Shown here: piece by piece, positions 1-64,000 of the stretch
Position numbering within the stretch: position 1 is the first letter of the stretch
Layout of the letters: every line of letters starts with the position of its first letter
Assembly (NCBI RefSeq): GCF_019320115.1
Contig: NC_089598.1
Location: forward strand, 33,501,193 to 33,565,192
Source: Miscanthus floridulus
Taxonomy: Eukaryota > Streptophyta > Magnoliopsida > Poales > Poaceae
Direction: 5' to 3'
Length of the DNA stretch: 64,000 nt
Translations under genes and position numbers: made by a program
Notes under the pieces: model-generated
Database searches by the model: none
Told to the model about the DNA's origin: nothing
The model's input: the letters and a program-made list of their open reading frames with translations, nothing else

Positions 1-175
1 CTTAAACCGTTAGGAGCTGCTGTCAGGAATTGTTTCCTGACGGCTACTGTCAGGAAAACACCGTCTTTCCTGTCGAGCTGTTCCTATCAGTGCCGTCAGG
101 AATATAATTTCTGACGATTTTCCAAGCTTTCCTGTCGGCTTTTGGCCGTCAGGAAAAAATTCTGCTCTGGTAGTG
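1..175. mobile_element. CACTA-type element, terminal fragment
   Basis: The segment ends in ctctggtagtg (165-175), whose complement CACTACCAGAG is a CACTA-type terminus. Inside it are several copies, in both orientations, of a CTGACGG/CCGTCAG motif, which is the sub-terminal repeat arrangement typical of CACTA elements. The rest of the element lies left of the window. The motif differs from the TTTAGTCCCGG motif of the next element, so this is a different family. No coding sequence is visible. Confidence 0.7.
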
Positions 176-364
176 TAGGTCGTCCAACTTAGGTACGACT
201 TGATTTGCATGCTGTTGCTTGATGGCTGGCTTTGGATTAGCTAGAGGTTCTATCATTCTATGTATGATTCATCTAGTTTCCCCTGCAGAAAGGGAACGGT
301 ACGCCACCGTTTGTGCTCTGGCCTTTTGGCCACATGTAATCACTACTATAGAATGGACCTGTTG

Positions 365-625
365 TCCCGGGTGGTAACAGCCTTTAGTCCCGGTTACCGC
401 GCCGGGACAACGATCCCGGGACTAAAGGTGGAACCTTCAGTCCCGGGTCATCGAGCCGGGATTAAAGAGGGACCTTTAGTCCCGGTTGGTAACACCAACC
501 GGGACTAAAGGCCCTCCAGCCGAGCGAACTTGGCGCACCCTTTAGTCCCGGTTGGGGTTACCAACCGGGACTAATGGTTCACCCTTTAGTCCCGGTTGGT
601 AACCCCAACCGGGACTAAAGGTTCC
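365..625. repeat. Left sub-terminal inverted repeat array of CACTA element 1
   Basis: Repeated TTTAGTCCCGGTTGG and its complement CCAACCGGGACTAAA form short palindromes. In CACTA elements such motifs are binding sites for the element's own DNA-binding protein (family knowledge). Confidence 0.85.
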
Positions 626-813
626 TTTTCTTTTTCTTTTTTTTTGTTTAATTTGTTTTCAGTTCAGTTACACGTATTTGTTTAATATATAATATGTTTT
701 TATGTACGTATTCTACGTTGCTAATATAAATACACGCATGCATATAATTACATCTAATTCTCATCTTGAGCATTATTATATTCGAATAAAGTATGAAACT
801 ATATATATTATAG

Positions 814-844
<31 letters not shown>

Positions 845-904
845 ACACTTTCATAATCTTGTTCTCGAAAATAACGATATCAATAAACATTTAATTTACA
901 TCAT

Positions 905-3900
905 TTATTCCTTAAGATCAAAGTAGAACTCGCCGTTGGGATTTAGCACTTTTTCTAGAAGATATCCTGCTATTGACTCTTGAACTGCTTTCAGATGGTC
1001 TTTTTGCATGACCCTTCGTTTCAACCATTCAGTCTTGCATTTGAAATAAAAGGAAAAGTATTAATACACATATATGTATATATATTCATTTAAAAATAAA
1101 TAAAAATTGATATATACGTACTCTGAGGACATCTTCAGGAGTTCTTCTTATGTGCGCAGTGATAAATTCACAAACGTAGTATCCACACAAGTTATTACCT
1201 GGTTCCTGCCGCAAACACCACTGTACGAGAAGAAGATTATTCTCATCATCTCACACGTAAATTGAAGTACGATATAGTAATTAAACACGTGGAGAAGTGT
1301 ATATAGTACAACTTACTGGTATTTCAACTACATTAAGTGGTGCCTTGCAATCCTTGCGATGTTGCCGAATAAACTCTTTCCAAACCCTGTGCGACCAATA
1401 ATGTACGATCGTTAATAAATTATGGCAAAGTCTATTCAATAATAGTTGTGCGCGAGAGATCGAAATTACCCCTGGATAATGTCTATCATATCTTGGTATA
1501 GTGCCCGTTCTTTTCTCAACGAGTCAAAGATTAGTAACCGACTTGAGTTTAACTCAATGACAATGAGTATCCAGTGAAAACTGCATTGGTTTATACACAC
1601 ACGTACATGCATATAAGTTGTATTGATATTACATAAAATGTGTAGACTACATTATTATTAACACTTACTCAAAGTTGTACGGGAAAAGTATTGTTGTCTT
1701 GTCGTGCTGCTTCACGAAGAACTTCATGATATTCGTCTGTGCTTCAGATACCCAGTGGTCCTTGACAATAATATCGGTTTTGAATACGATATAAGGATCA
1801 ATGAAGCCAACACTGGTGTCTTGTATTCTTTGGAGCTCTGACATCTGGAATCTATATATAAATATAAGTTACATGTGAGGATAATTATATACATGTACGC
1901 ATGGAAGTGAGTTTATTAAATAAAAGTAAGAATCACTTACAAACAAAAGGAGCTCATGATTGATTTGTCCAGAGCGTCCAAGTGGAATAGTTGATGCAAT
2001 TCTTCGAAACTAATATGTAAGATGTCATCGCCACGGAAGTAATGATGGTCTCTAAATCTGACAAAGATCCATTGCTCACCCCTGCCACACGCCTGCATGT
2101 ACCACTTGTTGAGCAAGTACATTTGCGTACCCAATTCATTCAGAGCCGCAGGGTTGTATAGACTTTTGCCATATTTATAAGTCTTCCAGGTATCAACTTC
2201 CAGGTTCTGGATTGGAGCTTTGCCCGTCAATTGATCCAAGGTTAAACCAGTATCTTTAAAAAAAGCATTAAGGGCTTGAACCAACACTTCTCCAGAGTTG
2301 TCTGGTCGATAGACTTCTATGTTGGAACCATATTCATTAGCAACAACAAGATTTTGCATTGGTTGCTTCTGTTGTCCGAGCTGTGGGACATCCTTCCCTG
2401 ATGCTCTTTTCCTTTTCTTATCTGCATCATGTGACTTCACGAGGGAGCGGTCATAGTCTGATAGTGGCGAAGGCTTACGAAGTTCAATCATCTTTTTCTT
2501 GTGAGCATCGACCTTCTGCCTCAGCACATCTCGTGGTATGTAAAAGTACGGCTTCTCCTTAAGCTTTGCTTGACTCTTGTTTTTGATATCTATAAAAAAA
2601 TCTTTTACTTTTTTGTCTTCTTCAGCTGCTATTTGCTCATCAGTCTTTTCAGGAAGTATTTCTTGAGAAATAACTCTTTTTCTTGGGGTCTTCTTTGCCG
2701 CCGGGACCTTAGACGTCTTTGTAGTGCGTCGCTGTGGAGGGGGTGGGGGCGGTGTTGGAGATCGGCGTGGAGGCGATGAGGCCAGTGTTGGTGGAGACCG
2801 GCGTGGAGACGTTGGAGATCGTTGTGGAGGCGGTGGGGCCGGTGTAGGAGTTGGAGATCGTTGTGGAGGCGATGGGGCCGGTGTAGGAGTTGGAGATCGT
2901 TGTGGAGGCGATGGGGCCGGTGTAGGAGTTGGCGATCGCCGTGGGGATGAAGTCGTCTCGCCCCCCGCGACGCTGTGATGAGATGGGGAATGAATGATTA
3001 GGCTAGGCTGGGGAGAGACCCTGCTATAAAAACAATTTGTGTGTCAATTATTTTTGAAGCCAATAGAAAATTAATGGAAAATAATATTTCATTCACTTTC
3101 ATTCGTACCTAGGGTGAGGTAGGGGAAGCGGTGGCGCCCCAGGAATGATGATGAAGCGTTTGCGCCATTGAATAAATGTCTTCTCTGTTTCTCCTAGTGT
3201 CTTCTCCCCATCACCGCCTTCAATGTCAAGAGGAACATTGCTGTAACCTTTGAGCACTCTATCGACCGAGACGCTAGCATATCCAGGTTGAATAACTGAC
3301 CCATGGATTCTTGGTGTCTTCGTTCGGTCTATTGGAGATACAACCCCGACAGCCACCATGATTGATGCATTACCATCTGGAATGTGCAGCTCACATTTTG
3401 TTAGAGGCTCGGTAATGTCATCAACAGGGAAGCGCAACTCAGCGTCGTCTTGAATAACTGGCAGCTCCCAAAAGATGGACTTCTTCTTCCACATGGGTGC
3501 ATGTCCATTAGCATCTTTGGGAACAGATTCACTGCCTTGTCCCTTTCCAAATACTACTTTCACATCCTTGACCATTGCGAGTACATCTTCCCCGGTTCGG
3601 TTATGAGGCTTCTTCCGGTGGTCTGGCTTACCTTTAAAATGCTTTCCTTTCTTTCTTACTTGGTGGTTCAAAGGAAGGAATCGACGATGGCCAAGGTACA
3701 CGACCTTTCGACATCTTTTCAAATATATACTGTCAAGGTCATCAAAACAATGTGTGCATGCATTATATCCTTTGTTTGTCTGACCTGAAAGATTACTTAA
3801 AGCAGGCCAATCATTGATGGTTACGAACAACATTGCTCGTAGGTCAAAGTGTTCTTGTTTGTACTCATCCCAGACACGTACACCTGGTTTGTTCCATAAA

Positions 3901-5126
3901 ACTAGAAGTTCTTCAACTAATGGCTTCAGATATACATCAATATCGTTGCCAGGTTGCCTCGGACCTTGGATGAGGATCGGCATCATAATGAACTTCCGCT
4001 TCATGCATAACCATGGAGGAAGGTTGTAGATACATAGAGTAACTGGCCAAGTGCTATGACTAGTGCTCTGCTGTCCAAAAGGATTCATACCATCTGTACT
4101 TAAGGCGAACCTTAAGTTTCTAACCTCATTTGCAAACTCTAAAAATTCTCTATCTATCGCTCTCCACTGGGACCCATCAGCTGGGTGTCTCAGCATATTG
4201 TCTACCTTATGGTCTTCTTTATACCACCGCAACAACTTTGCGTAGTCTTTATTTCTGAACAAACGTTTTAAGCGTGGTATTATAGGAGCATACCACATAA
4301 CCTTGGCAGGGATTTTCTTTCTAGGACGTTGTTCACCCTCGACGTCACCAGGATCATCGCGCCTGATCTTATACCGCGATGCTTTACATACCGGGCATTC
4401 ATCCAAATTCTCGTATTCATTGCCATGGTAGAGGATACAGTCATTAGGACATGCATGTATCTTCTGGATTTTTAATCCCAAAGGGCAGACAACCTTTTTT
4501 GCTTCGTACGTAGTGGTGGGCAATTCATTTGGCTTCGGAAGCATCTTCTTTATGAGGTTTAATAAATTCCCAAATGCCTTATCGGATACACCATTCTTTG
4601 CCTTCCACTGTAGCAATTCCAGTGTTGTACCTAGCTTTTTTTGCCCCTCTTCGGTCATCGGGTATAGCAACTTCCTATGATCCTCAAGCATGCGCTCCAA
4701 CTTAACTTTCTCTTTTTCACTTTCCCATTCTTGTTGTGCATCACGAATGGCATCGCCAAGAGCATCACCGAGATCATCTTCTACCGCTACCTCTTCTTCA
4801 TCTCCCCCCATTGTAGTATCATCAAAGGCACCATACTAAGCAATAATGTCATCAATGTCTAAATCTTCTCCTTCACCTTCTTCCATCATGACCCCGCTTT
4901 CTCCATGCTTAGTCCAACATATATAGTTTGACATGAAACCTGACTTAAGCAAATGTGAATGAAGACTCATTGAGCTTGAATATTCCTTTAAATTCTTACA
5001 TAGGGCACATGGACAGCATATGAAACCATCCCGCTTATTTGCCTCGGCCACACCTAAGAAATAGTGCAAGCCCTCTATAAAGTCTTGGGAGCGACGATCG
5101 GCATTGTACATCCAATGGCGTGACAT
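905..5126 (-). pseudogene. CACTA transposase (TNP2) fused to a DUF8039-like / Ulp1-like C48 protease ORF; broken
   Basis: Read on the minus strand from ATG 5126: a transposase-associated domain (SRHWMYNADRR, CCPCALCKN, NYICWTKHGE), an in-frame TAG at 4838-4836, then TNP2-type transposase from 4811 (CPNDCILYHGNEYE, LDECPVCKASRY, FALSTDGMNPFG, MLFVTINDWPALSNLSG). After SIFWELP (about 3460) the expected second half of TNP2 is missing. The frame runs directly into a DUF8039-like segment (ELHIPDG to SNVPLDIEGG), ending at a donor near 3112. Further exons encode a Pro/Ser-rich linker (3024 to about 2700), a basic region (2527-1941), and an Ulp1-like cysteine protease with HWILIVIEL, LIFDSL and QEPGNNLCGYYVCEF, ending in a TAA at 907-905. 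Intron borders follow GT-AG. The Ulp1 His, Asp, Gln and Cys are all present. The parallel position in the second CACTA copy has Glu where this copy has the stop. I infer an internal deletion that fused two normally separate CACTA genes. Confidence 0.8.
2770..2945 (-). repeat. 39-bp tandem repeat encoding a Pro/Ser-rich linker
   Basis: About three near-identical 39-bp units, preceded by degenerate ones. On the coding (minus) strand each reads about PSPPQRSPTPTPA (13 residues). It links the DUF8039-like and protease parts of the CACTA protein. The glycine-rich frame on the plus strand is a shadow. Confidence 0.75.
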
Positions 5127-5215
5127 AATCTGTATTACACAACAAATTATGAAAACCTTGAACATAATTAAGTATTTTATTACACAACATAAATGACACA
5201 CACACGGTTGATTAA

Positions 5216-5736
5216 TTAACTAAGCCTGGCTACAACGTAAGCAATCCCAACTATCACTAAACAAACTAAAACTACAATGCACTTCAGTAACATAATTATT
5301 TTGTGATCGTACGCAACTAAAACAGACAAATCATTCTTCTGTTGAATATCAATAAGCTTCTCCTGCTGGCTCACTGCCTCATCAGCAGCATCCGCTACCT
5401 CAAGCGCACCCAAATTCTGCACGTATGTAGCATAATCTTCCTCCCAGTACCAACCATCGCATCCATTGCCCTCCCACTGAAATTAAAGCCAAAAAATATT
5501 TAGTCAAAAATATTCAAGAAAAGCAGGTCAATTAGCCATAATTATAAAATGCGTAAGAAACTTACATCGCGATCCGGGCACTTGTAGAAAACACGACCCT
5601 TGTTGGGTCCCTGTCTCTTGACTCGGTACTCCATCACAATCTTCTGCTTACACTTGCCGCAGATAATGAGAGGGAGTTCTGGCCTCAGTCGTTTCGCAAC
5701 CGAACGAGAGGCCGAGGATCCAGTAACAGTTGTCAT
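5216..5736 (-). CDS. GRF-type zinc finger protein with C-terminal membrane helix, CACTA-encoded (copy 1)
   Basis: Two exons: 5736-5566 (57 codons) and 5476-5216 (86 codons plus stop), with donor GTAAGT and acceptor TTTCAG, phase 0, giving 143 residues. Residues about 25-57 hold a GRF-like zinc finger: CGKC, then GPNKGRVFYKCP, the N-x-GR-x-F-x-x-C hallmark. The middle is acidic and glutamine-rich (SQQEKLIDIQQKN). Residues about 120-140 form one hydrophobic helix (LLKCIVVLVCLVIVGIAYVV), so this is probably a tail-anchored membrane protein. GRF fingers bind nucleic acid in other proteins (family knowledge); the role here is unknown. It lies upstream of the transposase on the same strand, inside the CACTA termini. 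A second open copy with the same intron position is at 7881-7349. Confidence 0.75.
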
Positions 5737-5911
5737 CTACTTTCTATACTTATTTTTGCAAACTAGTGTAAATTTCATATTTTCAAATATCCATCAAATT
5801 ATAGCTCAAAAACATGTTTCAATAAATAACCATCCGTACTAGTTGACCTTGCTTACGTGATCATCTCGACGAGCATTTCTCCACCGGACGGCACCGTACT
5901 TGGCCAAGGAA

Positions 5912-5985
5912 GAGCTCCAATTCTACGAGAAAGGGAACACGGTCTTCCACGACCGTTGCCGCTCTCCCTCGTAGAATCAAAGCTC
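5912..5985. repeat. Imperfect hairpin in the CACTA 5' region
   Basis: The left arm starts gagctccaattctacgag and the right arm is its near complement, ctcgtagaatcaaagctc. Pairing continues inward through acacggtc/gaccgt around a short loop. It lies between the GRF gene start and the right terminus, so it could be in the leader or promoter of the element's genes. Confidence 0.6.
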
Positions 5986-6489
5986 CTCCTTGACGTCCGT
6001 TACCGCTCGGCAGAGAACATGCTCGCCGACATGAACACGGTCCGCAAGTTCAACTAGTACGGATTTTCTACAATTTTCTAACAATTTTCTAAGTTTTTCA
6101 TTTCATGGAAAAATTAATTCTAAGATCACGTAAGCCACCGGGGACGAGAATGGCGCGTGCTCCAGCGAGGACGAGCGAGGCGTGATTTTGATGAACTAAT
6201 TTAACTTTTGTTTATCCAAACATATATGCAAATCATCATGTGATTTTGAGCTAAAAATGACATATAAAATCATAATAAAGTCCAACATATAAAGTTACAC
6301 ATGCATCTACATCGCAAAATGAGATAAGCTACTGATAAAACATAAGAGGATTAAGTTTGTTACCTCCAAAATCGAAGAGCAACACCAATGGAGGGGGAGA
6401 GTGCAAGAACAACAGCAAGCTGAAGAACAGAGGCAGTGAGTTTGAATAATGGAATGGCTCGGGCTCGGGGAGGAAGAATTGAGCAGAAT

Positions 6490-6755
6490 TATAGGCCGGG
6501 ATAATTAGTCCCGGTTAGGGGTCCAAACCGGGACTAAATATTAATCTTTATTCCCGGGGCATAACCCAAACCGGGACTAAAAGCTTTAGTCCCGGCTGGT
6601 ATTACCAACCGGGACTAAAGGTAAACCTTTAGTCCCGGTTGGTAATACCAGCCGGGACTAAAGATCCCTGCCCCGTGGACGACCGTTGGGCAGGGACCTT
6701 TAGTCCCGGTTGGTATTACCAACCGGGACTAAAGGGTCCTTTAGTCCCGGGGGCA
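6490..6755. repeat. Right sub-terminal inverted repeat array of CACTA element 1
   Basis: Same TTTAGTCCCGGTTGG / CCAACCGGGACTAAA palindromes as at the left end, lying just inside the right terminus at 6815. Confidence 0.85.
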
Positions 6756-6894
6756 AAAAATGCCGAGGCTAATGCTAAATTGGGACATCGTTCTAAAGTC
6801 TGTTCTCTAGTAGTGAATATAACTGTGACGTGTAAGATAGGCCAGGGTGCACACCGGTGCAGCAAGGCTTTTTGCTCCCAGTTGGAAAACCCCT

Positions 6895-7260
6895 TTAGTC
6901 CCGGTTGTTCTCCTTTGCCCCCACCTCTTCTTCAGATTTCCCCATTGCAGTATCATTGAAGGCACCATATTCAGCAAAAATGACATCATCGCCCCATTGT
7001 TCTTCTTCACCTTCTTCCATTGCAACTCTGGTTTCTCCGTGCTTCGTCCAACAAATATAGTTTGGTATGAAACCCGACTTGAACAAGTGTGAATGAAAAG
7101 TCTTTGAGTTAGCATATTCCATCATATTCTTACATACGGCACATGGACAGCACATGAAACCATCGCGTTTGTTTGCCTTGGCCGCACGTAACAAAGAATG
7201 CACGCCGTCCATGAACTCTTGGGAGAGACGATCAGCATTGTACATCCAATGCCGTCTCAT
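6895..7260 (-). pseudogene. Transposase-associated domain exon, truncated CACTA transposase (copy 2)
   Basis: ATG 7260 follows an acceptor-like TGCAG. The exon reads MRRHWMYNADRLSQEF, CCPCAVCKNMMEY, NYICWTKHGETRV and then AEYGAFNDTAMG, matching the start of the copy-1 transposase. It then runs into sub-terminal repeat sequence and stops at 6895. No TNP2 catalytic core remains. It is useful as a reference because it has Glu (AEYGAF) where copy 1 has a stop codon. Confidence 0.75.
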
Positions 7261-7348
7261 CTGCATTATATGACATAAATACCGTATTAAAACCTAGAAC
7301 ATAATTAGTTAATTATACAACATGCATACCACCACAAAAGCTATAAAT

Positions 7349-7881
7349 TTAAGAAAGCCTCGCTACAATGTAGACAATCCCAACTACCACTAAAAACACT
7401 AAAGCTAAAATGCACTTCAGCAGCACAAGGATTTCGCGACCAATCCCAACTAAAACAGACAGATCCCCCGTTTGTTCAACATCTTTGGGCTTCTTCGGCT
7501 GGATCACTGCCTCATTAGCCGCCATATCTACCTGTTGTGCAAGATATTTTTGCACGAGTTCAACATACTCTTCCTCCCAGTAGAAGCCTGAACATCCAGT
7601 GTCATTCCACTGAAATTAAGATAGAAAATTAGAACTTTAATCACAACCATCATGAAAATAGGTATAAACTATCCATAGTCATTAAATACGATAAAATAAC
7701 TCACATTGCGATCCGGACACTTATAGAAAATGCGACCCTTGTTGGGACCCTCCTTCTTCACTCGGTACTCCATCACAATCTTCATCTCATCACAACACTT
7801 GCCGCATGCAATGAGTGGGAGGCCCGGCCTAAGTCGCTTTGGAAATCCATGAGAGGCCGAGGACCCGGAAGCAGTTGCCAT
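7349..7881 (-). CDS. GRF-type zinc finger protein with C-terminal membrane helix, CACTA-encoded (copy 2)
   Basis: Two exons: 7881-7705 (59 codons) and 7609-7349 (86 codons plus stop, the same exon length as copy 1), with donor GTGAGT and acceptor TTTCAG, phase 0, 145 residues. The GRF finger shows CGKCCDEMKIVMEY and GPNKGRIFYKCP. The membrane helix is CILALVFLVVVGIVYIVA. Compared with copy 1 there are many amino-acid changes and a two-residue length difference in the finger, yet the frame, splice sites, GRF hallmark and C-terminal helix are all kept. This suggests selection on the protein (inference). The function within the CACTA life cycle is unknown. Confidence 0.75.
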
Positions 7882-8669
7882 CTACTCTCTATACTCATTT
7901 TTAATACACTATAAATTTCTCATTTTATAAACAAATAAAATTAAAAAAACTCTAAAATTCTCTATATCTCTAAACAATGAAGTGTGCTATGCATGCTACA
8001 AATGAACGGTGAATACTAGTTTTTAATAGCTACTTTAACCTTTCTTCATGTAAATATGCAAACTTGAAGTGATTTTGAGCTCAAATTGCTTACAAATGAA
8101 AAAAACCACAATAAAGAACCATATATATATATATAGTGAACAAAATGAGATAAGACAATGGTGAAACATGAAAGTATGAAGTCGGTAACCTTTAGAACCG
8201 AAGAATCGACGGAGGAATCGAAGAAATCGACGGAGGAATCGAAGAATGGATGGAGAAAGAGCAAGAACACTGCTTAAATTTGAACTGAAGCTCTCGGACG
8301 GGCTCGGAGAGAAAGAAGACGGCCAGCATGATTTATAGGGGGGACCTTTAGTCCCGGTTGGTGGATCCAACCGGGACTAAAGGTCACTTTCCAGTCCCGG
8401 GCCACGCCACTAGCCGGGACAAGAGCTTTACTCTCGGTTGGAGCCACCAACCGAGAGTAAAGGTCGACCTTTAGTCCCGGTTGATGGCTCCAACCGAAAC
8501 TAAAGGTCCCCTGCCACAACGGCCTGGCGCAGGAGCCGTTGGGCAGGGACCTTTAGTCCCGGTTGGAGCCACCAACCGGGACCAAAGGTCTCTCTAGTTC
8601 CAGGCATAATATTTTACGGGACTAGAGCCTAATTTGGCTCTTGAATCACAGGTTTGTTCTCTACTAGTG

Positions 8670-11600
8670 GCAGGTCTTGATTGATCATCATTAGGCCTAT
8701 CATGAACAGCCTAACAACCGTTTCAGGAGTTGAAACAAGCAACCTAACCGTGGTTGGAACCACACATCATCAACGTCTTTGCGGTGAATATGTAAAACTA
8801 CTACATCTGCCGATCGACCTGAACTTAGCTTGTACCCGTTTTAACTTTTTTTTATGAAGAAGAAAGAAAAAAAATTAAGAACACCATGGAGCTTATTAAT
8901 TACTGACTAGTAACAACACAGATCGAATCACAAGTAGTAGTACCAAAAGGTCCACTCACAAATGATGATTCGGAAGAAGCAGAAACCAGACGAAAAAAAA
9001 AACGACCAATGTGATGTGTCCTTTGTCCAGAAATAGGGTCCTGACAGTGTACGTTTTTGGATCGGAAGAACCGACCCCCCACACAACCTCTTCTTCTGGA
9101 CCGGAGTCCGGAGCTCGAGCTGCGCGAGACAAGATAGCGTAGCCGACACCACATTGGATAGGTCTGGACTCTGGAGATGCCGTGGTGTAGACCGTACCCC
9201 CACAAACCCACCCCCACCCCCACCATAAGGTTCAGGTTCCAGTTCCACTCCCACTTCCCACCACGGGCGGCAGCAGTGCAGTGCAGCGCAGGCGGCGCCG
9301 CGGCAGAGGGCAGACTGGCAGAGACCCGCTGCTGCCCAGTCGTCGTGTGCGCGTCAACGGGGCGGGGCACGGGGCATCGGATGCCAGATTACCACCAGCC
9401 GCTGCTGCTGCCTTGCCCAGTGGCTGCGTGCGACCTGCGAGGAGCACGAATATGCTGGGTCGGCCGTGGAGCAATTGGCCGTGCATGCGTGGTTGACGGG
9501 GGGATGACGTACGTTTGCATGCATGTACAGTGCAGCGAACGCTGTGTGCAAATTGTGCAGAATCCAGATGAGGAATTGGCATGCTGGTGACGGGCACCTT
9601 GATTGATGTAGCGTTTCATCCGCATATAGTTCAACTAGTGGCACGAAACGAACGCGACGTCGGCGCGGCTCAGGAGGCACCGTACCCGTCGCGTTCTAGC
9701 AGCACAAGCGGGAAAGAGTAGCTTGGACCGGCACATGTACACGTACCCAGCCGTCGTCGTCACAACAAGTGTTCCTCAGAGGAGTAATGGCCGGCCGGCC
9801 GTGCTCGCATGGATGGGAAGCGCAGCGCGACCTCTCGGCTTTGACCTTGCCTTGCTACTACCTGGGCTGTTGCCGCTTTGATGGAGTAGCTGTGCTGGAT
9901 CCTCACCTCACCTTATCACCTCTGCGCGCCACGAAGTCCACGCACGCCGCGTCGCGTCGCCATCCCGTTTCGGCATTTCCCATCTCGGCGCGCGCCCTAG
10001 CTACCCGCTACCCCCTACCTTAACGCCGTGTCGCCAGCGTGAGTGGGCTCGATCGCGCCCTGCCCACCCTCACCCCGCCCACGCCGTGACGCTCTCCCTC
10101 CCCGTCCCCGCTCCCGTTCCGTTCCAGGGCCGGCGAGATCCTGGCGTAACAACGTCACCGTGGCGCTACTATACCTCGCTGCAACGTGAGGCCCACATGT
10201 AAGCGAAAAGGCAAGCGAACACCTCACACTGCTCGCTCCAGTGCTCCACCCCACCCGTGAAGTGGCACGCATCTGCGCCGCGGGTTTCGGTCAAAACCCC
10301 GGCCGGCGGCGGCTCCGAGCGCCCTGTATGTACTACTGTCGCCATCACGGCGTCGACGACGTCCGCCTCCGCCTCCGCCTCCGCCTCCATCCGTTGATCG
10401 GGTCAGGCAGCCAGGCTGTGCGCGCGCGAACGCACGCGCGGCGTGGCGACTCCCGTGCGTTTCCGCGTGAGCCCGCCCCTCGGCGGCCGCCTCTCTCGAC
10501 GTCGCTTTCCGTAGAGCTGGACACGCCGGCTACCTCATCTGGGTTCTGGGACGGTGATTTCTTCGCCCTCTTCCGGTGGGCTAAAAAGGGACCGATCGAT
10601 GCGTGCGCTGCGATGGCAATTCCTCCTCTTGCGTCCTGCTTCGAATACGTGGAGGGGCCTTTTTACTTTTTGTGTGTGTGCGTGTTTTACTAGTAGTAGT
10701 CCAGTACTACTCCAGACCTCCAGTACCAGAGAGAGCAGAGACAGACTGAGCTAGAGAGCTTTTACCTGCAACCGCCACGTGATTTTCGCAGCCTCCGTCG
10801 ACGGCGACGGCGAGAGAAAAAAACGGCCGAGTCGTGCGTCCGTCCTGTCCCGTGCCGCGCCGCGTATAGGTTGCACGGCGCTGTTGCTGCAGACGAGATA
10901 ATGGTCACCCAGTTCACCACCACCACACAGGTTGTCGTCAGGTTGAAGTCCGGCTGCACACTGCCACTGCGTGTGGTGCCTGCTCACTGTCCACGTGGCG
11001 TCCGGCCTCCGGGACTGTCAGAGGCTCTGACTTTTTCTTCGTTATTACAATCTCTTCGGTGCACGGTTTTCACGCACATCCAAATCGGGCAACTATTTCA
11101 AACATGTTGCTATTGGGGAAGAAAAAATTAACTTGGGTTTTCTGTATGTGTTTTCTTTCTCCTCGTTGTATATAGTTTCCTTTCCTCTACGCTGTAGCCA
11201 GCCTCCTGGCCCCGGGGCATAATTTTGGCCCTTCGCTATGCATGCCGATTTGGCACAATCTCACCTTTGTTGCAGAAAACACCCTTAAAAACCTCAAATA
11301 CAAGGGTATTGTTGACACTTTGGGCCTAAACCAGTTTAGAATCGACCCATGCTAGATTTGGCACAATCTTAAAAAAACTCTATGAAACGATGGTATTAAA
11401 ATAATACCACATTGGTTCTGCAACAGGATAAGACCACCTCTACTCTGTATAAAATATGGTGTAAACGGTCGATTGAGATATCCAACATCTAATTGTCAAA
11501 ATTTAATCCTTTTTTTTTGCATCCATATGTTGTTGTTTGTCTCTTGATCCCAAAATCAAGGACGGTTGCCTAAGCTTGCGGGCCAACCTAGGACAACCTG

Positions 11601-11838
11601 TCAATATCCTCGCCATGATGGGGTCCCTCAACGAGAGCTTTGACGTCAGCGTGACAGGTATCTTTTGTTGGTTTGCTCGTAAACCTTGCCGTTCTTCACC
11701 GCGAAAGCATGTTGGTTATCTGATGCGGTCTTCAATCCGTAGCGACCTAAACTATCTAGCTCTTATTGGTATATGAACGATCATCGTATCAATTGGTGCA
11801 TATAGTTCCATTAAAATATATGTGTTTTAAAGATATTT
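8670..11838. other. No recognisable gene; GC-rich stretch at about 9180-10760
   Basis: Several short overlapping reading frames on both strands in the GC-rich part show no known domain, no consistent splice sites and strong compositional bias (CCGCCT runs near 10365-10390). A CACGTG box lies near 10777. I see neither transposon termini nor an RNA gene. It may be low-copy intergenic or distal regulatory DNA. Confidence 0.4.
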
Positions 11839-13076
11839 CCACCGAAGTTTCTTTGCTAGTGTTCTCACTGCAAATTTACTCACCACCGAAATTTCCCTAC
11901 TAGTGTTCTCTCTGCAAATTTACTCAACTATACTCCACCGAAGTTTCTTTACTAGTGTTCTCTCTGCAAATTTACTCACCATATATGGGGTATGAACCAG
12001 CTATACTCCACCACCGAAGTTTCTTTGCTAGTGTTGTCTCTGCAAATTTACTCACCATATCTGGGGTATGAACCAACTGTACTCCACCGAAGTTTCTTTG
12101 CTAGTGCTCTCTCTGCAAATTTGCAAATTTACTCACCATATCCAGGGTATGAACCAACTATACTCCACCGAAGTTTCTTTGCTAGTGCTCTCTCTGCAAA
12201 TTTACACACCATATCGGGGGTATGAACCAGCTGTATTCCACAAAACGAAGTTTCTTTGCTAGTGTTCTCTCTGCAAATTTACTCACCATATCCGGGGTAA
12301 GAACCAACTGTACTCCACCGAAGTTTCTTTGCTAATGTTCTCTCTGCAAATTTACTCACCATATCCAGGGTATGAACAAACTTTACTCTGCAAACTTACT
12401 CACCATATCCGGGATATGAACCAACTGTACTCCACCGACGTTTCTTTGCTAGTGTTCTCTCTGCAAATTTACTCACCATATCCGGGGTAAGAACCAATTG
12501 TACTCCACCGAAGTTTCTTTGCTAATGTTCTCTCTGCAAATTTACTCACCATATCCAGGGTATGAACAAACTTTACTCTGCAAACTTACTCACCATATCC
12601 GGGGTATGAACCAACTGTACTCCACCGACGTTTCTTTGCTAGTGTTGTCTCTGCAAATTTACTCACCATATCTGAGGTATGAACCAACGGTACTTTGCAA
12701 ACTTACTCACCATATCCAGGGTATGAACCAACGGTACTATGCAAACTTACTCACCATATCTGGGGTATGAACCAACTGTACTCCACCGACGTTTCTATGT
12801 CAATGTTTTCTCTGCAAATTTACTCACCATATCCGGGGTATGAACCAACTGTACTCCACCAAAGTTTCTTTGCTCCACCTTAGTTTTTTTTGTTAGTGTT
12901 CTCTCTGCAAATTTACTTAATATATCTAGAGTATGAACCAACTGTACTCCCTTAAAATATATGCTTTTTAAAGACACTTCCATTAAAATATATGCTTTTT
13001 AAAGATACTTCCATCGAAATTTCGTTGCTGCTGCAAATTTACTCACCGTACCTGGGAATGAACCAACTCCCAACCG
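11839..13076. repeat. 73-bp minisatellite array with a 190-bp higher-order repeat
   Basis: The basic unit is about 73 bp, with landmarks ccaccgaagtttctttgcta, gttctctctgcaaatttact and caccatatccggggtatgaa. About 18 full or partial units are present. Some are shortened, and one carries an extra tttgcaaa. A 190-bp block starting at 12292 is repeated at 12482. Both flanks carry ccattaaaatatatg...tttaaaga. Open frames through it are repeat artefacts. Confidence 0.9.
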
Positions 13077-13118
13077 CAGCAGCACATCGCCGCCGTAATT
13101 TCACTGCTCGGAAGTCAT

Positions 13119-13592
13119 GAATTTTTTATTTTTTAGCTCTTTTTTTGAAAAAATTTCATAAATACGCTCCTGGAGGAAAGATTTCAAAATCTAGACCCTT
13201 AGCTCGGCGCCATCGTTGCTAGCACCGAGGTTACACTACTCGGCGCCATCGTTGCTGGCGCTGAGCTCTTGAGCTCGACGCTGACGTGGTGATAATTTAG
13301 CATGCAGCTCGGCGCCGTGGTTACTGGCGCCAAGGTGATGACTCAGCTCGACTCCGATCCACCGGCCGGTGGGCGCGCGAGAGCGCGAGAGTACAGACGT
13401 GTCAATCGCGCTTGCAGCTAGTACCTAGCAACATGCATGGCCTTGCTGCTAGTGCTAGCTAGATCGAGCTAGACCGCCGCGCTGGCTGGCTCGGCCTTGG
13501 CAAGGCCACGTGCGCGGGGCAGCCGTGCCTGCTCAGGTGTCGACGTGCCGTTCTCGTTGCCGGTGCACTGCACTGCTGGGTCGGCGCACACT
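13119..13592 (+). repeat. Left arm of the long inverted repeat
   Basis: From aattttttattttttagctc to gggtcggcgcacact. It contains repeated ctcggcgccatcgttgct motifs. It matches the complement of 15125-15609 along nearly its full length, including gatgactcagctcgactccg, gcgcgcgagagtacagac and aaggccacgtgcgcgggg. Confidence 0.85.
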
Positions 13593-15124
13593 TTGTTATA
13601 ATCTACAATGCGGCGCTGCCAGGTCTACCTTTTCTCTTTATTAAAAAAATAAAAATACGTTGCCCCGACCATGCATCATGCATCGTACCCCTACTAGTTT
13701 CGACGCCGACCAGGGCGCCTCTCGTCTCGTCCGGTAAAAGTCAACAACGCTACCTAGCTCTTCTCAGCAAGTCAAACCGCCCCGCAAGTTCAGGGGGCCG
13801 GGAGATGTGTCCTATCCTCATCTCTGAAACGCGCGCTGCTTTCCGTCAGAACGAGCGTGCACCACTCTGAGTTCAATTACGACGATTAATCAAATGCTAT
13901 CATCGTATATATGCATGATATGATGGCTTAGCTTACCAGTATCAGTTTCCCGAGTGAAAGCAATAAGATAGTCAACATATCTTGTTCCTACATCAACGAT
14001 GTCTAATCTAGTATTGATAAAGGGCCAGTGAGACTATGTTCAGTCAGATTTGTTAGTTTTCTTTGAATCTTGGTTGTTCACGTGTTATCTTTTCTTCGAA
14101 CCGAGGGGATTCCCCATTTATCATAACGGAAATACATGAGTGTTAGAATGCTCATGTGTTATCAGTGAAAGCGGTTGGTTGTTCTTCGATTCCACGATTT
14201 CAACATCTTATTTTGATTTGTTCTGCGGCATGATCTGATTTCCCCAGCATTTTTTCTATGGTGAAATATTGTAAATTTGAGTTTCTTGAGCTATTTTTTA
14301 CACGTTCTTTTAACGGGTACTAGGCTGTCCTTTTAGAGGGTACTAGCCTCATTTGAACTTATCAGTCCACTTATTAGCCATGGTATAATATTTTTCCCTC
14401 ACAACAAAACAGCATCAGCCGACTTATTAGCCGCAAAAATCATCGGCTAAACATAGCCCCATGTTTTTGTGGTCTTTAAAGTCTTGTGTTATCCTAGTGC
14501 ATGTATGTGTCGCTTCATTTGCTTTTTTTAGTACGATTTACAAGCTCTAGTGGACGCTTCAGTTTTTTATGGACTCTTATTTTATTTTAGTAAGGTCCGA
14601 TCCGTTTTAATTTGTGTTGAAGTTGTACTTGTCGCTAGTCACTAGCTATTTGTACCGACTTGTTTTGAGTGATTTCTTTTGGTGCGACGACGAACAAGGC
14701 TAGTAATTTGGTGATCCCGCCCATCGAGAAGCAGCCGGCCGGCAAGCGTCCGTTTTCCATGTACCGTCGACGTGTCGCTGTCGTGTTCCGCTCCACCGGG
14801 ACTACAGGGCCAACCTGGACGCCGCGTGAGCCTCACGTGGACGCGCATGCATGCACAGTCGATCGACGCAGCACCCCGGGCGGTCGCGTTCACTGTAACA
14901 AGCTAGCTGCCTAAAGGCGATCGCGACGACGCGTCGGACGGACGGCCGGCGGCCTGGTCTAGCTAGCTAGCTCGTTCGTAGCTAGCTAGCACGCACAGAG
15001 CGCAGGCGCATGCATCATGCAGCTCCCCTCTGCTAGCTAATTAAGCTAGGGACGATGGATCGACGTGAAGATCCTGACATATAGATGCATCGTCGTGTTG
15101 CGTTACACATACACCGTGCCTGGC
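13593..15124. other. Spacer between the inverted arms, no gene seen
   Basis: AT-rich to mixed sequence with palindromic gctagctag runs at 14960-15000. It has a short piece near 14340-14450 resembling the ctcacaacaa...cagcc MITE seen at 19930 and 41480. No open frame with a recognisable domain. Confidence 0.5.
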
Positions 15125-15609
15125 GTGTGCGCCGACCCGGCAGTGCAGTGCACCGGCAACGACAACGGCACGTCGACAACTGAGCAGGCACGGCTGCCCG
15201 CGCACGTGGCCTTGCCGAGGCCGAGCCAGCCAGCGTGGCGGTCTAGCCCGATCTAGCTAGCACTAGAAGCAAGGCCATGCATGTTGCCAGGTACTAGGTG
15301 CAAGCGCGACTGACACGTCTGTACTCTCGCGCGCCCACCGGCCGATGGATCGGAGTCGAGCTGAGTCATCACCTTGCGTCAGTAACCACAGCGCTGAATT
15401 CGACGCTAAGATCTACGCCGCCGATCTGTCGGTCATTGCCACGTCAACGTCGAGTCCAAAAACTCGACGTCAACAATAATAGCACCGAGCAGTGTAACTT
15501 CGACGTCAGCGACGATAGCGTCGAACTAAGGGTCCAGATTTTAAAATCATTCCTCTAAAAGTATGTTTGAGAAAAATTTTCAAAAAAAAAGCTCTTAAAA
15601 AAAATTCGG
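15125..15609 (-). repeat. Right arm of the long inverted repeat
   Basis: Inverted partner of 13119-13592. The outer GC-box part is more diverged: where the left arm has cggcgcc, the complement of the right arm often has cgacgct. The inner ~270 bp is much better conserved. It ends about 150 bp upstream of the ERF TATA box. Confidence 0.85.
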
Positions 15610-15760
15610 TCGGAAGTCATGCTTCGGCAGTCCAGCACAGACGAACCATCCAGGCCCACGCGCCAGGGACAACAGCATTGATTCACCGTACCGCGCGAAG
15701 TTTCGTCCAGGCTCCGCCATGCCCGCCCGCCACTTGCAGTTGCAGCCCCGGCTGGCCGGC

Positions 15761-15768
15761 TATATAAA
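15761..15768 (+). promoter_or_regulatory. TATA box of the ERF gene
   Basis: tatataaa after a GC-rich stretch, about 750 bp before the start codon. A start site about 30 bp downstream would give a leader of about 720 nt. Confidence 0.65.
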
Positions 15769-15794
15769 CACCAGCGCCAGTGGCCTGCAATCCC

Positions 15795-16513
15795 CAAGAG
15801 AGACTCTTCCGCCCCCACCACTCCCACACGCACAAGCCTTCCCATCCCTCCCCCCTCCGGCCATCCCCTCCAGCAACCCGACCCAGAACCCACTCCACTT
15901 CCCGGTGAGGCTGAGCGATCCACCACCACCACCACGGCAACGACGACGACGACGAGCCACCGCGTGCACGGTGGCAACAGGTTTGTTCTCTGAACCCTTC
16001 TCGTAGAAGCAAGCTAGGAAAAAAGGAGGACCTTTTTTGGGAGCCTTTCTTGCTGCTGCTGTTTGATCGAGCAAGGAAGTGTGACCGGGAAAGATCGGAG
16101 CTTTTATTTCCAACGGTTCGTCTTCCTCTTTCCTTGCAAGTAGGGAGAACAGAGATCCGGAGAACCTTTTTTCTCTCCTGGATTAGTCTGTCTGTTCTTG
16201 TAGAACTTTCTGGTTTCTTTTAGCTTCTTTTGTTTTGGTTCTTCCTTTTAGCTAAGCTATAGAAAGGGTCGTTTTTAAGCCCCCTTTCAGGCTGCACCAA
16301 CCAAACCATTGACCAACCATCCTCCTGTTCTTCGCTTTTATTGAAGAAACAGGCCTTATTTTTTTCCCAATTTCTTCTTCGTTTTCGGTTAGTTTCATCT
16401 TCATTCAGTTCAGTTTTTGCAAACAAACAAAAAAAAGATTCAACATTTTCCATCCACCCATTTTTAGTCTCCACCCATTTTTAGTCTGCAAGTCTTTTTT
16501 TCCCATTTTCCCA
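15795..16513 (+). other. Predicted long 5' leader of the ERF gene, free of ATG
   Basis: Between the TATA box and 16514 I find no ATG on the plus strand over about 720 nt, so the annotated start is the first one available. The leader is pyrimidine-rich near its start and T-rich later. A donor-like caacag/gtttgt near 15978 and acceptor-like tracts (for example ttcagttcag near 16405) allow a leader intron, which I cannot prove. Confidence 0.55.
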
Positions 16514-17566
16514 ATGGCAGACATAGATTTGTACACAAACCAGCTGAGCTCCTCGTCGTCGTCCTCGGACCAGGAGCTCATGAAAGCACTCGAACCTTTT
16601 ATCCGGAGTGCTGCTTCACCCACCTCCTCCACCTCCACCGCCACCTCTCCCTTCTCCTATTCCTATTCCTACCCCTACTGCTCTGCTCTGCCTCAAGATT
16701 CGTACTTCCTCCCCGCCACATCCTCTTACACCGCGCTCCCGCCACCACCTCCTGCTCCCACCGCCACCTCCTTCTCGCAGCTCCCGCCTCTGCCGCAGTC
16801 CTCCTCGTCGTACGCCTCTCCGGCGGCGTCGTACCCGACGTCGTCGGCGGACGCCGCGTCGGGGCTGGCGGCGCTGAACCACCTGGGCCCGGCGCAAATC
16901 CACCAGATCCAGGCGCAGCTCTTGGCGCAGCATCAGCAGCAGCAGAGGGGCTTGCTGGCGGCGGCGTTCCTCGGCCCGCGGGCGCAGCCCATGAAGCACG
17001 CCGGGGCGCCGCCGGAGTCGAAGCTGTTCCGCGGCGTTCGGCAGCGGCACTGGGGCAAGTGGGTGGCGGAGATACGCCTGCCCAGGAACCGGACGCGGCT
17101 GTGGCTCGGCACCTTCGACTCCGCCGACGACGCGGCGCTCGCCTACGACAAGGCGGCCTTCCGCCTCCGCGGCGACGCGGCGCGCCTCAACTTCCCGTCA
17201 CTCCGCCGGGGCGGCGCGCACCTCGCGGGCCCGCTGGACGCCTCCGTCGACGCCAAGCTCACCGCCATCTGCCAGAGCCTCACCACCGCCAAGCCCGCGT
17301 CCTCCAAGGCCGCCGCCGCCAGCACCACCGCCGCTGCTCCCCCGGACTCGCCCAAGGCCTCGGCGTCCACGACCACGACGGAGGGCGACGAGTCGGTACA
17401 CTCCGCCGGCTCGCCTCCTTCCTCCCTCCCGCCGTTCCCGCAGCAGCAGCAGCATCCCGAGATGGCGAGCCTGGACTTCACGGAGGCGCCGTGGGACGAG
17501 TCCGCCTCCCTGCACCTCAACAAGTACCCGTCCTGGGAGATCGACTGGGACTCCATCCTCTCGTGA
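16514..17566 (+). CDS. AP2/ERF transcription factor, DREB A-6 / group I (RAP2.4-like)
   Basis: Single-exon gene of 350 residues with a nuclear role in transcription. The N-terminus is Ser/Pro/Tyr-rich, followed by the group motif [20 protein letters not shown] (about residues 116-135) and a Gln-rich run. One AP2 domain spans about 172-228: [39 protein letters not shown], then LNFP. The WVAEI valine marks the DREB type; Leu instead of Glu in EIRLP is usual for the A-6 subgroup. The C-terminal [15 protein letters not shown] matches the conserved tail of group I. Family members bind DRE/GCC-type elements and respond to drought, cold, light and ethylene (family knowledge). Coding GC is high, as in many grass genes. 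An inverted-repeat element ends just upstream of its promoter. Subgroup confident; exact orthologue not assigned. Confidence 0.95.
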
Positions 17567-18668
17567 TCAACGGCACAACAACAAGCACATGCTCAATCAC
17601 GCGCGCTGTAATTTTTGTCAATGGATTTAATTAATTAACCGTAGCCGCTTCGGATCCGATGGAATATTAGACATCGGCCGTAGCGACTACGAGTAGGGTT
17701 TAAGGACTTCGTCGGACGAGAGGAGGGTTTAAGCTCAAGCTTTTCCATTTAGTCATCAACCATGGAGTAGTGTTATTGTTGTATTAAGATTATTCATTAG
17801 TGTCGAGTGTCTCCTGGTTGCTTGTCCGGTTGTTTTCTCTGTGCCGGCAGGACCAGTTGAGGGTGTAAGTGTAATGGAGTATCATGTAACTATCGTTGGC
17901 TAGTACTGAATTTGAATTTGTCTAGTCATTACAAATGTTTGTCTCTGTTTCGAGTAGTGCTTCTACACTCTCGTAGTAGAGAAAAAAAAGAAAAGAAAAC
18001 ATGCACATAAAGCAATGGCTAGGGACCATGTAGGCGCCGCATGCATGGCCGGGTTCGGGTCCTCAATATTGTTGTGGAAGAAGATGCATCTTTTGGTATT
18101 TTTTATGCCTTCCATTCCATCTCAATACAACTGGAAGGTCTTGTTGAACGCATGTTACCTTCAGCCTGCAAAAGCTCTTCGATCATACTAGTACATAATT
18201 TAGGGCTATGTAGTAACTAGATTCAGAGATGGGTAGTTTGCCGTGGTTCCATGCTACACAATCCTTGTTCAATAATCCAAAACCACATGTTCATCGACGA
18301 TAGATGGAGCTAGCCTATATATCTGACTTGGTGCAAGCATGTGTATGGGCCGGTTGAAAATTTCTGGAGTATAGCCACTTTCCTAGCTATCCCCAGAGTG
18401 CAAGGGACATTGTAGCTTGTTGAGCATTGGAATGCAGAAAAGGTAAGGAACCAGCGCAAGGGAAGTTAGGAGGAAGAGAATGCTTGGTCAAAAAGAGCAG
18501 TATTCTTCCTCTTCAATCCTACTCTTTTCAAAAGATTAACGTTTCAAATTAGAGTTGCGCGTGCAAACTTAAGAATCACTCAAGCACCACGAAAGAGACC
18601 CCGTTCGCAGGTGTTTAACATATATTCCAAGTTGAAAATTTACACAAGCATCATCCCCTTCTAGATTG
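17567..18668 (+). other. ERF 3' untranslated region, then intergenic DNA
   Basis: AT-rich sequence after the stop codon with plausible plant poly(A) context between about 17870 and 17945. From about 17960 to 18668 I see no gene or clear repeat. Confidence 0.5.
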
Positions 18669-18676
18669 CTCACCGG

Positions 18677-18942
18677 TAGGGATGAAAACGGATCGGATAT
18701 CACTCGTATTACATTTGTTTTCATATTTCTGTCCAGATTCGGAATCGAATACGGATATAGTCAACCACGCCGGATAGGATACGATTGGATATCGACATCA
18801 TAAATAAGCAATTTGAGTATTCGGATACAAATACGATATAGGATGTTGAATATCCGGACTCGGATACGGACATATCTAAACCCATCCAAACGAATTCGGT
18901 CTCAAATACGGTTGGGAAATATTCGTACCATTTTCACCTCTA
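18677..18942. mobile_element. Ds-like (Ac/hAT) miniature element
   Basis: The left end TAGGGATGAAAACGGATCGG matches the Ac/Ds terminus; the right end TTTTCACCTCTA is a decayed TTTCATCCCTA. The 8-bp flanks ctcaccgg (18669-18676) and cccaccag (18943-18950) agree at six of eight positions. The interior has many cggatat motifs, as in Ds sub-terminal regions. 266 bp, non-coding. Confidence 0.75.
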
Positions 18943-18950
18943 CCCACCAG

Positions 18951-19649
18951 TCACCTCAATGACTTGTCCTCAGAAAGGGAACTTATGGACATGAGGAATG
19001 AGAGGCAAAATACCAATACTCTGCTGCTCTGCGTAATTGTATTTCTTTGTTTCCTGCTGAGGATTCTAGTGTTGGATTTTTCACAAGGGTTCTGCACTTT
19101 TGCTTTTGCTTGGACCAACTGAAACTATTCCATCTTCCCTAAAAAAACTGAAACTATTCCATAACAAACCTGTCATTCTAAGCACTCGCTTATAGGTTTT
19201 TTCGAGAACACGCAAGACAGCTATGGGATACACCAAAGCACGCTAGCAAGTGTTTTCACTCACTGTACGTTTGTTCTCATCACCTCCACATGCATCATGC
19301 ATGACACTGGCACCGTATGCCAGAAGTTGGAATGCTCTACAAGATTAGAAGCTGAAGCTTTGAGCGTACACACTTGATAACGATTAGCGAATATTTCATG
19401 GGGAACTAATCCAGTGATGACTCGGTGTAACACCATTGCTGATTTGCTGAAGAACGGATCGAACAGATGCTGGCTGGCTCCCGTTTTCCACGTTACCGCC
19501 AAGGACGGACCCCAGGAGTGGCCACCGATTCCAAAGACATCTTGTTAATTCACCCGTGGGGGCGCCGGAGATATGAACGGATTCGATGACCGGAAAAAGG
19601 TCGCCGGGAGCATCCGGTGCCGTTCTTCAGCAAGTAACGGTCATATCCG
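18951..19649. other. Intergenic, no supported feature
   Basis: An 80-codon minus-strand frame at 19502-19260 has no recognised domain or homologous neighbour. I do not support it as a gene. Confidence 0.4.
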
Positions 19650-19927
19650 GTGTTTGGTTTCCGCTCCAATTTAGTCCCAATCATATCGGATGTTTAATAC
19701 TAATTTAGAGTATTAAATATAGACTAATTACAAAACTAATTACACAGATTGAGATTAATTTACGAGATGAATCTATTAAGCCTAATTAGTCCATGATCTG
19801 ACAACATGGTGCTACAGTAAATGCATGCTAATAATGGATTAATTAGGCTTAATATATTCGTGTCATGAATTAGTCACGGCTTCAGTAATTAGTTTTATCA
19901 TTAATATCCGAACACCCGATGTAACAC
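19650..19927. mobile_element. Palindromic MITE common in grasses
   Basis: The two halves are inverted copies: gtgtttggtt...agactaattacaaaactaat...ttaagcctaattagtcc against ggattaattaggcttaat...attagttttatcattaat...ccgaacacccgatgtaacac. No coding capacity. I recognise it as a high-copy grass MITE but do not assign a superfamily. Confidence 0.7.
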
Positions 19928-19929
19928 TC

Positions 19930-20055
19930 GAGGCCCTGTTCGGCTTACCCCATATTCGGCTTGTTCGGCTTCTTTTTTCAACCGGAATAGTATTTTCTCT
20001 CACAACAATTCAGCCGGAACAGTGTTTTCAGTCAGTTTCAGCCAAGTTTTAGACC
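19930..20055. repeat. Fragment of a grass MITE (gttcggctt...ctcacaacaattcagcc)
   Basis: Contains ccctgttcggctt and ttctctcacaacaattcagc, the same signature as at 41480-41567 and partly at 14340-14450. Non-coding. Confidence 0.55.
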
Positions 20056-20059
20056 AGTG

Positions 20060-23000
20060 AACTCTTAGCATCATTTGGTAGCTATTACTCTCCCAAACAT
20101 CTCCACCGTGCCCGAGCGCGACCGCCTGCCTTCCTCAATCTCCATAATGCCTGTAGCCCGTCGTGGCCGCCCGTCTTCCTCCATCTCCGCCGTGCCTCCC
20201 ATCCATTGTGGCGTTCTCCAGCGCACAACGGCCTTCTCCATCGGAGCGGTGACAACTCACGCCATATCCATCGTGGCCTTCTCCACCATACCTGTCGCGG
20301 CCTTTTCTACTGAAGCGACGAGCTCTACACCAGTGAACTCCACACGTCGATGAGCCTCCATTCCCAAGCAGCAAGTAGATGTTGCGCTGACAGCGCATGT
20401 TGCAAACATATGTTTCAGATATTTTAGTGGTATGTTGTAAGTGTTTCGTATCGGTGTTACAAAAGTAGATCGGGATGTTGCATATGCATGTTGCAATGGC
20501 TATGCTCGTATGTTTCAAGTGTATATTACAAATGTTTCATCTGTATCAGGCGTATGTTGCAAGTAGATCTAGACGTTGCATATAAATGTATGTTTCAAGT
20601 GTTTCAGGTGTTTCATATGTCTGTTGCAAGTGTTTCATCTGGATGTTGCATATGTTTGTAATGGTTTTCAAGTGTTTTTTCCATATGTTTTTGCAAGTGT
20701 TTCAGATGCATGTTTCAAGTGTTTTATCTATCTTCTTTTATATGTTGCAACTATTGCATTGGTATATTTCAAAAGTAGATCGGGTGTTGCACATAGTGTG
20801 GTAGAACCGTCTGAAATAACACGCTTATGGAGGCGCTCGTCTTCCACCAGACACTAAGCACCCCGAAAGCAAGCTACAGTGGGCGGTATCCATCGGGCAC
20901 ACCCCAAGGGAGAACCCGAAAGATCCATATTTTTTCCTAAGGATCCAATAATGAGAACGAGTTACAATACTTAATCCATTACATACATCTAGAGTTCTTA
21001 AAAATTACATTATTACATTTCCAAAGTCAGAGTGCGGAATATTAAACAACAGAATTAAAAATAACATCTATCGACAATGAATAAGGATCCGTCTGTGCCC
21101 ACCAGAAGAATCCTTCACACAACGATACACCTCAAGCATTACCTGCAACAGGGGTAAATAAACCCTGAGTACATAATATACTCGCAAGACTTATCCGACT
21201 AGTGGGAATTATTTCCTGACTCCAAGGGATATGCAAAGCTTTATGGTTTGCTGGTTTCCTTTTTGCAGAAAGCTAATAGTGAGTCCTTATTTATGTTATT
21301 ATTAGTAGCCATGATTAATTGATTATCTAGCCATTCTATGTAAGCACATGTTATACTTTCAAGCAAGAGTTGAGCAATTAGTTCCATTTCATCACCTTTC
21401 ATCTTTTAGTTCTTACTACGGTGCTAGACCCAGAACAAGCCGTACCGGATTGCCGGCGATTCACGAATCAATGCCCCCAGCTGGGTACCCCAAAAACACA
21501 TGCCCCGCTTGTACCCCAGGCACAAGCAGGACCAACCCATCACCCTCCTGTCATGGAGTTCAGGTCCCCGTCCAAACTTGGACTCCAAGCCCCCGCTCCT
21601 AAGTCCCGGACTTAGTGCGGTGCAAGGACCTCCACCATCCCCGTCTCCAATCAGTTAGTCCGGAAAGAGCCGGAACCCATGATAGAAGAGCAACAAGTCT
21701 TCTCTACGCCCGTACGCAAGTATGTGCTCGGGATAATAAATCTGTGACTTGCCTCGAGACTTATGCAACGGCCGGTCCTTAACCGACACAGACAGAGAAA
21801 AAGTGTAACCAAGCTATGCCCTGTTGGCCACAGGACACAACCTCTTACACCCACAAGTACCCAAACCACATCTCTGCTCGGTCACCATTTTTCCTCTCCA
21901 CCACTTTATCATGAGTGATCATAATTATCACCTATTATGAGTAACGGTAAGGTTACTCATGCTACCGATACCCTGAGCATAGCAGTTACTCGACCTATAC
22001 TAGTAGGACTCATAGGTAGATATATTTATGCATGTAGTTTCCATAAAATGCCTGTAATGTAAGTGCACATCATATATATTCAGTGATCGTTTAAAATAAG
22101 GGTTATACACCGGGGCTTACCTTGGGCAGGTGGTGGGTCAACAAAGTCAGCACCGAATGGCTCCGGGGCTCCCTCCTGTACGAGCATCTCCTCCTCGTAC
22201 TCCTCAATGACCTCTTTGTAGTCATGTTCGTCCGCAGGCACAAACTCTACCAACTCGTGATCTACATGCATGAAATAATGGTGCAACACTTAGTAATACG
22301 GCAACAACAACTCTTAAAATATAAATACATTTATCAAGCTACTAAGCTAGTTCTACTGACTAAGGTGCTAAGTTACCTACTGTTACCACTAACAAGTATG
22401 AAGCATTGCATGTACTATCTTAGCAACTAAAGGTATTTCTACTCTTAATTCTAATTTACTCTATATATGATAAAACGAGGAGTACTAACTACTCTATTTA
22501 TCAACCTACTCTAGTGCTACAAAATTTACGGTGAGTACATAATATTCTAATGAACCTACTATAAAAATTTCATGGCTAAACCCATCATCAATTTGCCACA
22601 AAAATTCATACAAATATTAATCTACATAATACTAAGCTTTCTAATTTGAATTTATGAACCTATTATTATCACAGCTAACAGTAAACTAACTACACCAATA
22701 GATAGATAGCATTTTTGTGAACCTAACAATTTTGTTTCACTATTTTTGGACATCTATAAGATTTACTACAAATTATTAAAGTTCAGCTCAAAACTAAATT
22801 GAATAAGCATTTATTACCTTACTGGAAAATGGAAAACCTAATTCTACCGCGCGGCCCAAAACATGAGTGGCCTAGCCCAGTTCGGTGCAACGCGCGCGCA
22901 CACGCGACGCACGGTGCGGCCCACGCGGGGGCGTGGCCCAGCCGGGCGACGATGGTCCATGACGGGGAGGCCCGCGCACGCCGGTCATCTTGCAAAAATG

Positions 23001-25195
23001 CCCTCGGACTACCCAATAATAACGTGAGCACTAAGCACACTATTCTAACAGTCAGCTACCTTACAATTCCACCCTTCCCCCTTTTCTTCTTTACCACGGC
23101 CATACCCTCGGCCTCCCACGTGCGCACCGGCGTGGCGGCGTTGGCACCGGGCGGTTACGCCAGCCACACCAGTCCCTCCCCACCCTATCTACGGAGTCGA
23201 TACCTTACTAGGCTTGAACGCGAAGCACTAGGTGAAGGAAGCGTGAGCTGGGACACCGCAGTAAGGTCGATACACGGCGGCAGAGCTCCTGCACTGAAAT
23301 GACGACGTTCCGGTGAGCTACAACAACGCCGGAGAACTTGGGGGTAGCAAGTGAGCTCAAGGAACCCACCACGGACATAGATGATGTAGTGGTTCGGCCA
23401 GAGACAGCCCGAGCCGAGCTGGCCGCATGCGCGCGGACGGTGCGGCGGTGCACGGCGGTGGCAAGGTTACGTTAGGGACGGCTAGGAGGTGGTAGTGATT
23501 AGGCAAAGGTGTGATTAGCAGGTGGAGGCGAAGTTGGCGGTGCAACGAATTGAAGCGAGCAGCACTAGATTGGGGACTTTGCCTTCGACGCATGCCACGA
23601 TGGTCTTAACGACCCGGCGAGAGGAAAGCTCCAAATTGGAGCGTGGCACGGTAATGCCCACTATGAGCTAGGGTCGGGTGGTTGGCTGACTACGCGCGCG
23701 AAGTCGTGTACGGGGTTAATTGGACTGAGGTGGCTCCACTACGGTGAATTGAAGGCGCGGATCCAGCGACCATGGTGACAGAGGAATAGGGGAAGGCAGG
23801 CGAGGCTTGGCTCGGTGTTGTCGTGGCGGGACGCGGCTGTCAACTCGAAGCACCACTGCACACGTGCTACAGGCCGATTGGGAACCAGCCAAATGCTCAG
23901 GACGGTGGGCTGCACGGTCATAAATCACTAACCGACGACGGTGGCTCGGCCCTGCGCCGTAGTGGCATGGCACCGGTCAGCGCAGCGTCGCATCGAGCAT
24001 GATGTGATGACAAGGGCAGGCGGGCAAGCCCACGTGCATGTAGTCGTGAGGGTCAGCAGCAGTAGTGGCCGCGCAGCAGCAATGGTCGGAGCGCAGCGCG
24101 ACGCGACGACAAGCATTAGCAGCCAGGCGGACGCGACGGCGGTGGCAGAGTGGCCAGGCGACTCCGCACACACGGTCGTGGCTAACAACAGTGCGGTGAC
24201 GCGACGCAACGAGGACCGCGACACGGCGAAGCGACGACAGCTGGCTGGGCAGAGCAGTGGGCCCACGACGACGGCGGTGTTGGCCAAGCGGCCAGGTCAC
24301 CGGGCGCGGCATGCTCGTGCGTGTGCGTGCATGGCGTGCCAGGCCATAGCAACGGTGGCGCGACCTGCAGCGCGGAGCCAGCGACAGGACCGGCCAACGT
24401 GGTGGCTCGCGTGCAGTGTGCGCGTTGGGCAGCAGGTGCGGCGACGCCGAGTGCCGGCATGGTGATCGCGCCCAGACGCTGCAACCGTGTCATGCATGCT
24501 TTTTAAAGCTGCTCAGAAATCCAACTCGATGATCCAGTAGCTAAACTAACTATTTAACGCTCGAGATGGGATGTCAAGCTACTAAAACAAACCCTAAAAC
24601 CATGCTACTACTTAAACCGATTCTCCTATCAAAATTCCCAAACGTAGCCTCGTCAACCCGCTTTCTAACTTAAGAAACTTAACCACGTCTTGATCGGTTT
24701 CGCGTCGAATATGATTTCCAAGCTATTAAGTAAGCTAACTAGCAAATCCCGTTCTCGGCCGCATGTATTTCACCGTCACCTACGAAGTTTGTACTACAAA
24801 CTTTATTAAAGTGCCGCATGCGCGTTCTATAGTATTCTTGCTCAATAAAAATTAGTTTAGAACCTTAAGTGATAAAATGCGACACGAAATATAACATTCG
24901 TTTCACGTTTTCGATGAACATTTCAAGTTACGTGTATTGCTTTACTCCCTATATTACACATAAGTATGATGCTCATGCAGTGTTTTAGCAAAAGATTGTA
25001 CAGTGTAACACCGAGGGTGTTACACATAGGATGCGCATGGGAAACGGCTAGTGGCGTGGGCAACGTTCGGGGCAACGCGTACCTGTTGCTAGGGCGCTCG
25101 CTCGCAAGCCCGATGCGCTGGGGTGCTCGCTCGCTCGCTGAGCGGGTACCGTCCAACACTAGCATCCCGGATCGAATGTCCGGGCACTAGCAAGT
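20060..25195. repeat. Interspersed repeat with degenerate 'atgttgcaagtgtttca' array, split by a solo LTR
   Basis: 20395-20796 is a degenerate tandem array built from atgttgcaagtgtttcat, gtttcaagtg and agtagatcgggatgttgcat. The host repeat resumes at 25025 (catagg atgcgcatggg) and appears to end near 25190 (gggcactagca). The class is unknown; I recognise only that this pattern is common in grass intergenic DNA. Confidence 0.5.
20797..25024 (-). mobile_element. Solo LTR (~4.2 kb) of a Ty3/gypsy family related to the elements at 45.7-55.2 and 60 kb
   Basis: On the minus strand it begins TGTAACACCCTCGGTGTTAC (from 25024) and ends CGGTTCTACCACA (at 20797), matching the LTR ends of the 60023 element (TGTAACACC...GGTTCTGCCACA). 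A perfect 5-bp target duplication CATAG flanks it (20792-20796 and 25025-25029). Internal similarity includes cctgcaacaggggtaaataa, close to cctgcaacaagggtcaacga of the nested LTR. No primer-binding site, gag or pol is present, so it is a solo LTR from LTR-LTR recombination. The short frames in its GC-rich part (22800-24500) are not genes. Confidence 0.85.
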
Positions 25196-25232
25196 CCCTT
25201 TTTTATACATTTTCTTTCTTCTCAAAAGCCTA

Positions 25233-25491
25233 CTCCATCCATACTCAAAAGTGAAGTCGTTTTGGACAAGTTTGGGGTCAAACATTGGGAATATAAATCA
25301 TGAATAACTTTTAAGTTGTTAAGTTTGGAAATTTGAAAACCATATGTATAGATTTGTCTTGAAAAATACTTTCACAAAAATTTACATATATCACTTTTTG
25401 ATAAATATCTTTATAAAAATAAGTAGTCAAAGTTATGCTTTGGAGACCGTGTCGCTGTCCAAAACGACTTCAATTTTGAGTATGAATGGAG
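25233..25491. mobile_element. Stowaway-type (Tc1/mariner) MITE
   Basis: Terminal inverted repeats ctccatccatactcaaaa and ttttgagtatgaatggag, extending through gtcgttttggaca / tgtccaaaacgac. TA duplications at 25231-25232 and 25492-25493. 259 bp, non-coding. Confidence 0.85.
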
Positions 25492-25493
25492 TA

Positions 25494-26823
25494 TTTGATA
25501 GTCCGCCGTACAAATTATAGGCTACTTTAGTTTTCTCATAATTTAAACTTATTTAACTTCAACCAAGTTCATTAGAAAAAAAAAACAATATCTACAATAT
25601 CAAATTTCAATAAGTCATATATGAAATATGTCTTGATATTATATTTATTTGACTTGCAGATTGTTAGCATACTTTTCTGAAAACTTATGCAAAGTTATAA
25701 AAGTTTGACTTAGTAAAAAGTGAAGTGACCCATAAATTATAGACCTTCTTCGGAACTTAGAAAAATTTCCTTTGAAAATAAATTGATCCCCGTGATATTC
25801 CTAAACGATTCCAATGAAATTTTTGTGTTCCAAAAGTGGCCAAAACGTAGCAGTTGCCTTCTTCCATTCAAAGTTGGCAACAAGAAAATCAACAATCAAG
25901 CAACAAGTTAAAAAAAGCTAAATAAAATCATTATAACCAAAAAAGTTGTTCCATTAATCAAATAGTAACTTAACATACACGATTGAGAATGAAATAGTTT
26001 GAAAATCAGAAAAATGTTGGATTATGTGAAAAAAATATAATAGTTGACGACATATATGAATTGACATATCGAGAATTCATTTCAGATCCCTCATTGTGTT
26101 TGAAATATTCTCCATAAATATGTGTGTGTTGCATGGGAATTTATGGTAACAAATCCAAAAAACAAAAATAAGAGACGCTAAAAAAAAAGACAAAGAAATA
26201 CCGGTACAAAGGGAAAAACCGAGCTCCTTCGGACAAATTGGGAAAGTCTGCCTCGGCCGAGTTTCAATTATAGCTGGGCCAAAATGTTTACTTGGGCTAA
26301 CAATTTATTTAGCTGGGCCAAAATGTTTACTCGGTGGAATTTCTTCCATCATACTAGTTCATGTTCTTCTGCTAAAAAACAATAAAAAAACTAGTTCATG
26401 TTCTTAACGTACCGGGCCAACTTGTTATGCTGACGAGGTCTCCCGGACAGGATCGGTGACTGTGAGCGGCGTGGTGTGGATAGGATCCGAGCCAGGCCAT
26501 GTAGGCTGGACGGCCCAATAATTTTTTGTTACGGACTGTAGCAGGAGGAAAGAACAGCTGAACAGGCATAATCTGCCTAAAACATTTTCTTCACTGGGCC
26601 GAAGTAGGCGAAATGGTTGAGGCCTAAATTTTAGGTCAAAAATAAGCCGGCCCAGTAACGTCTCCTCTGAAATGGGAAACGGACCGTGTACGGGCTTGAA
26701 CACGGAATTTCTTGTCCCGGTATCTTGCTTTCCGTTGTTGGACGAAATGACCCACAGCATTTTGTTTTTGAGAACATTTGACTCACTGTCGTCCAGCCAA
26801 AGGCTCGAAACTCGAGAACCCGG
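25494..26823. other. AT-rich intergenic DNA, no supported gene
   Basis: A 133-codon minus-strand frame at 26826-26425 lacks any recognisable domain. Nearby agctgggccaaaatgtttac is repeated at 26272 and 26311. Nothing else is supported. Confidence 0.4.
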
Positions 26824-26831
26824 CATTTAGC

Positions 26832-27647
26832 CAGCGCCGGTCCTATGATTTTAAGGGCCCTCCGGCGATTTCGTCGTAACGGTCATATATAAGCACTAAT
26901 TTTACTTGTAAAACGAAAGCAAATTCAATAACATATTTTTAATTTAACATGTCTGATAATTATCGAGGAACAATATAGATTAATGAATATATTTGTAGAT
27001 GTATGATAATTATCGATGAATAATGTAGATTAAAAATAATAATATATTCGTTTTCTTTTCTCACCCATGACAAATGTTTCTTAGGTAACATTATAAAATT
27101 CTAACATATAAATTAAAAGAAAAATATGACTATATGGGTACAAAGTACTAGAAGTCTGAAATACTATACAAATAATTAATTTGGATTAAAAATAAAAAGG
27201 AAAAAAATACCTTGGGCCTAAACAAATAATCGGTGATCGCAATTCATAAGAAGCAAAGAATCAAGATGTCGTCGTCGTGGAGCCCTGCCTGGTCGCCGTC
27301 CTCGTGCGTCGTGTCCGTGTCTCCGGTAGTCTAGCTCTTCGCGACGGCGCGGCTCGCCAGCTCCGCGCGTGTAAGGCGCACGTCCCGAACTCACGATCAG
27401 AGTGTGTTGTGTGCAGCGTGACTCCTCGCTTCCTCTCTACCCGAGGGCCGTGGGGAAAAAAACTAGGAAAGAAATGTCAGTGTTGTCTTTTTGGACCGCC
27501 TAACCAGTTATATGTCTCTCTTCTTATTAGTTTGCTAATGCCTAATGTACTATAGGACCTGAGAGTTTATATACCTGAGCTTGAGCCCCTCTTTCGCTTG
27601 GGCCCTCGGCCGACGCACCTCGTGGCCTATCCTTAGGGCCAGCACTG
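26832..27647. mobile_element. Non-autonomous hAT element
   Basis: Ends CAGCGCCGGTCCTA (left) and CAGTGCTGGCCCTAA (right, complemented) form short terminal inverted repeats. The 8-bp target duplication CATTTAGC is perfect (26824-26831 and 27648-27655), as expected for hAT. No transposase is seen in 816 bp; the middle is AT-rich with a GC-rich block near 27270-27440. Confidence 0.85.
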
Positions 27648-27762
27648 CATTTAGCTAATCTCTTTGCAACACAATAACACATCATCTGTAGCGCCCTACG
27701 ATATACGCATACGCGTGTAGGTCTCTTGTATTTCCAAATTTAATTAGGATCTACGTACATAC

Positions 27763-29343
27763 TGAAAGGATCAAGATGTCCAAGAGGGGGTGAATTGGGC
27801 TAATTCTAAATTCTCTTGCAATAATCAAATCCTACGGATAGCCCAATTAACCCCTTGTGTCTAGAAAAGTGTTTCTATCAAACTAACGTACAAAGGACTT
27901 ACAACCTATGTTCCAAACTTACTCTAGCATGGCAATTCTAAGAATGTAAAGATAAGTAATGAATTGCTCAAAGTAAATACTTCAAAGTAAATGCTCAAAG
28001 TAAAGAGAGAGAGGAACGCGGCAATGTTTTGCCGAGGTATCGGAGAGTCGCTACTCCCCACTAGTCCTCGTTGGAGCACCCGCGCAAGGGTGTAGCTCCT
28101 CCTTGATCCGCGCAAGGATTAAGTGCTCTCTACGGGTTGATTCTTCGACACTCCATCGCGGCGAATCACCCAAAGCCGCTCACAACTTGAGTTGGGTCAC
28201 CCATAAGCTCCATCGGGTGATCACCAAGCTTCCAACCACCACCAAGCCGTCTAGGTGATGGCGATCACCAAGAGTAACAAGCACGAACTCTCACTTGATC
28301 ACGCGAAGCCTAATGAGAAGATGGATGCACACTTTGCTACTCTTGATTCACTAATGAGGCTACTCTCTTGGATTCTCAAATCTCAATCACCTCATTAGGA
28401 CCTTGCTCTTCTTGGCACTCACAAACGTGTTTCTTAGCTGTTGGAATGAGCAAAAGTAACTCCACACACGAGTGGAGCTTCTATTTATAAGGCAGCCTGA
28501 AAAACGAACCGTTATGAGCTTCTGCGGGGTGACCGGATGCTCCGGTCATGTTGACCGGACGCTCCGGTCAGTTCAACCTGCGAACCAGTGAAAATGAGTT
28601 GACCGGACGTTGGCAGGGTCCGGTCAGCACTGACCGGACGCGTCCGGTCGTATGAAACCCTCACTGGATGCTTACTGGACTCGACCGGACGCTGAACCCT
28701 CAGGGTCCAGTCAGTACTGACCGGAAGCGTCCGGTCACAGATTCCCTTCTCTGGAACCTTACTGGAGTCGACCGGACGCTGCCTCTCAGCGTCCGGTCAC
28801 TTAACCGATCCAGCGTCCGGTCACACCGAACGCTGTCTGCTGATCAAATGAACTGACCGGACCCTGCGGCCAGCGTCCGGTCACACCGGAGCCAGCGTCC
28901 GGTCAGCATTTGACCCTCCATTCACTTCCAACTCTCGATCATATGTGAATGAAGTTTGCTCTAAAGGATCTTAGGCATTCATAGGAGCTACCTAGAGCTA
29001 GTTTTAACAAGTGTGCACCACACCTAACTCACTAGACTCAACTAGGTCAAGCTACTCGTTCATACCCCCCTTAATAGTACGATCAAAGGAAAAACAAAGT
29101 CCTAAACTACTCTAAGTGTCACTCCAACTCCAATCTATATTTAGAACTAGTCATCCTTAACCTTATCGTCTATCCTTTGAAAACCGAAACAATTTCCATC
29201 GTAGGGGCATGACCAACTTGATTGCCCAATCGATCTCCATTACCATGTCCTAACTTAATTGCCTCTGCAAAACACACGTTAGTCATAGTAATATTGTATT
29301 GACATTAATCACTGAAATCCAACTAGAGGCCTAGATGCTTTCA
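27763..29343 (-). repeat. 3' LTR of the Sirevirus
   Basis: 1581 bp, TG...CA ends, near-identical to 39387-40996. A TATA-like ttataaata (complement of 28482-28490) precedes a cluster (about 28530-28910) of palindromic gaccggacgc / gcgtccggtc motifs. Confidence 0.95.
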
Positions 29344-29357
29344 ATCTCCCCCTTTTT
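29344..29357 (-). promoter_or_regulatory. Polypurine tract of the Sirevirus
   Basis: The minus strand reads AAAAAGGGGGAGAT directly before the 3' LTR; it would prime plus-strand DNA synthesis. Confidence 0.9.
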
Positions 29358-29948
29358 GGTGATTGATGACAATATCACCTCGAGTATGTTAAAGAGTGAT
29401 GTTTTTGATGGGCTTGATTCATATAAGCTTTTGTCAATAAGAACAAAAGTGTTAGGCAAGCTTATATGACCCAAGCCAACACAATGTACTCAAAGGATAT
29501 GAATTAAGCATGAGTACAAATAACAAAGCTCATTTGCATCGAAGTAAAAACGCGGAAGCAAAAGCAAATGAGCATCACTCAAGTGATATGCCATTTAAAT
29601 AATGCAAAGTAGAAAGCACACATGTCATATATCACAATCACGTAGATAACACTATCACATATATATAATAGTATGCATGAAAGTAAACACACGAATGCAT
29701 AAGTAATAGTGTATCACACAAATAAAACTCCAAATGTATATAATAAGCTAATACTAGATAACTAGCTCCCCCTAAAACTCGCTCCCCCAATCTCGCTCCC
29801 CCTGAGTCTACATACTCGAACCCTCTCCCCCTTTGGTGTCAAACACCAAAACCTAGGGGTCGGTCGGTGGGGCTGCAGCGGATGAGCCGGGCGCTGAAGT
29901 ACGTGGAGCAAGATGAAACTGGGCGCCATCATCATCTAACCCTGAGCT

Positions 29949-32304
29949 CTAAACTGACTGACCCTCTGTGGCAGGAAGTGCCGCTGAAGCAGTCTGGGTC
30001 TGAGCTGGGGTAGGTGCTGCCTGTGTTGTTGCAAGGATGTCTGTCGTAGGATCTGACGAGGCGACAGACGAGGGGAGCCTCTGAGTAGTCATGATAGCTG
30101 GAGCTGCTGTAGAGGGATCGACGGTATGCATATGAGGTGGTGTAGGCATGCCGGTCAACTCGCTGAAGGATGCTCCAAGACTCCTAGAGACTGACGTGTC
30201 AGGCACGAATAGCGAGGATGACTACTCTGGTGTGAAGCCCGTCTGAAAAAGCATGAACTGCGGGGGCTACCACTGGTGAAGACAACCACTGGGACACCTA
30301 AACTGTAGGTGAAGCAAATGTAGCTGGAGGCTGTCCCTGACTCTGAAGCCCACTGGGCTGTACTGTTGGAGTCATCGAAGTGGTGGCAGGCGGAGCAAGC
30401 TGGGGCGAAGGCTATGGCTGTGGGGCCCCAAGTGTTGTGACAACATGCTGCATAAATCCCATGAGCTGCTGCTGCATAAGTAACTACTGGTGCTAAAGGA
30501 GCTACTGCTGCCGCTGAAACTTGTCTTGATGAGCCTGAAACTGTGCAAAGTTGGCAGCTATCTCCTGAGCCTATCGTGCCTGCTCCCGCTGCATCCGCTC
30601 AAGAATGGCAATCAATGCGGGGTCTGTCTGCGGTGCAGGTGGTGCTGAGCTGGAACTGCCGGCCTCTGCATCATGTCTGCGTGGAGGCATCTGAGGTATC
30701 GACTGATAGTCATCATCCAAGCTATCACTGGACTCGGTCATCCCCTGTTGTGCCTCAAGCTCCTCCTCCTCTATAGCGGCTATGGCTCTGATGATCTCGT
30801 CCTGCTGAGCTGCTGACTCTGGAACATCTGGACGACGGCTGGGCTGAGCAGGTGCCTGTGGAGTGCTGTGCCTGATCCTCTGTGCCATGTTATATGCTGG
30901 AAACTCTGTGGTGGCAGCCCTGTACTCGGCAACTATCTCTGGGGTCCTGACTTGCACACACTTAAGCATCAGGAAAGTAATCCAATGTGCATATGGAAGC
31001 TGTCTGTGACCCTTAAAGCCCTCAGCAATAGTATCCTCCATCTCTGATAGAAGGAGGTCCCAAATGTCGAACACGATCTGCTACATTAGGGCATTTAGGA
31101 GCCAGAGCTGTAGGCGAGTCAGACCCTCTCTATATCCCAACCTAGGAAGTAGTGTCCTCCTGATAATAGCCTCTTGCACACGAGCTGTAGGAGTCAGGTC
31201 ACTGGGGTTCTTGCTCGACCCCTCACCAAAGGGCTCCTTGAAGCAATGTCACGCCAGATCTGTAGGGGGCACCATCCCTCCATGAGGACGCCTAGGAGGC
31301 TCCTGCTGTCCATAGCATACCTCATGCAACTTGATAGGCTGATCCTGTAGCCTCAGTATCTCCTGGGCCCTGAAGCTCATCACCCGATAATCTCTGCCGT
31401 TGAATGCAAAGAGAATGAAGTTGTGATGCGGATCAACGTAGAGTGAAGCATAAAACTGCCAGACCCAAGATGGTACATATACTCCTGTCTGGCCAATCAG
31501 ATCTGCGAGCCCTGGCAAATATGACAAGTAGGGGCGGATGTGCTCTCCGGTTGCTGCCACAATAGACTCTAAACTGCAGACCCTCTGAGATCTGAACACT
31601 GCCCCACTGTTCAGATATGCGTTGTAGAAGTCCTCCTGGAGCGGTGTGTAGAACCCCTCTGCTACTCTCTCATCCCTCCTCGGAGGGAACCACACGTCGA
31701 ACTCAACAAAACGCAGCTGGCAAACCTGCCTGGCTGTAGCGGCCCTCAAGTCAAGGTGTACCACTGGAGGCGGACCCTATGGTCTAGGCGAAGGGCGTGA
31801 ACCCCTGCGCTGTGTAGCTAGCCTCGCTGGAACAGTAGCACTGGTACGACCAGAGCGGCGAAGCTAGGGTGCCGGCTCGGTCTCCTCAGCCTGCTGGCCC
31901 TCCTGAGTATCCTAAGCTGGCTGAGGCTCTGCTGGTGGGGGCTGCTACTGTGACTCCTGCTGAGACTCCCCCCGACGCTGAGGCTCCTCAATGGCTAGAC
32001 GACGTCCTGCCATCATGATAGTCCTAGGTGGACTACCATGAAGTCGCTCGATCTCCCTTAGTCTGCCCTACGCATCTGGTGCCAGCTGATATGCTATGAC
32101 GACTCCACTGCGGGCACCACCTCTCTCAGCACGCTCTGTGGCCTCAGCTACTGTAGCTGCTCTCGCTATCTCTGCGTTGGGGTACTTGCGCTTCTTGGAT
32201 GTCACCTGCTTTGTTGACTTGCCTTTCGATCCTGTAGGCTGGCGAGGCGGGGGCCTCTGATCATCATCACCTAGGCCACCACCAACGTTCTTGGTGCGAG
32301 CCAT
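29949..32304 (-). pseudogene. Sirevirus envelope-like ORF, interrupted by many TAG codons
   Basis: Starts MARTKNVGG at 32304; the next in-frame stop upstream and the lack of another ATG support this start. A Lys-rich stretch (KGKSTKQVTSKKRK) follows, then a conserved central region (LRFVEFDVWFPPRRDERVAE, VYVPSWVWQFYASLYVDPHH, MSFRAQEILRL), a second block (FDIWDLLLSEMEDTIAEGFK, LPYAHWITFLMLK), and a Gln/Pro/Thr-rich tail. In one frame from 32304 to about 30298 I count 13 stops: 12 TAG and one TGA (31251-31249). Most TAG sit in Gln-rich context. A frameshift lies between about 30298 and 30206. The protein family is a Sirevirus envelope-like or plant-transposon-type protein of unproven function. 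No clear membrane segment is seen. Confidence 0.8.
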
Positions 32305-32359
32305 CTGATCTGACAAGAGGATGAACTGCCGCTGATGAAGATCAACTGTCAAACTAACA

Positions 32360-33701
32360 CTCCCGAGGCTTGGCCTCGATCCTTACTCGCGAGCTTGGCT
32401 CCGAGTTGACTGCCAACTGCCACAAGAACCTCAACGGCACCGACTCGCTGCACAATGGAATAGATGGATATACGTATAAATACAATATATCTAATAGATG
32501 CGAAAGACCTAGGAAGCAAGCAATGTAGGTGCAAAATTGAGACGATGGACAAGCTACCTGACGATCAGCGATCCGGAGAAAAGAAAAGACGTCGCACGGG
32601 GAACCTCGGAACCGGCTAGGGTTAGAGATCGCGAACCACTCCGAAGAATTCGGCGGCCCTAAATGATTTAGGTCAATGCATTGAGATTAGAACTAGGTCA
32701 TATGCGAAGCAATTTGGGAAAACAGAATTGCCCTTACCAATTGAGGAGGAAGAGCTAGGGCACGGCAGCAGCGCTCGATGGCTGAGGGCCGATGGTGGCA
32801 CGACAGCAGTGCTCGATGGCTCGGCTGCAGCGGTGTAGTGGCGAGCGAGGCTAGCGGATGCGGTGGCGCGTGAGGGAGTTCGGCACGGGGCTGCGGCGGT
32901 GCTAGCTAGGGCTTGGCTTGGTCACGGCGGGATGCGGGGCAAAAGGGTACGGTGGTTCGGTTAAATAGATTCCCCAAACGTGACAGAAAAGGAAACAGAG
33001 AAGGAGTCCTGAAGCCACGCGAAATCCACTGACCGGACGCTCTGGTCGTAGCGACCGGACGCTACCACCCAGCGTCCGGTCGATTCCAGAGAGGTCCAAT
33101 ATCTCTGGAATCGGGACCGAACGCGTCCGGTGGTCCATGACCGGACGTAGGCAGGGTCCGGTCAGTATAGCCTGTTTTTCCTTCAATCGACCGGACGCTG
33201 GATCCCTTCCTGACCGGACGCACAAACACAGCGTCCGGTCACTCCTTCAGCAGCAGTTCACCTCCTGTGAACTGACCGGACGCTGGACAGCAGCGTCCGA
33301 TGAGCGTCCGGTGCACCTTTTCCAGCAAATCTTCAAATTTCCTTCGCGCTGCCTGTTCCCAATCAAGTCCTAACTTGAATAAGATCCAAATAAACACCAA
33401 TTGGGACTGATGTGAGTGACCTCTCTCAAATCCTCATATTTTTTCAAAATATTTTGCCTTAGGCTATAACTCTTTTTAGGAAAATAGGCAATAAGAGGGC
33501 AAATTGAACGAAATGACAAAGCGACATTCATGCATATGCAATACTTGTAAGTAAGTCTAGTTGGTTATCAAGTTTAATCCAAGGTTAAGCTTCTTCACAC
33601 GCTTTCCGGCGGTTATCTTAACCATGTTAGACAAGCCCTATATGCATTGCCAAAAATTAAATATGTTGTATATTACAATGAATGCAAGAGATAACACAAG
33701 C
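32360..33701 (-). other. Sirevirus non-coding spacer between pol and the envelope-like ORF
   Basis: No open frame of note. 33025-33320 contains the same palindromic gaccggacgct / agcgtccggtc motifs as the LTRs. It probably holds the splice acceptor or leader for an envelope-like mRNA (inference). Confidence 0.5.
33025..33320. repeat. Internal array of ccggac/gtccgg palindromes in the Sirevirus
   Basis: Repeated gaccggacgct...agcgtccggtc motifs in both orientations, alike in sequence and spacing to those in the LTRs at 28530-28910 and 40180-40560. Confidence 0.8.
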
Positions 33702-36700
33702 TCAATTTTTAGTGAAGTTGCTAAAGTCAAGTACATTGAGCTCATTCCGCAATCTACAAAATGTAGCCTCATCTAGCGGTTTAGTGAAGATATCCGCTAA
33801 TTGATCTTCGGATCTTACACCTTCTAGTGATATATCATTTTTATCAACATGATCTCTTAGAAAGTGATGGCGGATATCTATGTGCTTGGTGCGAGAGTGT
33901 TGAACCGGATTATTTGCAAGTTTTACTACACTTTCATTATCGCACAAAAGAGGTACTTTTTCTAGAACTACACCATAGTCTAGCAAAGTTTGTTTCATAT
34001 ATAAAATTTGTGCACAACAAGCACCCGCGGCAATGTATTCCGCTTCGGCGGTGGACAAGGCCACACTATTTTGTTTCTTGGAGGACCAAGACACAAGTGA
34101 TCTACCAAGCAAATGGCACCCTCCAGATGTGCTTTTTCTATCAACTTTACATCCGGCGTAATCCGAATCGGAATAGCCAATTAATTCAAATAAAGCTCCT
34201 TTGGGATACCAAAGGCCAATGCTTGGTGTGTGCTTAAGATACCTACGGATTCTTTTTTCGGCAATTAAATGTGTTTCCTTAGGACTAGCTTGAAATCTAG
34301 CACACATACACACACTAAACATGATGTCGGGCCTAGATGCGGTTAAATATAACAAGCTACCAATCATTGAACGGTAGAGAGTTTGATAAATTTGGTTACC
34401 TCCCTCATCTAGGTCGAGATGTCCATTGGTAGGCATTGGTGTCTTGATTGGCTTACATTCATCCATCTTGAATCTCTTGAGAAGATCTTTTGTGTATTTC
34501 TCTTGAGAGATGAAGATACCTTCTTTCATTTGCTTGACTTGAAAACCAAGAAAGAATGTAAGCTCACCAATCATTGACATCTCAAACTCCTTCGACATCA
34601 ATTCACCAAATTCTTTGCATGAGTCTTCATTTGATGATCCAAAGATGATATCATCAACATATACTTGACAAATGAAGATATGCCTATCAAGCTTCTTGGT
34701 GAATAGTGTGGTGTCGACCTTCCCAATGGTGAAGCCCTTCTCAATGAGGAAGTCCTGAAGGCGCTCATACCAAGCTCTTGGGGCTTGCTTAAGCCCATAT
34801 AGTGCCTTGGACAACCTATAAACATGATTAGGATATCTAGGGTCTTCAAACCCGGGAGGTTGATCAACATAGACTAGTTCATTTATAAAGCCATTTAAAA
34901 ATGCACTTTTCACATCCATTTGATATAGTTTCATTTCATGATGTGATGCATATGCGAGAAGAATACGGATGGCTTCTAATCTTGCAACCGGTGCAAAGGT
35001 CTCTCCAAAATCCAAACCTTTAACTTGAGAGAACCCCTTTGCAACTAGTCTTACCTTGTTCCTCACAATAACACCTTGATCATCTTGCTTGTTGCGGAAC
35101 ACCCACTTTGTTCCAATGACTCTTGCACCTTTTGGTCGCTCTTCAAGAGTCCAAACTTCATTGCGAGTGAAGTTGTTCAACTCTTCATGCATGGCATTGA
35201 TCCAATCCGGATCTTTAAGAGCTTCTTCTACCTTGGTAGGCTCATAGCAAGAGACAAAAGAGTGATGAGCAATAAATGAAGTAAGTTTTTGAGATCGAGT
35301 CATTACACCCTTTGATGGACTCCCTATGATGAGATCTTGTGGATGATCTTGTAGGAGAGGTGTATTTCTTCTATTGACCACTTGAGGAGGAGGTTGTGGA
35401 GCATCAACATCTTGTGCTTGTACCACCATTTGCTCATGGGAGATATGAGTATCTTCATTTTCTACTCTCCCATCTTTTTCACCATCTTGTGGCACACTTG
35501 ATGAAGAAGGTTGGTTAATGACTTGTACATCATCTTCATCATCTTTTGGCTTGATGTCTCCCACTAGAATATTCTTCATAGCCTCCCTCAATGGTTCATC
35601 ACCTACATCATCAAGATTCTCTTGTGCTCCTTGGGAGCCGTTAGATTCATCGAATTCCACATCATATGTTTCTTCAACCAAGCCGGTGGCATGATTAAAT
35701 ACTCTATATGCTTTGGACTTCAATGAGTAACCAACAAGAAAACCTATATCACAACGTCTTTGGAACTTCCCTAGGTGTCGCCGCTTCTTGTAGATGTAGC
35801 ATTTGCAACCAAACACCCTAAAAATGAGACGTCCGGCTTCTTCCCATTGAGCAACTCATAAGGTGTCTTGCCAAGGAACTTTTGAAGAAATAGGCGGTTA
35901 GATGCATAACAAGCGGTGTTGATTGCTTCCACCCATAGAGCTTCAGAGGTGTTGTACTCATCTAGCATTGTTCTTACAAGAGTGATCAAAGTCCAGTTCT
36001 TCCTCTCAACTACACCATTTTGTTGAGGAGTATAAGTTGCGGAGACTTCATGTTTGATTTCAACTTCATCACAATAGGATTCAATTTTTGTGTTGTCAAA
36101 TTCTTTGCCATTGTCACTTCTAATCTTCTTGAGCTTCACTTCAAATTCATTTTGAGCTCTCTTGGCAAACTTCTTGAAACAAGATGCAACTTCGGATTTG
36201 TCATGAAGGAAGAACACCCATGTATACCTTGAATAGTCATCCACAATCACAAGACAATAGAGATTTCCTCCCAAACTCTTGTATATTGTTGGTCCAAATA
36301 AATCCATGTGTAGGAGTTCTAGCACTCTTGTGGTTGACATGAAAGCTTTGGTTGGATGAGTGTTTGCAACTTGCTTGCCGGCTTGACATGCACTACAAAG
36401 CTTGTCCTTCTCAAACTTTACATCCTTCAACCTTCTCACTAAATCATTCTTCATAAGCTTCTTGAGTGAGCTCATCCCAACATGAGCAAGTCTTCTATGC
36501 CATAGCCACCCAAGTGTTGTTTTGGTGAATAGGCAAGTCTTCAAATTTGCATCTTCGGAGGTGAAGTCAACTAGATATAAGTTGTTGTATCTAAATCCAT
36601 TGAATATCACTTGATTGTCATCTACCTTGGATACAACAACCTCTTTCTTGGTGAACAAGCATTGGAAGCCAAGATCACACAATTGCCCAACGTATAGCAA

Positions 36701-36928
36701 GTTGAAGCTCAATGAAGCAACATAGAGCACATTGGAGATGGAATGATCATTTGATATTGCCACTTTGCCCAATCCTTTAACCTTACCCTTTGAGTTATCT
36801 CCAAATGTTATTTTCTCTTGTCCATCTACCTCTTCATCTAGTGAGGTGAACATACAAGGATCACCGGTCATATGTTGAGTGCAACCACTATCAATAACCC
36901 AATGACTTCCACCGGTCTTGTAGTTCAC
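33702..36928 (-). pseudogene. Sirevirus pol: protease, integrase, reverse transcriptase, RNase H, with one frameshift
   Basis: Part 1 (36928-35771): protease HWVIDSGCTQHMTGD, zinc region LWHRRLAHVGM...CSACQAGKQ, integrase core LLHMDLFGPT, IRSDNGKEFDN and TPQQNGVVERKN. Part 2 (from about 35816 to 33702): MFGCKCYIYKKRRHLG (first residue GTG in DNA), reverse transcriptase WVFRNKQDD, ALYGLKQAPRAWY and QVYVDDIIFGSS, then RNase H YSDSDYAGCKVDRKSTSGG and ALSTAEAEYIA. The frames differ by one base at a T run (A run 35820-35824 on the plus strand); adding one base restores SFFRVFGCKC. The gene is in the same frame as gag but separated from it by stops. All catalytic motifs I look for are present. Confidence 0.92.
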
Positions 36929-37006
36929 CTACACACATGAGATTCAAACTTTAGGAATCCAAACTTGTTGAGGGCCCTTCACCTTCTCAACAAGTGACTT
37001 AGCCAC

Positions 37007-39334
37007 CTAAATCTTCTTAGGCCTACTATTGTTGGGGGGTCCTAAGAACATGACTTTCATCTTTCCACTAGAATCTTTTCTAAGCATGTAGTGAGCATTG
37101 AAAGCAAAGGGTCTAGCATGCTTGGGCAAGGGTTGTGGCGGTGGAGTTTGACACTCATGAGCAAAGTGGCCTTCTTGTCCACACTCAAAACATCTCTTTG
37201 GCTTTGGCTTTGGCTTTGATTGTTGTTGTTGAGCTTGAGCCTTCTTCTTCTCTACACTTGCCACATATCCAATGCCACTTCTATCCATCTTCATGATGGT
37301 GTTCATGAGTAGCTCACTTTGGAGATGCTTGCCTCTAGCAAATTTGCTCAATCCCACCTTGAGATGCTCTTTCTCCATCTTGAGCTTCTTGTTCTCTTCC
37401 TTGAGAACATCATTGTTCTTCTCTTCCTTGAGCTTCTTGTTTTCTTCTTTGAGCTTCTTATTCTCAAGGATCAACTCTTTGTCATGATCAAGAGTTTCTA
37501 GCACAATGGTGTTGTGACTTTTCATCTCTTCAAGATCTTTCATGAGCTTCTCATTATCACTCTTGAGCTTGACATACTCATCATAGTTATTGCACTCAAC
37601 CACTTGCTTGCCTTTGCTACTAGATCCATGCTCAATGCTTTCATCAATTAAATCATCACATGAAGTAGCTATATCAATCTTGACAACATGGTTAGTAGCA
37701 TCATGTGGCTCATTTGGTAAAAATTCTTGAGCAATAACAAGAGTATCATGATTGATCTTAAGAGTTGTATACTTATCTTTTAGCTTGTTGTGACTAGTGA
37801 TGAGCTCATTGTGCACCCACTCAAGTTTATCATGTTTATCCTTAAGCTCTTTCTTAGAAGATTTGAGCTCCTTGAGTTTAGATGATATAGCATCATTAGT
37901 TTCTCTAAGCTCATCATTAGCCTTTTCCAATATATCACACTTAGCTAAGAGTGAATCATTTTTAGCATCAAGTTTTTCATTTGTAGCTCTACTCTTTCTA
38001 ATGATCTTAGTGTATTTTCTTAGTATTTTGACAAGATTATCATATGTAGGTGAATCATCATCGCTATCGCTATTATCATCACTAGCTTGCTCATCATCAC
38101 TACTATCATCACTCTTAGTTACCTTGCGTTCACCCTTGGCCATAAGGCATAGGTGTGTAGAGGATGATGGCGATGGTGGCGGTGAAGATGCAAGATCAAT
38201 AGCAATGGCGGCCACCTTCTCATTGTCACTATCATCATCGGATGATCCACTTGATGAATCAATGTCCGTGAGCCAATCACCGACAATGTAGGCCTTGCCA
38301 CTTTTCTTCTTCTTATAGAAGTCCCTCTTTTTGCCATCTCTCTTCTTGTATGACTTGTTCTTTTTCTTCTCATCTTCATCTTCATTGCTTGAGTCATCTT
38401 TCTTGCCCTTGTTCTTGAACTTGTCTTTCTTGGGCTTTGTGCATTGATGAGCTAGATGGCCAAGTTCGCCACAATTGTAGCAATCCATCTCGGAGATTGG
38501 CTTTCTTCTTGAGCTAGTGAAGAACTTCTTCTTCTTGCCGTCAAACTTGATGCCACTCTTGTTTAGCTTCTTTAGCATCTTGGTGGTCTTCTTCACCATG
38601 AGAGCAAGACTTTCTTCATCATCTTTATCACTTGAGCTCTCATACTCAAGTCTTGCTTTGCCCTTATCTTGGCTAGCTTTGAATGCTAAGTCCTTCTCTT
38701 TCTTCTTTGTAGAGGACGAGCCATCTTGTGGCGTGATGTGCATGTACATCTCATGGGCATTGATCTTTCCTAAGATTTGTGTTGGTGTAGCGGCGGAAAG
38801 ATCACCTTGATGTAGCACAGTCACAATGTGCCCATATTTGTCAATGGGGAGGACACTCAAGATCTTTCTCACAACGTCGGATGGTGACATTTGAGTAAGT
38901 CCAAGCCCATTAACTTCCTCTACAAGAACATTTAAACGAGAATACATCTCATTAGCACTTTCTTTGGGAAGCATCTCAAAAGAATTTAGCTTTTTAATCA
39001 CAAGATGATAGCGTTCCTCACGCTCACTCTTGGTTCCCTCATGGAGCGCACAAACGTCCGACCATAGTGCATGGGCGTCTTTGTGGTTCCTTACACGGTT
39101 AAACACATCTTTGCAAAGGCCTCTAAAGATGGTATTTCGAGCCTTTGCATTCCATTTTTCATAGTTAACCTCATCGCCTTGTAGGTTAGTAGCATCCCGA
39201 GGTTTTGGGAAGCCTTGAGAGGCGGCTCTAAGAATACCAACATCTAGAGCTTCTAAGTACGCCTCCATGCGGATTTTCCAATATGGAAAATCATCTCCCT
39301 CAAAGATAGGAGGAGGTCCATCCCCGTGAGACAT
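37007..39334 (-). CDS. Sirevirus gag polyprotein
   Basis: 775 residues from ATG 39334 (MSHGDGPPPIFEGDDFPYW), open throughout. It contains the copia gag domain (YWKIRMEAYLEALD, LPKESANEMYSRLN) and two CCHC zinc knuckles, CYNCGELGHLAHQC in the middle and CFECGQEGHFAHEC near the C-terminus. A long acidic and Lys-rich spacer and a coiled-coil region (repeated KKLKEENKKLKEE) lie between them. The protein forms the virus-like particle and packages RNA. The upstream in-frame codons lie in the primer-binding site region and are not ATG. Confidence 0.93.
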   Translation of the reverse strand: MSHGDGPPPIFEGDDFPYWKIRMEAYLEALDVGILRAASQGFPKPRDATNLQGDEVNYEKWNAKARNTIFRGLCKDVFNRVRNHKDAHALWSDVCALHEGTKSEREERYHLVIKKLNSFEMLPKESANEMYSRLNVLVEEVNGLGLTQMSPSDVVRKILSVLPIDKYGHIVTVLHQGDLSAATPTQILGKINAHEMYMHITPQDGSSSTKKKEKDLAFKASQDKGKARLEYESSSDKDDEESLALMVKKTTKMLKKLNKSGIKFDGKKKKFFTSSRRKPISEMDCYNCGELGHLAHQCTKPKKDKFKNKGKKDDSSNEDEDEKKKNKSYKKRDGKKRDFYKKKKSGKAYIVGDWLTDIDSSSGSSDDDSDNEKVAAIAIDLASSPPPSPSSSTHLCLMAKGERKVTKSDDSSDDEQASDDNSDSDDDSPTYDNLVKILRKYTKIIRKSRATNEKLDAKNDSLLAKCDILEKANDELRETNDAISSKLKELKSSKKELKDKHDKLEWVHNELITSHNKLKDKYTTLKINHDTLVIAQEFLPNEPHDATNHVVKIDIATSCDDLIDESIEHGSSSKGKQVVECNNYDEYVKLKSDNEKLMKDLEEMKSHNTIVLETLDHDKELILENKKLKEENKKLKEEKNNDVLKEENKKLKMEKEHLKVGLSKFARGKHLQSELLMNTIMKMDRSGIGYVASVEKKKAQAQQQQSKPKPKPKRCFECGQEGHFAHECQTPPPQPLPKHARPFAFNAHYMLRKDSSGKMKVMFLGPPNNSRPKKI

Positions 39335-39371
39335 CTTGCTCAAAGCGATTAAGCTTAAAACGTGAGCACGA

Positions 39372-39384
39372 GGCTCTGATACCA
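39372..39384 (-). promoter_or_regulatory. Sirevirus primer-binding site (initiator Met tRNA)
   Basis: The minus strand reads TGGTATCAGAGCC two bases after the 5' LTR, complementary to the 3' end of initiator tRNA-Met. Confidence 0.92.
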
Positions 39385-39386
39385 AT

Positions 39387-40996
39387 TGAAAGGATCAAGA
39401 TGCCCAAGAGGGGGGGGGTGAATTGGGCTAATTCTAAATTCCCTTGCAATAATCAAATCCTACGGATAGCCCAATTAACCCCTTGTGCCTAGAAAAGTGT
39501 TTCTATCAAACTAACGCACAAAGGACTTGCAACCTATGTTCCAAACTTACTCTAGCATGGCAATTCTAAAAATGTAAAGACAAGTAATGAATTGCTCAAA
39601 GTAAATACTTCAAAGTAAATGTTCAAAGTAAAGAGAGAGAGGAACGCGGTGATGTTTTGCCGAGGTATCGGAGAGTCACCACTTTCCACTAGTCCTCGTT
39701 GGAGCACCCGCGCAAGGGTGTAGCTCTCCCTTGATCCGCGCAAGGATCAAGTGCTCTCTACGGGTTGATTCTTCGACACTCCATCGCGGCGAATCACCCA
39801 AAGCCGCTCACAACTTGAGTTGGGTCACCCACAAGCTCCGCCGGGTGATCACCAAGCTCCCAACCACCACCAAGCCGTCTAGGTGATGACGATAACCAAG
39901 AGTAACAAGCACGAACTCTCACTTGACCACGCGAAGCCTAATGAGAAGATGGATGCACACTTTGCTACTCTTGATTCACTAACACTTTGCTACTCTTGAT
40001 TCACTAATGAGGCTACTCTCTTGGATTCTCAAATCTCAATCACCTCACTAGGACCTTGCTCTTCTTGGCACTCACAAACGTGTTTATCAGCTGTTGGAAT
40101 GAGCAAAAGTAACTCCACACACGAGTGGAGCTTCTATTTATAAGGCAGCCTGAAAAACAAACCGTTATGAGCTTCTGCGGGTTGACCGGACGCTCCGGTC
40201 ATGTTGACCGGACGCTCCGGTCAGTTCAACCTGCGAACCAGTGAAAATGAGTTGACCGAACGCTGGCAGGGTCCGGTCAGCACTGACCGGACGCGTCCGG
40301 TCGCATGAAACCCTCACTGGATGCTTACTGGACTCGACCGGACGCTGAACCCTCAGGGTCCGGTCAGTACTGACCGGATGCGTCCGGTCACAGATTCCCT
40401 TCTCTGGAACCTTACTGGAGTCGACCGGACGCTGCCTCTCAGCGTCCGGTCACTTAACCGATCCAGCGTCCGGTCACACCGAACGCTGTCTGCTGATCAA
40501 ATGAACTGACCGGACCCTGTGGCCAGCGTCCGGTCACACCAGAGCCAGCGTCCGGTCAACATTTGACCCTCCATTCACTTTCAACTCTCGATCATATGTG
40601 AATGAAATTTGCTCCAAAGGATCTTAGGCATTCATAGGAGCTACCTAGAGCTAGTTTTAACAAGTGTGCACCACACCTAACTCACTAGACTCAACTAGGT
40701 CAAGCTACCCGTTCATACCCCCCTTAATAGTACGGCCAAAGGAAAAACAAAGTCCTAAACTACTCTAAGTGTCACTCCAACTCCAATCGACACTTAGAAC
40801 TAGTCATCCTTAACCTTGTCGTCTATCCTTTGAAAACCGAAACGATTTCCATCGTTGGGGCATGACCAACTCGATTGTCCAATCGATCTCCATTACCCTG
40901 ACCTAACTTAATTGCCTCTGCAAAACACACGTTAGTCATAGTAATATTGTATTGACATTAATCACCGAAATCCAACTAGGGGCCTAGATGCTTTCA
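39387..40996 (-). repeat. 5' LTR of the Sirevirus
   Basis: 1610 bp. Differs from the 3' LTR by scattered substitutions, a longer G run near 39412 and a short tandem duplication of cactttgctactcttgattc (39957-40006). The palindromic ccggac/gtccgg cluster is at about 40180-40560. Confidence 0.95.
40135..40143 (-). promoter_or_regulatory. TATA box in the Sirevirus 5' LTR
   Basis: The minus strand reads ttataaata followed by gaagctccactcg. Likely the promoter for the genomic RNA. Confidence 0.6.
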
Positions 40997-41001
40997 CATA
41001 C

Positions 41002-41567
41002 GTTCCCGTTTTGAGAGAAAAAAATACATAAACATATATAGCTGTATGTGTACGTACTTGCATTGGTGCATACGTGACAGACAGTTAAGCACACATACAG
41101 GTGGCAACCTCCTCCGTCCAATAGTTCGTCGACACGTCGTCGATGCAGATATATTTGGCCTTGGTATGTGTATATTCTCCCGTATGAATATGATGAGCTC
41201 ACCATATGACGACACGAGGTGCTGGAGGCTTAGACATCCATGCATGTGTCCACGACGTGACGACGATCATCATGCACCAAAAAATGGTATCATCGTGTTT
41301 GCTGTTTCCGGCCACTACTTTTGCAGATTCTCCATGCCGCCTCCCCCGAGGAGAATCTAGGTCAGTGCAAGCAAAAGTGTGGTAGCTCTGACCCGCACAA
41401 CGCAAGAGGCCCAGCATGTACTAGCATTTGCATTGGTTGTACTTGTATATACACACAATAATGCACCCAGAGCTAGTACGGGCCCGTTCGTCTTACCAAG
41501 TAACCGACTTGTTCGACTTGTTTTTTAGTCGAAAAGTGTTTTTTTCTCACAACAATTTAGCCAGAAC
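41002..41567. other. Intergenic DNA ending in a MITE fragment
   Basis: No gene. 41480-41567 (gggcccgttcgtcttacc...ctcacaacaatttagccaga) is a partial copy of the repeat at 19930, cut by the CACTA-type end at 41568. Confidence 0.5.
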
Positions 41568-41850
41568 CACTACATCAGATATAATTTTTAGGGGCGGCTA
41601 ATGGGCATTTGTAGGGGCGGTTCGGTCAGCCACCCCTACCATACCGTCTCTACAAATTATGCATTTGTAGGGGCGGTTCCCAGACCGCCCCCTATAAATC
41701 GATTTGTAGAGGCGACTGGTGTTATCAGCCGCCCGTACAAATCGATTTGTAGTGACGGCTGGTAACACCAGCCGCCCCTACAAATCGATTTGTACGGACG
41801 GATACAGTATTAGCCGCCCCTACAGTACATTTTCCCGCAAAAAAAAAAAT
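41568..41850. mobile_element. CACTA-type left end, rest missing
   Basis: Begins CACTACATCAG, followed by inverted gtaggggcggct / agccgcccctac motifs up to about 41825, a CACTA-type sub-terminal arrangement. I find no matching right end in the window. Confidence 0.6.
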
Positions 41851-42472
41851 TAAATTACCAACACGTGCTCCCCAAATCATCCTGTGACGAGTAAAATACA
41901 TGATCAAGTATCCTGACAAATTTGACTGTAATATTGTGGCCCAAACAAGATTGTTTAGCCAAAAATTTCTAAACATCTTCTATAGTACAAGAGTGGCCTG
42001 CCCCTGCAGCACACCTTTATACATGGATCCAATAACAGGGACAACTGTGTTTACCTGAACAACAGTTTAACATGAACTACATGCATAGGTGGCCTGCCCC
42101 TGCAGCACACCTGGACCCCAACAGTTCCGAGTAGCATCAAGCTTGGGCCATCTGCACATGAACATCAAGGAGTCAGAATTCGGTAGAGCCGCAGATTCCA
42201 TTGGTTGTTTCTTACTTCTCAAAAACAGTTTGATTCTGCTTCCCGCATACTCTGTTTTTCAAAAGTAGGTTCAAATGAATGCTTTTCCCTATGCCATGGT
42301 ATAATTACCTTTGGAAATCATAATCTTTGGTGAATAAGCCAGCGGGTTTATGAAAACTTCTGATTTTAGGTTCTTTTAGTAACCAATCAGTTGCGTAAGG
42401 GGCTATGGAACTGGATCGATCTCCAGCTCGGACTCCAGCAGGGGGAGCCACCACTCTTCCCGGGAATGCTTC
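41851..42472. other. Unassigned DNA before the Tat-type retrotransposon
   Basis: A 24-bp direct repeat starting gtggcctgcccctgcagcac occurs at 41993 and 42089. No LTR or primer-binding site for the gypsy element is found here, so its 5' end is probably truncated. Confidence 0.4.
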
Positions 42473-44850
42473 ATGGCGCAGACCCCCGAGGGGCACGTCG
42501 AAAGTGTCTCCGGGGAAGAGGTCACCCCGACAAACAACCCTGACGGTAGATCCAGGGAAGAGACGGCAGCCCCATCTCGCCTAAGGATGGAGCAGCTGAG
42601 GGCCCACCAGCTAGAGATCGACGAGGTCGGGCAAGGGCTCGTCCAGGAGTACGCGGACATCAATCGCGAGATTGAACGCCGCAAAGACGGGGGCGCGCGC
42701 GCGCCACGGCCTGCACCGTACACCAAAGGATCCTCACCGACGACGGGACCCTTCCTCGCTTCGCTCGGGCGAGCCAAAACATCGCCGCAGCAATCGCCTT
42801 GCTGCATGGCCTACCGGAGGCCGCGACGTCCGAGGATCGCCGCGCCCGCCATGAAATCCGCACGTTGCTCGAGCGTGCGGCGGCGCAGCAAGCAGAAAGT
42901 TCGTTGTCCCGACGACACGAGCCCAACGCCAGCCAGCGTACGCCCTCGGTGCGCCCCACCAAGGACGCATTCGTTCACCAGACACCGCTAGGCGGCAGGC
43001 AGCCCTCCGCCATCCCGGTGCATCAACGTCTCGGCCACGACCGCGATGTGCGCAGCACCATCGACGCCCGCATGCGCGTCCACAACGACGCGGGAGAGGC
43101 GGCCCGCCGCGGCTACCATCCCCGCCACGGCGGACGCTATGACAGTGGTGAGGACCGAAGCTCGAGCCCTGGCCTGCCAGGCCCTCAGGCCTTCGGCCGA
43201 CACATCCTCAACGCTGCGTTCCCCCTAAGGTATCGACCGCCTACCAACATCCCCAAATATTCTGGTGAAACAAATCCCGGGCTTTGGCTCGAAGACTATC
43301 GGCTTGCATGTCAGGCCAGTGGCGCGAGTGATGACGATTTCATTATTCGCAATCTCTCGCTGTTCTTGGCCGATTCGACGCGAGCATGGCTGGAGCACCT
43401 ACCGTCCAACGCCATTCAAAGTTGGGCGGATCTGATAGAGATCTTCGTGGGCAACTTCCAGGGCACGTACAAACGTCCCAAAAACCCATGGGACCTCAAG
43501 AACTATTGCCAGAAGGCCGATGAAACCCTCCGCGGGTACATTCAGCGCTTCTCTCGGCAGTGCAACGAGCTCCCTAACGTCACCGACGCCGACGTGATAG
43601 GAGCCTTCCTATCCGAGACAACATGTGAATCCCTAGTCCACAAGCTGGGACACAGGGGCCCGCGGACTACCAAGGAACTCCTGGACATCACCACCAGTCA
43701 TGCCTCAGGAGAGGATGCGGTCAGAGCCATCTTCGACCGCTCCGATGGAAAGACGAGGCGGGACGAGGACGCCGGTGAGGGCGCCTCCAACCGTCCCGTC
43801 AAAAGGAAAAATAAGAAGCAACGGCGCGACAACTCGCTCGTGGCCACTGTCGACCGCAAAGGTGGCCGGAAGCCCGAGGAGGGCACTCCGAACCACTTCG
43901 AAAAAATGCTCGAGGGGCCATGCCCAAACCACGCCTTCCCGACCAAGCATCTATACAAGGATTGCGGCCTCATGCGCAAATATTTGTCCGAGGGCCTCAA
44001 CAAAGGGGAGCAGGGGAAGGAACCTGTTCCCACCACAGACGACATAGAGGAGAAGGACGACGCCTTCCCAACGCCGACCGAAGCTCTCATGATCTTCGGA
44101 GGATCAACGGCCTATGACTCCAAGCGCCGCCAGAAGGTCGCGCGCCGCGAGGTCTATATAGCCGGACCGGCCACGCCTGCTTTCCTCCGGTGGTCGGAAT
44201 CTACCATAACCTTTGACCGGACCGACAATCCGGATGCCGTCCCACACCCTGGAAGGTACCCACTTGTCGTCGATCCGATAGTCGGCCCAAAGCGGCTCAT
44301 GAAAGTACTGATGGACGGAGGCAGCGGCCTCAACATCATGTACGCCAAGACGCTCGACGAGATGGGCATCGACCGAACGAACCTCCGCCCCATCCGAGCG
44401 CCTTTCCATGGCATTGTGCCTGGTAGGCAAGCCGTGCCACTGGGTCAGATCGATCTGCCTGTCACTTTCAGGGATCGGTCCAATTACCGGACTAAGACCC
44501 TCACCTTCGAACTAGTGGGGTTCCCAGGAACTTTCCATGCCATCCTGGGACGACCATGCTACGCGAAGTTCATGGCCGTCCTAAACTACACGTACCTTAA
44601 GCTAAAGATGTTGGGCCCCCGTGGGGTCATCACCATCGGCACCTCCTTCCAGCGTGCTTATGAGTGCGAAGTCGAATGCTACGGTCACGCATCCGCAGTC
44701 ATCGCCTCCAAGGAACTTGCCACCCTCAGGGAGGAGGTTGCCGAAAAAACGCCCGACGCCAAGAAATCAACCGGGTTGTTCGAATCGGCAGAAGGCTCCA
44801 AGGAGGTCCTCATGGATCCCAGCAGCTCCGAGACTAAAAGGGTACGCTTG
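42473..44850 (+). pseudogene. Tat-type gypsy gag and protease, frameshifted
   Basis: Starts at ATG 42473 (MAQTPEGHVESVSG). A one-base loss near 42750 shifts the frame, after which the gag continues (IALLHGLPEAATSED). The gag core shows PKYSGETNPGLWLEDYRLAC and AWLEHLPSNAIQSWADL, then a basic KRKNKKQRRD region and an HFEKMLEGPCPNH segment. The aspartic protease has LMDGGSGLNIMYAKTL near 44310 and FHAILGRPCYAKFMAV. A further frameshift near 44848 separates it from the reverse transcriptase. Confidence 0.88.
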
Positions 44851-45715
44851 GTACCGCGCTCTCCTCCGAATAGGAAAGCGTGCTCGTTGACTTCCTCCGC
44901 GATAACAAAGACATCTTTGCGTGGAAACCCTCGGATATGCCAGGCATCCCGAGGGAGGTCGCCGAGCATACCTTAAAAATCCACCCAGGCTCCAAGCCGG
45001 TGAAGCAATGCCTGTGCCGCTTCGACGAGGAGAAACGCAGGGCCATCGGCGAGGAGATAGCAAAACTGTTGGCTACAGGGTTCATTAAGGAAGTATACCA
45101 CCCAGAGTGGTTAGCAAATCCTGTTCTTGTACGAAAAAAGAGCGGGAAATGGAGAATGTGTGTCGATTACACAGGCCTCAACAAGGCGTGTCCAAAGGAT
45201 CCGTTTCCTTTGCCACGAATAGACCAAATAGTTGATTCCACCTTAGGGTGCGAAACCCTCTGCTTCCTTGACGCATACTCTGGCTACCACCAAATCGCGA
45301 TGAAAGAGTCTGATCAGCTCGCGACATCTTTTATCACCCCCTTCGGATCGTTCTGCTACATTTCAATGCCGTTCGGTCTTAAGGACACGGGGGCAACTTA
45401 CCAGCGCTGTATGCTCAATTGCTTTGGAGACCTCATCGGTCAGACCGTAGAGGCCTACGTTGACGACATCGTAGTCAAGTCCAAGCGAGCTGACCACCTT
45501 GTCGCCGATCTTGAACAAACCTTTGCGAAACTTCGGGCAAATGGTGTCAAACTCAATCCCAAAAAATGTGTTTTTGGGGTTCCGAGGGGCATGCTGCTCG
45601 GCTTTATCGTCTCCGAGCGCGGCATCGAAGCCAACCCAGAGAAAATATCAGCCATCACAAAGATGGGCCCAATCCAAAACATAAAGGGGGTTCAGCGGAT
45701 CACAGGGTGCCTTGC
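44851..45715 (+). pseudogene. Tat-type gypsy reverse transcriptase, 5' part, cut by an insertion
   Basis: The frame reads TALSSE, a TAG at 44871-44873 (Gln expected), then VLVDFLRDNKDIFAWKPSDM. RT motifs: LVRKKSGKWRMCVDYTGLNK, FLDAYSGYHQIAM, PFGLKDTGATYQRCM and AYVDDIVVKSK, with Asp residues intact. It ends at RITGCLA, where the minus-strand gypsy element is inserted. The reading resumes at 55189 with TLSRFISRLGERG. Confidence 0.9.
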
Positions 45716-48700
45716 TATGGCAGAACCTCCTAAATTATAGGACCCACATGCACTTGTCACTGTCCAACGACCTTTGACAACTATGCATATGTTCCTGGTA
45801 ACTTAAGAAGTCTATCGGGTGTCCTCAGAGAACCCCGAATCATCCACGATTTCTGAGCAGGATCACATTACAGAGTCATTGCAGTATTACAATATTTATT
45901 CAAATATGTACACCATAGTAAAAATAGCGGAAGTCTTACGATAACATAGTTTACAAACCAGTTGTTTCAAACCATACAAACTAAGTTCGATAATTATTAC
46001 AAACCATAGTAGTAGTGGAGTGGCATTATAACATAATACAAAACACACAATAGAACTGCCCTACCCAAGGGCCACACATTTACTTCTCATCGTCAGATCG
46101 AATAATAGTCATGTAGTACGATCCAAAACAGATCTGCTCATGAGGCTCACCTGCAACAAGGGTCAACGAACACTGAGTACAAAAAGTACTCAACAAGACT
46201 TAACCGAAATAAGAACTGATAAACTCAGGAATGCAGGCTCAGGGATTCAAGGTAGGGCTTTAGCAATAATCAAAGTTATTTTTGCGTAAAAGCTCTTTAA
46301 TAAAAACTCTTTAATTCGACATTTAAAACTTCATAAAATCATATACAAAGCTGACACGATCCGTATGGAGATCATGAAACTTCATATCCAACACTTTCTC
46401 AAACCAGCCTCAAGTTCCAGTTATTAACTACGATGATGAACAGTGAGTTGAGTCTCCATAACCGAGGAGCAACGACGATTCGAACTGATTATAAACCCAG
46501 CAGGGGATTCCAGACCACACGACATATGCAGGTCCCCGACCTACATATACCAACCTACCCTCAGGTCTTCTAAAACAAGAATGGGTCCGTGCCACCCGAG
46601 AATACAGTACTCCACCATTCCAGCCCATGGCCACGTGGGTACACGCTATTCCTGCCATCTCTCCACTCCTAGTGCGCGAGTAGCCATTCTCGTACTAGAA
46701 TCACCAAGTTAAGGCTTACCGGAGTATGTGGTTAGTACTTCAAAGTCTCACCTCATGCAATTCAACAACGGTACGGACCTTAATCGACACAGGCGGAAAG
46801 AAGCCGCTCACAAGACCTCCATGTCTTGTGGCTCTCACACACCGAGTCCGCCCGGTCTAGATTTATTACTTCACATGCTCATATTTCATGATAACATAAG
46901 TAACCAAAGATACATTTAAAACTCACAGGTGATAGGTAATCACCCGACTAAGCATGACTAAGCATAACTAGTCATTTATGAATAAAACAGGTAATCAAGG
47001 TAGATATGGAAAAGCAAGGCTGGTAATGCACCAATTAGGTTTCCACCTGACTTCTAATCACTTAATGCAGTACGGGAAAGCAAAAGCCAAATTAATTTGT
47101 AAAACACAAGGTAGGGTTGTATGCATCCGGGGCTTGCCTTCGTTGACGGAAAAGTCCGGTTTCTGTGATGTTTCACAAGTATTCGATCCGACCTCAACAG
47201 ATGGATTAACCTCCTCCGCAACTTGATTAACTACCATGAGTTCACCTTCGTTCACTACACGTAGTAACAATGCCATGTTTAACATGATGCGGAATACGAA
47301 ACATGATGCTTGATGATGGATGCAAAAGTTAACAACTGGAATACAACTTTCCTTCGCGGTACAGTTACAAGTCAAACTAACTAAACCTTTCCAGAATACT
47401 AACATCAATTGCCAAAGATCATTACCAACTAATGACCCAAGGACATCACTCAAATAAAAAATTCAAACAAAACCTAAATCACTAAAGGTTACTATTTGCT
47501 TTTATGAATTAATTAATTAATTCAGAATTATGAAATAAATCAACTTGTTCCAATTGACCTCAAAATTTTTGTAAATGTTCATCACATGATAACTAAGTGG
47601 CAAAACAATTTTCATAATTTTTGGATAAACAAATAAGCCTAGAAAAATCATGGAAATCCATTTATTAATTAATTGAGCAATTTTCATCACATTCAAACAA
47701 ATAAGCCTAGAAAAATCATGGCAGAGCAAGCAACGGTGATGGTGGCGCTCCGGTGGCTGCGGTGGACAATTTGATCAAGCATCAAGGTACAAAGCACCAC
47801 GGCATCGTGGCGAAACTGAATCATAGCTCGGCAAGGACAGAGACTCACCGCAACGTGGTGGCCACGACGAAACGGGATCGCGGGTGAGGTTGCCGGCCGT
47901 GAGGAAGAAGGGCATGGGCAGCGAGTTCCCGGCGAAGTCAAGCGACAAAAACAGGTTGGTTGGGTGCGCAAGTAGCAGGCGGAGCTGTGACAAGCTTTTC
48001 AGCGGCAGGAGTGCGCTAAAGCGACGGTGAGAGCTCGCCGGAGTTATGGCCGTGGCGTCGGGAAAACAGAGCAAGAGAGCAGGGACAAACAGCGACGGCC
48101 AAGGCTAAATAGCGCGGCTCAGAAGTGCAAGGAAGCTTCGCTGTGGCCTTCACCGCACCTGCGCGACGCCAAAGACGGCCACGACCGCGCCTGAAAGCAA
48201 ACCGAAGGTCGCCGGCGGTGTAGCTTAGGCGGCAAACACTGTTCACAGAATTTATAGAATTGCCCTTCATTTTCAAATTCAAATTACTCCCAAATTTGTG
48301 TAACAACTCAAAAATCTCCAAAAATAAAAGTTGTTCAAAATTCCATGTTCTACAACTTTGCTTTTATAACTACTCCCTAATTCGGTCTACATTTTGAAAT
48401 GAACTTTTGAATTCAAATAGGGAACATTTAACGAATTACGCCTTTTTGAATTACTTCAAATTTTTCATAACAACTTTGAAAACTCCAAAAACAAACTTTG
48501 TATAACTTGTCAAGCTCTACACTTTTGCTTTGTGCTCAACCCCAAAATATGCTTAAATTTTGAAATGAGTTTTCAGGGTAGGATTTAAATGTTGAAAATC
48601 AGGGTTTTCTCGAAAATTCAAAATCCAAACAAACTTTGAACTTGAGTCAAACAATACAATTCAACACATACCACATAAATATAAACTTGTTTTAGTGTAT

Positions 48701-48790
48701 GCATCTCAAAGTTTTCACCAAATGGCAAATGCTTTGCAATGCATATGATGACATGTAAGGTTTTAGTATTTAAACACCCGAGGTGTTACA
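45716..48790 (-). repeat. 3' LTR of the nested gypsy element, with a 538-bp deletion
   Basis: 3075 bp. Begins on the minus strand TGTAACACCTCGGGTG. Relative to the 5' LTR it lacks the segment equivalent to 53578-54115 and has instead 28 bp (47694-47721), of which 27 duplicate 47627-47653. Confidence 0.92.
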
Positions 48791-48803
48791 ATCCTTCTCC
48801 CTA
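48791..48803 (-). promoter_or_regulatory. Polypurine tract of the nested gypsy element
   Basis: The minus strand reads AGGGAGAAGGAT directly before the 3' LTR. Confidence 0.8.
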
Positions 48804-48951
48804 AAAGAAATCTCGCCCCGAGATTCAAAGCCATAGGGTAAGTAATGGAAAAGGAAATGTGTCATGAGAACACATACAAAATCTATCCATAAAATAGTTG
48901 AGGTCCTTTACAAACATGACTGGTAACAACCGAGCTCAAATAATCATTACT

Positions 48952-50490
48952 CTATTCTATATTGACGCTAGAAACTCTGGAAATTTTTCTAATAAGTAAT
49001 CTTCTGATTCCTAAGATTACATCTATATCCCGATCCTTAAGGATAATCATGGTAGTGGGAAAAATATACCCACCCAGGTTTATAGGTACCTGGTATACTA
49101 TTTCCTTAGTACACAGACGTCCCCTGGGTGACTGTATAAAGAGACTTTCCTTTATTGCCCCAATTGAAATTTCATACTTCACAACAAATGTTCTATTGAT
49201 GAATGAATGCGATGCGCCAGAATCAAAAAGTATAACTGCAGGGTGATTGGTAATAGGAAACATACCCATCATCACTGGCTCCCCTTCCAGAATTTCTCCA
49301 GCTTGAATATAGAACACCCGTCCTGTCTTCCTCTCATCTTTGCCCTTCTGAGCATTCTGATTGGAGTTCTTGTTTGGTGCCTGACCCTATTGTTGATTGG
49401 CAGGGGCCTTCTAATAATTTTGATTAGCCTACCTGGGATATGGACATTCCCTGGAGAAATGACCAGTCCTTCCATAATTGTAACACGGATAGTTGTGACC
49501 CTGGGACATTGGAGCATTGCCACCAGGAGCATTGGTCTATTGAGAATTTGGGTAGGTTATAGCAGGACGGACATTTGACTGTTGCCCGGCTTGAGACTGC
49601 GGCGGACAATAAGGAGGACGATTATGATGTACTAGATGATAAATCACCCTCTGCCTCTTCTGATTTCCCCCAAAAGATCCAGACGGCATACTCTTTTTCT
49701 TTTTGAGCTCCTTATGCTGTCGATACTTTGACTCTGAAGCACTTGCAATATTTACTGCCTCATGATAAGTAACATTAGTACAAGTTGTCATCATTGTCTG
49801 CAGCTTGGTATTCAGACCTCTCATAAACCACCTCTTCTTCTTGGCATCAGTATTGACATGTTCAGATGCATATTGTGACAGGTGATTGAATCTTCCCACA
49901 TACTGCATCACTGTTTGATCTCCTTGCTTCAAAGCAAGGAATTCATCCAGCTTCATAGCCATAACTCCTTCAGGGATATAATGGGCTCTGAAAGCAGCAC
50001 GGAACTCAGCCCAAGTTATTGGAATGCCAGCTGGTTGCATAGCCACTAAGTTTGCCCACCAAGCACTTGCTGCTCCTCTAAGTTGCTGGGCGGCAAACGC
50101 AGGTTTCTGATACTCCGTGCATGGAATAAGATCAAATTTCTGCTCCATGGTTTGAAGCCAGTCATCAGCCTCCAATGGTTCATCTGCCTTGGTGAACACC
50201 AGTGGTCTTGTGTCTGTAAAATCAACATATGTAGCCTCCTGTCTGTTATGGTGGTGACCACGGTTTCTGTGCATTTGATTCTGATTACTCTAAGCTATCT
50301 CATGAAGCAAACGAGAATTTTTGGCCGTCACATTGACAAGTGCGGTTATAGCATCAACCAGATTTGTTGGAACTGGTGGCGGATCTAGAATACCGTCCTC
50401 ATCTTGTGAAGTTCCCGGAATATATGAACCCCGCGTACGATGCATCTGCTCATAACAAACCAAACTTTATTCACAAGTCTTTATTGAATT
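48952..50490 (-). pseudogene. Gypsy gag, zinc knuckle and protease, with stops and a truncated end
   Basis: An upstream segment around 50450-50290 reads MHRTRGSYIPGTSQDEDG, then LLHEIA followed by a TAG. The open part 50274-49537 holds the gag core: DEPLEADDWLQTMEQKFDLI, GAASAWWANLVAMQ, FRAAFRAHYIPEG, VMQYVGRFNHLSQYA. After a TAG at about 49536 the same frame shows a CCHC knuckle (CYNYGRTGHFSREC) and more stops. The retropepsin has VILFDSGASHSFINRTF near 49220 and ends abnormally after DIDVILGI. The start of the gag-pol mRNA is unclear. Stops at NSQ*TNAP and IA*SNQ fit Gln codons changed to TAG. Confidence 0.85.
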
Positions 50491-50622
50491 GCACCAAAGC
50501 TTACTCCAGACACATTACATAGAGTTTACTAATATAAACACAAACCTGCAAGTACCAAAACAAGACTACATAACTTAACTAGAACTAACTATTATACAAC
50601 TCTACTGCTTTCCTCAATTACT

Positions 50623-51192
50623 TCAAACTTCAGGCTCGGTATCCATTCCGGAATTATTACCGCCTTCATTATCACTTTCATCGATCATTACTAATTCTTC
50701 AGGATCTTCTTCTTCTTCCTCTTCCGATTCATCATCATCGGCAAGGATGACACTGGGGTCCATTGCATCAGCTTGGGGTTCATGATTTGGATCTAGTAGA
50801 TTGCTAAGCCTATGAACTTCCTCATGCACATAAGTATTATGTTCTTCTAAATCTTCTACATAGAATTCTAGCTCATGAGTTCTAGCTCTAGCTACATTTT
50901 CTCTATGCCAAGCTTCATTCCTTACTTCCACCATACGAACCAACATACGTTCGTAGTTCCTATGCGCGGTGGTGAGACGCCTCAATTGATCCTGTAATTC
51001 TCCTACCTGTATAGCATCCAAAGCCCTATCTCTAGTAGCTTGTGCTAACTCTGCAGAAATCCTCTGTATCTCTACCTGGGGATCAGGCCTAGAGCTGCTA
51101 CTGCTAGCACCATCATTCCTAGGGGCAAGTTGGTGACGAGGAACTCCTTTAGGTCCAGTGGACTTACGGGGCGTCATCTTGGCACGAGCCAT
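50623..51192 (-). CDS. Retrotransposon ORF1: histone H3-tail-like N-terminus, coiled coil, acidic tail
   Basis: 189 residues, open. ATG 51192 is the first ATG in frame and follows an acceptor-like tcctacag by two bases. The N-terminus MARAKMTPRKSTGPK continues as PRHQLA. It aligns with the histone H3 tail (A-R-T-K-Q-T-A-R-K-S-T-G-G-K, then P-R-K-Q-L-A) at about 15 of the first 23 residues after Met, with one inserted residue. Ser-rich linker follows, then a predicted coiled coil (about residues 40-135: ISAELAQATRDRALDAIQVG, LEFYVEDLEEHN), then an acidic tail with DDDESEEEEEEDPEE. A second copy begins at 63920. Function unknown. I infer possible chromatin mimicry, unproven. Confidence 0.7.
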   Translation of the reverse strand: MARAKMTPRKSTGPKGVPRHQLAPRNDGASSSSSRPDPQVEIQRISAELAQATRDRALDAIQVGELQDQLRRLTTAHRNYERMLVRMVEVRNEAWHRENVARARTHELEFYVEDLEEHNTYVHEEVHRLSNLLDPNHEPQADAMDPSVILADDDESEEEEEEDPEELVMIDESDNEGGNNSGMDTEPEV

Positions 51193-51583
51193 ACTGTAGG
51201 AAGCCAATTTAATCCAAGTAAGACCATTTGATCAAAGTCTAAAGAGCAGCTAGGATGAATTACATTACTCAAACCAGACTCACTACTCAACTCCAGACTC
51301 AGAGGTGAAGGAAGTAACAAGTGAATTAATCATGATGCATGAATCGTTCTTACAAACCAAAATCATCAAAGCTTATAATGCACATAAACAACATTTGTTT
51401 TTATATAGGGCATAGTAAGATTACTACTCCACCACACAAAACCTTTTTAATCAAATAAGGAATGGTGAGAAAGAAATAAGATAAGTCAGAAGCAATTTGG
51501 ACCAAATTAACAAGTTAAATTTAGTCATCCCAAATCATTTTGAAGTTTTTGTAAAACAATACAACAAAAACTTTGTAACGATC

Positions 51584-51595
51584 GCTCTGATACCA
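51584..51595 (-). promoter_or_regulatory. Primer-binding site of the nested gypsy element
   Basis: The minus strand reads TGGTATCAGAGC, complementary to initiator tRNA-Met, just after the 5' LTR. Confidence 0.9.
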
Positions 51596-51598
51596 TTC

Positions 51599-54500
51599 TA
51601 TGGCAAAACCTCCTAAATTATAGGACCCACATGCACTTGTCACTGTCCAACGACCTTTGACAACTATGCATATGTTCTTAGTAACTTAAGAAGTCTGTCG
51701 GGTGTCCTCGGGGAACCCCAAATCATCCACGATTTCTGAGCAGGATCACATTACAGAGTCATTGCAGTATTACAACATTTATTCAAATATCTACACCAGA
51801 GTAAAAACAGCGGAAGTCTTACGATAACATAGTTTACAAACCAGTTGTTTCAAACCTTACAAACTAAGTTCGATAATTATTACAAACCATAGTAGCAGTG
51901 GAGTGGCATTATAACATAATACAAAACACACAATAGAACTACCCTGCCCAAGGGCCACACATTTACTTCTCATCGTCAGATCGAATAATAGTCATGCAGC
52001 ACGATCCAAAATAGATCTGGTCATGAGGCTCACCTGCAACAAGGGTCAATGAACCCTGAGTACAAAAAGTACTCAACAAGACTTAACCAAAATATAAACT
52101 AATAAACTCAGGAATGCAGGCTCAGGGATTCAAGGTAGGGCTTTAGCAATAATCAAAGTTATTTTTGCGTAAAAGCTCTTTAATAAAAAACTCTTTAATT
52201 CAACATTTAAAACTTCATAAAATCATATACAAAGCAGACATGATCCGTATGGAGATCATGAAACTTCATATCCAACACTTTCTCAAACCAGCCTCAAGTT
52301 CCAGTTATTAACTATGATGATGAACAGTGAGTTGAGTCTCCATAACCGAGGAGCAACGACGATTAGAACCGATTATAAACCCAGCTGGGGATTCCAGACC
52401 ACACGACATATGCAGGTCCCCGACCTACATATACCAACCTACCCTCAGGTCTTCTAAAACAAGAACGAGTCCACGCCACCCGAGAATACAATACTCCACC
52501 ATTCCAGCCCATGGCCACGTGGGTACACACTATTCCCGCCATCTCTCCACTCCTAGTGCGCGAGTAGCCATTTTCGTACTAGAATCGCTAAGTTAAGGCT
52601 TACCGGAGTATGTGGTTAGTACTACAAAGTCTCACCTCATGCAATTCAACAACGGTACGGACCTTAATCGACACAGGCGGAAAGAAGCCGCTCACAAGAC
52701 CTCCATGTCTTGTGGCTCTCACACATCGAGTCCGCCCGGTCTAGATTTATTACTTCACATGCTCATATTTCATGATAACATAAGTAACCAAAGATCCATT
52801 TAAAACTCACAGGTGATAGGTAATCACCCGACTAAGCATGACTAAGCGTAACTAGTCATTTACGAATAAAACAGGTAATCAAGGTAGATATGGAAAAGCA
52901 AGGCTGGTAATGCACCAATTAGGTTTCCACCTGACTTCTAATCACTTAATGCAGTACGGGAAAGCAAAAGCCAAATTAATTTGTAAAACACAAGGTAGGG
53001 TTGTATGCATCCGGGGCTTGCCTTCGTTGACGGAAAAGTCCGGTTCCTGTGACGTTTCACAAGTATTCGATCCGACCTCAACAAATGGATTAACCTCCTC
53101 CACAACTTGATTAACTACCACGTGTTCACCTTCGTTCACTACACGTAGTAACAATGCCATGTTTAACATGATGCGGAATACGAAACATGATGCTTGATGA
53201 TGGATGCAAAAGTTAACAACTGGAATACAACTTTCCTTCGCGGTACAGTTACAAGTCAAACTAACTAAACCTTTCCAGAATACTAACATCAATTGCCAAA
53301 GATCATTACCAACTAATGACCCAAGGACATCACTCAAATAAAAAATTCAAACAAAACCTAAATCACTAAAGGTTACTATTTGCTTTTATGAATTAATTAA
53401 TTAATTCAGAATTATGAAATAAATCAACTTGTTCCAATTGACCTCAAAATTTTTGTAAATGTTCATCACATGATAACTAAGTGGCAAAACAATTTTCATA
53501 ATTTTTGGATAAACAAATAAGCCTAGAAAAATCATGGAAATCCATTTATTAATTAATTGAGCAATTTTCGTCACATTAAAAAAGTATAGTAAAATAACAT
53601 TTCATATTTTTCTTAAATAATATACATGACAGAGAGGTTACACAAAAAAATTTATAATTTTTGGTGCTCTAAATAAATCTACACAAAAATAAGAAAAACA
53701 AAAACTATTCATTCATTCCAGAAAATAGAAAAATCCATTTTTGAACTACACAGTCACTGACATCCCGACCCTACATGTCATCTTCAACCTCAGGCTTTGA
53801 CTCCGGCGACACGCGCGCTAGCCAGCGATATCTCACCGACGGCGAGACCAACAGTGACGACCAAGGTACCAAAACACTACCCTCGACTAGGCGCATCGAT
53901 TTGGGGCACAAGCTGGACTAGCTACGGACTGGACCGAGCACTACGCCGGCCATGGCGGCCACGACGGCGCGGTTACGCTACGCTAGTGATGTGAGACTTG
54001 TAAAGCTTAAACACATGGCCTAGGAAGCATCAGCAGCTCACCCCAAACGCGACTGAGTAGAGCACAAGGCCGGAGGAGCACTGGAGACGCCGTGCGATGG
54101 TCACAGCGGTCACGACAGAGCAAGCAACGGCGACGGTGGCGCTCCGGTGGCTGTGGTGGACAATTTGATCAAGCATCAAGGTACAAAGCACCACGGCATC
54201 ATGGTGAAACTGAATCACAGCTCGACAAGGACAGAGACTCACCACAATGCGCTGGCCACGACGAAACGGGATTGCGGGTGAGGTTGCCGGCCGCGAGGAA
54301 GAAGGGCGTGGGCAGCGAGTTGCCGGCGAAGTCAAGCGACAAAAATAGGTTGGTTGGGTGCGCAAGTAGCAGGCGGAGCTGTGACAAGCTTTTCAGCAGC
54401 AGGAGTGCGCTAAAGCGACGGTGAGAGCTCACCGGAGTTATGGCCGTGGCGTCTGGAAAACAGAGCAAGAGAGCGGGGACAAACGGCGACGGCCAAGGCT

Positions 54501-55183
54501 AAATAGCGCGGCTCAGAAGCGCAAGGAAGCTGTGTTGTGGCCTTCACCACGCCAGCGTGACGCCAAAGACGGCCACGACCGCGCCTGGAAGCAAATCGAA
54601 GGTCGCCGGCGGTGTAGCTTAGGCGGTGAACACTGTTCACAGAATTTACAGAATTGCCCTTCGTTTTCAAATTCAAATTACTCCCAAATTTGTGTAACAA
54701 CTCAAAAATCTCCAAAAATAAAAGTTGTTCAAAATTCCAAGTTCTACAACTTTTCTTTTATAACTACTCCCTAATTCGGTCTACATTTTGAAATGAACTT
54801 TTGAATTCAAATAGGGAACATTTAACGAATTACGCCTTTTTGAATTACTTCAAATTTTTCATAACAACTTTAAAAACTCCAAAAACAAACTTTGTATAAC
54901 TTGTCAAGCTCTACACTTTTGCTTTTGGGCTCAACCCCAAAATATGCTTAAATTTTGAAATGAGTTTTCAGGGTAGGATTTAAATGCTGAAAATCAGGGT
55001 TTTCTCGAAAATTCAAAATCCAAACAAACTTTGAACTTGAGTCAAACAATACAATTCAACACATACCACATAAATATAAACTTGTTTTAGTGTATGCATC
55101 TCAAAGTTTTCACCAAATGCCAAATGTTTGCAATGCATATGATGACATGTCAGGTTTTAGTATTTAAACACCCGAGGTGTTAA
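51599..55183 (-). repeat. 5' LTR of the nested gypsy element, full length
   Basis: 3585 bp, 510 bp longer than its partner; the difference equals the 538-bp deletion minus 28 bp of filler. The outer end has gtgttaac in place of gtgttaca, so the first bases have mutated. Differences from the 3' LTR in alignable parts are mostly transitions. Confidence 0.92.
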
Positions 55184-55188
55184 CTTGC

Positions 55189-57586
55189 CACCCTCAGCCG
55201 ATTCATTTCACGCCTCGGCGAACGAGGACTCCCCCTTTATCGACTCTTGAAGAAATCTGATCGCTTCGAGTGGACAACCGAGGCTCAGGAAGCACTTGAT
55301 ATGGTAAAGCAATTTCTAACTAAACCCCCGGTCCTGGTCCCTCTAAGCAACAGAGAATCCCTCCTCCTATACATAGCGGCCACCACGCAAGTGGTTAGCG
55401 CCGCCTTAGTGGTAGAGTGGGAAGAAGAGGGGCACACCTTCAAGGTGCAGCACCCTGTATATTTCATCAGCGAGGTGTTATCCTACTCCAAAACCCGCTA
55501 CTCCCAAATCCAAAAACTCCTCTACACCGTCCTCATCACCAAGAGGAAGCTACGCCACTACTTCGAGTCACACCCTATGACAGTCGTGATGTTGTTCCCC
55601 CTCGACGAGGTCATCCATAGCCAGGACGCTACGGGAAGAACCGCAAAGTGGGTGCTCGAGCTGATGGATCAGGGCATTTCTTATGCCCCCCGAACAGCGA
55701 TCAAATCCCAAGTTCTGGCTAACTTCATCGCGGAGTGGACCGAGGTCTAGATGCCACCAGCAGTCGTCGATCAAGAGTACTGGACGATGTACTTCGACAG
55801 ATCGCTGCTGAAGAAGGGCGCTGGAGCAGGACTAGTCTTCGTATCTCCCCTCGGGGTCCGCATGAGGTACATGGTTCAGCTCCATTTCCCCTCATCAATC
55901 AATACTACAGAATACGAAGCGCTCATCAACGGCCTACGAATCGCCATTGAGCTGGGCATCCAACGCCTCGATGTCAGGGTCGACTCCCAGCTAGTCGTCA
56001 ACCAGGTCATGAAGGAGTCAAGCTGCCATGACGCCAAGATGGAGGCATACTGCCAATAAGTCCGACGGCTGGAGGACAAATTTGACGGCCTCGAGCTCAG
56101 TCACATCCCAAGGCGCCTCAACAAAGCAGCCAACACGCTCGTGAAAGCAGCGTCCAGCTGAGAGCCAGTGCCGATGGGTGTTTTCGCCAATGATCAACAC
56201 AAGCCCTCGGTGCACTATGAGGGGTCGGAACGAGCCAACGATGGCCCGCCTGATCCTGTCCCGGGGATCGACCCGCCGACTGCTCCGCCTGACCCTGAGG
56301 TCATGGAGCTCGAAGAGGATCCAGCGGCAGACTCCGACCCTCCCAATGACTGGAGAACGCTTTACCTCGACTACCTCCTCCACGACATACTAAAAGCAGA
56401 CAAGATGGAAGCCCGACGGCTTGCGTGCCGCGCCAAGTCCTTCGTTCTTGTAGAGGGCGAACTCTACAAACGGAGTCACATTGGGATCCTGCAACTCTAT
56501 ATCCCTAGCGAACAGGGAAAACTTCTGCTAAGCGATATCCACGGTGGAGTCTGTGGTCATCATGCTGCACCAAGGACCTTGGTTGGGAATGCATTCCGAC
56601 AAGGCTTCTACTGGCCCACCGTAGTAGCCAATGCTAAGCAAATTGTACGCACCTGCGAAGGGTGTTAGTACTACGCTCGGCAAACTCACCTCCCGGCCCA
56701 AGCACTCCAGATGATCCCCATCACATGGCCCTTCATGGTCTGGGGGCTCGACCTAGTTGGGCCACTCAAAAAGGCACCCGGAGGCTTCACCCACCTTCTT
56801 GTCACCATAGACAAGTTTACAAAATGGATTGAAGCTCGACCAATATCCACGATCAAATCTGAGCAAGCTGTGCTATTCTTCCTTGACATCATCCATCGCT
56901 TTGGAGTACCGAACTCCATCATCATGGACAATGGCACGTAGTTCACCGGCAGAAAATTCATTTGATTCTGCGATGAACAACACATCCAGATCGATTGGGC
57001 AGCCGTCGCGCACCCCTAGACGAACGGGTAGGTTGAGCGCGCAAATGGCATGCTCCTACAATGCCTTAAGCCAAGAATTTTCAACCAATTGAACAAGTTC
57101 GGCGCGCGCTGGCTCGCTGAGCTTCCAGCTGTGCTCTGGAGCCTAAGGACAACTCCTAGCCGAGCCACTGGCTACACACCCTTCTTCATGATCTACGGTT
57201 CTAAGGCCGTTCTCCCAACGGACCTTGACTATGGAGCACCAAGAATCAGAGCATACGACGAACAGGGGGCCAAGGCATCTCACCAAGACACCATGGACCT
57301 ACTAGATGAAGCCTGCGACATTGCCCTTCTCCGTTCGGCTAAGTACCAGTAGGTGTTGCGACGGTACCACAGCCGACGGGTGCGGGGTCGAGCCTTCAAC
57401 ATCGGGGACCTCATCCTCCACCTTGTACAGAGCAACAAGGGCCGCCACAAACTCTCCCTGCCCTGGGAGGGGCCCTACGTCATTGTGAAAGTACTTTGCC
57501 CAGGCGCCTATAGGTTGAAAACCATCAACGGCGAGGTCTTCACCAACACCTGGAACATTGAGCAGCTACGTCGTTTTTACCCTTAA
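55189..57586 (+). pseudogene. Tat-type gypsy RNase H, second RNase H and integrase, with nine in-frame stops
   Basis: One frame throughout. RT-linked RNase H: PLYRLLKKSDRFEWTTEAQE, PVYFISEVLSYSKTRYSQIQ. Second RNase H: WTMYFDRSLLKKGAGAGLV (usual Gly after Asp is Arg), NTTEYEALINGL, VDSQLVVNQV. Integrase: zinc-binding HHAAPRTL...RTCEGC, core VWGLDLVGPLKKAPGGFTHL, IIMDNGT, VERANGM (catalytic D, D, E present), and C-terminal WEGPYVIVKV to WNIEQLRRFYP. Stops: TAG at 55748, 56666, 56939, 57017, 57029 and 57350, TGA at 56159 and 56963, TAA at 56057. The TAG codons fall where Gln is expected (CEGC*YYARQ, AHP*TNG*VERAN). Confidence 0.9.
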
Positions 57587-58137
57587 ATAAACGCATGTTT
57601 CTTCCTTATCAGTTTTTGTCATTACAATACCTCGATCCTTAGTGACATCCTACCCCTGCAATTTGCGAGGGGTCAGACCTCACTCGGGGGCTGACATGAA
57701 TACTACAAGTACGCTTGCAAAAACTTACTGTGTTGTATTTGCAAACATTCTCTAAGTTTTCCGTTCTTCTCGTAAACAAGTCCTAAGGACTAAGATTTTG
57801 GGAACAAATTCTGAGTACAACTGGTAGGACTGTGGGAGACCCACGCCCCAGCGGCTGTGACCTCTTTGCTCACCAGCGCGATCAGAATTAATTCACCCGC
57901 ACTCCTAGTTTCTTATGACTTGAACCATGGGAAGGGTCGGAGGGCACCAAAACCTCTTCTACAAAAAGAGGAAGCTAAAAAATTGCTTGCCATAATAAAA
58001 GATGAAAATTTGTTCATTCTTCACACGAATTCACCACTTACAAAGAGATTTCATCACAAAAAGGACTAATACACTCATAAATTCAGAAGACTGTTTACTC
58101 GGGGGCCACCCCACAAACTTATTCAATTACAGTCCCT
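57587..58137 (+). other. 3' untranslated region of the Tat-type element, first part
   Basis: Non-coding, with ctcggggg motifs (57681, 58098) typical of this clade's 3' region. Nothing else identified. Confidence 0.5.
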
Positions 58138-58154
58138 ACCTAGCTTTACTATGA

Positions 58155-58610
58155 GTACTACTGCGGCCACCGCGCCGAGCTCTCCATCGGCGACGTCCGG
58201 GCATGTACACGGGCCAGTTTGTCTACTATGGTCGCCGCACCACGCTCTCCATCGGCAACGTCTGGGCATGTACACGGGCCAGTTCGTCTACTATGGCCGC
58301 CGCACCACGCTCTCCATTGGCAACGTCTAGGCATGTACATGGGCCAGTTCGTCTACTGTGGCCGCCGCACCACGCTCTCCATCGGCGACGTCCTACCATT
58401 TCACGGGGTCCTCGAAGGCACCATCACTTGCAATGTCGAGCTCCACGCCGGCAACTGTAGCGCCTCCGCCGGGGCGTCTAGGGACTATGCCATCGTCGTC
58501 AGCCGCAACCCCGACAGCGACGCCTCCACCAGGGCGTCCAGGGACTACGCCATCATCATTAGCCACAACCCTAACAACGGCGTCAGGGCAAGAAATGCCT
58601 CCCGCCAAAG
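58155..58610 (+). pseudogene. Captured ribosomal protein L8 (uL2) fragment, internally amplified
   Basis: From ATG 58333 the frame reads MYMGQFVYCGRR, LSIGDVLP, GVLEGTITCNVE and RDYAIIISHNPNNG, matching the central part of plant cytosolic ribosomal protein L8. Upstream, 65-bp units starting atgtacacgggccagtt at 58203, 58268 and 58333, plus an earlier partial unit from about 58155, repeat the GQFVYxGRR...LSIG segment. Because 65 is not a multiple of three, the copies are in different frames. Downstream, a 60-bp (20-codon) segment encoding the RDYAI...NP part is duplicated in frame (58462-58521 and 58522-58581). Only an internal slice of the host gene is present, with no introns in it, so it cannot make a ribosomal protein. 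It lies in the 3' region of the Tat-type element. Confidence 0.8.
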
Positions 58611-58739
58611 GAGGGACACAGCGAACGATGGCAAAGTCGACGACGTGAGGCGCCCTCCAGCGTTCCTTCTCCTTCGGCAGCAGCGACTCCTCCTCAGCAA
58701 GGGCAGCTCACACCATCTCATCTACGTTGGATGACCTCC

Positions 58740-60022
58740 GGCTCGACATCACGCTCCAGATTCACGAGCGGATCTATGAGTTTTCTCTTCCCCTGGCATC
58801 ACCCTCTCTTACTTAGGAACCGAGGCATTCGGTGGAAAGGAACGAGGAAAAGGGGTGGCGGCTCAGAGGTTGGCAAGGAGGTGGGACAAAAACTCCTTCC
58901 CCCCCTATTTAAAGAAGGGGCTCAACAGCTGAGGAAAGGCGAAAGGTTTGGCCGAAAAGATCTTTGCCTTTCCCTATTCAATACAAATGCGAAATCAATG
59001 CTGATAGGAATCTGAGGTGACGCACCGGAAATGACGGGACGCGCTCTGATCGACAGGACGCCGCCTGGTAAGCCAGAACATCACCTGGGCATGGCCCACT
59101 ACTAACGCGCCCCGGACACAAGAACCGGTGCATACTTACCTATAGGCGACTCTTCACTTCCCCAGGCAGGACCAGGGGCAATCCAACAATGGAACCTCCT
59201 TCCGGGGGAAGCCCAACGGGCCCCCTGGGTCAATCGGTCGGCCCAGGCAAAACAACGAACAACGACCGACCGACCGTAAGATAAGCACTCTTGTTTATTT
59301 ACTTTGAGTGTTGAGTTCTTTGCCGAGCTTCCGACCCCAGCAACGGTAGGGACACGAACATCGTTCGGGGGCTGCCGAGGGCGCATGTTTGTTTAAACAC
59401 CCTCTTAGCCCGATCCCTCCATATGTTTGGGAACCAAAAAGCACGACGTGTGGGAATATAATGATGAATACAACTGGACGAACCACCGGACCCTACGCTC
59501 CATTGGCTATGGAGCCTTTTTGGTTCACCAGCATAATCACGTTCATAGTTCCTCACACTGCCAGCCTTAGCTCCCACCTTCTCGAAAGGACTTTGGAGGG
59601 GTCCACCCGCAGAGCCCCCCCCTTCAGGGGGAAGCTGGCAGGTCACCTAAAAATCAATCGCAAAAACAAAAATAGCAATACTTATGCAGTTTATGACCGG
59701 CCTCGCCAAGAACATCAGACCCGAAACCGGGCTCGAACATGTCTGGTAGGAGCTTTTCGTCATTCGTGCTACCAAGGTAACGTTACCGACTCCGCCTTTA
59801 TTTCGATTAAATTATACATTCAAACATTACATATGCAAAACGTTGCATCCCAACGCTTCGTGTCGTGTCACGAAACGATCGTCGCCTCATTCGATATGGG
59901 TGGCAGCAGGCCGAGGTTCCAAGGCTGGCCCGCGAAGGGCTCGAGGCCGCCTCGTGCCAAACAGAGCCAGGGAGAAATAACTGAGACAAGCCCAGCGGCC
60001 CTGCCTGACCCCGCTCAGAAGC
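58740..60022 (+). other. 3' region of the Tat-type element, second part
   Basis: Short frames on both strands without domains. A gttcgggggctgccgagggc motif lies near 59364. Ends at the target site gaagc of the next element. Confidence 0.45.
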
Positions 60023-63000
60023 TGTAACACCTCTGGTGTTTTGACCTAGCACTAAAACTTGACATGTCATCATATGCATTGCAAAGCATTAATAAAGTAG
60101 AAAATTTTGAATGCATTAACTAATAAGCTTTATTTCATAAGTTGTTATTTTATGTGATGTATGTGATCCAAAACTTTAAATAAAGATCATGACCACAAGG
60201 GTCAAATTTCATGTGATCGTGTGAGACCATGTGTTAATTGACTCAAATAACCCTAATGGGCCATGTTACTGGTCAAAAATCAAAGTTAAGTAAAAAGGTA
60301 AACAAATCAAATTTGAATTCAAATTCAAATCATAAAAGTCCTTTTTGCCCCTTTTGTCTATTTCAAAATCCATTTGGAATTTGGGGTTGTGACAAAAAGC
60401 AAAGTTGAAGTTTATTTTATAAGGATCAACTTTGGTATTCAAAGTTTTTAAAGTTTACATATAAAATTTGGAGTAATTTTGAAATGATTCAAATGCTCAA
60501 ACGCACCCCAAATTCAAATTTCAAAATGGAGGTAGAATTTGAAAATGTTCATTAAAGCAAAGTTGTAGAGTTTGAAAAGTTGATCAACTTTCATTTTTGG
60601 AGATTTTCAACTTCTTTAGAAAAATTGTGAGTAATTTGCAAAATAAATACAGTGGCAATTCTATAAATAAATCAAAAATCAAAACAAAGCCGAGCACCAC
60701 CTCCCTGCTTGCCGCCGGCGCCACGCAGCTGCCGCCGCCGATCGTTTTTCACCGCTTTCTCGCGTGGTGACACGCTGCCGTCTCCGTGGCGACCTCGGAT
60801 GTGAGCTGTTGAAGCCAGACGCGTCCTTCCCCTCTATAAATAGGAGCACCACCGCCATCGTTCTTCTTTCCTCCCGTCTGCTCACCGCCGGTGACCTTGC
60901 CGCGCTCACAAAATTCATCCTCGCCGAATCATCTCGTGCCAATTGCATTTGCCAGCAGCTCCGCCTCGCCCTGCCGCTCCTTCCAGGCCTGCTCGCCTTG
61001 CCTCTAGCAGTCCAGCGCCAACCCACGGCATCTTCTTCTTCAGAGCCGGCCGAAGCGCCGCCACCACCGACTTCACCGTGGCCACGCCGTTCCAGCCCGT
61101 GTCCGCCTTCACCAAGCACACCGTTGTATTCACGATGAGCTCCTGAGCGTGATGCTCACTTCGCTTTAGCCTCTACTGCATCGTAGCCGTAGTTACGTCG
61201 TGCGCCATCGTGCCCGTGCCGCCATGGCCGGCGTGGAGCTCCCTCCGGTGCGCCTGCTGCCTTTCTGAGAGCTGGGATAGATTCGCGGGGTAGTGTTGGT
61301 CATGTAGGTGCGGTCTGCCTCGCCAGAGCCTCATCACCGGCGTGTTTTGGCCGATCGGTGATGGCAGCGCCGCCGTTCCACTGTTTGTGTCGCTGACGGA
61401 CGGGCCCAAGCTGTCAGTGAGAGAAGAGGGAGAGAACAGTGAGTTTTGATATTTTCTAAATTTTGAATAGTGCTAAAACTTTGGAAATTTATAGGAAAAT
61501 ATTTATAGCTCCAAAAATTCTGAAAATTTGTGTGTAGCTTCTGTACATGTTCTATTATGGTTTAAAATTATGAAACTTGAAATTTGAATAAATTTTTAAT
61601 GTTCAAAAATTCAGTCAATTAATTGATAAATGCAATTTTCATTATTTTTGTAGGCCACTGTATAATTCCAAAAATTATGAAATTTATTTTGGTACAATAA
61701 CTTGTCATGAGGAAGCTTACATAAAATTTTGAGGTCATTTGGAACAAGTTCATTTTTGGGCTTATTTCCAAATTTATTTAAAAATGAATAAAATTAAACC
61801 CTAAGTGTTAGGTTAGAGTTTGATCTTGTTTTGGTCATGTTTTGTGACCAGTAAGGTTTCAAGATCAATTTGGTCAAGTCACTTGTGTGGTCCTTGATGG
61901 TAGAATTGCAAGTTGGTTTTGTTGGCTTGCAACTGTACCGTGAAGGAAAGTTGTATTCAAGGTGTTATTATATTTCATGCACCATGAAAGCATCATGTTT
62001 ACATTATCATCATGTTGAAGCATATGTTATTATTTCGTGTAGAACCCGAGAGTGAAATGATTCTAGTTGAGCAAGTTGTGGAAGAATCCCTGGTTGTCAC
62101 GGGATTCGATATTTGTGGTACTGATCCGGAACTCGAGATCGTCAACGAAGGCAAGCCCTGGTTTATGCATTAAACCCTTACCTTGTTTACTTTGAAAAGT
62201 TTATCACCTATGTTACCTATTGCATTAAGTTGTTTATTTCAAATGTCACCTACTTGATGCATTGCCTACCTTGTTAATTATTTACCATCCTTGAAGATGA
62301 TTTCATTTACAAAGGCGTAGAATGCTTAGTATGCTTTATAGTAGGCTTTCAAAGTAAAAGTTTCGATGCAATCAAAGATGGCATACTGGCCAAAGAAAGA
62401 AAGAAGATAGAATGAACTAGAGACTAGTCGGGTGACTTATCTTGAATGTTGGGTAATGTTGCCGACTATGTCGCTTAAAGGCCACTCATTGTGGATCTTC
62501 TGAACGAGACACTTTGTAGTACTAGTCACATACTCTGGTAAGCCTACTTCGGCTAATCCGATACTAAGACGAATGCCCAAGCACTGGGAGTGGAGAGATG
62601 GCGGGAGTAGCGTGTACCCTCGTGGCCAGAATGTGGCCATATTTGAGGTGTGCTGTGCTCTCGGGTGGCGAGGAGACGGCTTAGTATAGGAGGATCCGGT
62701 AGCGAGGTTGATATATGCAAGATTAGGTTCTACATATGTCGTGTGATAAGGAATCCCCAGCTGGGACTTGAATCAATTCGAATTGCCGGTGCTCCGCGGA
62801 TATGGAGACTCGATTCATTACAGAAGCAATATAGGACTGGTGAATTACTAAAACATGAGAAAAGAATGAAATGAGAAGGATTGGAATATGGGAAATGTAT
62901 ACTTAGTTGAGATAATGAACAAAAAGGACTTAGGGGTAAAACTTGGAAATAGGATAAGAATAGTAAGCTTTTGGCAAAGAACTTTTGAATCTTGCTACAT

Positions 63001-63534
63001 CCTTACCTTGCCCCAACCCCTGCATCTTTAAAGTCTTTCACCCCCTGTTACGTCGGGTCAGTCTTGTTGAGTACTTTTGTACTTTGTTAACCCTTGTTGC
63101 AGGTGAGTCGCATGCGCAGGCTTGTTTTGGCCCCTGCTGCATGTCTGTGTTCGAAGTCAATGACGATGAGGAATGATGAATGGCCTTTGGACAAGGCACT
63201 AGTTTGTATGATAAATAATGTTAATGTAATATTATCCCGCTACTATGGTTGTATGACACTTATGGTATTGTAAGTTTGAAACAACTGGTTTGTAAACTAT
63301 GTTATCATAAGACTTCCGCTATCTTTTACTCTGATGTATATATTTGAATAAACTGTTGTAATCTACAATGACTATGATTGGGATCCTGTTCGAAAAAGAT
63401 TCGTGGATGATTCGGGTTTCCCGAGGACACCCGACAGACCTATTAAGTTGTTGGGAACTCGTGTACGCTATCAGAGGTCTGTTGAGACAACGATAGATGC
63501 ATGTGGGCCCGATTTCTTAGGAGGTTCTGCCACA
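60023..63534 (+). repeat. 5' LTR of the right-hand gypsy element
   Basis: 3512 bp, from TGTAACACCTCTGGTG to GGTTCTGCCACA. Includes a GC-rich central part (60700-61400) and cctgcttg...ttgcaggtgagtcg near 63100, similar to the other two LTRs of this type. The small open frames inside are not genes. Confidence 0.9.
60835..60842 (+). promoter_or_regulatory. TATA box in the right-hand LTR
   Basis: tataaata in cccctctataaataggagc, followed by a GC-rich leader. Likely the transcription start region of the element. Confidence 0.6.
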
Positions 63535-63536
63535 GC

Positions 63537-63547
63537 TGGTATCAGAG
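63537..63547 (+). promoter_or_regulatory. Primer-binding site of the right-hand gypsy element
   Basis: tggtatcagag, complementary to initiator tRNA-Met, two bases after the LTR end. Confidence 0.9.
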
Positions 63548-63919
63548 TAGGTCCTATCTAAGATCATTGTAGGTTACTTTGGAAAACCTTCAAATTGATT
63601 TGGATCAAAGGAAGTAAACTTGATATTTTAAAGTTCAAATTTCTTTCTTCTTACCTTTGATCTAGCCTCAATCCTATCTTATTTGAAAGTTCATAGCGGA
63701 TAATATGATTAGGTTTGTCCTATGTATTAAAAATCTAGTACTTATGATTATATAAATCTTTTGTACCTAGATTCGTAAGATCGATTCATGCATCATGCTT
63801 GAACACCTTGCATAATAATTCCCCTTAAAAGTGGTTGGGTAAGTAATGTCGATCCCATTCTTGCTAACCTCCATTATCCTCTAGTTATTCTTATAGTCCT
63901 ACCCTAACTTCTACAGGCT

Positions 63920-64000
63920 ATGGCAAAGACCAAGATAACCGCATGCAAGTCCACTGGACCTCATGGAGTCCCTCGTCACCAGTTGGCACCACAAAACCAC
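63920..64000 (+). CDS. ORF1 with histone H3-tail-like N-terminus, partial (second copy)
   Basis: ATG 63920 follows the acceptor-like ttctacag by three bases, just as in the nested copy. It reads MAKTKITACKSTGP and then PRHQLA, aligning with the H3 tail at about 14 of the first 23 residues after Met. It keeps T3 and A7 of H3, which the nested copy lacks, while the nested copy keeps R2, R8 and K14, so the ancestral sequence was probably even closer to H3. The ORF runs off the window. Confidence 0.7.
   Translation, partial: MAKTKITACKSTGPHGVPRHQLAPQNH

Follow-up and report, generated by a model that had tools for sequence, protein, structure and literature searches.

ORF1 and the element that carries it

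The window analyzed here (the whole stretch of 64,000 nucleotides of Miscanthus floridulus DNA) contains an LTR element of 9,468 bases at 45716-55183, in which an additional open reading frame, ORF1, precedes gag. Its parts follow one another on the minus strand in the order 5' LTR, primer binding site (PBS), ORF1, gag, retropepsin and 3' LTR. The 5' LTR (51599..55183, minus strand) has 3,585 bases and the 3' LTR (45716..48789, minus strand) 3,074 bases, with 98 mismatches over 3,061 columns aligned in two blocks; about 510 bases of the 5' LTR (53584-54109) are absent from the 3' LTR. The element is flanked by a five-base target-site duplication, CTTGC (45711..45715, with its partner at 55184-55188), and the first base of the PBS (TGGTATCAGAGC; 51584..51595, minus strand) lies 403 nt before the ATG of ORF1. 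Gag (capsid; 49537..50289, minus strand; PF03732, 1.3e-22) and retropepsin (48952..49386, minus strand; PF08284, 1.8e-27) occupy separate open stretches. The section from RT to integrase is missing from this copy, since the roughly 160 bases between the retropepsin stretch and the 3' LTR leave no room for it. The element is nested in another retrotransposon on the plus strand, whose RT (44874-45740, PF00078) ends at the left border; on the right side lie RNase H (55184-55750) and, just under the cut-off, a zinc-binding piece of an integrase (56162-56668).

A second, diverged element begins near the end of the window, with a PBS at 63537 and an ORF1 start (MAKTKITACKSTGPHGVPRHQLAPQN; 63920..64000, plus strand) that is cut by the window end. 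Another LTR-like repeat pair, about 1.6 kb long and 95% identical (27763-29343 and 39387-40996, with a minus-strand PBS match at 39384), has no ORF1-like match among the matches listed. The window also holds a tandem-like array of dense direct repeats that are about 78-94% alike (11925-12950) and three direct copies with a spacing of 65 bases (58158-58392). Scans for tRNAs and Rfam families gave no matches in the window.

ORF1 runs from 51192 to 50623 on the minus strand (189 codons without an internal stop), and its ATG is the first in frame after a stop. The translated protein of 189 aa opens with MARAKMTPRKSTGPKGVPRHQLAPRNDGASSSSSRP. According to structure prediction, residues 1-37 are disordered, including a Ser-rich linker (51082..51111, minus strand), residues 38-133 form a single long helix, taken as a coiled coil (50794..51081, minus strand; pLDDT about 97), and the acidic end is again disordered. 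This acidic tail (residues 134-189 plus the stop; 50623..50793, minus strand) has 24 D/E and no K/R. The coiled coil and acidic tail that the earlier note had read after the H3-like start are both recovered, the former by prediction. The coiled coil probably displays the tail, in two or more copies, if the predicted model is right. A Pfam scan of ORF1 found no domain above the cut-offs, and none of its six weak rows is a histone family. We also considered whether ORF1 could be a histone H3 or H2A proper and rejected this, as the part after the tail is a long predicted helix with an acidic tail and not a histone fold.

An acceptor-like site (TTCCTACAGT; 51193..51202, minus strand; read TTCCTACAG|T ATG) lies directly before the ATG of ORF1. 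Its placement, already pointed out in the earlier note, is repeated in the genome: AG|T stands immediately 5' of the ATG in 41 of 42 same-genome loci, and AG|GCT ATG is found in 12/12 loci of the second family. Between the PBS and the ORF1 start there are 10 ATGs in the leader of the window element (51193-51595) and 6 in that of the second element (63537-63919), so initiation at the ORF1 ATG of the window element would depend on splicing or leaky scanning. By eye, a candidate splice donor, GTAAGA, is seen at a similar place in both of these leaders (TTTGTAAGA and TTCGTAAGA). Small second residues are an established signal for removal of the initiator Met; residue 2 is Ala in 63 of 75 starts of ORF1 and its relatives and small in most others, so Met removal is to be expected.

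Similarity of the ORF1 start to histone H3

Aligned with H3 residues 1-23, the start of the window ORF1 (MARAKMTPRKSTGPKGVPRHQLAPRND) is identical at 15 of the 23 positions when a single insertion is allowed, and none of 20,000 residue shuffles reaches its H3 score (z 9.2). Control stretches (the tails of H4, H2A, H2B and CENP-A, and H3 27-52) give z values of at most 2.7 for the window start and at most 3.5, the highest being H4, over 13 strings; the H3 score is reached by 0/20,000 shuffles in 13/13 strings. Two families match H3 at 17 of 23 positions (MARTKQTARKxTG).

We searched 177,635 distinct PDB sequences blindly. Single sequences find H3 at modest E-values: the window ORF1 has an H3 peptide second (E 0.27), the first place being taken by a coiled-coil chimera (0.11), P0164 matches an H3-tailed Cse4 at 0.0097 and H3 at 0.3, P0150 has an unrelated chain (0.077) ahead of H3 (0.28), and P0230 has lamins and other coiled-coil proteins ahead of H3 at E 1.3. 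A profile of four ORFs reaches H3 at 3e-4, with the best 60 of its 136 matches all H3 or H3-tailed constructs, and a profile of residues 1-28 from 13 relatives reaches H3 at 1.3e-7, with the best 60 of 140 again all H3 or H3-tailed constructs. The profile matches to H3 align N-terminus to N-terminus. Residues 1-13 (MARAKMTPRKSTG; 51154..51192, minus strand), whose K10 corresponds to K9 of H3, match only H3 (0/3000 shuffles), and when such residues are compared with full-length core histones, only H3 is matched in 11/11 families (z 6.3-10.7; 0 or 1 of 3,000 shuffles). That ORF1 begins with an H3-tail look-alike, as claimed earlier from the letters, is thus confirmed at the sequence level: the resemblance exceeds chance by the shuffles and by the profile E-value.

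Similarity of the second half to histone H2A

The earlier note had also continued the H3 tail into the P-R-x-Q-L-A that follows. The H3-like start holds; the equivalents of P16-R17-Q19-L20-A21 do not, being closer to H2A VPRHIQLAVRND. A control profile of residues 13-46 finds H2A, not H3, in 7 of 8 PDB matches (best E 0.048), and a tighter profile of residues 11-30 has 25 matches, 24 of them H2A (best E 0.059) and the 25th a 28-residue peptide; one by one, these H2A matches are weak. The aligned pair is VPRH-QLAxRND of ORF1 with VPRHIQLAVRND of H2A, and in the window ORF1 the look-alike covers residues 14-27 (PKGVPRHQLAPRND; 51112..51153, minus strand), as seen in the profile and shuffle comparisons. 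Compared with full-length core histones, residues 14-30 fit H2A (z 2.9-8.1) better than H3 (z 0.7-2.7) in all 11 families, which share descent and are therefore not 11 independent observations. The H2A match of these residues is reached by 0 to 6 of 3,000 shuffles in ten families and by 48 of 3,000 in one. The single-sequence search with P0230 has no H2A among the PDB matches listed. The downstream half of the block thus appears H2A-like rather than H3-like, at lower strength than the H3 match, and an H2A-like half would account for the kept V17 and H20, neither of which is H3-like. This half is newly recognized in the present analysis.

Conservation of the start across families and within the genome

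Three protein searches (E 1e-3) gave 489, 440 and 112 relatives, with 120, 120 and 112 of these listed, and 253 proteins were compared, the window ORF1 included. The block pattern is matched by 82 of them; 75 have a Met 12 or 13 residues before the first Gly of the block, and 7 begin inside the block. The other 171 of the 253 are not matched, most because they begin further downstream, and at least nine proteins (P0145 among the nine) have the start but escaped the pattern, position 13 being R or E or position 20 being R. Clustered at 60% identity over the part beyond residue 28, the proteins with these 75 starts form 11 families (with 34, 18, 10, 5 and 2 members and six singletons); examples of the starts are MARTKQTARKMTG, MARTKQTARKKTG, MARTKQAARKSSG, MARTKQTPRKKTG, MAKTKITARKSTG and MPPRTRKTARKSTG. 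Mean identity between families is 0.77 in the first 25 residues vs. 0.27 in the remainder, and the start is the higher in 55/55 pairs. No relative of ORF1 was found in viral and prokaryote contig collections or in a plasmid collection.

The only invariant columns in 30 chosen aligned rows are K10 (K9 of H3), G16, V17, P18 and L22. Among the 75 starts, the equivalent of H3 K9 is retained in 74 (M replaces it in P0023), T6 in 71, K4 in 65 (the other 10 have R), T3 in 62, R8 in 60 (12 have H or C), S10 in 55, T11 in 54, A7 in 27 (42 have P) and Q5 in 12. When each subfamily is counted once, giving 19 clusters, the most frequent residue is that of H3 at 11 of the 12 tail positions; only at position 7 does another residue, P (9 clusters), outnumber that of H3, A (7 clusters). 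By cluster, K9 is kept in 19, G12 in 19 (partly imposed, as the pattern required G at 13), R8 in 18, T11 in 16, T3, K4 and T6 in 15 each (K4 otherwise R), A1 in 14, R2 in 11, Q5 in 9, A7 in 7 and S10 in 6. Further downstream, K14 is found in 13 clusters, the K18 position is H in all 19, and K23 is found in 2. Some residues that are not those of H3 are as strict as the H3-like ones, i.e. P14 (71 of 75 starts), G16 (73), V17 (75, with V at 17 required by the pattern) and H20 (73), which suggests that the block is also constrained independently of H3. In one family the start is MPPRTRK, shifted by one residue from the H3 register.

We searched the assembled genome (G000; 2.68 Gb, 2,420 contigs) for further copies and scored at least 150 matches of ORF1 (10,116 candidates) and at least 150 of the second family (7,461 candidates). 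Comparison of 42 loci (30 from the window ORF1 query and 12 from the P0224 query) found an H3-like start, as accepted by the search pattern, in 42/42; 28 of these loci are open for at least 180 codons and 14 have an early stop. The P0224 family itself was not found in this genome, and the P0224 matches listed resemble copies of the window's own family. The earlier note had proposed looking for the H3-like start in other family members and for selection on the first codons. The start recurs in the 42 loci, as well as in 11 diverged families, and the codons point to purifying selection on it: in the 26 rows that have exactly 189 codons, pN/pS comes to 0.19 for codons 2-25, 0.06 for the linker, 0.12 for the helix and 0.19 for the acid tail, where pN is biased low by the choice of rows by protein similarity and ratios over short regions are unstable. 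Between the two families, pN/pS over codons 2-25 is 0.31 (pS 0.66); within the second family (6 rows), it is 0.38 for codons 2-25 and 0.88 for codons 2-13 alone. The K10 codon, AAG, is fixed in 26/26 rows. R9 is lost in 3 rows and R19 in 4, through changes of CGT to CAT, as would be expected from the decay of methylated CpG. The second element of the window also opens its ORF1 with the H3-like start; at H3 position 7 it retains A, against P in the first copy.

Relationship to Tekay-type chromoviruses

ORF1 lies between the 5' LTR/PBS and gag (PBS at 51595, ORF1 at 51192-50623, gag from 50289, all on the minus strand), and by element order and domains it fits the 5' extra ORF of a Tekay-type (Del) chromovirus. 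A full-length relative from this genome, L055, has in turn a PBS, ORF1, gag, CCHC-protease-RT, RT-RNase H and an integrase with an SH3-like domain and a chromodomain (pieces searched apart). The chromodomain is at the integrase C-terminus (PF00385, 6.8e-6), which bears out the expectation that relatives of this element carry chromodomain integrases; no chromodomain was found in the five pieces of L056 that were scanned.

An ORF0 upstream of gag-pol is described in the group of Retrosat2, RIRE3, RIRE8 and FRetro3, with LTRs over 3 kb (PMC3485330), and Retrosat-2 is placed under Tekay/Del (PMC6317226). The window element resembles this group in its LTRs over 3 kb (here 3,074 and 3,585), its extra ORF before gag and its chromovirus lineage. 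However, the ORF0 proteins were modelled as hydrolase-, acyltransferase- or transporter-like, and the word 'histone' is absent from the main text of that paper (PMC3485330); the Retrosat2 LTR or ORF0 as query is described there as giving no matches in eight non-Oryza genomes. Kinship of the window ORF1 with these ORF0s is suggested by position. The 5' aORF protein of sunflower Tekay group 2 shares position and lineage with ORF1 and is likewise disordered with helices, and it is predicted to be nuclear; it is reported to have no amino-acid similarity to grass 5' aORFs, and 'histone' does not occur in the main text of the report (PMC11728184).

A putative histone mimic and its alternatives

We consider it somewhat probable that ORF1 encodes a histone mimic that engages readers or writers of the H3 tail around K9, either those of the host or the chromodomain of the element itself. 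The proposal builds on the H3 match, the weaker H2A match, the conservation across families and the purifying selection, all read from the sequences themselves, and on a predicted architecture. The free, disordered N-terminus would imitate residues 1-12 of H3, followed by the VPRHIQLAVRND segment of H2A; a long coiled coil would carry it, ahead of the acidic C-terminal tail. Once Met is removed, Ala1 would be exposed, and the tail might be taken for that of H3 at R8-K9-x-T11-G12 by H3K9 writers or readers. As an outcome, silencing machinery may be drawn off, or the particle or integration complex may be anchored to chromatin; the chromodomain of the element's own integrase, for which type II is expected from the lineage, could mediate the anchoring. 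As a more tentative possibility, the protein would be a chimeric mimic of the H3 tail (residues 1-12) and of the VPRHIQLAVRND stretch that borders the acidic patch in H2A, and would supply the ligand that plant type II chromodomains are missing, divert H3K9 silencing as a decoy, or do both.

The resemblance could instead be a coincidence, a short motif that serves another function. The stretch is indeed short and basic, and the non-histone residues P14 and G16 are as strict as the histone-like positions. Yet the profile matches (the best 60 of 136 and the best 60 of 140) are H3 or H3-tailed throughout and align N-terminus to N-terminus, the shuffles fail to reach the H3 score in any string, and two different histones account for two adjacent halves, so we regard coincidence as very improbable. 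The N-terminus might also be a basic tag for nuclear import or for binding of nucleic acid or gag, H3-like by chance or by histone inheritance, with no readers or writers of marks involved. In favor of such a tag, the net charge is +4 to +8 over the first 30 residues in 11/11 representatives (P0164 with an upstream extension). The H3 tail itself acts as an import signal. In addition, nuclear localization is reported as predicted for the 5' extra-ORF proteins of a set of grass Tekay elements (PMC11728184). However, tags of this kind tolerate change, and here K9, V, P, H and L are each retained in between 73 and 75 of the 75 starts across families that are 27% identical elsewhere; nor does the tail preserve the lysines that H3 has at 14, 18 and 23. 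We rate the tag as rather unlikely.

It is improbable that the tail serves solely as a ligand of the element's own integrase chromodomain, the ORF1 protein and the integration complex recognizing each other with no host protein being mimicked for. A chromodomain is present in the same type of element (L055), and the partner of plant type II chromodomains was stated as unidentified in 2012 and in 2019 (PMC3350952, PMC6317226). However, sunflower Tekay group 2 has a type II chromodomain, yet its 5' extra ORF is described as unlike the grass ones (PMC11728184), and a plant type II chromodomain is reported to colocalize with an HP1-like host protein (PMC3350952), which points to a chromatin ligand.

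Retention of R8, K9, T11 and G12 alongside looser A7 and S10 is reminiscent of the way in which SUV39-type H3K9 methyltransferases select their substrates. The substrate motif of mammalian EHMT2 is given as [GCSAKLN]RK[TGQSVMALNKER] (PMC10611923); RK followed by a residue that EHMT2 accepts after K9 is found in 17/19 clusters, and the full mammalian motif in 7/19. The window family does not fit this mammalian motif, having PRKS with P at A7. Like the H3K9 mimics reported so far (automethylation sites of G9a/GLP and EHMT2 substrates; PMC9768651, PMC10611923), ORF1 has an RK core and predicted exposure; it differs from them in that its match is at a true N-terminus, extends over 12 residues in H3 register and is followed by an H2A-like piece, and the window family has P7. 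We found no description of an H3-like start of a retrotransposon ORF, nor of the H2A-like half, in the open-access literature searched; in the accessible text of the wheat paper PMC12418699, ARTK is present only as a CENH3 peptide.

Other parasites have stretches of protein that resemble the H3 tail. Viral mimics of the H3 tail (influenza NS1 and similar) are short and C-terminal or internal, whereas the longer one of ORF1 sits at the N-terminus and is shared by many families of retrotransposons. The H3-mimic interpretation put forward from the letters is, on the sequence evidence, partly supported.

Extra ORFs are common in plant LTR retrotransposons and mostly have no known function. A copy of the H3 tail in one of them would give a single short, synthesizable peptide that bears both on the function of extra ORFs and on the partner of type II chromodomains. 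If the proposal is true, one element encodes both a copy of the H3 tail and a chromodomain, and a transposon would be using an imitation of the histone tail itself to attack or exploit the chromatin code.
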